Assembly: GCA_024734555.1 (NCBI GenBank)
Contig: JANPWX010000054.1
Location: 4,314,287 to 4,378,286, forward strand
DNA: 64,000 bases
Reading direction: 5' to 3'
Source of the DNA: Trochalopteron elliotii
Taxonomy: Eukaryota > Chordata > Aves > Passeriformes > Leiothrichidae
Of this stretch, positions 1-64,000 are shown piece by piece. A program made the position numbers and the translations under genes. The notes beneath the pieces are model-generated. The model worked only from the letters and a program-made list of their open reading frames with translations, searched no databases and was not told where the DNA came from. Each line of letters begins with the position of its first letter. The stretch's first letter is position 1.

Positions 1-858
1 AAAAACATAACAAAACCCCTTATCCATGAGCATCCATGCTCATTGTCAGCTCCTGCTGATCACTGAGCTCCCTGCCCTCCTTTCCCTCTACCCTCCTCCC
101 CAGCTGGAATACATGGCAGCATTTGCAATTACATTTCCTATATTTTCATACATTGTAAAATCCTAAGGATGGAATATTTTGTTAGCCTTAAAACTTCTAC
201 TATTCCTTATTTAAATGATCCCAATTTTTTATAATCAAGCAGCAAGTACAGGTCCAGCCCCAGGAACATCACAGGCTCACATCCTGACCCCACTGTATTT
301 AAAAATCAGGACAGGCATCCCTAAATTTCACAAAGCAAGGAGACAACATCATTCAGCTTTTAGAACTGAAACACTCATGATACAGAAGGTTTTAACCAGT
401 CCAAGCACGGGACAGCATAGGATTTTTTTTTTTTTTTAATCACACTTTCACTGCACTTTTGTAATCTAGTAGCCTGGTTTCTAAATCTCACTGAAACTCA
501 TGGAGGCTTATGAAATATTAACAATTTATGAAACAAACTAAAACATTAGATCCTAGCTAAAGCATCTATCTATAGTCTTTCAATTGTCAAAACCATTTTA
601 AATTAACACACTCTTGTTAAGGCTTCCAAGGTCATTAATAGTAAGCTCCTACTCATTTCCAGTTTCTGAATTTTAATTCTTGGGATTTTACTCTACATTT
701 ACATTATCTTAAAAAACACACACTATCAGAGTTATATCACACCCTTGGTATGCTCTGAAACACCTTTTAGTGATGTTCTGCTTTACATTTTTGCTTTGTG
801 ATAACAGAGACAGGGTTTACTGGTTTAGTCAGTCTTATGCTTCCAGTGGTTGAAATTA
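1..858. other. Non-coding AT-rich DNA
   Basis: No exon, RNA gene or repeat family was recognised. A 15-base T run near 422-437 is the only simple-sequence feature. Confidence 0.6.
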
Positions 859-1030
859 AATCACAGAATTAATTATGCTGGAAAAGACCTCTAATACCAC
901 CATGGCACTGAGTGCCACATCCAGTCTTTCCTTCAACACCTCAGGGATGGTGACTCCACCTCCCTGGGCAGCCCATTCCCATCACCCATCTCATCACCCT
1001 TTCTGTGAAGAATGTTCTACCTGAGTACTG
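859..1030 (-). repeat. CR1 LINE 3'-end fragment
   Basis: On the + strand this reads as the reverse complement of the CR1 3' untranslated region: an opening resembling 'atcacagaatta', then a stretch about dominant phrases such as 'ctcagggatggtgactccacc' and 'ccctgggcagccc', ending in 'ctttctgtgaagaatgttc'. These phrases are typical of avian CR1 copies. It is short, diverged and has no coding part, so it is an old 5'-truncated insertion. The boundaries are approximate. Confidence 0.75.
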
Positions 1031-2812
1031 GAAGGTTACTGATTTCTACTCAGCTCTTGATCTTTAGATGTGTCCTCGTTAAATTTTTAAAACTTGGATT
1101 TGAAAGCATTTTATAAAATACTTGCTCAATACCATCAAAGGTAACTACATACAGAAATTAAATACAAAATAATTTCCTTTGCTATTTTGAGAAATAGACT
1201 GAAGTTTTATGCAAACTCACTACAATAAATATTCCATTGAAAAATTTCATATGCTAACTTTGATTTTCATTATGTCTGTAAGCTTTATATTACGTTTGCA
1301 AGGGACTGAGATTTTTTTAGTTTGGTAACGTTGTTTCTTCTCATTCAAGCCATGATCCTAATACATGTTTAATGCCCAAATCCAATCCACGAGCCCAGCA
1401 AACATCATTACTGTCTGAGATTAGGTTCAAGTTACCGTATAATCAGGCTTGTGCTCAGCTCAGGAACAGCAGCACAGCAGAAAACAGCAGGGAACAACTT
1501 AAAATGCCTTTCAGCTGGTGTGATAGCAAGTGCTTCCAGGGTATGCCAGGGCAAAGACAAACAGTGGCAGCCAAAACAAGTTGTGGAAAAGCTGGGAAAG
1601 TTTGTACAAAGGATGCTGAACACCAAAGCAAAAGCTTTGCTGAGAGATGGAAAAGATTAAACCTCCCTAAACCAGGAGGCTAACACAGGAATATACAGAG
1701 GCAGGCTGTTGATGGGAAGTATCTGGCTACAGCAGCAACAAATGCTGGGTGGTATATGAAAGAAGAGACATTTAAATGGCAGCCTGTCCTCCTCTCCATC
1801 AGCCTACAGCTTGGATAACTGGGGTAACTGCTAACCTTCTTTCTAGTTTCCCTTTGGAGTCAGGCTGGGCAAATCCCCATCTTGCAAACAGTGCAAAATG
1901 GCAATTCATTTCATCATGACATGCCAAAGTACAACTGGTAATGCTGGAAAACAGCACATCAATCACAGACCTTTAGTAAGAGGATAGGAATCACCTCCCA
2001 GCAAGAGGTCTGAATAAATTTCTGATTATTATTGCATCTTAGTTGCCTGCCCTTAGAGAAAACCACAGAAAATGTTTCCATTCTTCTTCTGCATAGGCAG
2101 AAGTTTTATAACCCTTGAAAATGCTTCAGAAGAAAAAGTTTCTCTTTCATTGGTACCTGAATCTCCAAATAAATCCACAGGACTCACAGCCAGCTGCTGT
2201 GAGTGGACTGTCCAAGGCTAGATTTATGCAACCTGTTAGGGTTGAAAGTACTGCCAAGCACAGTTAGCTGTAGCCAATACCCAAAAGAAAATTATGCCTA
2301 TTTCAGTCTGGAGAAATCTTGGAAATAGGAGGATATCCAAATGGTAGATTTAATGGTCTGTAGTCTAAGCAAATTCAAATCAAATGTATTTAAGGATAAA
2401 ACCAAAAGCTGAAAATTCACAGTGCTGAGAGATCTCATTTACCAGGGAGTTCAGACATCAATTAAAAAAGGTCAAGTTAAAAAAACCTCTTCCAGCTGGG
2501 TTTTGCTGTGGAGGTGCCAGCTGACCGTTTAAGCAAGGGAGGGCACAGAAGGCTCATGCTGTTTCATGCTCTCTAATGAAGAGGGATGGGAACACCCTTG
2601 CTGTCAAAAGGGGAGCATGAAAACTTGATGTTGCATGAGGTAAAGTAAAATAAATATTCTCATCTCAATCAGAAATGTCCATTTTAGTTTGCAAAAAGCT
2701 TTCTCCTATGAAATGCTGTCTCATAGCATGCTGTCTTGTTTAGGGTATGTGTTACTGTCATGCCAGAGAACAGGCAAGTAAGAATGTACACTGTGGGTTG
2801 TGTTAACCACAT
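1031..2812. other. Non-coding DNA, nothing recognised
   Basis: Unique-looking AT-rich sequence. Short open frames around 1372-1683 overlap in several frames on both strands and lack convincing splice sites or codon bias. Confidence 0.55.
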
Positions 2813-2884
2813 TGTCTATGATTTTGGTTGGTTTTTTGTGGTTTTTTTTTTTTTGGTTTTTTTTTTTTTTTTTTTTAAATAAAT
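2813..2884. repeat. T-rich low-complexity tract
   Basis: Long T runs broken by GG (for example near 2838-2877) run into an 'aaataaat' sequence. It could be the reverse-complement poly(A) tail of an old retroposed copy, but no retroposed body was recognised next to it. Confidence 0.7.
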
Positions 2885-5633
2885 AGCCTCCAGCTACCAC
2901 AGTGAGATTGTTTGTGGTTGTTGAGATTTTATTCTACTTTTTTAGACCTGAAAATCTCCTTTGATTAGGCCTGGAAATCTTTCTTTCCTATTCCAAAGTG
3001 AAAAGGTACTGAATTTTCCTCCACTGAATTAGAAACCCTAGTCACAGCTGAGAGGTGAGAAGCATTTAATACTCTGTAGGGTACTGTACATTCATCTCAA
3101 TACTGTCCCACAGACAAAAAATACTGAAATCTGGATGTTTGCATCAGGTGATGCCAGCAAGAGCTGTGGATCATCATTCAGGAGCATTGTGCAAGTCACA
3201 CATCCAGGAAGGAATGTAATCATGGAGCAGCAACACAAACCTCATTCACACTCCACATGTTCCAAGAAGATATTGATTGTTTAGGTTGGACAAGGCCTAT
3301 AGGATTGTTGAATCCAAAACGTTCAGTTTTTCCATGCTAAAATACAGCCCCACAGCTCAGGGATTCAGATCCCTACAAATCCATCACTGGAGAAGTGACT
3401 GCCAGATGCAGACACTGGAAGGAAGCCCCTTTTACAGTTCACCGAGAGTTAGAAGGTAGATAAATGACAGTGAAGTCACCACGAATATTATGATTTCTGT
3501 GATACTCTATTTGCATAATTAAGTACAGATGCCTGTGGAATCTTTCTATTTAAGGACTGCTTTTAACTGTGCACAAAAATATCACCTGTAGGTTAAAAAA
3601 TATCGTGACAAACTTCACACCTTTATACTTCTTTTGAAAACCAGAAGTATGTAGTTAAGGGGAAAAAAACGACATATAGATAACATGAGGCTTTGAATAC
3701 AAGATATTTAAACACCCTAAATTCATGATAGTATCTGTTTGGATAATAATGAAAAATTGATGATGTTTACAATATAAGCAATAGAAAATATTTACCTATG
3801 CAGTGAAATAAACTATTTCCATATATTACACAGATGCTTATCAAGAAAGAAAGCAACTGAAACATTAGTCAAAAATGTTTTAAAGAAGTATTTAAAAAAA
3901 TTTCACCTCATGAGACTAGGAATGCTCCTAGGAAATAGAGATGAAGATGTAGCAGATGGGCTCAAGTTCACTGTAAATTTAGAAAAATGGCTGCTAAGAA
4001 TAAGACATCCCTTAACTCTGATGACATTGACCATTGCTGTGGAAATCCCCAGCTAGAAAAAGTAATTTACATCAAATTATTTTTCTATTTGTAGTTGTCC
4101 TTAAGTAGTTTAAAATATTCTAATACATCATAATTTAATTATTTGAAGACCCATTGCTACACATAACCTTCCATGATGGGATTATTGATGAGCCCTTCAT
4201 CTTGAGTATATAAAGCAAAAATCAAGCATTGCCATTTAATTTGGATTGTGTGTTGTATTTTTTTATGTATTTATAAGCATAATCATTTAAATTTGTGTCC
4301 TCTGATTAAAGACATCTGTCTAAATTCACAATGTGATTTTGGAAAATATTCTTCATATACATAAACCTAATACTCTGTACAAAATGGGCATCTGTAAAGA
4401 TCCTTTTAAAATGTCCAGACTAGCACTATACCTAGGCAAAAACATTACAGAACTAAATATTGTCCCCTACATTACATGCAACTTAGTTGACTTTTCCCTG
4501 AAATTGTCCTTATCACCAATCACACCACAGCTGAATCTACTGAGCATTCTCCCTAACATCATATGTGAAGAGACCATCAGCTTCCCATAACTATGGATAT
4601 AGATATGTGGATAGAAAGACTATAATCCTCCATAATGAAAATTGCATTTGATTTTTCCAAAGAATCTAGGAGAATCTTTGTGCCAATGCTGTGGATGAAA
4701 GCTATCCCAGAGAAAGCCTGACAGTCCCACCATGAATTATACTTCATTCTTATCCCAATCAAAAGAATTAGCCTAGAAATATCTCAGGTCAGATCCTTAT
4801 TAAGACAAGAAAAACGTTGCAAATACAGCTAAGCAGAACCAGCCCTCCAGGCTGTTGTCACTGTGCTCATCAAGCAGGTGCTCTTGTTGTGCAGAATTTG
4901 GGAAATGTGGGCTGCATCATCTTTTGGACCAGCAAAGGAACCCTCTGCACCTTTGTTCTTACACCTGCCCCACTACAGAGGAGCTTTTGCTTACCTGCTG
5001 CAACTCATTCTACCTTTAGTACCAATAAAGTTGGTACTCAGTCACCACAGATATAAGGATATGCTTTCCTGTAAATCAGGATGTCATGCAAACACCCACA
5101 GGCAAACAGTGCTCTCTGAAATCAGCAACAGTTTAAGATGATGCTGGGAGACAAATGAAAACCTGGACAGTTAAAAAAAAAAACAAAAAACTGCCCCTTA
5201 GACCTTAGATTTGAGGTGATATTTCTTCCTTGCTCGCTGCTAAGCCCATCTGCTTATATATGCAATCTTTTTTTAAGTCCCCTGTTAAAGAGATCTTCTG
5301 TTCCTGCTGGAATCATTTCCATGGCAACTAATTTTCATGTCACAAATAGAAAACCATGCAGGTTCAACAGGTGAAAATCAGAGGCATATTGAGATAACCT
5401 TCTAAAAAGCTAGAATTGTGCACCAGCAAAATCAGGGAAAAAAGAACAAATTATGTCAGTTTAAATCAACCACTTGCTATATTATTAAGTTTGCTGTGAT
5501 ATAGGACTGCTTTTTGTCAGCTAAACTGTGCAATCCGTGGTGTGATTATGGTGTAAGATGTCAACTTGGTAATGCCTGAATGTGAAACATTCCTGTAGGA
5601 ATTCCGAAGTGGACGTGGCCCCACGGTGTGCAG
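2885..5633. other. Non-coding DNA with a possible CR1-like scrap
   Basis: Mostly unique AT-rich sequence. Around 3278-3330 the + strand reads 'tttaggttggacaaggcc' followed by 'gaatccaa', resembling the reverse-complemented 3' terminus of CR1-like or CR1-tailed elements. The similarity is short and I hold it weakly. Nothing else was recognised. Confidence 0.45.
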
Positions 5634-5923
5634 CTAGCAGCTGCTAACTTTTTCCCAAGGAAAAAATTCTCAAGAAAGCTTTTTCCAAAACAATCTTGGC
5701 AAATAGCTATCCTTTCTCAAAACAGAGCCTTTCCTTGGTAGTCTGGTAGTTAAGAATCTGGCACTCTCACCACCGTGACCTGGGTTCAATTCCCGAGCAG
5801 AAAAACCAGCAAAACACCACCTAAAATAGACTGTTTTGAGAAAGGATAGTTGTTTGCCAAGATCTTTTTGAGAAAAAGCTTTCTTGAGAATTTTTTCCTT
5901 GGGAAAAAGTTAGCAGCTGCTAG
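5634..5923. mobile_element. Foldback (inverted-repeat) element with a tRNA-like core
   Basis: The left arm, 5634-5725, and right arm, 5831-5923, are reverse complements of each other. The outermost 52 or so bases are identical, starting with CTAGCAGCTGCTAACTTTTT. The few differences lie in the inner 40 bases. The spacer of about 105 bp holds a tRNA-Glu-like sequence with both internal Pol III promoter boxes. Long terminal inverted repeats without a transposase suggest a non-autonomous foldback or MITE-like DNA element. The outer CTAG on both sides is palindromic, so it could be either a 4-bp target duplication (or a TA duplication inside it) or part of the arms. I do not recognise the family. 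The RNA or single DNA strand would fold into a very stable long hairpin. Confidence 0.85.
5732..5803 (+). pseudogene. tRNA-Glu(CTC)-derived pseudogene inside the foldback element
   Basis: Resembles a vertebrate tRNA-Glu over about 72 bases. The D-arm A box is at about 5744-5754 (TGGTAGTTAAG), the anticodon loop CTCTCAC at 5764-5770 with anticodon CTC at 5766-5768, and the T-arm B box GGTTCAATTCC at 5783-5793. The acceptor stem does not close (5' TCCTTGG against an A-rich 3' side), and two anticodon-stem pairs are broken, mostly by changes expected from CpG decay. It is therefore not a working tRNA. The two promoter boxes look fairly intact, so Pol III transcription into the right arm is conceivable but unproven. 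Confidence 0.75.
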
Positions 5924-8560
5924 TAGGCTAAAATCTCTCAGGCTCTGTTCATCCTGCTGTGGTCACTGGACAGGGTGGTGACAGTGTTTCTCATGGCACC
6001 TGAGCAAACATTCACTCTTTCTCTGAGCCCAAAAAGGAATCCAGGTGTAACAACTTCTCCATTGCTGAACATTGATGCCCAGAATATAACAACACTGTAG
6101 TAACACCAGCTAAGGAAAAATTATTTTCGTTATAGTTTAGTCTTCAGCAGACTTGGTACAGCGAATGATTATGGAGCTCTGACACTGCAGGTTTAATTTG
6201 GCAGAGAAATTCCCTCCCAAAAACCCAACAATGCTGAATAGCCTATCCAAAAATCCCTGGAGGTAGTCAAAACATCCCTAGGCAAAGGCCCTGACCAACT
6301 GGAAACTGGACACATGCTGAGCAGGAGGTTGGGTTGCAGCTCTCTGGGCTTCTCTCCTAAGAGCCAAGTTTTTGCAATTTTATGAATTTCAGTATGTTGG
6401 TGTCTCATTGAGCACAAATTCTATTTGCACACTGAGATGCAGGACCAAAATGAAAGAAACAGAGCTGAAACTCATTCCCACAGTGCAGCAATTATAAAAG
6501 TGTTTTAGAAATTATGACATATGCTTCTGTTATGTGATTTATGTTGGTATTTCTCTACCTTAAGTAAATCACATTAGTTCACTTTGGGTCTATATCAGAC
6601 CAAGGTAACTTTATTATACATTAGGAATTTGCTTCACTTTTTTTTTTTTTTTTCCTAGAGAGAATGCCAGAAAGTTGCATGTGATCACATCTCCAGGGCA
6701 ATACCATGTTCCTAGAAATTTCAGCATATTCAGATATTTGTGTCCTCTGTTATATAAGGAGAGTAAATTTACAGAAACAGATCATCAGGAAACCTTAGAC
6801 TGGAAACTAGAACAAACTGACATGTTGCTGACATCAGGAACTGCTGATGTAGCAAGCAGGAATATGTTTGACAGATGAACCATCAGAAATGATAATATTA
6901 AAGAATTTGAACAGTCTGAAGGAATGATTTCTTTGCACTCTTTTCATGTGCAGTAGGCAGCTCAAATGACTTCCTGGGGTTTAATATGTTTAAGTCACAC
7001 CCACTGCTTTAAGCTGACATATTTAATTATCAATGGAATGTTCTTCTCACATACAGACTAATTAGGCACTTGTGGACCTCTTACCACAAGATTATTATTT
7101 TAAATCACAGAATCAGCTGGGGAAATGCTTAAAAAGATAAGAAATTATGAGTGACCAGAATCTATGTGCAAGGGAACTAAATCCTGAATTAGCCACATAA
7201 ACCTAATTCCCAAGATTCAACACTTCCTAAATTTATTAAGAGATCAGCATCCACTTACCAGAAACTAGAGGAGTCTAATCTTAGAAAAATATTAGAGATG
7301 CAGGGGAAGGCAAAAACACAAGCTACTGCAACAGTCTTTCTTCTCAGTCCTGACTGCCCACAGAAAGCAAATACTGTCATGGGGAAGCAAAGAAGCAAAA
7401 TTCCAAACCCACAAAACCCCCCAAAGCTCAACAGATTCAGATAAGGCAAACTCCTGCAAGTAAAAATGTCAGAATCCAGCATAATGACCCACATCAGCAT
7501 CCAGTATTTAATTTCTGGAGAAGTCAGGGTGGATTTCATAGTAGGAATTGTGGCTTGGCCATCAAATCACAGAAACTGTAAGACTGCAATGTGCCCCAAG
7601 GCAGAAGCATTTCTCAACTGTCTCTACCGTCTACTTCCTCCACAACCTGTCACACAAGCAAGCTGCTAATCTAAAATGACATTAAGGCACAACATTTGTC
7701 TAAACACATCACCTAAGTGAATCCATTTAAATCCAAGTTTAGCACCTCTCAAATGCACACAGCCAAATCTAATAAAGGGCAGAAGGGAGGTTTTGGCAAC
7801 TCAAAACTGAAAACTGCATAGAGGAAGATACTTTTCATTTTATCTAAAATGAAGGAGCCTAGTTTTGATTGTGGCACACAGAAGAGGATGAAACAAAGCA
7901 GTGTAAACTTACAAACACATCAAATCTATTCAAAGCATAACTACATGCAAACTTGGGTGTAAGGTGGAAGTGGCACTATAGGAAATGCAATCACTGCCCA
8001 CCTTTAGATATGGTACCAATTAAAGTCTAGAAAGAAAAGAAAAAAAAACCTAGCAGCAAACTGATTCACTCAGTACTGAGAAACTGCATGAGAAGCCTTT
8101 AATCTCCAAATAGCTGTGACCAAAACTCATTAGGTGACGACAATCCTTAGTAAACAAGAGAAAAATCTTAGTCTTGATATTGCTAGAGAAAGTGTCAGAT
8201 CACAGAGAGGATCAAACCAGCATCTTAAAATGGCTCACTCCCAACGTCTGAGCAGAAATAAATTGGAAAAGCATTTAGAAGAACTACTTTTTGAATTTAT
8301 TTTGATATCAGGATCATTGAACTCAAGCATTTCCTTTAAAGTAATTAAATGCAAAGTTAATAGCACATTAAAAAAAGCATTTAAACTTGAGTTGCTGAAA
8401 TATAGTTGAATATTTCTGAATCATTTTCAGGGAAAAAATGGCTAAAATCTGCTGCAAGTGATAGAAATGAGACCAAGAAATGAGGTTACTTTGCAGTTCC
8501 AGCATTTCTGAAAATCTAGTTGTTGAATTACTTGTTTTTCAAATAAATTGGGTAGGCTAT
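5924..8560. other. Non-coding DNA, possible very old CR1 scrap
   Basis: Around 6215-6385 the + strand has phrases such as 'aatccctggaggtagtcaaaac' (first 20 bases only relevant), 'gccctgaccaact' and 'gaggttgggttgcag' that resemble the plus-strand CR1 3' end. The match is too diverged to delimit. The remainder is unique AT-rich sequence with no exon signal I trust. Confidence 0.4.
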
Positions 8561-8652
8561 GGGGGTTTTGTTGCATTTTTTGTTTGTTTGGAGTTTGTTT
8601 GGTTTGGGTTTTTTGTTTGGTTGGGTTTTTTTTTTTGTTTGTTTGTTTTTAT
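8561..8652. repeat. T/G-rich low-complexity tract
   Basis: Repeated TTTG, TTTGG and T-run motifs, read on the + strand. A short open frame through it (8480-8731) encodes only Phe, Val, Gly and Leu runs and is an artefact of composition. Confidence 0.75.
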
Positions 8653-11307
8653 TTTCATTGAGAGAAAGTCAGAGAAGGCAGAAATTCTCCAAGTTTGCCT
8701 TCAAGTACCAGACCTCGTAATGGGCAATTAGTTTGTATCCTCTGCAAAGGCCTATGCTGTAAAACACTGTGGTTTTAGGGTGCAGAAAACTCAGAGCAGA
8801 GTCTACTTTACTGATGATTGTCTAGTCATCATTGAAAATCTCATCCTGGACTATATTATTTAACTCAATAATTGAATGATTATGAATTCAGACCTGCCTG
8901 TTACGGAAAACAACCAGTACAATTAAATTCCAATAATAACACACATGTTAATTCAGCACTGAGTTTCAGGAGACCAGAAAATTGTAGCTATTGAAATAGA
9001 TTTCTCCAACACATTTAACATGAGCTTTTGCCACTGATTCCATCTCACAAAAAGTTCAAAGTCCTGTTTTGACTGCTTGACTGACTATATTGTGATTCAT
9101 TGGCTCCATACACTCCGGAAGATGTCAAAAGCTGATGCTTAATGTAAAATTCTGGGCACAATCTTGCTTTACTTTTCTCTTTATGCATCCTTTTCTGCTT
9201 TGCAAGAAAAAGTTCAAATGTCTTCCTGCGATAGGAATGAGGGAATGTTTATGGAAAAGTCAGCATAGAAGGATGGACAAAAAATGTTTCCAACAGTGTC
9301 CAGGAAGCAATAATAATTAATTTGGCTACTGGTACCTTGGCATCCTCTGTTCAACATATGCCAGCCTGAAGAAATGCTTGCCAAGCCTATATTCCATTTT
9401 ACCCACTGCTCAAAAAAAAAGTTTAATATGTAGCAAGTCTTCTCCCATAAGAAAAGTGTCATGAATACCTAAAAAAAGAGTCAATTTTTAAAAGAGTATC
9501 AAACCTAAATCCACTGATTTAAAAAACAGCTTGTGTGTTACAACATCTAAATGTTATTTAGATTATTTCTTGCTAGCTGACAAAAAAGAAAAATGAGAAT
9601 GGTTTAAAAAGTCACATTCAATTATTATTTCCTTAACCATAAAATTCAAAATACCACTTTTTTATCAGTAACCAGAGACCAGAAAAGATTCAAGTATTGC
9701 TTTGTCGGTTTGGGGTTTTTTTAGGATATATTAAATTCTCTGATTATTTTCAGTTTGAGACAACATGAGTCTGATGAGCCTGACTCTCAGATACAGTCCC
9801 TGCCCTGCCAGCTCATGACATGGCTCATAACTGGGAAAAAAATTGATTGAAATAATAGTGACCAAAGAAGAATTCTCCATTCCATTTGTAGGCAATAATG
9901 TTCATGCCCTAGGTAAGACTCTCCCTGTCTAACTAGATTGTGCTGCCAACTTTCCAGTTCACAGTACTTTCTACAGGATTCAATTCCAATTCAGGTCTGA
10001 GCCATTCTCCTTGCTTTTGAGACAAGGAAACAATGCTGACCTTATATCTACAGCAATTTCTCATTTTAATTAGTACATTTTTATTTGAGACATCCGTGGC
10101 AATCTTAATTCTCCATGTTTTGTTCTCTAGTTCACAGTACATGTTCTGTGCACCGAACCTGAGTACTACAGGTGGAAAATAAGCCACACTGAGGGCAGAC
10201 AGACATGCAGACCTCATTATTACTGCTTTTAATGCTCTATTTTTGTTCTAATGACTGTGACATTTATCAGGAGATGGGAAACAATTTAGTTGGTGCACAG
10301 CCTCTAACTGCACATCGACATTCTGCAGGTTGAGAGACCCTGGTTTAACTTTGTTCACCTTCTTTGGGTCATTATAACCCCTATACTGAACCAAATGTAC
10401 AAAAGCCCCAGAGTCATAACCATGCTCTGCTTTTTCTTGTTGTTGTGCCCCTGACCCCAACAGCAGTGAGAATAACCTCTGCTACAAACATCTATTATGT
10501 GTATTCTGCGTGCTTAAAATAGCATCTTGACCAGTCAATAAATCATACTTGACACAGAGGAGAAATAAAAAGTAGAGGGAATTCACAGAAACATCACACC
10601 TTCCTCTTTAGAGGTAGACAATGAGAGGGATTCTATTTGATACTTCCACAAAGGACAATTAATTGTAAAACCAGATGAGCTGAGCCAAGCAAAAGGTCAA
10701 GTGTCCTTGGAAAAAAGATGATGGCGAAAGAGGATGAGAAATAAAAAGGAAGCCAGGTGGAAGACATCAAAATGCCACTATAAAGCAGAGTGCAAGGAGA
10801 AGTATAACCCTGATGGCCCCACAATGCCACCTGGCACACAACTGAGGGGGTAATCCTGGCACTGCCCTCTGACACCTGCTGTGGCAAATTTCAGCACAGA
10901 AAAAAATATTTGCTTAAATACATAACCTGTGAGGGAAATAAAAAACAGTTTAAAAACACCACCGTGGCCTTGTGCACTGTAGTCTCTCTCATGAGGTAGA
11001 TTAGCACAGCAATGCAACTTCACACCCTGCCCTTTGATGAGACTGTTGTATGCTCCCTTGCGAACGAAGCAGAGAAACAACTGAGGTCTTAAAACAGACA
11101 GAGTCCTTAAATGAAGGCCTTAATTGCATCTCAGAATAAATTTTATGTCAGGAGTCAGTGGACAGACTAATGAACCTTATGAGACCTTAATATGGTCTGT
11201 CTAGAAAGCTGCTTCTGTGACAATCATTTGTTGGCAGCTTCTTTGAAAAGGCTGTCACTGTCACAAACAGGCGGGTTTGTTACCTTCATGGCTTGGTACC
11301 CACCTAC
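8653..11307. other. Non-coding DNA, no confident feature
   Basis: Unique AT-rich sequence. A minus-strand open frame at 10248-10450 has an acceptor-like AG and a nearby ATTAAA but no recognisable protein similarity. It is treated under rejected items. Confidence 0.5.
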
Positions 11308-11407
11308 CTGCTGCCCTGGGGTCTTGAGAGCTTTCACAGCTTGGATGGGCACTGATACTGGTACTGGAGGAAAGGTGCTATCTCCTAGGAGGTTACGAGA
11401 CGGCACT
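11308..11407 (-). CDS. Candidate internal coding exon, product unknown
   Basis: Read on the minus strand, a pyrimidine-rich stretch (about 11412-11440) ends in an acceptor-like CACAAG directly before position 11407. The interval then stays open for one base plus 33 codons and ends in CAGCAG followed by the donor-like GTAGGTGGG at 11308/11307. The implied peptide is proline- and valine-rich (it contains FPPVPVSVPIQAVKALK). The 100-bp size, splice signals at both ends and an open frame make a reasonable internal exon model. I recognise no protein family, and chance matches of this quality are expected in a window this large. It would lie downstream of the candidate terminal exon at 26.2 kb, so it would have to belong to a different transcript. 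Confidence 0.25.
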
Positions 11408-14400
11408 CTTGTGATATGAGATGGAAAAATAGAAATAGAAAAGCCCTATGCTATTAGGCTATAAGACAGGAAAAGATGACCAAAAAAACAGTGGGACAAG
11501 CTAGAACAGGCCAAAGGAGAATAAACTGTCTTCTCAGAAGGTATTAAAGCAAGGCTTGGAGACTTTTCAGAAAACTGAGGCATGATGTGGGAATGATGAT
11601 TTGTCAATTGGAAGTAAAAATAAAGGGGCAAAACAAAACTCCAGCAGACAGCTACCAACAAAACTGAATTTGTACAGAATGTATGATACTGATTTCATTC
11701 TTAATGGAAACTGAGTTTATAAGAAAACCAAGGTATCTTCCACTCCAAATTGGATGACAAGACAATAAACAGACATGCATATGGCATTTATGGTTCCATG
11801 TATACTTGGAATGCAGAAAGAAAAAAAAATCAGTTCAGGTAAAACAGTAGTTACACCACATATGAGTAAGTATAAAAATAAATCCAGATTCAAGAACATG
11901 AATCATTGTCAACCTAGACAGGAAAAAAAATAGCCTGAAATATGAAAAAACATACGCAATTTTAGATACTTCCATATATTTCTGTTTTTATGTTTCATTT
12001 TTTATATACCTTTTAGCACACTGGCTGCTCTACAATGGAGTAGTCACTTATATCTGGGTATCTGCTCCCATATTCAGTTACCTGAACAGCTGTAGTTAGG
12101 GTACTTTACCTCCCTTTAATGTAAAACAAATTGAACAAAAACCTTTGATCTTAAAACAACTTTTGCTACATATAACTAGTATGCAGAATATAAAAATTAA
12201 ACAAATCTTCATTATTGCAGACTAGCAAGTGGGGATTTTTCTGTTAACATCTTCTGCTGTGCCCTTCTGTTAGTTCTTTAATCCCATGAGCCCAAATATT
12301 ATCCCAATAACTACTTTCTTATGGAAGAACCTTGGTTATTGCTGTAGTAGACACCAAATCTGCAGAATTTTTAAGTCAATGTCTAGATATTACAATGAGG
12401 AAATCAGGCTCGATTTGGTTCTACGCATTCCTTAGCACGTAGTCAGTGTGGACACCTGCTTTTGGTGGGGTTTTGATTGGTTGGTTTTCATCTTTTCAGG
12501 GGTTTTGGGTGTTTGGGGTTGGATTTGTTACTGCTGGGGTGTTTGTGTCTGAAGTTTTTTTTGATATCTTGTTATCTTATATCAAGATATCTCCATGAGC
12601 CTGCTACCACACAATTAAATATAAACCAATTTAGGCTGGAATTTGATTTCAAGTACAGTAATCTGTGCTAAGGTGATGTTTTTTTCCTGACAAACATGGA
12701 AGTCTGCAGAGGCACAGAATTTGCCATCAACTGGGTTGTTGCCCTTGGTGCATCTGGGAGAGGAGCAGGTCTTTTGCCCACCAAGCAAATGAGAAAAGTT
12801 TCATGCTGTTCTGCCTGATATTTGGGCTCAGACTCCTGTACCTTATCAGAGAAGAAAGCAAGATACAGTAGGACCTTGAATGTGAATCATGAATCTCTCC
12901 CTTAGCTTATTTGAGTGATATCAGTTCTTGCTTGGCATCTGATGCCATTTTGTTACTGTCTGTCAGCAGGTGTGGTGAAGGAGCAGACTGGTTTATCATC
13001 CTGTTTGGACACTGGCAATTAGTCATGATGTGAGCTAATGTATCCACCAAAGTCCAGCTTCCATAAAGGATCAAATAGCATGGCTGAGAGAGGATTTACA
13101 AGCTACAGAAGACACTTTTAAGGCACTGTACTGAACCTTATCGAGGCTGCTGCAGTCTTATTTTTATGCCAAGCCCTTTGTTACAGACTGTTTCAAAGCC
13201 CTTAAATTAAGGAACATTTTCCTGCTTCTTATTGGTGTAACTCAGCCAGGCAAGTGGCTGAGAGTTAGGTACAATCCCAGCAATAAGCACTGGCCACTCA
13301 GAACAGCTATTCCCCAGCAAACCCTACAGAGGTAGCATTTATCTCCTGTCCATCTGCTGCTGCACCAGTGCAGGACCAGATCCCTGGGATTCCTTTGATT
13401 TTATTCAAGAATGTTTGCTGCTTTAGAGGTGAAATTCCACAATACATGCTCCAACAGCAACAGCCACAAGCAATTTTGACAGAACACATCACTAATTGCA
13501 AAATCCTAATTGAAATAATACCTGCCCTATTCTCTAATTTTCCAAAGGTGTAAAACTTACTACGTATTTCCTCTTCACCATTCCAGTTCCCTAAAAAAGC
13601 TATTCCCTGTAGAAGTTCCGAGTAAAAAGCTATTTTACATATGCTTTAAAGCCAGGGAATGTGACACACGTGTTCCCTGTAGGGCTGCATCCACCAGGTG
13701 TTCCCAAGGCCACTGGAAGGAGAGAGGCAGCAGCCCAGCCATTTTAACCTACATTTCTTCCTTGCTCCACAGCATCCAGGCAGTGGGAACAGTTTGCTAC
13801 ACTGGCTGCTACTTCCCACATGTCAAAAGAGCTCTCTTTCCTCCTGGGGTCCTGGACAAGATGAGCATCCCAACATGTCACAAAATAATTGAAATATAAG
13901 GATATGGAAACATCTCAAGGACTCCTGACACAGGATCATACAAAAAAATAAAACCATTCCTTAGCTGCAGGTACAAATGAGCCTTTTCATAGAAGACACA
14001 AGCAACACAGAGATTATTTATCAACCAGAGAGGTAGGGAACAAGGAGAGCTAGGGGAGAGAAGGACATGTGATGTCAAGTAGTACTGCCACTCTGAAATT
14101 CCCTCTCCTTTCTGACTTTTCTGTCTATTTTCAAATACATATTTTTATTAGGTACTAAGGTCATGGTACAGCTCACATAAAACTTGGAGAACTTGCAAAC
14201 AAGGACACAGTGCCTGCTGCTTCACATAAACTGAAGGTTAATTGGGACTGAGGTGAAGCAATGCAACAGTGCTAATAAAGAGGTTTGTGGTTTTTTCTAC
14301 GTTTTATTCTTAAGTGCACATGCAAAAAGACCCACAAAAGCACCAAAATTATGGTTATAGCTCTGCAAGTATGAATGTCTTTATACAGAATGTCATTACA

Positions 14401-17400
14401 ACCTGTTCTTTTTAAAACAGTTAGCTTAGGAGTGTTGAAACTTTAGAAAGGCATATCACATTTTACTGGAAAATAGGAAAAATAGAACCAGAGAGAAAAA
14501 AGGGAGTGTGACCAGAGTCTAGGCAAAAAGAGGAAATGGCCCTTTTTAAAAACACTCTCATTAATTGTGAAATTTTTCTTTCTGCAATAAATAAATAAAT
14601 AATTTTATGTTTCTCTAGTAAAGAAATCCAAACATTTTAGGTTTCTAATTGAAGTTACTGGAGTTGCCCAATCATAGGCCTGTTTTCCATCTCAGTAGAT
14701 TTTGTGCTGACAGAAATGCCCCTGACCCTGATTGTGCACATAATACAGGCAGTACATTATTTACTTTTGTCCTCTTATTTAGACAAAGGGACAATTGTTG
14801 GCTAAGAGGATTTATCACTGTATTTCGAAAAAATCTGCCTTTTAATTACATTTTTCAACAAGTCTCATTTATACTGTATTTTCCCCCCTTTATCCTTGAG
14901 CCCAATGCAGTTAATGGTCTGTTCCTCATATCTGTAGCTACATTACTGAATGAACTACATGAGTGAAAGCACCTGTTGGACAGTCACCCTACATCAGCAT
15001 AACACATGGAATTGTGGCTGGAAAAAAAAGTGACATGTGGGGATGCAACTGACTGCTGAAACAATGGCAGCTGGCTAAGATGAAAACCACCACATAAATA
15101 GCTTCAAAATTTCAACACCAAGTTGTATTTGGTCATTTACTTCCACTATTTCCTGTTATTTACCTTATATTAGCAACTGAGCTCTCGGGAAGGGCCTGCT
15201 GAGTGACTTCCAAGGAATTGCAAAGCAGAAACAACGACAAAAAGACAGCAGCAATCACTATTGACTTCTCCCTCCTACCCCTATAATTTCACAGGGATCA
15301 ATACCTTCATAATAGGGGCTGCTTTAACAAAAAAGGATACAATCAGAAGACTAGGAAACAATCATGTTTAATGGCCTGTATTCCTGATTCTGAAAGAAAA
15401 TTATTTGGATATAATTCAGTAATCAAAAGAACAAAGGTATATACCATAATAAAGTAAGATGGAAAATAAAACATTTGAAGAAAAGTGGTGTGTTGTACAT
15501 ATATTTCACTTTCAGTTCACTCTTTTTTTCCTTGTCCTCTCTCCACTGACAAATGCTTGATACACGACATAATATGTGCTTCACTAAGACAACCCTTTTC
15601 TGCTGGCTTTTCCATCAGTTCTATCTCCTAGCCATGTCAAGTTCAGATTTTCAGTCATACTGAGGAGGACCGAGGGAAAAATCTTAGCCATCATATTAAT
15701 TATGGTTAATATGAAAGTACTTTGATTAGGTCAAAGTACTAATACAATTTTTCCAAGGCACTTCAGGGAGACTGCTGGTGAGAAATGCACTTTGCCATTA
15801 GACTGGTATTAACAGTGCTGAACCAGTCACACCTTTATATTTCTGATTTCCTGCTGTTGCAGAAGCCATCCTCAAAACTAAATCTGCAACCATGTGTACG
15901 GTTGAGGAAACAACAAAACAATGCAGTTTTACAATTAATATGCTTGCCCAGAAATCTAGATTAGAATTCAGTGATTCTATACTCCTGCCACCTTTGCTAC
16001 CTTAACTCAGTCTAGCGTAATAACAACATATGCATTTAAAGTGTTATCTGTCAACTCGCATCTCTCAGAAGCAGAAGAACTTCTTGGTTTGCTGCAGCCT
16101 CACCTCAAATCAAGGCTACAATGTCCTTCTAGGGGACAGAGCATAGTCATTATATAACTTCAGCTTTCTCATCCCTAATCCTTTCACTGTAAAACACAGT
16201 AAATGAAAACTCAAGAGCTGAGCTATAAATGTTTGCAAGGTCCTCTAATACATGGAAGCAGCTGAGACTGTTTCAGATCACAAATATGATGTCAGTGACT
16301 GAAAGAAACATCTAATGCAGAAATGCTGAAGGTTTGCAGCCTACTGTAGCAGCACTGTGAAAATTTAGCAAGACAGGTAAAGAGTCCTCATTCTGGAGGC
16401 CTTCCAATCTAAAATGCAAATGGTGAAATTACTAGCCACAGGACACACAGGCAGCCAGTGCTGAAATGCAGATTAAAATTCAGTGCTCTCAGTGCCCAGT
16501 TTAATCTATCGCTTTGTCAGAAAGACACATGAGACCGCTCCACTAAAATCTGTGCAATGGGACTGATTCAACACAGAAGCCTTTGCTTAGAGGATAATTG
16601 CAGAATTGCTTTGTTTTGTCTTCCTATGTAAATCTGCCATATGGGCCTCAAGCTACTGTAATGAGGGAAAAAGTTGAGGAGTTTGATAATTCTTGGTTTT
16701 AGAAAGAGATTAAGGTCTGGCAGCTGGCACGTATGAAGCAGAAAAATTCAATCTAGCATGCCCAGCTGCACTGTGGAAGCAAGATGAGCCAGAACAGACT
16801 CTCTGCAGACAGGGAAAGCTTGCTCAAGAATTGCCAAAAGCGCTCAGGTACAGAATGTCACATAAAATTAAGAAAAGGGAGCAGCAAAATCAAAGAGCCT
16901 TTCAAAAAGGTGGAAGCAGGTTGAGACATGAAAAGCACAATAATGGCTCCTGTAACAAAAAATGTGGGTACATAAAAGAAGATGATCTTAGTAAGGAAAT
17001 TATCTCTTTGAATGACTGTGGATAGTCATTAGGAATTCATTAGATAGTGAAAGAGAATACACTCCATAGCTTTGCTGTCTAAGCAATCTTCATAATTGCA
17101 CACACTGTACAGTGATCACAGTGTAACTCTTTTTGAGTAGTGATATCTAAGAAATTCAGCCAGGTAGAGCTCCAGAAAGGAAGCGATACCTTTTGATCCT
17201 CAAAAATACTACATTTTACAAGAGAAGACACAACAAACCAGCTAAGGACAAGAGGCATAATTCAAGAACAAAAAATCAAGATGGGAAAACATAAAAGATA
17301 ACAATGTTGAGATTATATTTTTACATAACGAAAATATACATATTTAGACCTACTTTATATATTATGGAAATATGAAGGTTCATATACATGTGTATATGTG

Positions 17401-20400
17401 TACACAGTAAACTGAACTTAGTTTACTTGATTCTAGTCCCACGTGGCTGTAATGGCCATGATGCCTGTATAGCCAGCTCTGCATTACAGTGCAGTGAAAA
17501 CAGGAAAATTATATTCTTGTACTGTAACTATTATGCCAAGCTCTGAACTCAAATTAAGCCAAAGAACACAACTGGAGATTAAACATACAGTGTCTCAAAC
17601 AATTACACCCTAATCAATTACCAAGGCATTCAGTAATAGAAAACGAGTTCTTGACTCACTGCCCACCCAATTGTTAATTTACAATTAAAAAAGGGTTTTA
17701 CCACATGTAGAACATGGCGCAGAACAAGAATCAAAATTCACATAAAATAAGGTAACTAGCTTAGTGGGAAAACCTTTTTCTCAATATATTATAAATCTGT
17801 TTGATTTTTTTTTTTAAATTTTGCTTCTTTATTTCTTAACTGCTAACTGAGATTCTGTGTTCTATTCTATATTTTTATTTTAGGGAGTAAGACACCATTC
17901 AGTGTCATACATTGTTTGGGCAGTAGGTACTACTGTGCTTTCACATAGTTCTAGACAGACAAAATGAAAAACACAACCAGACCTCAAGATATTAGAAAAC
18001 CTTTTTGTTGGTTGTGAGAGTTGTTAGTGCTGCTTTAAACAAAACTACTTAAAATTAATTTCAATTTCTAATTAAATGATTATTGCTACAGAAAGTAATG
18101 AAGCACAAATGTTGCTATGACAATATTTATGCTCACGCTCAGGGAAGATCCATCTTTAAACTGACAAGTTAATTTTGCCACATAAAAATGGTTTGATGAA
18201 AACCTGTAACTTTTGCCTAGTGAAAAAGAAGCTAATCCTTCAACTGGTATGAAGCCTCTACATTAAAAGTCTGAGCTAATAGCATAGTAAGTTCCTAATA
18301 AGTTTTATTTGCATTTATTTATTGGCATCTGATAGGATGCAACTGCACACATTCCACCTTAAAACATCACTACAACTGTTTAAGTATTGGTGTCTCCCTA
18401 TAAATTATGACCCTTTAGGAGAATGTTTCCCCTATAAAGTCATTTCACAGCTTCACTTTTATGGGTTTTCACACCAAACACTTTCATAACTTGAAAGAGA
18501 ATAGTGTGGACACAGATATGTGTATATAAACATACCAATATTCAAACACATACAGATATATACAAAGGCAGAGCACATACACACATATTATTGACAAAAG
18601 GAATTGAGAAGATACAGAAAAGATGCCTTTCCACTGATTTTTGTTTTTTCAATTTGAGTGATGCCTTTAAAAAAGCACTGCAGTATTCATTGATGTGTTT
18701 GAACTAATTGCTCCTGACAGAATTCGATCCTTCTTTTTTTCATACAAGTCATTCCTGGAACATTATTTCTGCTCATGTACTTCTGTGACTTTCTCACTTT
18801 GAAGAGTTATTAACAACAGCTATTCACCTATAATCCAAATCACCCTTTGCCCACATGAAAAATGGAATTGTAGACTATAGAAATTTTAGGACAGAATGCA
18901 TTCTGGCCTCAAGGAATCATGAAGACATATGAAAAACCCATTGCATAGGCTGGAAAAATCAGTCTCTGGCTGCATTGCAGATGCAGAGCCCAGGAACTCC
19001 GGTAGTTTTGCACAACTAATACGGCTAGGCAAAAAGTAATTCCTTCTTTTCTGGGTTGTCCAGGACAAAAAAAGCAGTAGGTCATCAAGGTTTCAGTAAA
19101 TTCCTGATCTCTTAAAGGAATAGGTAATTTGGTTGAAAAAAAGAAATTTTCTATCCTGCTGCTCCTTTGTAAATGGTAAGGTTGGCTATTTTCCCCCTCT
19201 TATCACAGGGCTACAGAATAAACCTTGCCCTGAAATGAGCACAGTGCTCTTCAACATATCTCATATATATGAAGGTAGATACATAAAGCAAAGCCTTTTA
19301 AACAAAGCTGTAAAATTAAACATGTCTCAATGTCACAGACAACTCGATAAATTGACAGAAAGAGCTTTGAAAACTTTCTTTGATGAAATTTTCAGTAATT
19401 GCTGTCTCTGCTGCTCTTTGCGGATGAGTTTCATTCTGTTCTAGAGTAATCCATTAAAGTTAGAGCAGGGAAGTGCTGGTTCATTAAACAGCTAAGGAGG
19501 TGACTTTACTGAGTTGGAGCTTCCAAATCACGTTTGTGTGCTTGTTAAATTGAAAATTCTGTTGCCAAAGCAAAGTAGCAATCATTATACAGGCAAACAA
19601 CAAACAAGAAAATATTCTAAGACTTCCAACCACCTTCCAGAAATGCAAGTAACTCTCTTTCTCCTGGAAACTGTCCTGGGAAGCATCTCCATCTGGGCTT
19701 GATATTGTATTTCAATTGCTTTGCTTGTAAATACAACCCTGACAGAAGAAAAAAAAAACCATTAAGCACTGAAGACACTGAAATTTACAGACTGATTTGC
19801 TCTAATGGAGCTCTTTTTTTCAAGAGAAGGTAAAGAAGGGAAAAGCCATAGTTTGTAAACTTTTTTAAACTGGTGTAAAGGAATTTCTCAATTGAGTTTG
19901 CTCAGTCAAATCTCTGAGGACTAAGCTTTCTCATTGTATTGTTTTGTGGGAAGCACGTAGAAAGAATGCAAGATCAGTTCTGATGGTACACCTGAAATGA
20001 AAGTATCTCATTATGTTGCAGTACTCCCAACTCCATAGACATGTTATATTCCCTACTATTTCCTGGCTGGAATAGTATTAGTGAGAGGAATCACACTACA
20101 CAAAGGGTCTTTTCCCACAGAAAAGTTTATGAAACTTCCATATTATTTTTTGAAATCATTAACAGCCATTTCTCTGCAGGTTTGTTTTGTTCCTTCTACC
20201 CACCAACAGAAAACTCCATGGCAAGGGAATAGCTTGCTAAAATTTGGAATTCACTCAACCAGCTCTTTTCTGTTCTGTTCTGCTGTTGGACTGCAGCAAC
20301 AACAAAAGAGAAATGTGACATTCCTTCAGTTTGCTCTATGGCAGCAGCCTGCTGGGCTCTTGTGCTATTCCCACTTGTGTGCCAGGCTGCAGCACACATG

Positions 20401-20655
20401 AAGCAATGGCATTTCCCAAGCAGTAAATGCTCAGTGTTGCCCTGGCAAACTGTGGGTTTCTCAAAGATAACGTAGCACATGCTGCACAACTTCTTTGTAG
20501 GGACAGATTACAACACAGACTCAGCAAGTGGATTTTGGGATAGGGCTTTTTCTTATACCCTCATAGCACTTTGCTCAGTTCAGTCATGAAAGGAATTTTT
20601 AAAGTGCATGTAATATTACAGCAGTCTACTCCCCACAAGTTTTATTGATGCTCTT
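11408..20655. other. Non-coding DNA, nothing recognised
   Basis: About 9.2 kb of AT-rich, unique-looking sequence with no repeat family, RNA gene or exon I can support. Two short perfect inverted repeats occur at 12563-12591 (9-bp arms) and 15716-15740 (10-bp arms). The longest open frames (about 100 codons at 14649-14966 and 19133-19444) have no supporting splice or similarity signal. Confidence 0.5.
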
Positions 20656-21217
20656 TGTTGTGCTTTAAACCCCGTCGGCAACTAAGCCCCACAGAGCTGC
20701 TCACTCCCTCCCCCCGCAGTGATGGGGGAGGAATCAGAAGAGCAACAGAGAAAACCTGTAGGTGGAGAAAAAGACAGTTTAATAGTGAAAGCAAAAGCTG
20801 TGCACCCAAACAATGCAAAATAAGGAATTCATTCACCACTTCCTGTGGGCAGGCAGGTGTTCAGCCACCCCCGGGAGAGCAGGGCTCCATCGTGTGGGTA
20901 CTTGGGAAGACAAACACCATCACTATGAACATCAACTCACTTCCTTCCTCCTCCCCAGGTGTATATGCTCAGCATGACCCCACATGTTATGGAATATCCT
21001 TAGGTCAGCTGTCCTGGCTGTGTCCCTCCGAACTCTGTGTGCACCCCCAGTCTCCTCACTCCTCTTCACTGGTGGGGTGAAGAAAAGGCCTCACCTCTGT
21101 GTAAGCTCTGCTCAGCAATAGCAAAAACATCTCTGTATTATCAACACCAAATCCCAAACTGAGCTCCATACCAGCTACTGTGAAGAAATTAACTCCATCC
21201 TACCCAAACCCAGCACA
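20656..21217 (-). repeat. Solo LTR of an avian endogenous retrovirus
   Basis: On the minus strand the element runs TGTGCTGGG...GCACAACA, with the retroviral TG...CA termini. Internal phrases match an LTR type I know from bird genomes: 'gctgggtttgggtaggatgg'-like start, 'acagctgacc', 'ggatattccata', 'tgaacacctgcctgccc' and 'actattaaactgtctt' with an ATTAAA poly(A) signal. Flanking pentamers are CTCTT (20651-20655) and CACTT (21218-21222), a 4-of-5 match compatible with an aged 5-bp target duplication. No internal region adjoins it, so it arose by LTR-LTR recombination. A chance 141-codon frame runs through it. Confidence 0.85.
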
Positions 21218-22134
21218 CACTTTCTTCTAAAATCTAGACAAGATTATGCCTTTTTGTGTTTGTGTAAAGCTTGCAAGGATCCAGTGACTTAATTCAGAAG
21301 AGCTGCCAAACACCTGTATTTCCTCTAGAAAACAGTGGGAGCTGCAGAAAAGGAGTTTGTCTTCTGAAAAAAAATTGCCCTCTGCACAATGCAATAGCTG
21401 CTTCAGTAATGCCAATCGACACTCAACCCCAATGATTTAGGTGCTTAGAGAATCTTTTCTGTGCAGGTGGATCAGCAGGAGGCAAAGAAACCCTCCCACA
21501 GTTTTTGTTCTATCCCTTCTCCCCATTACTTACAGCTACTGACACATTTCAGCTTCCAGATGTACAAATAATATTCAGGCCCAACATTGTAAATGAAAAG
21601 GTTGTTTAGGTGTCTTTCCACAAAGATGAAATTAAAAATTCTCCATCAAAAAAATACAAAGCCTCAAATCCTCACCACTAAAGTAAGGTTAGTAGAAAAG
21701 CTTAGTTAAACACATGCAGTAATTTTCTTAATCAGCCAGCACTTCAGAAAGACAGATGCTTCTGTTTATGTTGGTCTATTATCAAGTCCTTTGGTGTCTG
21801 AATAATTCTTACGCCTATCCTGAAATTTCATTTACATAAATTTCTTCTGTATTATTCTGCCTTTTGTGACAGATAGTACAAGTATTTTTATTTAGTTGGT
21901 TGGCTTATCCTTATTGGTCTTGAGAATCACAGTATTTTGTGCATTTCCTCTGTCTTTTATCCAACTGTAGTGATCAAAAATTATGAATAATTACACCACG
22001 TGTATGAAAATCAAAAGCTGTATAAGAACTAATTCTAGCCTTGAAACTTATGCAGGAAACCCACTGCTGTATCTGGTTTTTATTTCCCAAATGTCATCTC
22101 TTAGAGCTTTCTAGAGAGGCTTATGCAAACAATG
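21218..22134. other. Non-coding DNA, nothing recognised
   Basis: Unique AT-rich sequence between the solo LTR and the CR1 copy. Confidence 0.55.
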
Positions 22135-22650
22135 TAAATCACAGGCTGGCTGAGGCTGCCAGGGACCTCTGGAGGTCATCAGTTCCAGCACTCCACTCAA
22201 GCAGGGCCAACTAAAGCTGGCTGTGCAGGACCATGTCCAGAATGCTTCTAAGTATTGCCAAGCATGAAACCTCCACACCCTCAGGACAGCCTGTGCCAGT
22301 GCCCAGTCACCCACACAGCAAAGGGTTTCCCGATGCTCACACAAAAATCTCCTGCTTCAGTCTGCACTCTGGTCCTGCCACTGGGCACCTCCAAAAACCT
22401 CTCACTCCTCTTTGAACCTTCCCTTCAGGTATTTATATGCACTGAGATTCTCCTGAGCCTCCTCTGCTCCAGGCTGAACAGTCCCAGATGTCTCAGCCTT
22501 CCCTCATGGGAGAGATGCTGCAGTCCCTTACTAACATTCCTGGCCCTTTGTTGTGCTCTCTCCAGTATGTTCAAGCTCTTGTGCTGAGAAGCCCAGAACT
22601 GGACACAGCACTGGAGGTGAGGCACCACCAGTGCAGAGTAGAGAGGATGG
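22135..22650 (-). repeat. CR1 LINE 3' end with the ORF2 C-terminus
   Basis: The right part (about 22425-22650, read on the minus strand) encodes the C-terminal tail of CR1 ORF2, recognisable by the spacing of VPHLQCCVQFWASQ, ILERAQQRA, GLQHLSHEGRL and LGLFSLEQRRLR. The left part is the CR1 3' untranslated region, reading on the + strand as phrases such as 'ccagggacctctggaggtca' and 'cagcactccactcaagcag'. It is a typical 5'-truncated copy with substitutions and is not functional. Confidence 0.88.
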
Positions 22651-22785
22651 TGCAACTCAATGCTGTTACTTGTCACATATATCTAAATTTTATAATACCA
22701 GAACAGCTAGGGCAGAAATATGAAAACTCCAGCTTTGAAATCACGCATCTGATTTCATCAATATTGCCTAACAACAAAATCCTTA

Positions 22786-22787
<2 letters not shown>

Positions 22788-22836
<49 letters not shown>
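22788..22836. repeat. Poly(A) homopolymer, about 48 bases
   Basis: An uninterrupted A run flanked by unique sequence. No retroposed body immediately upstream on the + strand was recognised, so it may be an expanded simple repeat or the tail of an unrecognised insertion. Its length in an assembly is unreliable. Confidence 0.9.
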
Positions 22837-22838
<2 letters not shown>

Positions 22839-25047
22839 GAAACAAGACAGATCTTTTCCCATAATATGTAGATTCCACAGGTAAGAGTCTTTAATATTTA
22901 TATTTTTGACTGGTTAAAATAATTAATTACCCTAAATCTCTGTTATTGGTTGAAAGAAAGACTGAGAACTCAGTTACTATCATTTTAATTTCTCTTAATG
23001 ATTCTGGGCATCAGACCAAGGTGTGACTTCTGGTTTCACACACATAAAAAAGGCTTTCCTTTGTACCCTTAAGTGCATTTCACACAAAGCATCATTGTGA
23101 CAGTCTAAAACTAAACAAGATTTTAGAAACTTTCATGGCAATAGCAATGATTTATTTTTTGACTGTGCTCTCTTGAGGCACAGGATGCTGAATGCCACCC
23201 TTTTCATCTTTTATGGAGAGGTTTTTCTATAATGTTCTAGTAGAAATGTGAAAAAATGCAAAAACTTTATTAAGAAAAGAACTTAATCTTTTTTTCTATT
23301 CTCCACATCCCATTCTCTTCTACTAAAAATACATCCCACAGCCACTCTTAAGTAAAGCAGTAAACCAGAAGAGCTGTGCAAAATTTAGTTGGGTCTAGAT
23401 TTAGACAAATTACTCAAGCTTCTTCCAGATTGAATTACCGTGACCCTCTTAGTATAGTATCAGCTCACTGTGTATCTGTTTTAGCAAAAATCTCAGTTGG
23501 CATCCAGCATGCAAGCAATTTTCCGCCCTTCCACTGAGCGGCAATTTAAGAAACATAAATAACAATAGAACTCCAATCCATTTCTGTCTATTCTTTGAAT
23601 CATGAGTAAAGTGAAATAAATATACAGTAGAGTGACTAGGCTGCACAAGCAAGATTACACAATGTTAGAGTGGTATAAATGTTCCTTGGGCAGCATTTCT
23701 CAAGTGCTCCAAAACAATTAATATTAGAGAACAGGTTTCCAATCTTCCTGAAGTCAAGAACTTTCTTCAACTAATAGATTATCAAACTCCAAAATATGGG
23801 CTGTAGATCATCAAATTACCTACTAGCAGTATCTATCTGGTAAAGAGCTTGCAAGTCTTGTTCCACTGACAGGCTTATGCCACAATTAACAGACAAAACA
23901 AGAGCTACTTATTACAGCTATTACTGTCAGGACCAAGGGGGTGTTTTGTGACCAAAAATTAACTGAATCAACCCCATTTTCCCTTTCATCTTTCAGAGAG
24001 CTCTGGATACAGCCAGAGTCACTAGTCTACTGCACAATCCCCAGTATAAACAGTGGTATTCCACAACATAAAGGATTCTTGAAATACTTGAGCTTAAGGA
24101 CTAATAAACCTGTTGAATTCATTAGTTGATTCTGTTATAGAAGCTAATACAAACTTATGTGTCTCTAGCAAGAATCATTATAGCATCATAACACATTTCT
24201 ATATTCAAATGCAGAGTACATTCTAGAATCTTCTTGTTTAAAAGGCAGTGTAAACATGTAAAATATTGCTACATGGCTCACCAGCCTTCATATTCTACCA
24301 GTGCCTAATACTGCCTTCTCTGTATCTCTACATACAGTACAGAAAATATAAAGGAAACAAATTCCTTCCAGCCTTCAGCTTTAAAAACTAATTCACATTA
24401 AAATATGACACTGACTTGTAGTAGAGCAAGCCAGGTGAAACAAGCTGCTCTAGCCAGGCTTTGACAGACAGCTTCAATCAGCCTACTTATCCTCCATGTG
24501 GAAGGTGTAATCCAGGCTGCTGCCAGCTGCTTCCCTAAAAGGCTCTTCCTCATTCTGTACATCAGTATTGCTACGGCAACAACTCAGTCAGTAGAAGTCC
24601 ACTGTGAAACATGTTGAAGACAGATAAGGATATGGGAAATGTGCTTCTTGCCTGTGTTTGTACCATTCTGCTCCTTCTCACAGTCCTGGTAGCACAGAGG
24701 AACTGCTGTTGTAGTCTGAAACTCAAACAGGGGCTGCAGAGTTGGCTTTGAATCATCAGCAAAAATTCTACCCCAGCTTCTAACAGCTGGAGATGGCACA
24801 GATCCACTGCCTGGGAGCACAGCACCATGCTAGGGAAAGGACAGGCCATGCAAGATCCTGTACTTGCCAAAACAGGCCAGGCTTCCTCTCCTGATCAAAA
24901 GGAAGCTGTTACCAATCCCATAAGGGCCCTAAGAGACACATAAGCCTTTGTTTTCATTGTGGTTTCTTTTGTTTTTTAATTGTATCACAGAACCTTTTAT
25001 GTTCAACTCTTTTCTTCAAAGAAAAAAACCAAGCAAGTCCCCACAAA

Positions 25048-25049
<2 letters not shown>
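22837..25049. other. Non-coding DNA, nothing recognised
   Basis: AT-rich unique sequence. Open frames at 24571-24870 in two overlapping minus frames lack splice and similarity support. Confidence 0.55.
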
Positions 25050-25091
<42 letters not shown>

Positions 25092-25137
25092 AAAACCAAA
25101 ATCCCCAAAAACTAAACCAACCAACCCCCCCCCCCAA
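25050..25137. repeat. Poly(A) run followed by A/C-rich and poly(C) tract
   Basis: About 40 A residues (25050-25089), then CCAAAACC-type sequence and a C run of about a dozen bases near 25124-25135. Low complexity, prone to assembly length error. Confidence 0.9.
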
Positions 25138-26173
25138 AAGTAGCTCTCAGCATATAAAATGTATACTGTATAAACTGCAGTGGTTATAAATGTATTCTAC
25201 AGCACAACAGAGATCAAAGGTTGGTGCAAGGAAGTCCAACAGAGCCTGCTTAGAGTTCATGTCAGTACTCAGAATTACTGAGAGAAAGCCTAGACACTCT
25301 ATAGTGACACCCTCCCATTTTCACAACAGTACTTTATATATCTTTACTCTCCCTACAGCCATCCTCTGACATGTTGTCTGCAACTGTCTTCTCCTAAACA
25401 CATGTAAACATGACATCTCTGTAAAGCTGTTAGGAATGCAAGCAGCAGTGTGAGGTGACATCCTACCAGGGCTCACCACTGTGACATCCTGGGGGACATC
25501 CATCTCCCCTCTCCCCCTGCAGTGTGGGTCCTATGGCAGAGCTCATCACTGCAGAATCCCTCTGTGCCTAATGAGGAGAAACAGGCTTCTTTTGGTGATT
25601 CATTAAGGACTCCAGGATGGTTCAGTTACATACCCTAAAATCACCCATTTCTTTCCTCTCAGTACACAAATTGCAAACTTCCCAGGACAGACAGGATCTC
25701 CTTTGCACCATGCTAGGCACAAAAGGGCTTTTTGACACGCTGGTAGTAAATTATAATGATGGAGAGTGTCAGCTACAGTAACAAGGAAGCAGTAACAAGC
25801 CATACTGACAACCTGGATAAAAATACCACTAAATCAGAAGACCACTTCCTTGTGGCAATGAGTCAAAACTAACTGGGTGCTCCCTGCTGAACTTTTATGG
25901 AGATCAAACTGTGCTGAAAGACACCATGTGAGTCAGCCGATAATTCCTCCAAATTTACTTTGGAGCATCCTAACTTCTTTAATATCCTCACTGACAATTT
26001 CTGTCATCTTATTTCCTCAATCATAATAATTTTCCTCTCAAAAAAAATTTATGGGTTCACCTTTTTTTCCCCTGAGTAACTTCTGATTGTATGAATTTTT
26101 ATTCTGCTTCAAAATTTTCTTCCTTTAGAGACAAAGAAACCTTAAAAACACAGCTTTACTGACTTTATAGTAT
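25138..26173. other. Non-coding DNA, nothing recognised
   Basis: Unique AT-rich sequence lying downstream, in the minus sense, of the candidate terminal exon at 26.2 kb. Confidence 0.5.
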
Positions 26174-26179
26174 TTTATT
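26174..26179 (-). promoter_or_regulatory. Candidate poly(A) signal AATAAA
   Basis: An exact AATAAA on the minus strand, 44 bases after the stop codon of the candidate terminal exon at 26223. It supports that exon model, though the hexamer is common in AT-rich DNA. Confidence 0.4.
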
Positions 26180-26222
26180 TTGCATTTTAGTCTTTCTTTT
26201 TCAAAAGATTTTTTTTCTGGTT

Positions 26223-26524
26223 TTAGCAAAAATATCTCTTCAAAAGATTTTTCCCCAACTGTGCAAATTCATCGGTACTTGCAAATAAGCTGAAGCATTT
26301 AAAGAATTGAGAGAGTTTTTTAAAGAAATGTAATAATTTATCCCGATAGCAATTATCATCTTCCCTTAATGAAATATTTAAGGGTTCTAATATACAGCTG
26401 TAGATGCAATAATCTGTAAAATCCTTAGATGGCATAAATTTGCTTAATGCCACTGAAATAAATGAACTTGCACAATCTTCCACCAGTAAAATCTTGGGAT
26501 TTAAATTTTTTACAGTGAAGCTTG
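26223..26524 (-). CDS. Candidate 3'-terminal coding exon, product unknown
   Basis: On the minus strand an acceptor-like sequence (TGTTGCTGCTGACCAG) ends just before 26524. The frame is then open for about 100 codons to a TAA at 26223-26225, followed by AATAAA. The peptide is ordinary in composition (Leu, Phe, Lys, Asp, Cys mixed, no low complexity), with amphipathic helix-like blocks including SFISVALSKFMPSKDF, KLLHFFKKLSQFFKCF and EFAQLGKNLLKRYF. That is more protein-like than most open frames here. I do not recognise the family. It may be the last exon of a minus-strand gene whose upstream intron would contain the provirus at 27.5-34.4 kb. Alternatively it is a chance frame. Start and donor partners are not identified. 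Confidence 0.38.
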
Positions 26525-27559
26525 CTGGTCAGCAGCAACACTTGTTGGAATTAAAGAGTCTCTGCATCAGTTCTCCATGGTATGAGAATATAATCAGCAA
26601 CTCTAAAGCAACATAAAAAACAGAATCTAAAACAACAGTCAGGGCACTGCCTTTTTGCATTATTCATACCAATATCAAAGGGTAGAGTCTAACCAAAAAA
26701 ACCTAAAAAAACCAAACTTAAAGATTAGCACTGTAAAACTGTGTCTCATGTATCCTCTTTCAGCTCTTTTTCATTCTTCATGAATGGAATGTCACAAAAT
26801 CTTTTAAAATATGTTCAGAGAAATCAAAACATAGCTGACTCATATTCTGAGATACACATTTAATGGCTGTACCTCACCATAATCCTAAAGACTAAAAATG
26901 ATTGGTCTTCAAGAAAACTCCCTCCTTTCTGACAAATTCTTAGCATTAACAAACCAGTGGGTCTCTTTTTATAGATCAGTTGTGAGCTTTATTCTTTATT
27001 CTTTCGATAATCTTGAAAGCAAAAGGCAACATTGTTTTGGTGGGGCTTTGGTGATTTACCTTCTTGGGAAATTTGATTTTGTACCAATGCATCCCTCTCT
27101 CTAACACAGAAAACACCATTCTCCATTCCAGTTCTCCACTGGAATGGAGAATGGTGATTTACCATTATAAATATCTCTATTTTGTAAGGTAGTCATTAAG
27201 CACATGATGTTTGGAGAGGGCTTTTTTGCTTTGTTTGGGCAGTGGTGGTGGGAGGAGATGACAGGAGGGCGTGTGTGGGTGTGTAGTTTTTCCTGCCATC
27301 TGGAATGTCAGTTGGTTCTATTTTTTGTTCTATTTGATAGTCACAGAGTTTTGTCATGGTCCACCTGTGGAAGCATACACTGTCTAGAGTTCCACTGGTA
27401 TCCTCTCTCCCTTCTTTTCCTCCCGTGTCTGGTTTTCACCAGTTTTCTAAATGTACCACAGCCTACAGTGTGGAACAGAAGCTCTCCCTGCTCTCGTCAT
27501 TTTGTGCCAGGCTTATCACCAGCAGCGTTCTGTTGTTCTTCCTATTTGTTCCAAGATTT
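26525..27559. other. Non-coding DNA containing one perfect hairpin
   Basis: Unique sequence left of the provirus. It holds the inverted repeat at 27114-27156, described separately, and a T/G-rich stretch near 27230-27290. Confidence 0.5.
27114..27156. repeat. Perfect 19-bp inverted repeat, 5-base loop
   Basis: Arms 27114-27132 (CACCATTCTCCATTCCAGT) and 27138-27156 are exact reverse complements around the loop TCTCC. The stem is compact, and pairing does not extend beyond it. It is too short for a typical microRNA precursor. Confidence 0.9.
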
Positions 27560-27564
27560 GTTAC
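27560..27564. repeat. Target-site duplication GTTAC, left copy
   Basis: GTTAC immediately precedes the left LTR and is repeated exactly after the right LTR at 34392-34396, showing a 5-bp staggered integration. Confidence 0.93.
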
Positions 27565-28243
27565 TGTCTTGGTTTAGGGCGAATTTGGGAGGGAATCTCT
27601 GAGTGGGGTTTTTTTGAAAAGCAAATCTAAACAGCCCCTCCCCCCAGCCGGTCTGGGGAAATAATTTCCTCAGAGATAGAGTGGAAAAAAAGCTTTATTT
27701 ATTTAACAAACAAAATGCTCACAAGCATAAAGAATGAATAATAATAATAACAATAATAATAATATGAAACAATAAAACCTTTCGCTGCTCCGAAGAGAGA
27801 TGGCAAAACTCAGAGTCCGTGTCAGGAGTTTGTTTATTAGTCTCTTTAGTGCTGAAAAATGCCGAGTCTCGGCCCGGTGGGCCACGGGTGCAAGATTCTG
27901 GTGCTCCTCTGGGTTTTTCAGTCTTGAGCAGATTTAAACAGTCTTAAAGAAAAATAAAATAATAAAAAAAACAGTCTAGGAAAGCTTCTTTGCCTCAGCT
28001 AGCTAGACTAACAAGAGGAGAAGAAAAAAACTCTTTTTGGCTGCTCTTTGTGTATCTGACGAAGAAAAAAAAAAAAAAAAAAAGAAACTACACAGTCCCA
28101 AGGACGAGAGCAGATTTTGAGGAGTGAGTTTGTTTCTCAAAACAAACTGCGCGCTTCTTTTTTTTTTGCTCACTCTCAGAACTAGTTTTAAAGGTACAGA
28201 ACACAGAACAGACGATTTGGGGATACATAGTCACTCTAGGACA
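27565..28243 (-). repeat. 3' LTR of the provirus (edited copy)
   Basis: 679 bp with TG...CA termini. Compared base by base with the other LTR it carries 23 T-for-C differences (+ strand) and a 3-base longer A run (near 28065-28083), with no other change. It contains an AATAAA poly(A) signal and a short ATT/ATA-repeat stretch near 27735-27765. Confidence 0.96.
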
Positions 28244-28256
28244 TTCCACCCCTTAT
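28244..28256 (-). other. Polypurine tract for plus-strand priming
   Basis: On the minus strand ATAAGGGGTGGAA directly abuts the 3' LTR start TGTCC. The position and purine run (AAGGGG) are those of a retroviral polypurine tract; the single T interrupts it and may be native. Confidence 0.8.
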
Positions 28257-28462
28257 TACCATATCGTTAATTTATCAAAACTAATTGAATTTTAACTCTA
28301 CAAACACACATTATGCATGCATATATCTATATAAAAACAATATACAGCTATATACAGACAATGGCAGTGACATTTAACAAAAGTGATATGTACACATGGT
28401 TTTTATCTAACAATTAGATCTTTCTGAGGTACACATTTTGTTGTTTTATTTTTTTGCATTAT

Positions 28463-29299
28463 TTACTATGTACAACTTGGTCTTTGAGCAAAGACAATCT
28501 CACGGATGGGTTTGTCTGTACTTGAGGTGGATTTGATTTAAATTGTTTTTCCTAGCAAACTTTTTGCATGTACTACAGGGACTTTATTTTTATCTACTGT
28601 ATGCAGGAGCTCAGACTGGGCAGGGTTTGCTCTGTTGGTGGAACTTCGGGTGTTAACTAACTAGGTGGTTTTTGCCAGATGCTGCTCTTAGTTTTTGAAA
28701 GATCTCCCACTCAATGCTTTCAAGGTGGTCTTTAATAGTTTATTGAATTTTTTTACTTTTTCAGCAGCTGGTGCATGGTAGGGGATATGGTACACCTACT
28801 CAATGCCATGTTCCTTAGCCCAGGTATTGATAAGGCTGTTTTTGAAATGAGTCTTGTTGTTTGACTTAATTTTTTTAGGGGTATTATGCCTCCAGAGAAC
28901 CTGCTTTTCAAGGCTTAGAATGGTGTTACGGGCTGTAGCATGAGGCACAGGGTAGGTTTTCAGCCACTCCGTGGTGGCTTTTATTATTGTGAGCACGTAG
29001 CGCTTACCTTGACGTGTCTGGGGTAATGTGATATAATTAATTTGCCAGGCCTTCCCATACTTGTATTTGGACTATTGTTCACTATACTATAGGGGCTTCA
29101 CCCGCTTGGCTTGCTTGATTGCAGCACATGTGTCACAGTTATGAATAATTTGAGAAATACTGTTTATAGTGAGATTTACTCTTTGGTCTTGTGCTCACTT
29201 ATAGGTGGCATTTCTGCCCTGATGACCTGAGGCATCATGAGCCTATCGAGCTAGGAACAACTTTTCTTTGTGTTGTCAATTTAAGTCTATTTTTGACAC
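28463..29299 (-). pseudogene. Integrase domain, catalytic Asp residues changed to Asn
   Basis: The zinc-binding HHCC region is visible: a His at 29237-29239 with a second His a few residues on, and Cys-x2-Cys at about 29126-29137. In the catalytic core, the first expected Asp (context AWQINYIT) reads AAT at 29036-29038, and the second (context KSNNKTHF) reads AAC at 28859-28861. Both are Asp-to-Asn by one G-to-A step. The third acidic position appears to read Lys, but I am less sure of that alignment. A TAG at 28796-28798 and further stops end the frame; TAG/TAA at 28463-28468 probably mark the end of the protein. Confidence 0.88.
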
Positions 29300-29900
29300 C
29301 TTTATCTTTGCAGCTTGATTTACTTGCTCATTGTTTTTGTGCTCTTCATCAGCTCTACTCTTGGGGACATGGGCATTTATATGACGGATTTTTACAGGTA
29401 GCTTCTCTATTCGAGTGGCAATGTCTTTCCACTCTTCGGCAGCTCAAATTGGTTTTCTTTTACGCTGCTAGTTAGCTTTTTTCTACTTCTTTAACTATCT
29501 CCATAAAGCATTGGCTACTATTCATGAATCAGTATAGAGGTAGAGCTTTGGCCACTTCTCTCTCTCAGCAATGTTTAGGGCTAACTGAACAGCTTTGAGT
29601 TCAGCAAGTTGGCTTGATTTACTATCTCCTTCCGTGGCCTTAGCGACTTGTCGTGTGGGGTTCCACACAGCTGCTTTCTATTTCTGGTTTATTCTCACTA
29701 TGCGACAGGAACTGTTAGTGAAAAGAGCGTAGGGTGTTTTTTCTGTTGGCAGTTGGTTGTATGGTGGAGCTTTTTCAGCACGTGTTACTGGTTTTTGCTC
29801 TTTTTTATTTGTGAGACTAAAGTTTTCACTTTTAGGCTAATTTGTAATTATCTTCAAAATTCTAGGGCGATTTAGTTTTTTAATACGGGCGCGCTGTGTG
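29300..29900 (-). pseudogene. RNase H domain remnant
   Basis: Weakly preserved. On the minus strand a QLAELKAVQ block (near 29600) is followed by LYTDS at about 29525-29539, the acidic motif typical of retroviral RNase H, immediately broken by TGA at 29522-29524. A degraded connection region lies at about 29972-30157 (FWSRSYKKSK and YTPTEKEILAAYE blocks). Limits are approximate. Confidence 0.75.
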
Positions 29901-30159
29901 ATGACAGCAATCTACTTACTTTATGTAGCATTGGTGGCATGGTGGGTAGACGGAACTTTTGTTTTAAACATTCACCTCAGCACTGGTAGTCGGGGTGCCA
30001 GGAGGAGTTGTGTTTCAGTGCCTATTACTTTTGAGGCAGCTTGGACTCTTTCATAGGCTGCTAAAATTTCTTTTTCTGTGGGAGTATAATTGGCTTTAGA
30101 CTTTTTGTAGCTTCGACTCCAGAATCCCAGCGGTTGTTTTCGAGTCTCTTTAGGCACTT

Positions 30160-31189
30160 TTTGCTAAAGACTTCAGGACAGACCATGGCTCTTGGCTGTA
30201 GAGTAGAGCACGTTTTTTACATTTGGTTTTGTTTTGACTGGGCTAAGGGCCACTGCATGGGCAATCTCTTGCTTGATCTGGGCAAAGGCGTGTTGCTGTT
30301 CAGGGCCCCAGTGGAAAGTGTTTTTCTTGCGGGTAATCAGGTAGAGAGGACTCACAATTTGGCTGTATTCAGGGATATGCATTTTCTAAAAACTTATGGC
30401 ACTTAGGAAAGCTTGTGTTTTTTTTTGTTGGTAGGTAGAGACATTGCTGTGATCTTGTTGATGACATCAGTAGGAATTTGACGCCATCTATCTTTCCACT
30501 TAATTCCCAGGAACTGGATCTCTCGAGCAGGTTTCTTAACTTTGCTCTTCTTGATAGCGAATCTAGCTTTCAGCAGAATCTGGATGATCTTCTCTCTTTT
30601 CTCAAACACTTCAGCTGCAGTATTCCTTCACACAATGATGTCATCGATGTACTGCAGATGTTCTGGAGCTTCACTTTTTTTCAGTGCAGCCTGGATCAGT
30701 TTATGGCAGATGGTAGGACTGTGCTTCCACCCCTGGGGCAGTCGGTTCTAGGTGTATTGTACTTCCCTCCATGTGAAGGCAAACTGAGGCTTGCACTCTG
30801 CTGCCAGAGGAATGGAGAAAAATGCATTGGCAATGTCAATAGTGGCATACCACTTTGTTGCCTTGGACTTCAGTTCATACTGGAGCTCCAACATGTCTGG
30901 CACAGCAGCGCTCAGCGGTGGAGTCACTTCATTCAATGCACGATAGTCCACAGTCAGTTTCTATTCTCCTTCAGATTTTCGCACAGGCTAGATGGGGCTG
31001 TTGAAGGGTGAGTGGGTTTTGCTGACTACTCTTTGACTCTTCAGCTCACGGATTATCTTATGAATGGGGATTACGGTATTTTGAGTTGTTCTATACTGTC
31101 GGCGGTGCACTATTGAGGTGGCAATTGGTACTTGTTGCTTTTCCCCCTTCAGAAGTCTTACTGTTGACGGATTTTTGGACAGTCTAGGC
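30160..31189 (-). pseudogene. Reverse transcriptase domain, catalytic YIDD intact, frame broken
   Basis: Conserved blocks in order on the minus strand: the PI-H-K-I-I-R-ELK entry block, L-TVDYRALNEVTPP, YATIDIANAFFSIPL (catalytic Asp), FAFTWREVQYT, LPQGWKHSP, then QYIDDIIV with the YIDD catalytic motif at 30640-30651. Stops interrupt it at 30988, 30961, 30748 and 30628, and the frameshift near 30418-30426 separates the thumb or connection part (HIPEYSQIVSPLYL onward). The fold is clearly that of a retroviral RT and not of a LINE. Confidence 0.92.
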
Positions 31190-31584
31190 AAGGTGTTCAA
31201 TTGCTGGATGCCCTCCATCACTACAGCTGCTATCTTAAATGCCCATTTGAGTTCTTTAGGGTCTCTGAAATACCCACTCCGAAGGTAGTCTATGCTTAAA
31301 ATGCATGGGGCCTTTGGGCCAGTTGCAATAAGGTGTTTTTTCCACTCATTTCTAGTTAGGCTCACCTCTGCCTCCACTAACGTATAGTCTTGTGATTTTT
31401 TGGTCACACCAGCAATAGAAACAGATTCTGCCCCTACATGTGTTGATGGAATTAATGTGCGCTGTGCATCAGTATCGACCAAGGCTTCGTATTCTTGTGG
31501 TTTAGATGTGCCAGGCCAACGAATTTACACATTCTAAAAAACACGATTTTTCCTAGCTTCTACCTGGCTAGAGGCAGGGCTCTT
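31190..31584 (-). pseudogene. Retroviral aspartic protease domain, active-site Gly changed
   Basis: The catalytic Asp-Thr-Gly of retropepsins appears at 31468-31476 as Asp-Thr-Asp, preceded by ALV and followed by AQRTLI. The Gly codon reads GAT, one G-to-A step from GGT. Further on, a CILSIDYLRSGYF block resembles the second conserved part of the protease. Three stops or near-stops separate it from gag (31585-31587, 31534-31536, 31525-31527). No separate start codon or frameshift site is needed, because it continues in gag's frame. The domain limits are approximate. Confidence 0.85.
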
Positions 31585-33612
31585 CTAGTCTTGGTTTTCC
31601 TTCTTTCTTTGGGCGTATGTCTTAGAGGTTCTTTTAAGGGAGTCAGACATATCATCATTATCATATTTGGCAGTTTGCCTACGGGCAATTGGAGCTGCTT
31701 TTCTTTTGGTGGAACCTCCTCTCTGGGTCTTGCCTTCCTTCAGCTCATGTACTCGTTGTGCCAAAGCAGCAGTAGATTTTTTATCCCACCTCTTCATGTT
31801 TTTTTTGCAATTACGCAGGAAGAACCACAGCTCAGCTCGTCGAGTGTACTCTCTCTCCCTATCTGGGGAACGTCTTCGTTGGGTACCAACACTTCTGATC
31901 TGTACTGCTGAAATTTGGAAGAGGTCTTCTTTAATCTCTTCTCTGAGTTTTTTGTGATTCTCCTCTATTTTATTTTTTAGTTTTTGTAGACGTGTTTTCA
32001 CAGCTGCAATTTTGGCATGTGTTGGGCCATGCACGGCATTTGCATATGCTCGCAGCTTTTTCGCCATGTCGAGCACGGTTTCATATGTTTCATTTCGCTT
32101 CATTATTGCTAGAGCAGAAGCGTATTCAGGTGGCTCAAGTCGCACAAGTTTCTTTCACATGACAGGTGTACATGGTACCAGGTCTGGATTCTTAGTTGTT
32201 ATGTCATTTGAAAAAATGAGCTCTGCTACAGCTATCTTTTTCAGACGTTGGATCCCCTGTTTTATGGTCTTTTACTGTGTCTGCTGCAGATAGAGGTCAT
32301 TTGCACACAGGTATCTTTGTGCTACACCTTCCAGGATCCGTTCCCAGAGACTGTGAGGGCTAGCGTCTCTCATTATGCTTTGGTCAATGACAGGATTATG
32401 TGATAGAGATTTTAAATGCTTCGCTTCAGTGCCATTCAGAATGGTAGCCTCCCCTGCAGCATTTCAAAGGCGGACTAACCAACTAATTATAGATTCATCA
32501 GGTTGTCGCCTGTAGTCTTTTTTTAGGCTTCGAAGGTCCTTTAGGGAAAAGGTATCAATATTGGCTCTAGAATCTGTACTCCTCGATGTGGCTTTTGATT
32601 TTGGTGAAGGTTTTTTTCTTGCATCATCATCATCATCTTCTACCTTGCGATTGGTCTTGTTTTTACACTTTCTGCTTCTTGTATTAGCAGCAACAGCCAT
32701 TGGTTGAGGCTTACTGTTTAGTTCAGCTACTGGCCTGGAGCCTGGGATATTAGCTGCAGCCTGAGTGACTGGAATAGTAACTGTTGATTTGCATCCTTGC
32801 TTCTTTGTCTCTGTCGGCTGCCCTACATTATCTAGCAGGGTGCGATAAGCATATGCTAGAGCCTAGCTTACTGCAATGATCTTTTCTCCCTTAGAGGCAT
32901 CATGGTATTTCTCTTTTAGGTATTTTTTCACCTTGGCTGGATTCTGAATTTGTTCATGTGGAAAGTCCCAGACTACAGGGTCAGAAAACTCCTTCAGGAG
33001 CTGGCTCATATCTTCCCATTCTTTACACCATTCAAGATTTCTTACGCTTGGGTCAACTCTTGGGTCAGGGGTTTTATTAGCCCTTCGAGAAATCTCAGCT
33101 CTCATTTTAGACAAGCTGCAAACCATATAGAGGAAGCTCACCAGCTGAAATACCAGGAAGATGGTATCTTTAACATTCAGGGGACACTGAATATTCTCTA
33201 AAAGTGATGTGACCGATTTAAAAGATATGAGGGACAGGAAAGACTGAAAAGCTTCATCCCCTGTTCCTCCTCTAACAAAGTGGGTGCAATTATTTATAAA
33301 TTCCCAAAACATGCTGCTGGAACTAGGACGCATGGTAGGACGAAGAAACTATAAACCAAACATATCTGCCACAAACTCTAGTACCTTCATAAACTTCTTA
33401 TAAATCATGATTACTAAACTTAACAAAATAGCAATTCTAAATCGTGCACCTCTAGTGTAAAAGCTATGTGTTAGGGACAACATTGGAGCTAGTTCTGGAT
33501 AAGAAAACAAGCCTAGGGACTAGAAAGGTATTAGAACTTCAAAGAAACTTAGGGAACAGAAATACAGCAAGGGTTTTATTCTAATAGACATTAGGGATTT
33601 AAGGGGCAACAT
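31585..33612 (-). pseudogene. gag: gag polyprotein gene, six in-frame stops
   Basis: From an ATG at 33610-33612, 75 bases after the primer site, one frame of 675 codons runs to TAG at 31585-31587 without any frameshift. It is interrupted only by TAG at codons 31, 88 and 250, TGA at 383 and 486, and TAA at 447. The N-terminal part is matrix-like, with a helical block around 32863-33333. The middle has a LKDLRSLKKDYRRQPDESI capsid-like block near 32480-32560. The C-terminal part is very basic, with a long coiled-coil-like segment near 31930-32030 and a WFFLRNCKKNMKRWD block. I see no Cys-Cys-His-Cys zinc knuckle. The final TAG may itself be an edited Trp codon, so the true Gag end is uncertain. 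Confidence 0.88.
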
Positions 33613-33686
33613 GGCTACTTTATCTCCACACAAAAAACAACCAAAATGCACTCAATAATTAATACAAGTTTTTTCCACTCTCTCGA

Positions 33687-33704
33687 GCCCCACGTTGGGC
33701 GCCA
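33687..33704 (-). other. Primer binding site for tRNA-Lys1,2
   Basis: On the minus strand TGGCGCCCAACGTGGGGC, 11 bases inside the 5' LTR end, matches exactly the 18-base complement of the 3' end of tRNA-Lys1,2, as used by Mason-Pfizer-type betaretroviruses and visna-type lentiviruses. Confidence 0.95.
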
Positions 33705-33715
33705 AATTTACTGTA

Positions 33716-34391
33716 TGTCTTGGTTTAGGGCGAATTTGGGAGGGAATCTCCGAGTGGGGTTCTTTTGAAAAGCAAATCCAAACAGCCCCTCCCCCCAGCC
33801 GGTCTGGGGAAATAATTTCCTCAGAGATAGAGTGGAAAAAAAGCCTTATTTATTTAACAAACAAAATGCCCACAAGCATAAAGAATGAATAATAATAATA
33901 ACAATAATAATAATATGAAACAATAAAACCTCTCGCTGCTCCGAAGAGAGATGGCAAAACTCAGAGTCCGTGTCAGGAGTTTGTTTATCAGTCCCTTTAG
34001 TGCTGAAAAATGCCGAGCCCCGGCCCGGTGGGCCACGGGTGCAAGATTCTGGTGCTCCTCTGGGTTTTTCAGTCTTGAGCAGATTTAAACAGTCCTAAAG
34101 AAAAATAAAATAATAAAAAAAACAGTCCAGGAAAGCTTCTTTGCCTCAGCTAGCTAGACTAACAAGAGGAGAAGAAAAAAACTCTCTCTGGCTGCCCTCT
34201 GTGTATCCGACGAAGAAAAAAAAAAAAAAAAGAAACCACACAGTCCCAAGGACGAGAGCAGATTCTGAGGAGTGAGTTTGTTTCTCAAAACAAACTGCGC
34301 GCTTCTTCTTTTCTTGCTCACTCTCAGAACCAGTTTTAAAGGTACAGAACACAGAACAGACGATTTGGGGATACATAGTCACCCTAGGACA
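33716..34391 (-). repeat. 5' LTR of the provirus (reference copy)
   Basis: 676 bp with TG...CA termini. In viral sense it begins TGTCCTAGGGTGAC and ends AACCAAGACA. An AATAAA poly(A) signal is at 33849-33854 (minus). A TTTAAAA element near 34333-34340 could serve as a TATA-like box. It holds C at all 23 positions where the 3' LTR has T. Confidence 0.96.
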
Positions 34392-34396
34392 GTTAC
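34392..34396. repeat. Target-site duplication GTTAC, right copy
   Basis: Exact match to the left copy at 27560-27564, so neither copy has decayed since insertion. Confidence 0.93.
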
Positions 34397-34704
34397 TAAT
34401 CACAGCATGGACATTTTGCTGTCATGTCTCTGGATTCCCTCCTAGCTCTTAAATTTCTCACCTGGACTGAGCACACACATGAGAGACTCACTGTGTTGAG
34501 CAAACATAGGATATTTTTCCAGACTTCATGTTATTGTCCAACTGATCTAAAAAAATTTTTGCCTTCCTTCCTGTTCTGAGGACTCTAACAAATGTATTCA
34601 ACGTCACACAGGAACTTCCAACAGAAATATTAGGGGTCAGGTTTGCAATGCTGAAAGAACAAGCACACTGTAAAAAAGAACAGCAGACTTGAGCCTTTCG
34701 TACT
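34397..34704. other. Non-coding DNA, nothing recognised
   Basis: Unique sequence between the provirus and a CR1 tail. Confidence 0.55.
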
Positions 34705-34942
34705 GCATTAGGAAGAAATCCTTTACCGTGTGGGTGGTAAAGTATTGGAGCAGGCTTCCTTGGGATCTTGTGGATGCCTCATCCCTGGGAGTGTTCCAAG
34801 GCCAGGCTGGACAGTGCTTTGAGGGACCTGGTCGAGTGGGAGGTGCCCCTGCCCACGGCAGGGGAAGGGAGGGGTAGCACTAGATCATCTCTAAGGCCCC
34901 TTCTAACCCAAACCATTCTCTGGTTCTGTGATTGTAGCTGCT
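34705..34942 (+). repeat. CR1 LINE 3' end, plus orientation
   Basis: Typical CR1 3' untranslated phrases in forward order: 'aggaagaaatcctttaccg', 'atccctgggagtgttccaag', 'gccaggctggacagtgcttt', 'gaggtgcccctgcccacg', 'agatcatctctaagg', and a terminal 'ccaaaccattctctggttct'. The 3' end is intact and the 5' part is truncated, as usual for CR1. Confidence 0.9.
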
Positions 34943-37302
34943 CTACCTGCTTGCCTCCTAGAACTTTCAGGTGGCCTTTCAGAAATCCCACTTTAGCCTG
35001 TTCTGCATATGGGTGCAGTCAGAGGGCTGGGTAATGAATCAAATCAAATCTCAAGCTGTATCTGGCACATTCAAAGCCTGTGACTGAAAGCAGCAGTGAG
35101 AACTCCTGCAGTGATCTATTATACCTATCAAAGTCTACTGTATTCTGTATTCCATTAGATGTTCAGTTACAAACTATTCCCCTGGACTTTTTACCAAGTG
35201 GGGGGATTAAAAAAATGTAATCACAGAATGACCTGAACATGCTGCACATACTGGGTCTCACTCACTCCCCTCCTTCCTGATCTGATAAGGACCTAGAATT
35301 CTTTGAAGTTCTGAATAATTTTAAACCCACTAAAGCTTTCTGGCAAGCTTCAAGCCTGACCAACACATGCCCTGGGCACCAGTTAAGACAGGACATTTTG
35401 CATACTTTATTTTGCTTTCAGAAATATGACTTCACGTACAGAAAAACCCAGGCAGTGCCTGCCTGGCTGGGACTTGATTATTCACCAGTACCAACAGGAA
35501 AATTGTAAACTTCAAGGTTCCTTTAAAATTATAAAGGCTCCCCTAAGGAAACTCAGAAGTGTCACTACTTTCAGGGACTAGAAAGTTCAGGATATCCTAG
35601 TGCTAAGATAAAGCCTGAAGTGGTTTCCTAGAGGCTCACAAGAAAGGTGCTCCCAATTCTGAGTGGCTTCCCCAAGCTACAAGAGGTGGCTCTGAACCAC
35701 CAGATAAAGGAGCACTCCAAGGCTGTAACACCTTTCACATTAAGATGCACTGATTGCCAGGTGCAGAAGACCCAAAGCAGAATCCACTGTAACCCACCAA
35801 GTACTGCAGAATCTGAATCCAGCCAAACTCCCTAAAAAATGGTATCTAATCCTAGATCACAAATCATCAGTGAATTTTAAATGCTAATATTTTGCCAGCA
35901 TGGAGCTGATGAAACAGGTTTATTTTAATGAAATGGATGCTGCAATGTTCACACATAAGAGGACTTGCTATTCCTATTTCTCAGAGTTTTGCATACAAAG
36001 ACTTTTAATACATATGCATAATGCTCTCCATATTCAACTTCTAGCCAAAATATTCTTTAAAAAATTCAATACATGTATTTTATTCAAGTGATCTACTCCA
36101 GATAATAGAACTGAGGCCAGCAACAGTCTGATTTCCAGTTGGAAAGTGTTATTAGTATTTCTGAACTACCTCAGACAATACATTAAGCTACATTCTAAAC
36201 AACAACTCAGTTGTAAGATTTTATCCTGAATACAGGTACAACTTGGTTTTGGATGAAAATTGCTTTGAGAGAAGCAAAGAACTTTATTCAGCTGCTAGGA
36301 GTGAGACTGTCATCAGCATCTCTCCCTTTGCTATACAGGACAATTAGAAATAATGATACTGACTTTGAGTAAGTCCACAGTCCTGTCCCCTCACACTGTT
36401 TTGCATCATTACAGGAGAGATCTGATAAATTTCTTGCACTGTTACACACAATATTCAAAGTGGCAGAAAACTGTTATGGAAAGTGAATGTGGGTAAAACA
36501 TAGTTGAATAATCACCTATTTCCTTACCACTGCAGTGCAGTGGTAAGGATATGAGGCAAAACCAGTTTTATGGTGGCTTTTTTCCTAACAACTTACATGA
36601 AAAATTACCAACCACTACACAGCTTGCTTTGATACTGTAAAGACGTGCATATTTGGGCTCCCTTTGACTTTGCAAAGCTTCTTTGAACTAAAGGTAGTGT
36701 AGCCCTTGAACACAGGTGAGAAGCAGACAGTACTTAGTAAGACAGAGAAAAACAGTGTTAACATTTTTAACATTTTTTTTGTTTCTAGATTTTCAGCCAG
36801 AAGTAAATGCACTAGATAGAAAATAACGAGTTGTTATTTCTTCACTTCAAATTCAATGTTGATATTAGTTTAAGTTTTTTTTCAGCAGTAAAGGTAAAAT
36901 ACATCATCTCCATCGACTCACTCCCTTGGAATGTTAACTGCTCCACAAGTTTAATTCACTGCTGCTTTTAAATAAATATTGATGTTTTTCACCAGGTCAC
37001 TATATTTAACTGAAATTGCTGGATTACAGATTTTATACTGAAGAGACAGATAAAAAACAAAAAGAAAGCAACATTTCCCACCTTGTGTTTCTGCAGTCCA
37101 GGCAATTTTCTCCTTAATTCCTGGAAAATTATTTTCTACTTATTATCACGCTAGTTTTTCCCCTGCCCAGTACTGCTGTGGTTTTGACCACCCTACCAGA
37201 TTTTTTTGATGTTGTCAGTTAAAACTGAGATTTTTAAAGATGTGTACAAATATTGCTAAAAAAGGACAACTTTGCTAATTTTAAGCATCAGACTTAAATA
37301 CT
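34943..37302. other. Non-coding DNA with one near-perfect palindrome
   Basis: Unique AT-rich sequence. The palindrome at 36521-36549 is listed separately. Short open frames are unsupported. Confidence 0.5.
36521..36549. repeat. 29-base palindrome with a single-base centre
   Basis: Arms of 14 bases (TCCTTACCACTGCA) at 36521-36534 and 36536-36549 are exact reverse complements around one G. It could form a tight cruciform or bind a dimeric factor. No function is known. Confidence 0.9.
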
Positions 37303-37853
37303 TGTGATGGTTTGAAAGCAAAACTAGTGAGAGGCTCCAAGTCAGAAATACAATTTAATAGAAAAAGAAAAAAAAGAAATAAAATAAATGCAATAATACA
37401 AAAGACCCCTGACAGAGTCAGAATACAACCTGAGCAAGATGATGGAAGCAGCAATCCCGTAGAAAGGTCTGGTAGCTCTGATCCTCTGTAGATCCAGTGG
37501 GTAAGGTACCCCGTATTGTCCCAGATCCCAGATTATATGCAGGTGAGAATGCTTGGCTCCTCCCCCTGGGTGGAGCATCTCACAATGGAATAATGAGTCA
37601 TACAGGGGGGTCCTTGATGGCCCATTAACGGGAGATAACTCCTGGTGGGAGTTATCTGTAAGTCATCAGCAGGCCATTAACAGAAAACACGTTATCAAAA
37701 GACCCATTAGCAGAGGACACCTTAACAAACGACACCCTAACAGAAAGAGGGAGGGGAGAGTCTGGAAGAATGCTGCTTCAGCAATAGGTTTCCACAGTTC
37801 ATGAAGATGGTGGTAGAATACTCCGTGCACGTTCTACACCACAACCCAGGACA
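37303..37853 (-). repeat. Solo LTR of a second endogenous retrovirus family
   Basis: 551 bp. In the minus sense it starts TGTCCTGGGTTGTGG and ends AAACCATCACA, with exact 5-bp target duplications ATACT at 37298-37302 and 37854-37858. Supporting LTR signals in that sense are a TATAA box near 37530-37537 and an ATTAAA poly(A) signal near 37352-37358. The U3 half contains a perfect hairpin (37633-37642 with 37648-37657) and a run of related CCATTAACAGA-like direct repeats over about 37621-37745. No coding region adjoins it. It differs in sequence from the provirus LTRs and the solo LTR at 20.6 kb. Confidence 0.9.
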
Positions 37854-40338
37854 ATACTCAAGTTGCTAAAATGATTGATGGAGCTTCCAAAACCAAAGTA
37901 TTCTAAATTAATGATACAAGGCATCAGCAAGTAAGCCAGGATCAGAAAAAGCAACAGGAAGACCTATCCCCTCTCCACAAGAGCCTTAGCAATCAGACCC
38001 CTTTGAAAGGTATTTCCCAGAACAACTTTTTCTTCTCTTTTGTATAAGTTGTGGTTCTTGGGAGTTCAAACACAAGAGGCTATGTTTAGCCAGGGGAATG
38101 AAATGGCACTACCCCAAAGGCTTCCACAGTCTAGTTGGGATTCTCAGACTGAAAGCTCTAATGCTGACTGTGTGGATAAATACAAAATGAGCATAATAAC
38201 CTCCAAATTAATTTTCTAACATATTTTTATATTAAAACCTTTTTAGAAAGATATGAGTGAAAATAATTTTCGATACCTCAAGTCAACTAAATGCTCAAAT
38301 AACCTGGCTTATTTTTGAGTTCTTTAAAAGGAAGATTATATCCCCTGTTCTAACTTATATCTACTGCCCTTGTAATTAAAAAAAAAAATATATCCCTGAA
38401 CATCATGAATAGCAAAGGTTTCCTGGGATGTTCCTGAAAAGACTTTAAAGGAAAGCAAACTTTTGCCTGTCCTGATGCACAGAGTTACTCAGGCAAAGCT
38501 CAGAACCTTAAACATCACATGAAGTAACAGAACAGACATCTTACAAACAGGTCTCATTTTTGGTTTCACAGCTCATCTTTGCAGATGACATAAATGACCA
38601 GTGATTGGTTGAACCACACTTTCTTAGATTTCTTATGTTCAATGCTGAGGTGCAACACACTCTTTTTTCTGCACAGGCTGAGCACAATACATATATCACG
38701 ATGTGCTCTCCTGAAAACAATCTGATACAGCTTTACATTACTCAAAATATTTTTTTATGCTATTTAAAAGATCAAATCCCTCCAAGGTGCCTCATTCAAT
38801 AGCTTATTACTATTACTTATTAAAGTTTCAGATTCAATCTTTTCTTTATCACTACATTCACAGGATATAAGAAAAGAGGATGAGAATTTAGTTTCAAAGG
38901 CTGAAACAGTCTATATTCAATTTTCTTTTGATAAGAATTCTCTAGAGTAACTGTGAGGGCAAAGAAGAGAAAGGCAGGCAATGCAAGATTGCACGTAATT
39001 CATAACAAAAGTTCAAGAAGCTCAATGCCCATTTTAGTTCTCCCTGAAAACGTTAAGTGATGTTGCTGATATTCAGCACTGGGTTTCTGATACCCAAAGT
39101 GAAGCTCCAGCCAGCCACGTTTTCTGCCAAAGACAGCACTGGGATATGAAATGTAGGAAGAAATGTTATCACACTGCCCCTCCCTCTGATGGTGCTGCAG
39201 TCAGAACATGTGGGGAGTTATCTGGAGCAAGGTGACTTGTTCCAGCAGCTTGGTGTTAGTCTTTATCCAGGTACATCAAACACGTCCAGAAAATGACACC
39301 TTCCTTCAGCTAAACAGCACAAACATGAGTGAGACTAGAATAAGAGCTTGTGAGATGCACTTCTGGTTTTAGGAGGGTTTTTTTCTTCTTTTAAAACTCC
39401 CTTCACTTTCACTAAGTTCCACAGGACAATTTGCCATTCCCAAGTGCCTTTTATACTGCCAAAGCATTGTACATGGAACTAATTGCTTTGCAACCAGAAA
39501 AGTCAACTAAGGACTGGGCTCCCAAAATCAAGTTAATTTTATTTCTTTAAAATGTAATTCATATGATTGGAAATTTTCCTTTGTCAATTTAATCTTAACA
39601 GACTTCTTATAGCATATTGGTCATGAATGAATATTAACTGTTTCTCTGAGCTGCTCCAGACATCAGACAAGCTGTTTTCATTCTGTTCTGAGTCTAATAG
39701 ACTAGGGAAAGCTGAGATTTACAGTGTTCAGCTGCAATGAAACCATCAGTCTGAAGAATTTATCCATCTACACTATTTCTTCTAATATTTATTTTGTGCT
39801 GCAAAAGTAGCAAACAAATTCTGTCCTTAGTATGGGCCTCTCTGCCGTTACCTTCTGTCCCTCTCAACTCTGGACACTGCTGTCCTCAAACTTGCTTTTC
39901 AGAGCTGCTTTCATTTTTTACCTCATTAAACTTGCTGAATATGGCAGCACCAGTATGAAAGAAACCTAACAGGAGCTCCCATACAAGCTACTAACAACTG
40001 CAGTAAAGAAAAAGAAAAAAGTCCAGATACACAGCAACATTCTGGTGTGAGCTTCTGTACAAATATAAGCAGGGAAAGAATAAATTCCACAGCAACTGAA
40101 GAATTAAATTATCCCCAGGCTACACGACAGTGAAGGCTATTCAGAAATCAAATGAAAACTTTCATGAAAATATAAACTCCAAGTTCTCATCACATTTTCT
40201 GTTGTAAGAAAAGTATTCAGCAAAGTTGGGAGCCAATAAAAGCTGAAGACTGATGTAAAGAGGTTTATTGATCTAAGTGAAGTGTGATGATTCATTAATA
40301 CCCTCCTCATACAATACTTATGTTTTAAAACAAATGGC
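37854..40338. other. Non-coding DNA, nothing recognised
   Basis: Unique AT-rich sequence with no repeat family or exon I can support. Confidence 0.5.
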
Positions 40339-40614
40339 TTAATGACAGTTTCCCTTACAGACACAGAACTGCACTAAAACTACATGACGTGGGGGATTGA
40401 ATTTGCCAAGGTTTTCCTTGATTTTTGCCATTTTGTCAGCCATATCCCTTTGGTATCTATATCTTGAAGTGCTCACGAAAATAATTGTCACATGAACTCT
40501 CCCCATTTGCATGTAGTATGTATGGGTGGGTGGTTTGTATGAAAGGAAAGAAAATCCCTCACCAGCAGCATCATGGTTTTGTTTTGACTCTGGGTGTAAC
40601 ACCCGTTTTGCCAT
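40339..40614 (-). CDS. Unassigned open frame, possibly coding
   Basis: A 91-codon ATG-to-TAA frame on the minus strand. Its composition is protein-like, with a VHVTIIFVST strand-like block followed by a basic helix (RYQRDMADKMAKIKENL) and PPRHVVLVQFC. I recognise no family. It lies just downstream, in the minus sense, of the candidate terminal exon at 40864-41097, which places it in or after that exon's 3' untranslated region. It may be a chance frame, a small gene or a further exon. Confidence 0.2.
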   Translation of the reverse strand: MAKRVLHPESKQNHDAAGEGFSFLSYKPPTHTYYMQMGRVHVTIIFVSTSRYRYQRDMADKMAKIKENLGKFNPPRHVVLVQFCVCKGNCH

Positions 40615-40767
40615 ACTGCTTCCTCATAAGACACTTATAAACATATCAGAAACTTTAAAAGATATTTCAGTCATTAATAGCTTTCACAGTATAGTCATGC
40701 TTACAAATTTTATAGAACTGCTGTGATCTGACTGCAGAATACATTTTTGATTAATCAGACCCAAGGT

Positions 40768-40773
40768 TTTAAT
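40768..40773 (-). promoter_or_regulatory. Candidate variant poly(A) signal ATTAAA
   Basis: ATTAAA on the minus strand about 90 bases after the stop codon of the candidate exon at 40864-41097. Consistent with a terminal exon but common by chance. Confidence 0.3.
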
Positions 40774-40863
40774 AATGAAACAGCAGGTGGGGTAACTACA
40801 AAATTAAAACTCTGAACAGCCTCACAGTAATACAGTCATAAATATAAAAGAGTTGAAAACAGC

Positions 40864-41097
40864 TCATTTGCATTTTTGAAAAACATTCTCCACAGCCTTG
40901 GATTTCTGTTTCCAGGAGAGGGCGATGTTTCTGCCGGCCCTGAGGTTCCTGCCGCCTTCCACGGCTTTCAAGGGAAGGCGCATCCCGGCTCTCATGGCAG
41001 AGGGCTCCTTTCCCTTGGGAAGCGGCTGCTGCTTTTCTAGAAGCAATTTCTGCAGCCCTAGGATCTTGCTCCGAGACTGCATACCCGCTTTGATCAG
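40864..41097 (-). CDS. Candidate 3'-terminal coding exon, product unknown
   Basis: On the minus strand a pyrimidine-bearing stretch ends in TTTAGCAG just before 41097. The frame is then open for 77 codons (LIKAGMQSRSKILGL onward) to TGA at 40864-40866. The interval is markedly more GC-rich, with several CpGs, than the flanking AT-rich DNA, which favours a real coding exon. The peptide is very basic (many Lys, Arg and Gln; blocks LLLEKQQPLPKGK, MRLPLKAVEGGRNLRAGR, SWKQKSKAVENVF). It suggests a nuclear or nucleic-acid-associated C-terminus, but that is only inference. No usable donor follows, so it would be the last exon, perhaps of a gene starting at the CpG island near 62 kb. A CpG-rich retroposed fragment is the alternative. 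Confidence 0.42.
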   Translation of the reverse strand: MIKAGMQSRSKILGLQKLLLEKQQPLPKGKEPSAMRAGMRLPLKAVEGGRNLRAGRNIALSWKQKSKAVENVFQKCK

Positions 41098-41274
41098 CTG
41101 CTAAACATCGGGTATTTCCCGTTTGAGGAGAGTAGTGGTAAGAAAATGGTAAAAGAGGCTTGTCATAACCTTGCCATTTGAATGGTCACCTTTTATTCCC
41201 GTGAACATCTCTGAGCCAGCTCTGTCCTTTCAATTAGCAGCAGTTCAACATTTGGGATATACAGAGGGGTGTTT
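41098..41274. other. Non-coding DNA
   Basis: Would be the upstream intron edge if the exon ending at 41097 is real. Confidence 0.4.
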
Positions 41275-41385
41275 TTTTTGGCTTTTTTTGTTTTGTTTTT
41301 TGTTTTTTAAAGCTATCCCCTCCATGTATTGTAAGGATTTTGTTTAAAAAAAAAAAAAGAAAAAAGAAAAAAAAGAAAAATTAAG
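41275..41385. repeat. T-rich then A-rich low-complexity block
   Basis: T runs at about 41272-41310 are followed by an interrupted A run (41345-41381). The two halves could pair as a weak A/T hairpin. Confidence 0.75.
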
Positions 41386-44300
41386 TCTGCAAATCCATCC
41401 TCACTGTAATTTATACTGCTCAGGCTTAAACTGCCACCAGACTGACATTGTGTCACAGTAACTGACACCAATTAAACTGGGGGCTAAAAAGCTGTGTTAA
41501 TGAAAACAGAATCAGTCTAGGTATTGCATCAAAGTTTATGTTTTCAAAACAGTGACGTTTTATTTTCCTAGCTGAGGGAAAACTACTGCTTCAAACAGTG
41601 ATTGCAGAAACATTTCCAGGTCTAAACTGCTGCGTCATAAATGAAGGCACTATGATTTATTCCTAGAATTTGTTCTCTTCTACCTTTTTCTCCTAATATA
41701 TAATGCCAACCCTGGGAAAAATCCAGAGTCCAGAAAGTACCCTGTTTAATACTTTTCCTTTTATGTAAGAATGCCTACTACACATATATACACACATAAA
41801 TATAAATACCTTCTTCTGAGATCTCCTCATGAACTAATCAACTTTTAACAGAATTATTCAAAACCAAAACAGCCTATTCTATGGACAGACTGTTAGTTGT
41901 ATCCATAGCAGGGTTGAATTTTGCACGTAACAACTCTTTGCTTTCAGCCTTAGGGTTTTGAGAAAATCAACAAAAGCTTTTGACAGCAAATTGTTTACAA
42001 CACTGACTTATATAAGAGTTAAAAAACTAGAACATTAGACAGATAAGTTTCTTAAAGCCAGAAGAAAACAATTTATTTACTAAAGAAAGCTAAGTACTAA
42101 GAGGAAAATGTACTGACACAGAGACAATAAAAGGAAAATGGAAAAGTTAGGCAGGGTAACACCCTGAAGAGTGATGACATTAGAGATAGGAAAGACTTGC
42201 CTCTGATCTGTAGAACTATTCAGAACTGGGACTGAAGTCAGCATGGATCAGCTGATTCCCTGTAGTACAGCAGCAGAGGGAAAGATCAGTTCTTTAGGAC
42301 ATCTCAAGTACTCTTGCCATAATCCAGTTTAAAAAAAAAAAATCCAAAATACAAACCAGAGCAGCAAATAAAAACAGCTTTCTCTTCTTTCAAGAGACAG
42401 AGCCACTGCATTGACCCTGAGACTCATTAACTCTGCACAGAGCACGTGTCCCATCAGAATCCTGATTTGTCTGCCCACTGCCATTTCATCCCACAATGAC
42501 TAATTTAGTGAGATTAAACACATTACCTCCACCTGCATTGTACCAGTGCACTGACCAACTGCAATTGCCCTGCCAAAGCAGATCCAGCTGTACACAAGCC
42601 AGAATCTCCAAGATAAAAGAAAACACTTGCAAATTCAGTTAAAATGGGAGGAGACAATCAGGAAAGGCAGGGATAGTTAATAAAGTTTTGACTACTTTTC
42701 TTTAATCACAATACTCCTACACAGGATAACTGATCCAAGAATCTCTCTGAATATGTCTGTAAGAACAGCTGTAATTAGCAGAGGTGTAGGTAGTTAACAC
42801 CTGCAATAGCATAGGTGCCAAGGAAGGGTATGGTTTAGGCTTCATTAAAGAGCAGTATGTTGTGTATCTATTACACACCTCTTTACTCAGCTGTTTCATA
42901 TACTGGGGTCACCAAAGTGGCTTTAAACTAATGTAAGGCAAAACCAGGTTCAGATAGCAAATATCTTCAGGTGGGACTGAAGCTTGTGAAGGAGCAGCTT
43001 GTGGTTTGTCATGGCTGCAGCCAAGCAAAAGAATCTGCTAACAGAGGTGGAAAACAGAAGTGCACCCAATTTTCCCATTTCATGCATTTTTAAGGAACTG
43101 AGAGGTTACATCTGAAGGATGTAAAAGGTCCTGCATAAAGAGGACCAAATGGATCCAAATCACTGTCTAAGTAGGAAAGCTCATTTCATTTTGAAGAATT
43201 CTGTTAAGTTCTAATGAGTTATGGATGTGGAGATGGGAGAAGTGACTGCCAGATGGAATTTATTTCACACTGTCTGAACTCTTTTCCCCAGAGAGCCACA
43301 CGATTCTGACTACAAGGGGAAAGAATATTAAGAAATGAAAGGGGTCTCATCTGTCCATTGTATTATACTCATTCAGTGTAACTATTCTGTTTTACTTTGA
43401 ACCTGGAACAGAATTCTGAAGGAGTTTTTGTAAAAAAATATTTTAAAAATTGAAAAAGTAAATGTGTATATTCATTCACAGAATGACCAAGATAGATGGT
43501 GTTTGAAGGTACAAACCAACCAAAGCCTGACTAGAAATGCCCATGTAACCCATTGTTCACCCTTTATCATTTCACCCTCATTCTTTCAATATTATTGTAT
43601 TCTTGGCCTCTTCAGAGACTGTGAATAACCACAACATTATTGATTAAAAGGATAAGGTAACTCCAAGATGAGGAAACAGGATGTAAACACCAACTCATTT
43701 CATACAGATTATCTATGTGCTGGTAGCTGCAAATAGATCCTGGTTATGCAAGAGTCACTGAGAACAAATCTAAAGCCCCCTTGGGTTTGCACTTCTGATG
43801 AGTCCCTGAGAAGTTCACCTTTGGTAGAAAACAATCAGTCAAGTGTTTACTATCCTTTCTAAAGTAACAATCAACAATTTGGGAAACTTCTGACCAGACC
43901 TGTCAGAGGGTACAAAAAGATACAGAGCAGCAGTGCCACACTGGTTTCTGATTTATAGTAAAGCATGAGGAGATACCAGAAGAGACTGTACAAATTGCAA
44001 GCAGCATTGCAAAATTCTGAATGATGAAGGTATTTTTTCAAAATAACATCGATTCTCTATGATAGATCTGGAAATTAAATTCAAACCTTCTCAGGCCCTA
44101 AATCTAAACCTCTGTTGTTTGGTATCTTTCAGGACTGCACATTTCCAGTGCCTCCAGTTCCATGTTAAAACTGGGATGTAGCTTAGAATAAAATTTTGTG
44201 TACCTCATCCTCTATCAAAGGCCATTTTCAATATAGTTCCTTTATACCAGATGGATACATCCCCATGAAATACACAGAACATGTTTATGTCACTGCACCT

Positions 44301-47300
44301 CTCAAAAACAAACTGTGTCCTGCTGGCTTCTTAAAACTTAAAAGGCAATTACTTAAAACACAACACACACACAGTGTTTGGTGACTACTGGCAGGTTTAC
44401 ACGTCCAAGTGCTACCCTGGCAGTTGTAGGGTAGAGTTGTAGATGCAGAGAAAACAGCTACAGCATTCAAAGATACTGCACTGGACGTACTGAGAATGAT
44501 GTTCCACTTGTTCAAAGAGGGGAAAGACAATGGGAATTATATTTACTTCCCCATAAATAACTATTGCACTAAGTGTTCTGTGTGCAACGTGAGTGTAAAG
44601 ATCAAAAAAGATAACTGACTCAAGGCTAGCAGTGTTTCAATATGGAGCATTGCCAAGGCAACACCACAGCCTTCCAGTCAGGTTCACACTTCACCCTCTG
44701 GCTCAACTGGATTTGGCACCACCACTTGCACAAAGTACTTAAGAAAAAAATGTGCCCATGACCCTCAAGACCAATAGGTGTCATTTTACAAGCAGAAAGG
44801 CTTCTGTACATATCACATTACAGATGCTGTTAGAAGTCCACTACATCCTGCAGCTGAATAGTCAAGCCTAATCACACATTTGACCTTTTCAAATATACAA
44901 ACAGGATGGCAGGAGAGATTGTTTTAATCAGACCTGAATGCATATGAGAGGCCAACATGCAAATTATATGGATTATGCAATTATGCTTCTAGCTAACATT
45001 TCAGCAGAAAGCAACAGATTCCTGTTGCAATTGCCACGAATCACAATGGCACTCAGATTATAATTTAAAATGCAGTTTATTAAACACACATAGACTTCCA
45101 TTGACTAAAAAAATAACTATCTCAGATTGACTTTTATAGATGTGACAGCACATGTCCTACTGCTGTGTGTCAAACAGAACTTCACAGGCTCACTGATCTT
45201 TGCTCCACAGGGAGGGTACATTAGCAATTATTTTTGTTGCAAGAGTTCTCCCCATCTCTGCACAGAGTGGAGAGAACTCCAGGGACAAGCTCCAAAAAAT
45301 GGTATAGAAAAAAAGACCACACATTCTCAATACAGTGGAGTAACACAAAGAAAACCTAGAAAAAGTGTTTGTTGAGCTAGCTCTACCATCACAAACCCTG
45401 ATCTCAGCCCTCATGGAAGCCTCCACGTACACATTAGGAACCAGAATAGATGACTGTTGGATATGCTCAGGGGAGACCTTTGTGCAAGAAGGACAATGCT
45501 GAAAAAAGGAAACTAAATGAAGAGGAAGATGGCAAATGAAGATGGAAGATGCCCAGAAACAACCAATGAAATAAATAATGGAACCAGACAATGAATCTGT
45601 TGATTCCACGGCCTCCAAGAGAATTATAACAAACCATGAATGGTGGAAAGTAGTTCCCCCAGGGATGGACATAATTATGAATATCACTGGGCAGTAACGA
45701 ATCAAAGAAAAACAGAGGACAGGATTAGATTCTAGTCTTGAGGCTGATGTCTTGGCAGTGGTGGAAAAGGCTGAAACTCCTGGTGGGTCAAAGCTGGAAA
45801 GGCAGCACATTTATGGGCTGGCAGGTCAGGTAAGAGAAGTAAAATTACATTGAATAAATGTACATTGAGTTAAACTATATTAGGCTTTTACTTTCTTACT
45901 TTAATCAGGGCCCTACATGCCTACCTAAAATCTCCCATAGTGTTCCTGGAGATACACCTTCCAGATTTTTTCTGTGGTTACTGTAACATGCAATATTCCC
46001 ATGGGATCTCTGAAGTTAGCATAAACCACACATTAGCTGTTGTTCCAGATACATATGCTGATTTTACTGCCTTGCCTCTGCTTTTGATCAAGCTAAATCT
46101 AAATTCACTTTTGACCCTTGCCTCATTTCCAATCCATTTTAATGATCCAATAGCACAAAGCCCAGTCATTTATTTTTTTTTTAGTCACACAGAAATTAAA
46201 TTGTTTTCTGTAGCAACACTGTGTAAGTGTTACTAATATTCTGGGAGGCACAAATTGGCAATTAAATAGATTTTTATAAAACCACCATTTTGTTAGATGA
46301 AAAGATGTCTAAAAAAGAATAAGGAGTATATAATTTCAAATGCAGGGTAAGGGAAATGTAACTTAAACACCTTTTTGGTATTTTGTTAGTTTGTTTTTAT
46401 TTTAAACTTTCTATATTGAAATACTGACATATTCCAATAGTGGAAGAGGACATGTATTAGCTCTTCACTGTAGACACCATATGCATTGTATCTGAAATAA
46501 AATAAAAGGGGTTTAAAAGGATAAAAAGGAAACACACATTACTCAGGGAAAAAGCCACTGATGGATAACTGTTATTGAACCAGAAAGAAATAATGAGGCC
46601 ATGGCTAGCCAGTGAAAAAGATGGGTTTAAGGATGAACATTTAAAAGACAGTGACATTGCATCTGGATCCTTCTGTTCTTTCTCTGAGAATGAGAAAGAC
46701 ATAATAAACAAGAAAGGAGGAATTCAAGTATGTGAATCTAAGAAGAAACATGAAGTAAATTGCAGTCTGTGAGATGTGTTCTAATCAGGAAACTGACAGA
46801 ACTGCTTAGATTCCAGAATATAGTCTACAGAAAGGATGGATTCCTATAGACAGAATAGGGTGCAGAGATACATTGCAGAAGGAGGAGCAGCACATGGCAG
46901 AAGAAAGGAAAGATATACATGCTGACTGCAGAAGCACTGCCAATTTGTACTGAATTGAAAGATACATGGTTGGAATATTATAGGAAATTGCAGTAGAGCT
47001 CCAGCTCAACTTAAGAAGCCAGACATGGCAATTTAAAGGAAGGGAAAGAGAAGTTAGAACAGTGATCAAGAAGCGTTTGGATGATGTATATTCCAGGGAG
47101 GATAACGATGGCAGAATGATATTGAAAGAAAACATTTTTCCTGTGATTCTGAGAACATGCTCATAGCCACTTCTTGCTTGATATTAAAAAATGAGCAGAA
47201 ATCACATGCTTAGCATAAAAGCAGGTAGCTGATCAATATGTGATGAAAGCTAACAGAGTTTGAAGACATACTTACAAGATGGCACTGAAAATTTATTTCA

Positions 47301-50300
47301 TTCTCTTAAAGTAAATATTTCAGGCATATATAAAATTGAGAGATCTGCCTGAATTGAATCCCTTTTAGAAAAAAAATGCTCAGAATACATTTACACTTCA
47401 ATTTAATCAGAATTCAGGAGTGAAACAAAATAGAGAAAGCTGAGGGCAACCTCAGGAAAGGAAAGAAGAGGTTCAGGGAGTTTCTAGCTCAGAAAAAAAA
47501 AAATCCACGTTCTGTATGTTCTGTCAGTATTGGGAGATGGGACCTCAGACACTGGAAGTACCAATGGCAAAAACAGAGGAGACCACAGAACAATAATGTT
47601 ATTGTGGGGGATCAGAAGAGCACAGTGGTGGTTGGTAGGGGTTGTCTTTTCAAGTACGAGATGCATTCTTTCTCAAAAGGATCAAACCAGATTCTGAACT
47701 CACTGTGATACCAGAAAGGTCAGCCCTCAGCCTAGACAGTACAACCCCTATTAGCAGGGCCCAATTAATATTCTGCCACTTCTAGATTGATCTATAGCCT
47801 GACAAGTTATTTGAGGATGCCTCGGTTTTATTTCAGAAGCTGGACTAACATTTCATTACTGAGTAGTTGATCAGGCCTTCATTTGTTACTTTTCACCTCA
47901 ACAATTTGTTACTTTTCCCTTCAACACATTCAGCCAAAATAGGAATAATAGGACAAATAGGACAAAATAGGAAAAATAGGACAGCATGGTAATAAGTACT
48001 ATCAGAAAGGGCAAGCAACAGAGAACAAAGCTTCTCCATGCCATTTGATCTACTCCACATATAAATTTTCCAGTTCATATGTGGTAACAAGATTTAGAAT
48101 ATCTGATATTTAGTTACTGACAAAAACATACAGCACCCCCTTTACACAGTCTTATTGTGGTAATATATTGCAATTTTAAGTTTGGACTTGGCTATCGAGG
48201 AACAACAATGGCAAATAAATATTTTAATTCAATAAAAATAGCATATGTTTACTTTCTTGTCAAATCAAGAAAGGTTTTCCCTTCACATGTTAGCAAAACA
48301 TTTGACTTAATTTTTTCTTGCCTATCATTCTGCAAAGCTATTTAAAAAACTGTCATCTGTGATCATCAATGATGCTAGTTATATTCTTATGCCACAGTTT
48401 AAAAAGAAAAGCAAGTCCTCAGTCTGGAGCAGTCCACCTACCAAGCTGCCTTGGAATCAGGAATCTTAAAAAGCCTGCAAGTTTCACCTTTCAAGGAGCG
48501 ATGAGAACAAGTGCCAGAAGCCCCCAGTTTGTCATGTTCTGTTGCTTGTCAACCTGCCAGGCAGCTTGCCAAAGGCTGAGGCAGGAGAGCCCGCTACAAA
48601 CCCAGCAGGGATCTGTCAGAGCCATACCTCAGCTTTGCTGAAATGAAAATGTCTGTGCAAGCCATTCTGATTTCAGCAAGCCAGCAAATTCTGCTGCACA
48701 GAGATTGGTCACTTGGAAAGAATGGACCATGACTGAAGTTCTCCTTTTCTATGTTCCTATGAAGAAAGTATTCAGGAGAATTTTCCTGGCCAGCCTTACT
48801 CAGTTGAAGTCACAGACAAATCTTCTTCCCCAGGTCATCTTCAGATATGGAAACCTGCACTGCATTGTGTAAACAGATTCGTCTCCTGTCTAAGCCAAAC
48901 ATCCTTTTCCTCCATCGTGTTTTCCATAGAGGAGGCTCTGAAGGCTACCCAATTAACTCTGACATGACTAAGACTGCAGGATTTGGTCCTGTAAGAGGTC
49001 TGGTCATTGCCATGAAGGATGTATTAAGCTCACTGACCTGCACCAGTAATCATTCCAAGTTGATCTGAGCCAGGGAATGCAGCTGCACCCTCACAATGGA
49101 AGGCAGCTCAGAGGAGATGGGCAAAAACAGTGAGCTCAGGGAATACTGTGAGGAATCAGGAGCATCAGTTATCAAAGCAAGCTGGAGTCACCTTGGCAAG
49201 GAGGGCTTGGTGCATCCTTTGGTTTTAGGGGCACTGCTGCACCAGTGGGCCACTGGTTGTATAACAGCCTTTCCTGAGATAAATGCTTGCTCTTTTCACA
49301 ATCAGAAAGAAGAAATTCAATGAAATTAAATGAGACCACCACAGAGCAAGGAGAAGTTTAGTAGATTTCTATGTCTTGCAAATAACACAAAGCCTTGTAT
49401 TTGAGAAAAAAAGATGTGAAGTTTATGAACCAAAACACACTTTATTTTACAAAGAGGCTGCAGTAATGTAAAAAGTTATTCTATACCTCTGAGCTGTCAC
49501 TAAGCATGTTAAATCTCTCAGCAATTTGATCAAATTTACGATTTTGGTACTCCTGAATAAACAGAGCCTCTGTTTTTCTGTTACACTAACTAGCATATAC
49601 CCAAAATGCCAACATCAGCATCCACCAAAAAAGGATTAAAAAAAAAATTTGAAAACCATAAATTTTTAAGAAGATGAAAACCTATATAGGGATAAATGTT
49701 CAGAGCAATTCCAAAGATATGTGAGACCATGAAGTGGGGTGGGCTGATGAAGAAACATTGCAATTATAAAACCCTGTAATCTGGAACAGGGTTAGCTGAT
49801 TCCTGTGATGGTGTAATTCAGCTGGTTTTAACATTACATTATGTAGCTATGGTATCTGATTAGATAATTTACATGGAGTGATTTGACAGGAATTTTAAAA
49901 TATCCTTACTGCTTTATATATCTATTAGAAAGGAACATTTCTATTTTACTGCCTATGCAATGAGGCAAGGAATCTTACATCTTTGAGAATATGAATCCAG
50001 CAGACTAGAATTTAATTACAAAGTACTTGCTACAGAGTAGAGACTCAGGTGAGATTTTTCTTCAAAGTCCTCCAAATAAATTCTTTATAAATTGGAGGGA
50101 TTCACTCTTTTAAATGCCTAAATTTTATTAAACCAGTCCTCAGACTACTCAAGATTTTCTGTTTGTTTAAAACTCTGGTCTCCAATTTCCATTTACTTTG
50201 GCCTTCCTTTAACACCACTATAACACCCTATTTTGTTTTTCCATCGCTGATTCTCCCTCACAATCTGCCAGAGCCTTAGTTCTCATTTGTTTTGTTAGAG

Positions 50301-53300
50301 GCTCCTTCTCCAACACTCCACAGCTGTGCTCCTTACTTTATCTTTGTGCTTTTCTCTAACCAATCTTACACACAGTTTTCACAACTATTTCAAAACCTGC
50401 ATTTCACAGTTCTGTTATCTATTTCTGACTTTCTTCTTCAATCTAATATTTAACCTTCCTGTACAGATATCTCCTCCAAGGGTAGCACAGGTACTTTCAG
50501 AGGATTGATGTCATCTACTTGTGCACGGGTCTGCCTCATGCACTGCTTATGTATTCAGTGGGAAATTCAAGCACAGAAGTTAGGATAGGAAGAATTATTT
50601 TGTCATTTCTCTATCAGCTGTTGCTCAACACCTTAGACTAGATTCCTAGATTTAAAATGAACCCTATCTAAAGGTATATTTATGCTAGCAAATTAAGCAG
50701 TGCCAGTAAAGAGATCACTAGTGTTAAGAGGCACTGAAACTTGTTTTGACCATTGTATTTCAAATGGTTTTTGCATGTAGCAAATCACACCCCACTAAAC
50801 AATTCACTGGAGACAGCTGATAGCAAGCATCATTCCCAGAAAAAAACATGTCAGTGTGAATTTTGCCCACCTGTTCCTTATGCTGGAGGGTAAAACTGTT
50901 CCATAATGCAGACATGATTTTTTCATGCCAGCTGCCCTCACTGTCTGAAAACGGTCCAAAGTACATCTAATATAACTGTAGAGATGTAACCAGTAAGGCC
51001 ACTAGTATTCACTCTCAATCCTGCCATTTTAAATGACTGTGAAGTTTACTCAGAGGCAGAAGAGTGAGAAATACAAGAGTAATTTAGAATAAAATAGCTA
51101 AGTGGGTCTTTAATTATTGACTCCTCAAGCAATGTCGTTTGGGATCAATCAATGAGGGAATTTGCACTGAACATCACATTAACTTCTCCAAGAGCTTTAT
51201 CTCCAGTGGTAATTTCTTTTATACAGTTTTACCATTGAAAGTTTATTTTTAAATGTTTACATATAGAACCAGGAGACAGCTACAAAAAGAGCAAACATGA
51301 CTGATGCACGTGAAACTTCCTACCTGAACTTTGCATGGGAATTTAGCATTCATGAGGCAGCTGCAGTACATCTTTATTGCTGCTGGCATACTGATAGCAC
51401 AGTGCTATTTCACACAGCACTTCAGCAATCCAGTATTCAGAGAGGTTGCATGGATTCAGGTCAGGACTGTAAATCCTATCTCCCAGGAGTTTCATGCTGA
51501 GCAGCTGACATTTCAGCAACTCCCCCCCTCCACCAACAGAGAGTTTAAATAATAAGCCCAGCAAACAAACCTTGCAAAACAACAACTCTGTCATCCACTT
51601 ACTTCATGAAAACTCAGTGAAATGCATAGATCTGATGAACACAGAGAGCCTTCCAGGCAAACTAAAAGTGCATACAGCAAGAGTTTGACACTCTTGTTCT
51701 AAACCAGTAATATGCAGGCATGAAAAGACCTCAGAGGAGAAATACATTCCATGCTGGTTCTGCACAGCAGTTCCACAAGTGTTCAACACTAGACCTAGAA
51801 GGGTCAAACCCAGTTATTTACAACCCACTTGGCAACATTTCAGAAAACTCAGGTTTTCTACAACATCTAGGTTTTGCCTTTTCTGAAGCATTTAAGGCTT
51901 CAAAAGCATTTTTCCAATATTTAGTTATACAAATAGCTGTATTGCCAGCTGTGAAAAGTGACCCATACCCCATAATATTGCACTATGCAAGACCTGAACT
52001 AGGCTGTGAGGAACCCTGGACTCCTTACAGGGCCCTTACAATGACCCTTCTGCTGAGTCACATTCAGTCAGTGCAGTATCACCATTTTTAAATTTTGTAA
52101 GTAAATAGAGATCATTATTTTCCTTTCCCAAATCAAGCATCTCAAAAGGTACGGTCTCAGCTGCACAAGAATCACATGTCTGCATTTTATCTTTACACAG
52201 TTTACATTCCACACTATTGAAAAGCCAACCTTATGACAAGGAAGAGGGATATCTCTGCTCCTCTCTCATCACAATTAAAACAGTTTCATCTTTTGCCTTA
52301 CAAAGGTTCTCATATCATTCTTATTTCCATAACACTAAATAGTTCTCAAGTAATAAAAGCGATGCAACTACTGTCTGTTTACACATTCCATTTACCCTCA
52401 TCTTTCCTCAAAATGAAAATCATGACTTCTGACTGCAGAAGAAAAAAGAAAAAAATAAACAGCTGCTTTTGCCTTAAACATCTTTGGCCAATGTCCAAAA
52501 CCCACTGGCAGATTCTTCCACCTCTAGCTGCATCCAAAACCCACTTTCTTATTAATTCAAGAGGCATATGGAGAGAGAGTCCTTCAGGAAAGACTATGGG
52601 AAGGAGGGTAAGCCTCTCTGTTTAGATCCTTCCTTATCTAAACCTTCATGTCCGGTTGAAGTAGTGCACTTTTTAAACTGCTTTGGCAACTGAGGCTGAA
52701 AAATAAAGCAATGTGAAACACATGAGGACAAGCAATTCCCCATTTTGTACAATTTCAGTTCAGTGTAAAGAACTCGCTCTATAAAAGAAGCTCTGAGGAT
52801 TGTGTAGTACCTCAGAGGTGGCAGTCACTGAAAATGGACACAGAGCTGTACGCAGTGGCACAGCTAAGAATCAGGTGGGACTTCTCCCAAAGGTCAGAGG
52901 AACTCAGGTGCAAACTTGATGGAACCACAGGGGGAAATTTCACCAGGCTCCCTGGCTGATGTCCTCTCCATGACAGAGTCTGGCTACTTATGGAGCAAAG
53001 CTCACAATTAGCCCCTTGGAGACTCATGACACCCTCTCAAATGAAGTTTTGAACAACGCACTCAGTTCCTTATCTTTCAAAAACCTATTACTCTAGATCT
53101 TGTCAATTAAATCCATAGGGAAATACCAAGCATAATACTAATTAAACCAGGAAAAACCCAAAGGAACTATCCTAGAAAGAACTGTGAAGAAAATTCTTCA
53201 TTTTTTTCCATTCAAAAAAAAGATTTGCCAGATTCAAATGAGTACCAAACTATTTCCATGCAAGGCTTTAACTAGCTTTTGAATTTTTATCGTTGCTAAC

Positions 53301-56144
53301 CGATAATCACTTAGTGGAGCAATAAAATTTACATCTACTACTACCACTGACTGAGAAACCCAGATAATTAACAATGGAGTGAACACATCATTTAAATGAG
53401 GAACTCTGGAAAAATAATTCTAAAATAATGAACAAGCCTGAGCCTTGGCAAATTGAAACTGTTAAGAGTCACTCGAAAGCTGAGGTAACTATACATTATT
53501 TATATTAATCAATGACTAAGAACAGAGTTCAAGGAAAGCTGCAGAAGAGGTAGTTTGTGAGAAAAGGCACCAACAAACAACAATTCCAACAACATTCAGA
53601 GTGATTCACTCTGACTTTGCACACACCATGCAATAAGGTCCTTTTGGATGGCAGAACCATGAACAACACTAACACTGCTCTGACAGTTTCAGGTAGCATG
53701 ACAACCTAGTATTGACATAACTACCTAGGATGGAAACAAGATGTTTAAGAGCATGAATCTACTAGTTATTAACAGTTTCCATCAGCAGCTAATTAAGATT
53801 ACATACATAATTAAGATTAAAATAGCTGTCTGAGGGATCTCTAAAACTTTATAACATTAATAGCTAAAAGAATTTTCTGTTTAAATATATGCTAAAAGCA
53901 GGAAGAGCTTTATAATCTGTTTGATTGAATGCCGGATCTTCAGTAGTTATACAAAATGTGGATCTGCTTTAAAGTCCAGCAAGATACACATGTTCTAAAA
54001 AAGTAGTGTTCCAGAGATAGGAGACAGTACTGGCAGCTGGAACTAACCAGGAGCAGAAGCATACAGGATAAATCAGCATGTCCTCAGGCTGCTGATTTTT
54101 CAGTGAATTAGAGAGAAACTTTCTATTCGTACATTTTAGGCTTTGGGCAGTTTGCCATTAAAAACAAAACCAGTGAATCAGTACAATTTATGTCCCACAA
54201 TCTGCATGATATTCATGCTAAATCTGTCCTCTCATCATGCCAGCTCCTCTAACACTGCTGCAGGTGTCAACTTTGTACATGACTGGCACAACTGAAGACA
54301 AACTGGCATTTTTTTTCTATCTGTTTTTGACACAGGACCCACTGATAGACAACAAGAAAAGCATTCAAACAGTAATTAAGTTCTGATTGCTTGACTTGCA
54401 TCAAAAATATGAGAAACCATAAAAGCTCAACTTAGAATTTCATATTCCTTTTCTAGCTAAATGTTTCACAGTGCCCTCATCATTCTGAACTCTTTTCAGC
54501 ATAAACTAGCATGAGGAAGAATTCCCTTTTGGTCAAAACCCTCCAAGCTGAAACCTCATCCTGTTCCCATTTAATCTGCAATTTATGTTCTTTATGAAGG
54601 ATCTTCAGCTAGTCATTTACTCACACTGCACTTCCCACCTGGAGTTTTGGTTTTCTTGGTCTTTTAAACCCATGTAATGCTGACTTCATCATACATATCT
54701 AATTAATTATGCATTACCACAATCACTTCTCCATAGAAAACAATGTGGCACTTTCAACTCTTGGGATTTTGGAAAGCCTCTGGTAAATCCAATTCCTCCA
54801 TGTTCCTTTTTATCTCTTCTATGATTCAGTTTGAAGGGGCAGAACAAAGAGCAAGTGATGTTCTACTTGAATATTGTTATTCATCCTCCACTGGCTGGAA
54901 CTCTGCCCACCAACCAACATGTTAACAAGTGTCCCCATAATTACATGTGCAGTTGTACCATTGCTTACATTAGTAGAGCATAAGGCACCAGATTCTATTT
55001 ATTTATGTAACACAGTATGCCATTTCTTGTTTGGGACTTCTACAAACTACTGTAAGAAAATGTTTAACTTTTATTCGAGTAACAAAGCATTTTTCATTCT
55101 TTCCTAAACAACTCACTGTAGAATCAAAAGATTGAAGATTATTTTTTTCTTTGAAGCTAGCTTGTAGCAATGAATAAAGATACAAACAACTGTAGAAAGG
55201 AAATGTGCAGAGAGAGTAAAAAAGTAGAGGTCTTTGCCAAGAATGTCAGTATGAAATAAGACTTCAAACATCAGTAAAATTCCAAGTCATATTCTCCTTC
55301 CAAAACTTATCACCAACTACAGTAACTAGTAAGCAATGAAAATGCTGAGAAATGTCAAAGCTAGATAACACATTTGTCTGCCTGTGGGCTTTTTTTTTTA
55401 AATTGAAATCCATTACAATGCTGGATTCCTAGAAAATAAGGTCAAAAAGCCAAAGGAAGAACTGCTGTCTTAGTCCATTAAATTTATTTCAGAACCTGCT
55501 TTAGGCCTCACACAGCTTAGCAAAGCAGAACCAGAAGTTTAGAAGTTGGGGGGGGGGGTTGTCAGATTTTTCAGCATCGGCCTCCTTCATATGCAATGAT
55601 TACAAACAATTTAACCCAGAACTGTTATTTAAACTGGCTCTCAACTCTACTGGCTTTACAATAAACTGTAACAAGATAAATTGCAAGCATCCTCCCACAG
55701 TTAGCATTAGAAAATGGAAAATACCCATCCTCAATATTTGTACTATATAAGGAGGGAGTTTTTAAATCACTGCCCTTTGAGCTATACCTGTATTCCAAAT
55801 ATTATTATCAGATAGAGAGAAAGCAAACTGATGAGATCTCACTAAAACCAAGGATTTCTCATATTATAGAAGTTGAATCTAAAAATGAAGCCCATTCCAC
55901 AAAGCTTAACACCATAATTCCATCAATACTTGACATCAGAAGACAGAAAAAGTGTATCAAACCCCATGTCTAAAGCTAAATATTGCAGAGCATGTCAAAT
56001 TAAAAAAAATGCTGATTTTAATTGCTTCCATTAAAAAAGAATTTTGCAAATGAGCACAAAAAAGTGACTTGTTTTATAATGATCTAGATGAAAATCAGCC
56101 AAAATAGCTTGAATATGTATTAATCAAATTCACGTAAATGTCAC
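41386..56144. other. Large non-coding block, nothing recognised
   Basis: Almost 15 kb of AT-rich sequence without a repeat family, RNA gene or exon I can support. A minus-strand 206-codon open frame at 45190-45810 reflects a purine-rich + strand and is treated under rejected items. A G run of about ten bases lies at 55549-55558. If the CpG island at 62 kb drives a minus-strand gene, this is its long intron. Confidence 0.45.
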
Positions 56145-56590
56145 TTTGGATCATTGCGGTTGGAAGAAACCTGCAACCTCACTGAGTCCAACCTTTAACC
56201 TGACACTGAGTCCACCACTAAACCATGTCCCTAAGTGCCACATCTACACATCTTTTAAATACCTCAAGGCTTTTGGGCCCAACCACTTCCTTGGGCAGTC
56301 TGTTCCAAGGACTAACAACCCTTTCTGTGAGGAAATTTTTCCTAACATCCTAAACCTCCTAAACCTCTAAATCTCCCGTGTTCCAGCTTGGGGCTGTTTC
56401 CTCCTGTCCTGTGATTGTTACCTGTTCAGGAGAAGAGACTGATCCCCACCTGCCTACAGCCTCCTTTCAGGGACTTGTAGGGTCCCTCCTGAGCCTCCTT
56501 TTCTCCTAACAACCCCAGTTCCGTTCCCTGCTTCTCTTCAGACCCTACACCAGCTTCATTGCTCTTCTCTGCCCCTTAATCTTAGATGTG
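56145..56590 (-). repeat. CR1 LINE 3'-end fragment
   Basis: The + strand reads as reverse-complemented CR1 3' untranslated sequence: 'tcattgcggttggaagaaac', 'ccaccactaaaccatgtccc', 'cacatctacacatctttta', 'gggcagtctgttccaagg', 'ctttctgtgaggaaatttt', 'gaagagactgatccccac'. It includes the 3' end and is truncated at its 5' side near 56590. Confidence 0.9.
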
Positions 56591-59500
56591 GAAGATGAAT
56601 GGACAGAACTACTATTTGAAAAAAAAAAAAAATAGCAGCTATCAAGTGATTAAATATATTAACGTTCATGTTAAATGAGCTTCTTTATTAAACTTCGTGA
56701 GTCAAAATAAATTGGCTAAAATAAAAACCTACCAAAAGACCTAATCACCTTATTAGGTTACTGTGATCACTTAAGATATCAATCAAGAATTAGTGTTGTA
56801 AATTAATGTTTAACAATATTTATTACTTCACTGAGCCCACAAAAAATTCAGATGTAGGAATTCAAATCTAACAATTTTGTGATCCTCGTGTGTGCCTTCC
56901 AACTTAAGTGATTCTATGAAATTTACCATGAAAATCATTATGCATGATCACTGATGAATTAGAGATACTCTGAAACATGGGACGGTATTTTACCATCCTT
57001 TTCTGAAGCCACAAGACATCACACACATTCAGCTCTTCCAAGATTGCTTCTTAATGGGAACCTTTTGTTGCAGGTTCCTCTAAAATGCAGTAGAAAGAAA
57101 CAGTTAATCACTTCCCTCTCAGTATCCTGACAATTTTCAGAATTATAAGGTGGCTTTGGATGTAAATAACAAGGCTTAATAAATCAGTTTCCCAAATTCT
57201 CCATCTTGTGGAGTCTGGATTTTATAACATCTCCCCCCAAACACCCCACAGATATGAATTTAACACATTCTCTTTAGAAGCCATTGTGTTGGGAGGTCCA
57301 TACTGGGTAAGATACTCTGGTGCTTTAGTTGCTGGCTATACTTATTTCTTAACTGCAGCACTACTAAAACTGAAGGAACTGGTAATTCATGTTCTCAGAT
57401 GAAATTGCACTGCTTTACATTTCTAAATAATCACCCAGCCTAGAGCAGATAATTTTACCTGTGCAATTCCAATACTGCAATATTGAGACAGCGAGTGCAC
57501 AGAACTCCTTAGATCTGTCTCAGAAATTAGGTCTTACAGTATCCACATCCATAATTTCATCCCCAGCCTGGATACTAAACTCCTAACAATCTGATCAGCA
57601 GAGCTTTTCCTGTTCTAAACAATGACCTGGTTACACTCATACATACTGTTGCCAAGATACTTCTTTTTAATAAACTCCCTTAATTTAAAACACATACATT
57701 GGGCATTTTGCTTGCAGCAAAAACACTACACAGCACCATTTACCTATGGGGTCACAAAAGACAACTCAAGTGCTGCCAGTGATCAACAATCTCCTGTCTA
57801 GAGATGTGCAGGACCCCATTTCATTTTTGTTTATGCTAAATCTGCCTGTCTGGCAGTAGTTACAGTTATCACTCCCTTAACAGGGTAAATACTAAAATGT
57901 GTATTCATTCTACCATTAGGTTACAGTGATGAAAGGGATTCCTTACAAGTAGCAGCAATTCCCACAGCTGCTTCTTCACCCCATTATATCAGGTTTATGA
58001 CTGTAGCATTATTGACATCAAAATGGGCAATCAGACACTACCTTCTTCATCTACCAATAGTTGCTTTAATTAGAAGTCAGTATATTAATAATAATTACCT
58101 GGTAATGATGTTCATCACCTATATACCCTAATTTTCAAAGCAGTGCATACATACCACATTAAGCAATTAATTCTCAGAACAACTTTCTGTGACAAGCAAA
58201 TTCTATCTCCATTTAAAAGACAGGAGAGCTGTAGCTAAATGATATTCCCATGAAACATCATTTAGAAGTAAGATTAGACCATGAATATGACAGTATACTC
58301 ATGCTTTCATCTTCTGCCAATACAGCACAGCTTTCAAGGTAAGATTTATATTATAACTGTGCTAAAAGAGGTATAATTTGCAAGAAAAATAAAACAGAAA
58401 ATTAACATATAATGTAGCTCAGTGTATTATACTTTCAAATCATGATGGAAATCTTGGGCTACATTTCAGCCTTTTACACAGCAGAGACAAACCACCACCA
58501 TGATTTCCCAAGTATTCATTACAATATTCACTCCCAAAGTGACAAGTTCCATGGAAACCACCACAATGAATTTAGTTTTCATTTTCACTCCTTAGTCATT
58601 CTAGTATTAGAATGCCTAATTTCTAAGCATATAAGGATTTTAAAGATATCTGAAAAAGAACACTGAAATAGAAATCATAAACTTGTTCTGTGAATCTGTC
58701 TTACCTGTGGGACACCTTGATGCTTTTTAGCTAGTTTAAAGGGAAGAGTGAGGCTAAGATAACTTAGTTACCATAGCAATAACCTTCCAGGAACAAGACT
58801 TTGTTTGAAGTTGTTCCAGGTTCTGCTCTTTTTTACCAGATGCTCCTCCAGCAGTGCCAGACTGAACAAATTTTGGTTTCATAAGTGTCAAATATTTGAC
58901 AGATGCTTCAGTATTTCCACACTAGAACTGATGGCCCGGTTTAATCTCATCGTTTGCCTCTGTGTACAGGAGGCAAGCAGCTGGGATTAGCTCTATTTGT
59001 CATGTCTGTACCATGCAGAAGTAATTGACTTGCTGCAGTTTCTTGGTTCAGGATTGCTGGTTTCCCACCTGCTTCATTTACAGATGGATCCCACAGTCAG
59101 GCAAACCAAGACAAGGGTTAATTTGTTTTTGCTTGTTACCTTTTCCCCCCACCCTCTCTGATCCCAATACACCATGCTTTAAAGTTGAGCTCTACTATTT
59201 GTGCATTTCAAGTCACCACAGAGGAGTCCAGTGACTCTGAGCTTGCATCTCCTGTTACATATTTAGGCTTCCATAACCACCACCAACTCCAGCAATCTTC
59301 ACTACCAGCCATGACCTTAACTGCTTTGTTTTCCTCTGTAGTATTCCCATAACCTTAAAATATGAAGAAAAATGCTTCTGGCTAGTGTTACTCACTAGGG
59401 AAAATATAAAGAAAGGGTAGCAGGAAACTGGACACGAATTTCTTCCAAACACCTGTTAGCAATGCCAGGCATTTCTCTACATAATTCCTCTTGAAACTAA

Positions 59501-61589
59501 TAAGCTGTGGTGTTTGGTTGGCTTTTAGAGAAGAAAGCAGCCACAAGCTCTGTACCTTTCTGATCAATTTACCTTTTACTACTTTACCTGGCAGACTATT
59601 AAAAAGCAACAGTGCCAGCTAAATTATCAAAGCATGATATAAGCCCTTCATGCAGTTACAAACACTCCTGGACAGGCTTTTAACTGCTCTTGTCTGAATG
59701 TTAGACACTTCTAACCCAGCTGTGTGGAGCAGGGTGATTACAGGAGGGAAATTGTACTGAAGACAGGTAACTCTCTTCAAAGACTTGTTGAGCTTAGGTT
59801 ATGGCCACTGCTCTTGTATTCCTTGGAGTCTCTGTCTAAAATGGCTCATCTCTTGCAGGAGAGGCTGACAACAATGCTCAAGCCTTTGGGAGGCCTTTTT
59901 GCACTATGACCTTTGCAGTTGTGTCCTCTCTTGACTGAAGTGAACTGTGCTCTAACTCTGCAGTCCTATGATCTCTAGCCAAGTACTACATGGCTGGGGC
60001 AAGTCCTAATGATCAGGTTAATGAAGTACAATGAAGAGATGCTACAGAAAAATCGCAATGCATTTGAAAAGACATGGTTATAATACAAATCTTAATTTAT
60101 AAATATAAATGTGACTATAGAAATGCAAAGATGCCCACCCCATAAAATGAGAAAAAGACAATGCCAGGTGGGTGATGATTAAAGAGAAACAGGAAGCTGA
60201 TGGACCCACATCTATAACAACACGCCTGAGTTCTCCAATACTTGCAGTCATCACATTTCCTTCTCTGAATCTTGCTAAAGCAATACTGCAGTGCCACAAC
60301 ACAAAAGAAAACCAGTTGTTCAGTAAGTCTGATTTGTGGCAATACCATCACCTTTCTCATCTCTTATTTTACCATCCTTCTCCAGAGAATTCAAAATACA
60401 AATGACTAAAGAGGGAGGAGGAAGGGGGAAATTGGTTATGTGAAGAACATCCAAATCCTTTTTCTTTAGAATAGACAAAGGAAACATTTCACTTATACAC
60501 GGATGGAAACTTTACAAGGAAGGCAGTTTTTGGGTATAGGTTTGTTTGTTTCCCTGTCAGGTAATCTGCACAACAGTTATAGACACTGTGATAAAACAAA
60601 ATAATTATCCAATGTAAAAATAAACTTGCATAACACTTCATTCATCATTTTCTTTCTTACATTGAACAAGGCTGATCACAGTGATACGCAACAGCTACAA
60701 AAAGACTTCATTATTTGAGTTATCAGGCAAACAATACAACAAGAACTCAACAACTTGTAGCAACAACTCAAACCACCAGGGGAATACAAATTAAATTCCA
60801 GAAGCAAAGCCAACAGGAAATATTGGTGGGCCTCAAAAGAGCCCTCTCCCAAGTCAAATGCACACCCCAATAAAACACTGGAGATACTCCTGACACTTCT
60901 AGGTCAGTGTGTCCTTTCCATGCCACTTCACCTTGCAGCCGTCTCAAGTATATGTGAAGAGCTGGTTGTCAGCTTAGTACTAGTCCATGCCTGATACAAT
61001 CTGCACAACAGATTGTAGAAGTCCTAAAAAGAGATTTTATGTATTGCCTAGAGGCTTTAAAATCCGGTAAGTAGAAGAAACTGCAAGTTGCAGATTAGTT
61101 AATGCTATTAAAAGGGACAGTCATCCTAAAGGATAGTTTCGCACTGAAATGTAAAACTTGCTAAAGCAAGTTAGTTTCTTTTCCAGCTGAAGCAAGAGCC
61201 AGCAAATCCCTGCCTGATATTAGGATAATTGGGACGTCGGGAACATTCATTAGAATGACAATCCAAGAGTGCTTTGTTAAAATACAAAACTCTATTTGCA
61301 TTTGCTGCTCATAACACTATTGAGCACAAACCAGATGTTACTTTCATATTCAAAATTTGGAGACTTTGTTTGAAGTAGCCACACATTAGGATAAAAACAA
61401 AACAAACCAAGAAACACAAAGAAAAATACCCTCCACCACCTGAAGAAATAATTTTAAAAAGCTCCTATTTGGAATTCTTGCTAGGCAACAATTGCAATGA
61501 AATTACGTGGTATGGAGGACTCTCTAGCCTGAGTACCCAAAACTACTGCTGGTACTGCAGAGAGAACCGAAGCAAGGAAAAATTACAAG
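56591..61589. other. Non-coding DNA, nothing recognised
   Basis: AT-rich unique sequence. No exon with convincing splice signals was found between the CR1 copy and the CpG island. Confidence 0.5.
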
Positions 61590-62217
61590 GGACCAAATTC
61601 GCTGTCCTTCCTTCACGGCCCTCGCCCAGGGGTGTCTCAGGGGTCAGAGGGACATTTCCTGATGCACCAGCACGGGCAGTGCCCCCCAAACCCCCCGAGC
61701 TCCAGACAGGGAGCGGCGCGGCCGGGACACGGCAGAACAACGGAAACAACAACAAGCCGAGGAACCTTAAGATCCCCAGCCAAGTCATCCCAGAGAGAAA
61801 AAAGCAAACAAACAAAACCCACAGCAGCAAATTGTTTTTAATTCTACCCATATGCACAGTACTGTTCCTGGGCAACCCTTCCAACACTCCCGAGGCATTG
61901 CGAACTCGCAGCTATTACGAAGCCTCAGTCATCCCTACTCAAGAGTTCGCATTGCTGCCGCTGATTGACGCCGCTGCTAACTAGAGCTGAGCCCGCCAAG
62001 CATCGCGCATCGCGTGGCCGAGAGAACGCATGACGTTGCGGGAGCGCCGCGCTCCTCCGCCGCCGCCCTAGCACGGCACGGACCAGCACGGACCGGCGCT
62101 GCTGTGCCCAGCCCCGCGCAGGATTCCCCGAGCAGATCCAGCGGCCCTTTCCCGTCCCGGTCCCGAGGAAGGGAAAAGAGAGGCGCGTCCCCGGCGGCGT
62201 TTAAATAGCCCGCCGGC

Positions 62218-62227
62218 GTCACGTGAC
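62218..62227. promoter_or_regulatory. GTCACGTGAC E-box (USF / TFEB-type palindrome)
   Basis: An exact 10-base palindrome containing CACGTG. This form is the core of the CLEAR element bound by MiT/TFE factors in lysosomal-gene promoters, and it also suits USF1/2. It lies 10 bases from an inverted CCAAT box and 10 bases from a TTTAAATA element, inside the CpG island, so it is likely functional. Confidence 0.7.
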
Positions 62228-62237
62228 CCGCGCTGCC

Positions 62238-62242
62238 ATTGG
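62238..62242 (-). promoter_or_regulatory. Inverted CCAAT box
   Basis: ATTGG on the + strand in the context GCCATTGGCC, the usual NF-Y site form in TATA-poor CpG promoters. Confidence 0.55.
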
Positions 62243-62340
62243 CCCGCGCTGCCCGGTGCGGCGCTGTGAGGGTGTCCTTGGCTCGGCAGCGGCAGAAAGC
62301 GCTGGAAGGACCCTGAGCTATTTAAATACCACCAAGGTTT

Positions 62341-64000
62341 TAAGCTGGCCGCACCAGCGTGTTTGGTGTGATCGGTAATACAGTTTTCTGGCCCTCAGCC
62401 TTCTAGCACTTGCTGGCAGCAGAGCTCTGGCTTCGTAGCTCTGGGTGGTGAAGCGGCGTAGCGTGAGGAGATGATGGCGTGCATTCTCCTGAAGGGAATG
62501 AGCTACCTGGCATTCCATCATGGAAAGGCTAAGCCAGCTGGTTTGTCAAAAGCTAAAGCATGTGCACGAAGCTGACTGGGTGAAGGGTGGTAAAACCACT
62601 CTATGTAAAAGGGAGGAACCAGACCCACTTCTCTCTCTGAAAGTCGACCAGGGTCTCGCTGCCAAGGCTCACCCAGAGATCTAAGTAGAGGTTGAAAACA
62701 GCAAAAGTTGTTATGAATATCCATTTGACCATAGAAGCTGATAGCATTCACCCAGTAAATGTTCCTGTAAAATAGGAAATAAAGTACAGAACTCATTTTT
62801 TCCACACTCCCTAGCCTGCTGCCGACAGGACTACTCCAGCTTCACCAGCTGTGCATGGAACTGAACTGACATGGTCGTGTTTCCTTGCCACTTGCATTTT
62901 TGATATTCTGTCACCATTTCTCTTGAAGTCCCTTACCATGAAAGCAGATGGCATTTTTTAGGTATTCAAGGAGCAAGATTTAGGGCTATGTGCAAGATGA
63001 CTTCCCTTTTATGGCCTTTTCCCAATATTAAGGCATCACTCAGTCACAAACTCTTTATCTAACCTTGTAAATACTTAAGTTTCTGTACATAAAATTGCAC
63101 ATGCTCTCAAGTTTGGCTGTGCTGCACACACTCAGCCACCCGTTTGTGACAGCAGAGACCTGCCTTATGTCTGGATTGGACTCAGAACCTGCCAGTGCTC
63201 ACAGAGGCTTTGGTGCCCATTCCGTCTGCTGGGCAGATTCTGTGGCATGCAGACTGCAATGGCTTAGGAGCACAGAGTCAAAAGGGACCTCCTAACCCGC
63301 AGGTCCTGGCTCCAAAGCTTTTTGTTAAAAATTCCAGAAATGTCTCTTGTAGACAAGTCCAAGCAGCATCATGCAGGGGGGGAGATACACTGCCTTGTGC
63401 CCAAATGTGCTGTATTTTCACACCATTGACGCAGTAATAATAGAGTCCTGGGGCTAATAACATCCCTATAAAAGCAGTGGCTTTCCTAAATAAAGCTCCC
63501 AGATGAGCCTGCTGTGGTATCATGACTCAGTCTGTAGAAAAAGGTAGAAAACAAACCTTAATACCTGCTCATGATCTGATGCAGAGACAATTCCCATTTG
63601 GCTCCATATCTGTGTTTGGCTTTATGCTAAGTGGATTAGCAAAACACCAACCAAACACATCTGAATTTCATGCTCTTTGGTTTTTCTGTCAGCTTACTAA
63701 CACACGTTCTCCACAGAATTCAGATTTTCCTCTTGTGTGAAAAACATAATACATCAAGTGCAGATTACTGTGTGTACCTTGCCAAAATCCTACCTGAAAC
63801 TAAAGCCAAACTGCAATGCTGCAGAAGTTAGTAGAAATATTGTTCCAAAGTCAAACAGAATATCAAAATAAATAAATTAAAAAGTCTTCCTGATCTCCCA
63901 TGGGTACCTTAGAAGAAACATGAAGGCTTGAGATTAACATGGTGTAAACACAGTGCAAATAAACCATGTGATTTTGAGCTTTCTGCTATAGTTCTGCAGA
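62341..64000. other. CpG-island shore and non-coding DNA
   Basis: GC content falls back to background by about 62550. If a plus-strand gene starts at the island, this is its first intron. A + strand ATG at 62471 opens only about 35 codons. No repeat family was recognised. Confidence 0.45.

Follow-up and report, generated by a model that had tools for sequence, protein, structure and literature searches.

We found an endogenous retrovirus in the songbird Trochalopteron elliotii that carries a set of derived C-to-T changes in both of its LTRs and a further set in its 3′ LTR only. In the most probable reading, to which we assign roughly 85%, its minus-strand cDNA was deaminated in two waves, the second on the bared strand of the 3′ LTR, probably by an APOBEC1-type enzyme. 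The provirus lies within a stretch of 64,000 nucleotides, here called the window, and positions are given in the coordinates of this stretch.

The provirus and its LTR pair

Including its target-site duplications, the provirus occupies 27560-34396, and its genes are encoded by the minus strand. Both duplications read GTTAC (left copy, 27560..27564; right copy, 34392..34396). Read along the + strand, the 3′ LTR (27565..28243) is followed by the internal region (28244-33715) and the 5′ LTR (33716..34391). The internal region consists of a 3′-proximal part reaching up to the polypurine tract (28244..29743), a middle part (29744..32215) and a 5′-proximal part with the primer-binding site (32216..33715). 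Pieces of integrase (28796-29071, in the 3′-proximal part), reverse transcriptase and RNase H (both in the middle part) match Pfam families above the cut-offs. The protease-polymerase piece has 155 protein matches, and those that are named among the best 120 of the 155 come from birds, Hirundo being first (76%). Outside the provirus, a search for host genes among the open frames found ten (of 14 listed in all) that match no Pfam family. ARAGORN reports a tRNA-Val (cac) at 34822-34903, some 430 bp past the 5′ LTR, which may be a chance tRNA-like match or a SINE remnant.

A 5-bp target-site duplication is a criterion for class III (ERVL-like) endogenous retroviruses in PMC6523648. Such a 5-bp flanking match occurs in all ten of the two-LTR proviruses compared, namely that of the window and nine others. 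The assignment to class III is not simply compatible with the primer-binding site of the window provirus, which we take to be of the lysine type. An exact 22-mer of the family LTR had no match in viral contigs.

Pairwise alignment of the two LTRs gave 23 substitutions, and in every case (23/23) a C in the 5′ LTR corresponds to a T in the 3′ LTR. Other classes of substitution are absent, and the sole indel is a difference of three A's in an A-run. The changed C is preceded by C in 13 cases, T in nine and G in one, and is followed by G in two of the 23. The initial annotation, made by eye, had described the same one-way difference confined to one copy, the A-run as the only other change and an identical tally of preceding bases, with a preference for a pyrimidine; the alignment and tabulation agree on each point.

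For comparison, we used the 28 LTRs with loci out of 38 other full-length LTR matches listed. Because these family LTRs read C at the 23 sites in 630 of 644 cells (T in 14), T is, by this comparison, the derived state, and it is the 3′ LTR that has it. A further 14 C-to-T changes are common to both LTRs of the window provirus; C is present at these sites in 24 to 28 of the 28 other LTRs. Each of the 14 follows C or T, and they are scattered along the 5′ LTR. Both LTRs also have G at two sites where 28/28 other LTRs have A. The 3′ LTR therefore totals 37 derived C-to-T changes on the + strand (G to A in the viral sense), of which 23 are missing from the 5′ LTR, and the 5′ LTR totals 14, all present in the 3′ LTR too. 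Standing in both LTRs, the 14 edits and the two private A-to-G changes tie the 5′ LTR to the same event, and it is no later patch.

The initial annotation had attributed the differences to cytidine deamination of minus-strand cDNA, which the direction, the derived state and the CC/TC context bear out. It had also reasoned that T in both LTRs of related copies, or a comparable number of other differences within the pair, would speak against this; the family reads C in 630 of 644 cells, and the number of such differences is zero.

Editing extends past the LTR pair, and the internal region is more heavily edited than the LTRs. This goes beyond what had been noticed initially, as do the 14 changes common to both LTRs and the recurrence of the 3′-only pattern in other proviruses of the family. 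As a reference, we used an unedited provirus of the family on contig C10, aligned in four pieces whose neighbours overlap by a few dozen bases. Against it, the internal region has 391 C-to-T changes and 21 other substitutions, with 77, 83, 93 and 138 C-to-T changes in the successive pieces from 5′ to 3′; G-to-A changes on the + strand number four. An alternative count, using 5442 sites at which several unedited copies agree, gave 386 C-to-T changes and six others. The edited fraction depends on the preceding base: 195/423 after C, 167/487 after T, 15/280 after A and 14/303 after G. WRC, the hotspot of AID, is edited at 19/323 sites, and WYC at 232/489. Edits at YC rise from 71/233 in the 5′-proximal part, the least edited, over 85/201 and 81/230 in the two overlapping pieces of the middle part, to 125/246 in the 3′-proximal part, the most heavily edited. 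The segment 29887-30433, which falls outside one three-way division of the sequence, is edited at 46/83. The provirus thus has the marks of hypermutation, namely a transition excess that runs one way on one strand, a fixed preference for the preceding base and a gradient along reverse transcription.

Edited and unedited members of the family

We surveyed 1.04 Gb of genome in 2215 contigs, starting from the best LTR matches, and obtained 18 proviral loci with internal sequence: the window provirus, the C10 reference and a further 16. Of the 18, seven carry edits (the window provirus and those on C786, C973, C14, C357, C22 and C226). The other ten have one to two YC changes per 1.5-kb piece relative to C10, as judged from two pieces each for C1279, C1309, C1219, C713, C41 and C1015, and from one piece each for C69, C568, C274 and C1081. 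Editing is all-or-nothing across this sample.

In the other edited proviruses, the 3′-proximal piece is more edited than the 5′-proximal piece in 6/6 (p from 0.017 to 5e-52), so that, with the window provirus included, editing rises towards the polypurine tract in 7/7. The motif is similar among them, with a CC/TC ratio of 1.23 to 2.05 (heterogeneity p=0.057). Edited sites coincide between proviruses beyond the expectation from context in 21/21 comparisons, by 1 to 24%. This excess fits mostly independent events with hotspots, although some edits may be shared by descent.

Three loci of the survey have features of their own. The 3′-proximal piece of the C226 provirus (L062, G000:C226:1706500-1708600) is the most heavily edited that we found, with 175/220 YC and 44/149 other C changed; its 5′-proximal piece is edited at 27/233 YC. 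Locus L054 (G000:C1015:4289-7963), on a contig of 10 kb, has an LTR at 1501-2175 with internal sequence on either side, as in a tandem provirus sharing its middle LTR. At L007 (G000:C100:1049371-1050040), a solo LTR is flanked by a 5-bp duplication and has C-to-T changes at 14 CC and TC sites, which would fit an edited provirus reduced to one LTR by recombination.

Ten proviruses have two full LTRs that can be compared, and six of these pairs are edited. The raw changes from 5′ to 3′ LTR, given as C to T, T to C and other, are 23, 0 and 0 in the window pair; 36, 2 and 3 in C786; 20, 0 and 0 in C973; 17, 1 and 4 in C14; 4, 1 and 1 in C22; and 9, 0 and 1 in C226. Across the six pairs, the polarised edits at YC sites number 36 shared by both LTRs, 104 confined to the 3′ LTR and one confined to the 5′ LTR; at other C, the counts are 5 and 3. 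Between 35 and 36 of the 37 YC edits in 5′ LTRs are nested in the edits of the 3′ LTR, and the shared and 3′-only edits have equal context. Taken together, the six proviruses have the two properties expected of a second wave specific to the 3′ LTR: their 5′ edits are nested but for one, and additional edits are confined to the 3′ LTR. The four unedited pairs have zero YC edits, their LTRs differing at six (C10), ten (C1279), one (C1309) and zero (C1219) sites.

The pair counts leave out C713 (223 bp of 3′ LTR, with one C to T, after A), C357 (159 bp with none, the remainder being N) and C41 (52 bp with none). A search for the partner LTRs of C69 and C274 found none, and those of C568 and C1081 are off the contig end or cut.

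The map along the reverse transcript and its probable explanation

We pooled the edited fractions at YC over the six edited two-LTR proviruses to obtain a map. The 5′ LTR is edited at 15/222 at its U3 end and 14/262 at its U5 end, the first 300 nt of the internal region at 38/203, the last 300 nt ahead of the polypurine tract at 123/234, and the 3′ LTR at 59/222 at its U3 end and 65/263 at its U5 end. There is a step at the border of the 5′ LTR (14/262 versus 38/203, p=1e-5) and another at the polypurine tract (123/234 versus 59/222, p=1.4e-8). Both coincide with the ends of the stretch covered by plus-strand strong-stop DNA. In the pooled data, the 3′ LTR is intermediate between the 5′ LTR and the region before the tract; in C226, the two LTRs differ little.

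Retroviral reverse transcription makes the minus strand first, and plus-strand strong-stop DNA copies its LTR early. In the mechanism that we propose, a deaminase would first act on the minus-strand cDNA, leaving C-to-T changes on the strand complementary to the viral genes. Edits made before the minus-strand LTR is copied into plus-strand strong-stop DNA would enter both LTRs. Once the second strand transfer has taken place, the minus strand would be extended over the strong-stop DNA and in doing so displace the old minus-strand LTR, which would stay single-stranded until plus-strand synthesis arrives at the very end. Deamination of this displaced strand would place edits in the 3′ LTR alone. 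Since editing of the minus strand before copying marks both LTRs alike, the 3′-only edits need a second, later exposure, a point for which the initial annotation had offered no explanation.

Under the proposed mechanism, every edit of a 5′ LTR should recur in its 3′ LTR, and the level in the 3′ LTR should lie between those of the 5′ LTR and the region before the tract. The mechanism further requires a hazard in the second wave that is no higher than the rise along the internal region. In a fit to four proviruses, the point estimates of the hazard and the rise are 0.31 and 0.52, 0.49 and 0.96, 0.23 and 0.33, and 0.19 and 0.43; the intervals are wide, and the point estimate is below the rise in 4/4. 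The mechanism also predicts a slope inside the 3′ LTR, with more editing at U5, but the data have no such slope, either in the 3′ LTR of the window (11/25, 5/28 and 6/29 from U3 to U5; rho -0.17, p=0.14) or in the pooled 3′ LTRs (59/222 versus 65/263, p=0.68). In C226, 31/39 YC are edited ahead of the tract, yet only 8/81 in the LTR ends, and the second wave is therefore not simply proportional to the first. Overall, the pattern agrees with deamination of the minus strand and a second wave that acted on the displaced strand of the 3′ LTR.

The nested LTR sets could instead have arisen from a single wave if an unedited family member had later overwritten the 5′ LTR by gene conversion, and the genome does hold many near-identical unedited LTRs. 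However, the 5′ LTR of the window retains 14 edits and two A-to-G changes that occur as a set in none of the 28 other LTRs, and the difference has the same direction in 6/6 edited proviruses, which makes conversion very improbable. The same set of 14, missing from those 28 LTRs, argues against inheritance, in which transcription of an already edited parent would have supplied the both-LTR edits and the last cycle only the 3′-only ones. PMC12548423 describes a copy of this kind for the mouse proviruses Mtv17 and Mtv23, and site sharing between our proviruses is slightly above the prediction from context. Against it also stand the gradient along an individual provirus, which is what one round would produce, and the equal context of shared and 3′-only edits; we regard inheritance of this kind as unlikely, if less so than conversion.

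Changes made in the chromosome after integration, by AID or through decay of methylated CpG, might be considered given that three AID exons match in this genome and that C to T is a common product of decay. Against such an origin stand the changes on one strand only (391 C to T versus four G to A in the internal region), the coldness of WRC (19/323, versus 232/489 for WYC), a G following only 2/23 changed C, LTRs that differ by 23 versus 0 in one direction, and ten other proviruses of the family with one to two YC changes per piece. We give this origin as little credence as gene conversion. Deamination of the minus strand in two waves is thus the preferred reading.

The divergence of the two LTRs is the clock by which proviruses are ordinarily dated. 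At a bird substitution rate of 2e-9 per site and year, the 23 differences among 676 LTR sites would age the young insertion in the window to about 8 million years. The clock misleads here because the LTRs are separated by 23 edits and no other substitution. The 3′-only edits also place the action of the deaminase at the close of reverse transcription.

Candidate editors and known systems

With the APOBEC_N profile, 12 candidates in the genome were scored, and six places match. On contig C439 these are three AID exons and, about 15.5 kb from each other, two APOBEC1-like exons; the sixth is an APOBEC2-like exon on contig C1672. AID and APOBEC2 were named from translations and a tree. The NAD2 profile found the same places, and an APOBEC3-type gene is not among the matches of either profile, which comprise AID, APOBEC2 and APOBEC1-like sequences only. 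AID and both APOBEC1-like exons are confined to 28 kb of C439 (G000:C439:22428-49813).

One exon of each APOBEC1-like gene was seen, and both exons keep HAE and PCxxC and have the APOBEC-1 entry 6x91 as their best PDB match. Their nearest named relatives, among the best 120 of 157 and the best 120 of 136 matches, are bird ABEC1 or APOBEC-1-like proteins. The relatives listed include the songbirds Leiothrix, Chamaea, Locustella and Zosterops (up to 86%), and among these matches both forms have relatives in many bird orders. In a small tree, the two exons fall into two bird clades (supports 91/87 and 99/98); its rows were hand-chosen from the two relative searches, and the split into two clades is no independent discovery.

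AID was rejected as the editor by its motif (WRC 19/323 versus WYC 232/489). The initial annotation had named AID, an APOBEC1-like or another lineage enzyme as the likely agent; AID is unlikely, WRC being among the coldest contexts, and an APOBEC1-like enzyme stands as a candidate, with two exons on AID's own contig. Because the motif disfavours AID, the editor is probably an APOBEC1-type enzyme, and the two exons are likely candidates. Both genes are immediate candidates for an avian counterpart of APOBEC3G. The recurrence in six proviruses, together with the lack of APOBEC3 among the APOBEC_N and NAD2 matches, suggests a trait of reverse transcription rather than of one enzyme. More tentatively, and at slightly less than even odds, one of two old APOBEC1 duplicates next to AID may serve this bird, if it lacks APOBEC3, as a working equivalent of APOBEC3G that prefers CC and TC and wrecks reverse transcripts all-or-nothing, its late wave leaving in every victim an LTR difference by which second-strand synthesis could be timed.

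APOBEC3G prefers CC, and the target here is of the CC type too. The passages on HIV-1 in PMC6395001 and PMC7760323 describe further likenesses, namely C-to-U changes on the minus strand and editing that is highest immediately 5′ of the polypurine tract. Unlike HIV-1, which has two tracts and two gradients, the bird proviruses have one rise and belong to another host lineage, in which APOBEC3 was not found among the APOBEC_N and NAD2 matches.

Strong editing of LTR elements in zebra finch and oscine passerines is reported in passages of PMC6523648 and PMC6497032 that cite Knisbacher and Levanon 2016, and PMC12548423 also cites this work for zebra finch. The reports mentioned in the initial annotation therefore exist. 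The songbird elements resemble ours in their strong one-way editing, G to A in the viral sense, and the citing passages are silent on LTR pairs and on timing. By title and abstract, a literature search mostly without subscription papers yielded no bird case of 3′-LTR-specific editing.

The closest known system is that of the mouse Mtv proviruses, as described in a 2025 J Virol paper (PMC12548423). There, the LTRs are separated by 13, 16, 2 and 9 differences in four of 21 two-LTR proviruses (Mtv17, 21, 61 and 62), and every difference except one is a 3′-specific G to A. One MLV provirus is named with four; the paper describes such differences as previously unreported for other retroviruses. The explanation by a displaced strand was first given there, for Mtvs. 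In both systems, some edits are in both LTRs, a set of G-to-A changes is in the 3′ LTR only, the internal region is edited too and the same explanation applies. By contrast, the editor of the Mtvs is mouse APOBEC3, whereas the bird has APOBEC1-like candidates and a context in which CC is at least as favoured as TC. The gradient of one Mtv is given there as unlike those of HIV-1, whereas 7/7 edited bird proviruses rise towards the tract. Editing of songbird LTRs in general is thus already known, and its 3′-LTR-specific kind has been known since 2025. What appears to be new is the bird case itself, the stepped map in six proviruses and, as likely candidate editors, the two APOBEC1-like exons beside AID.
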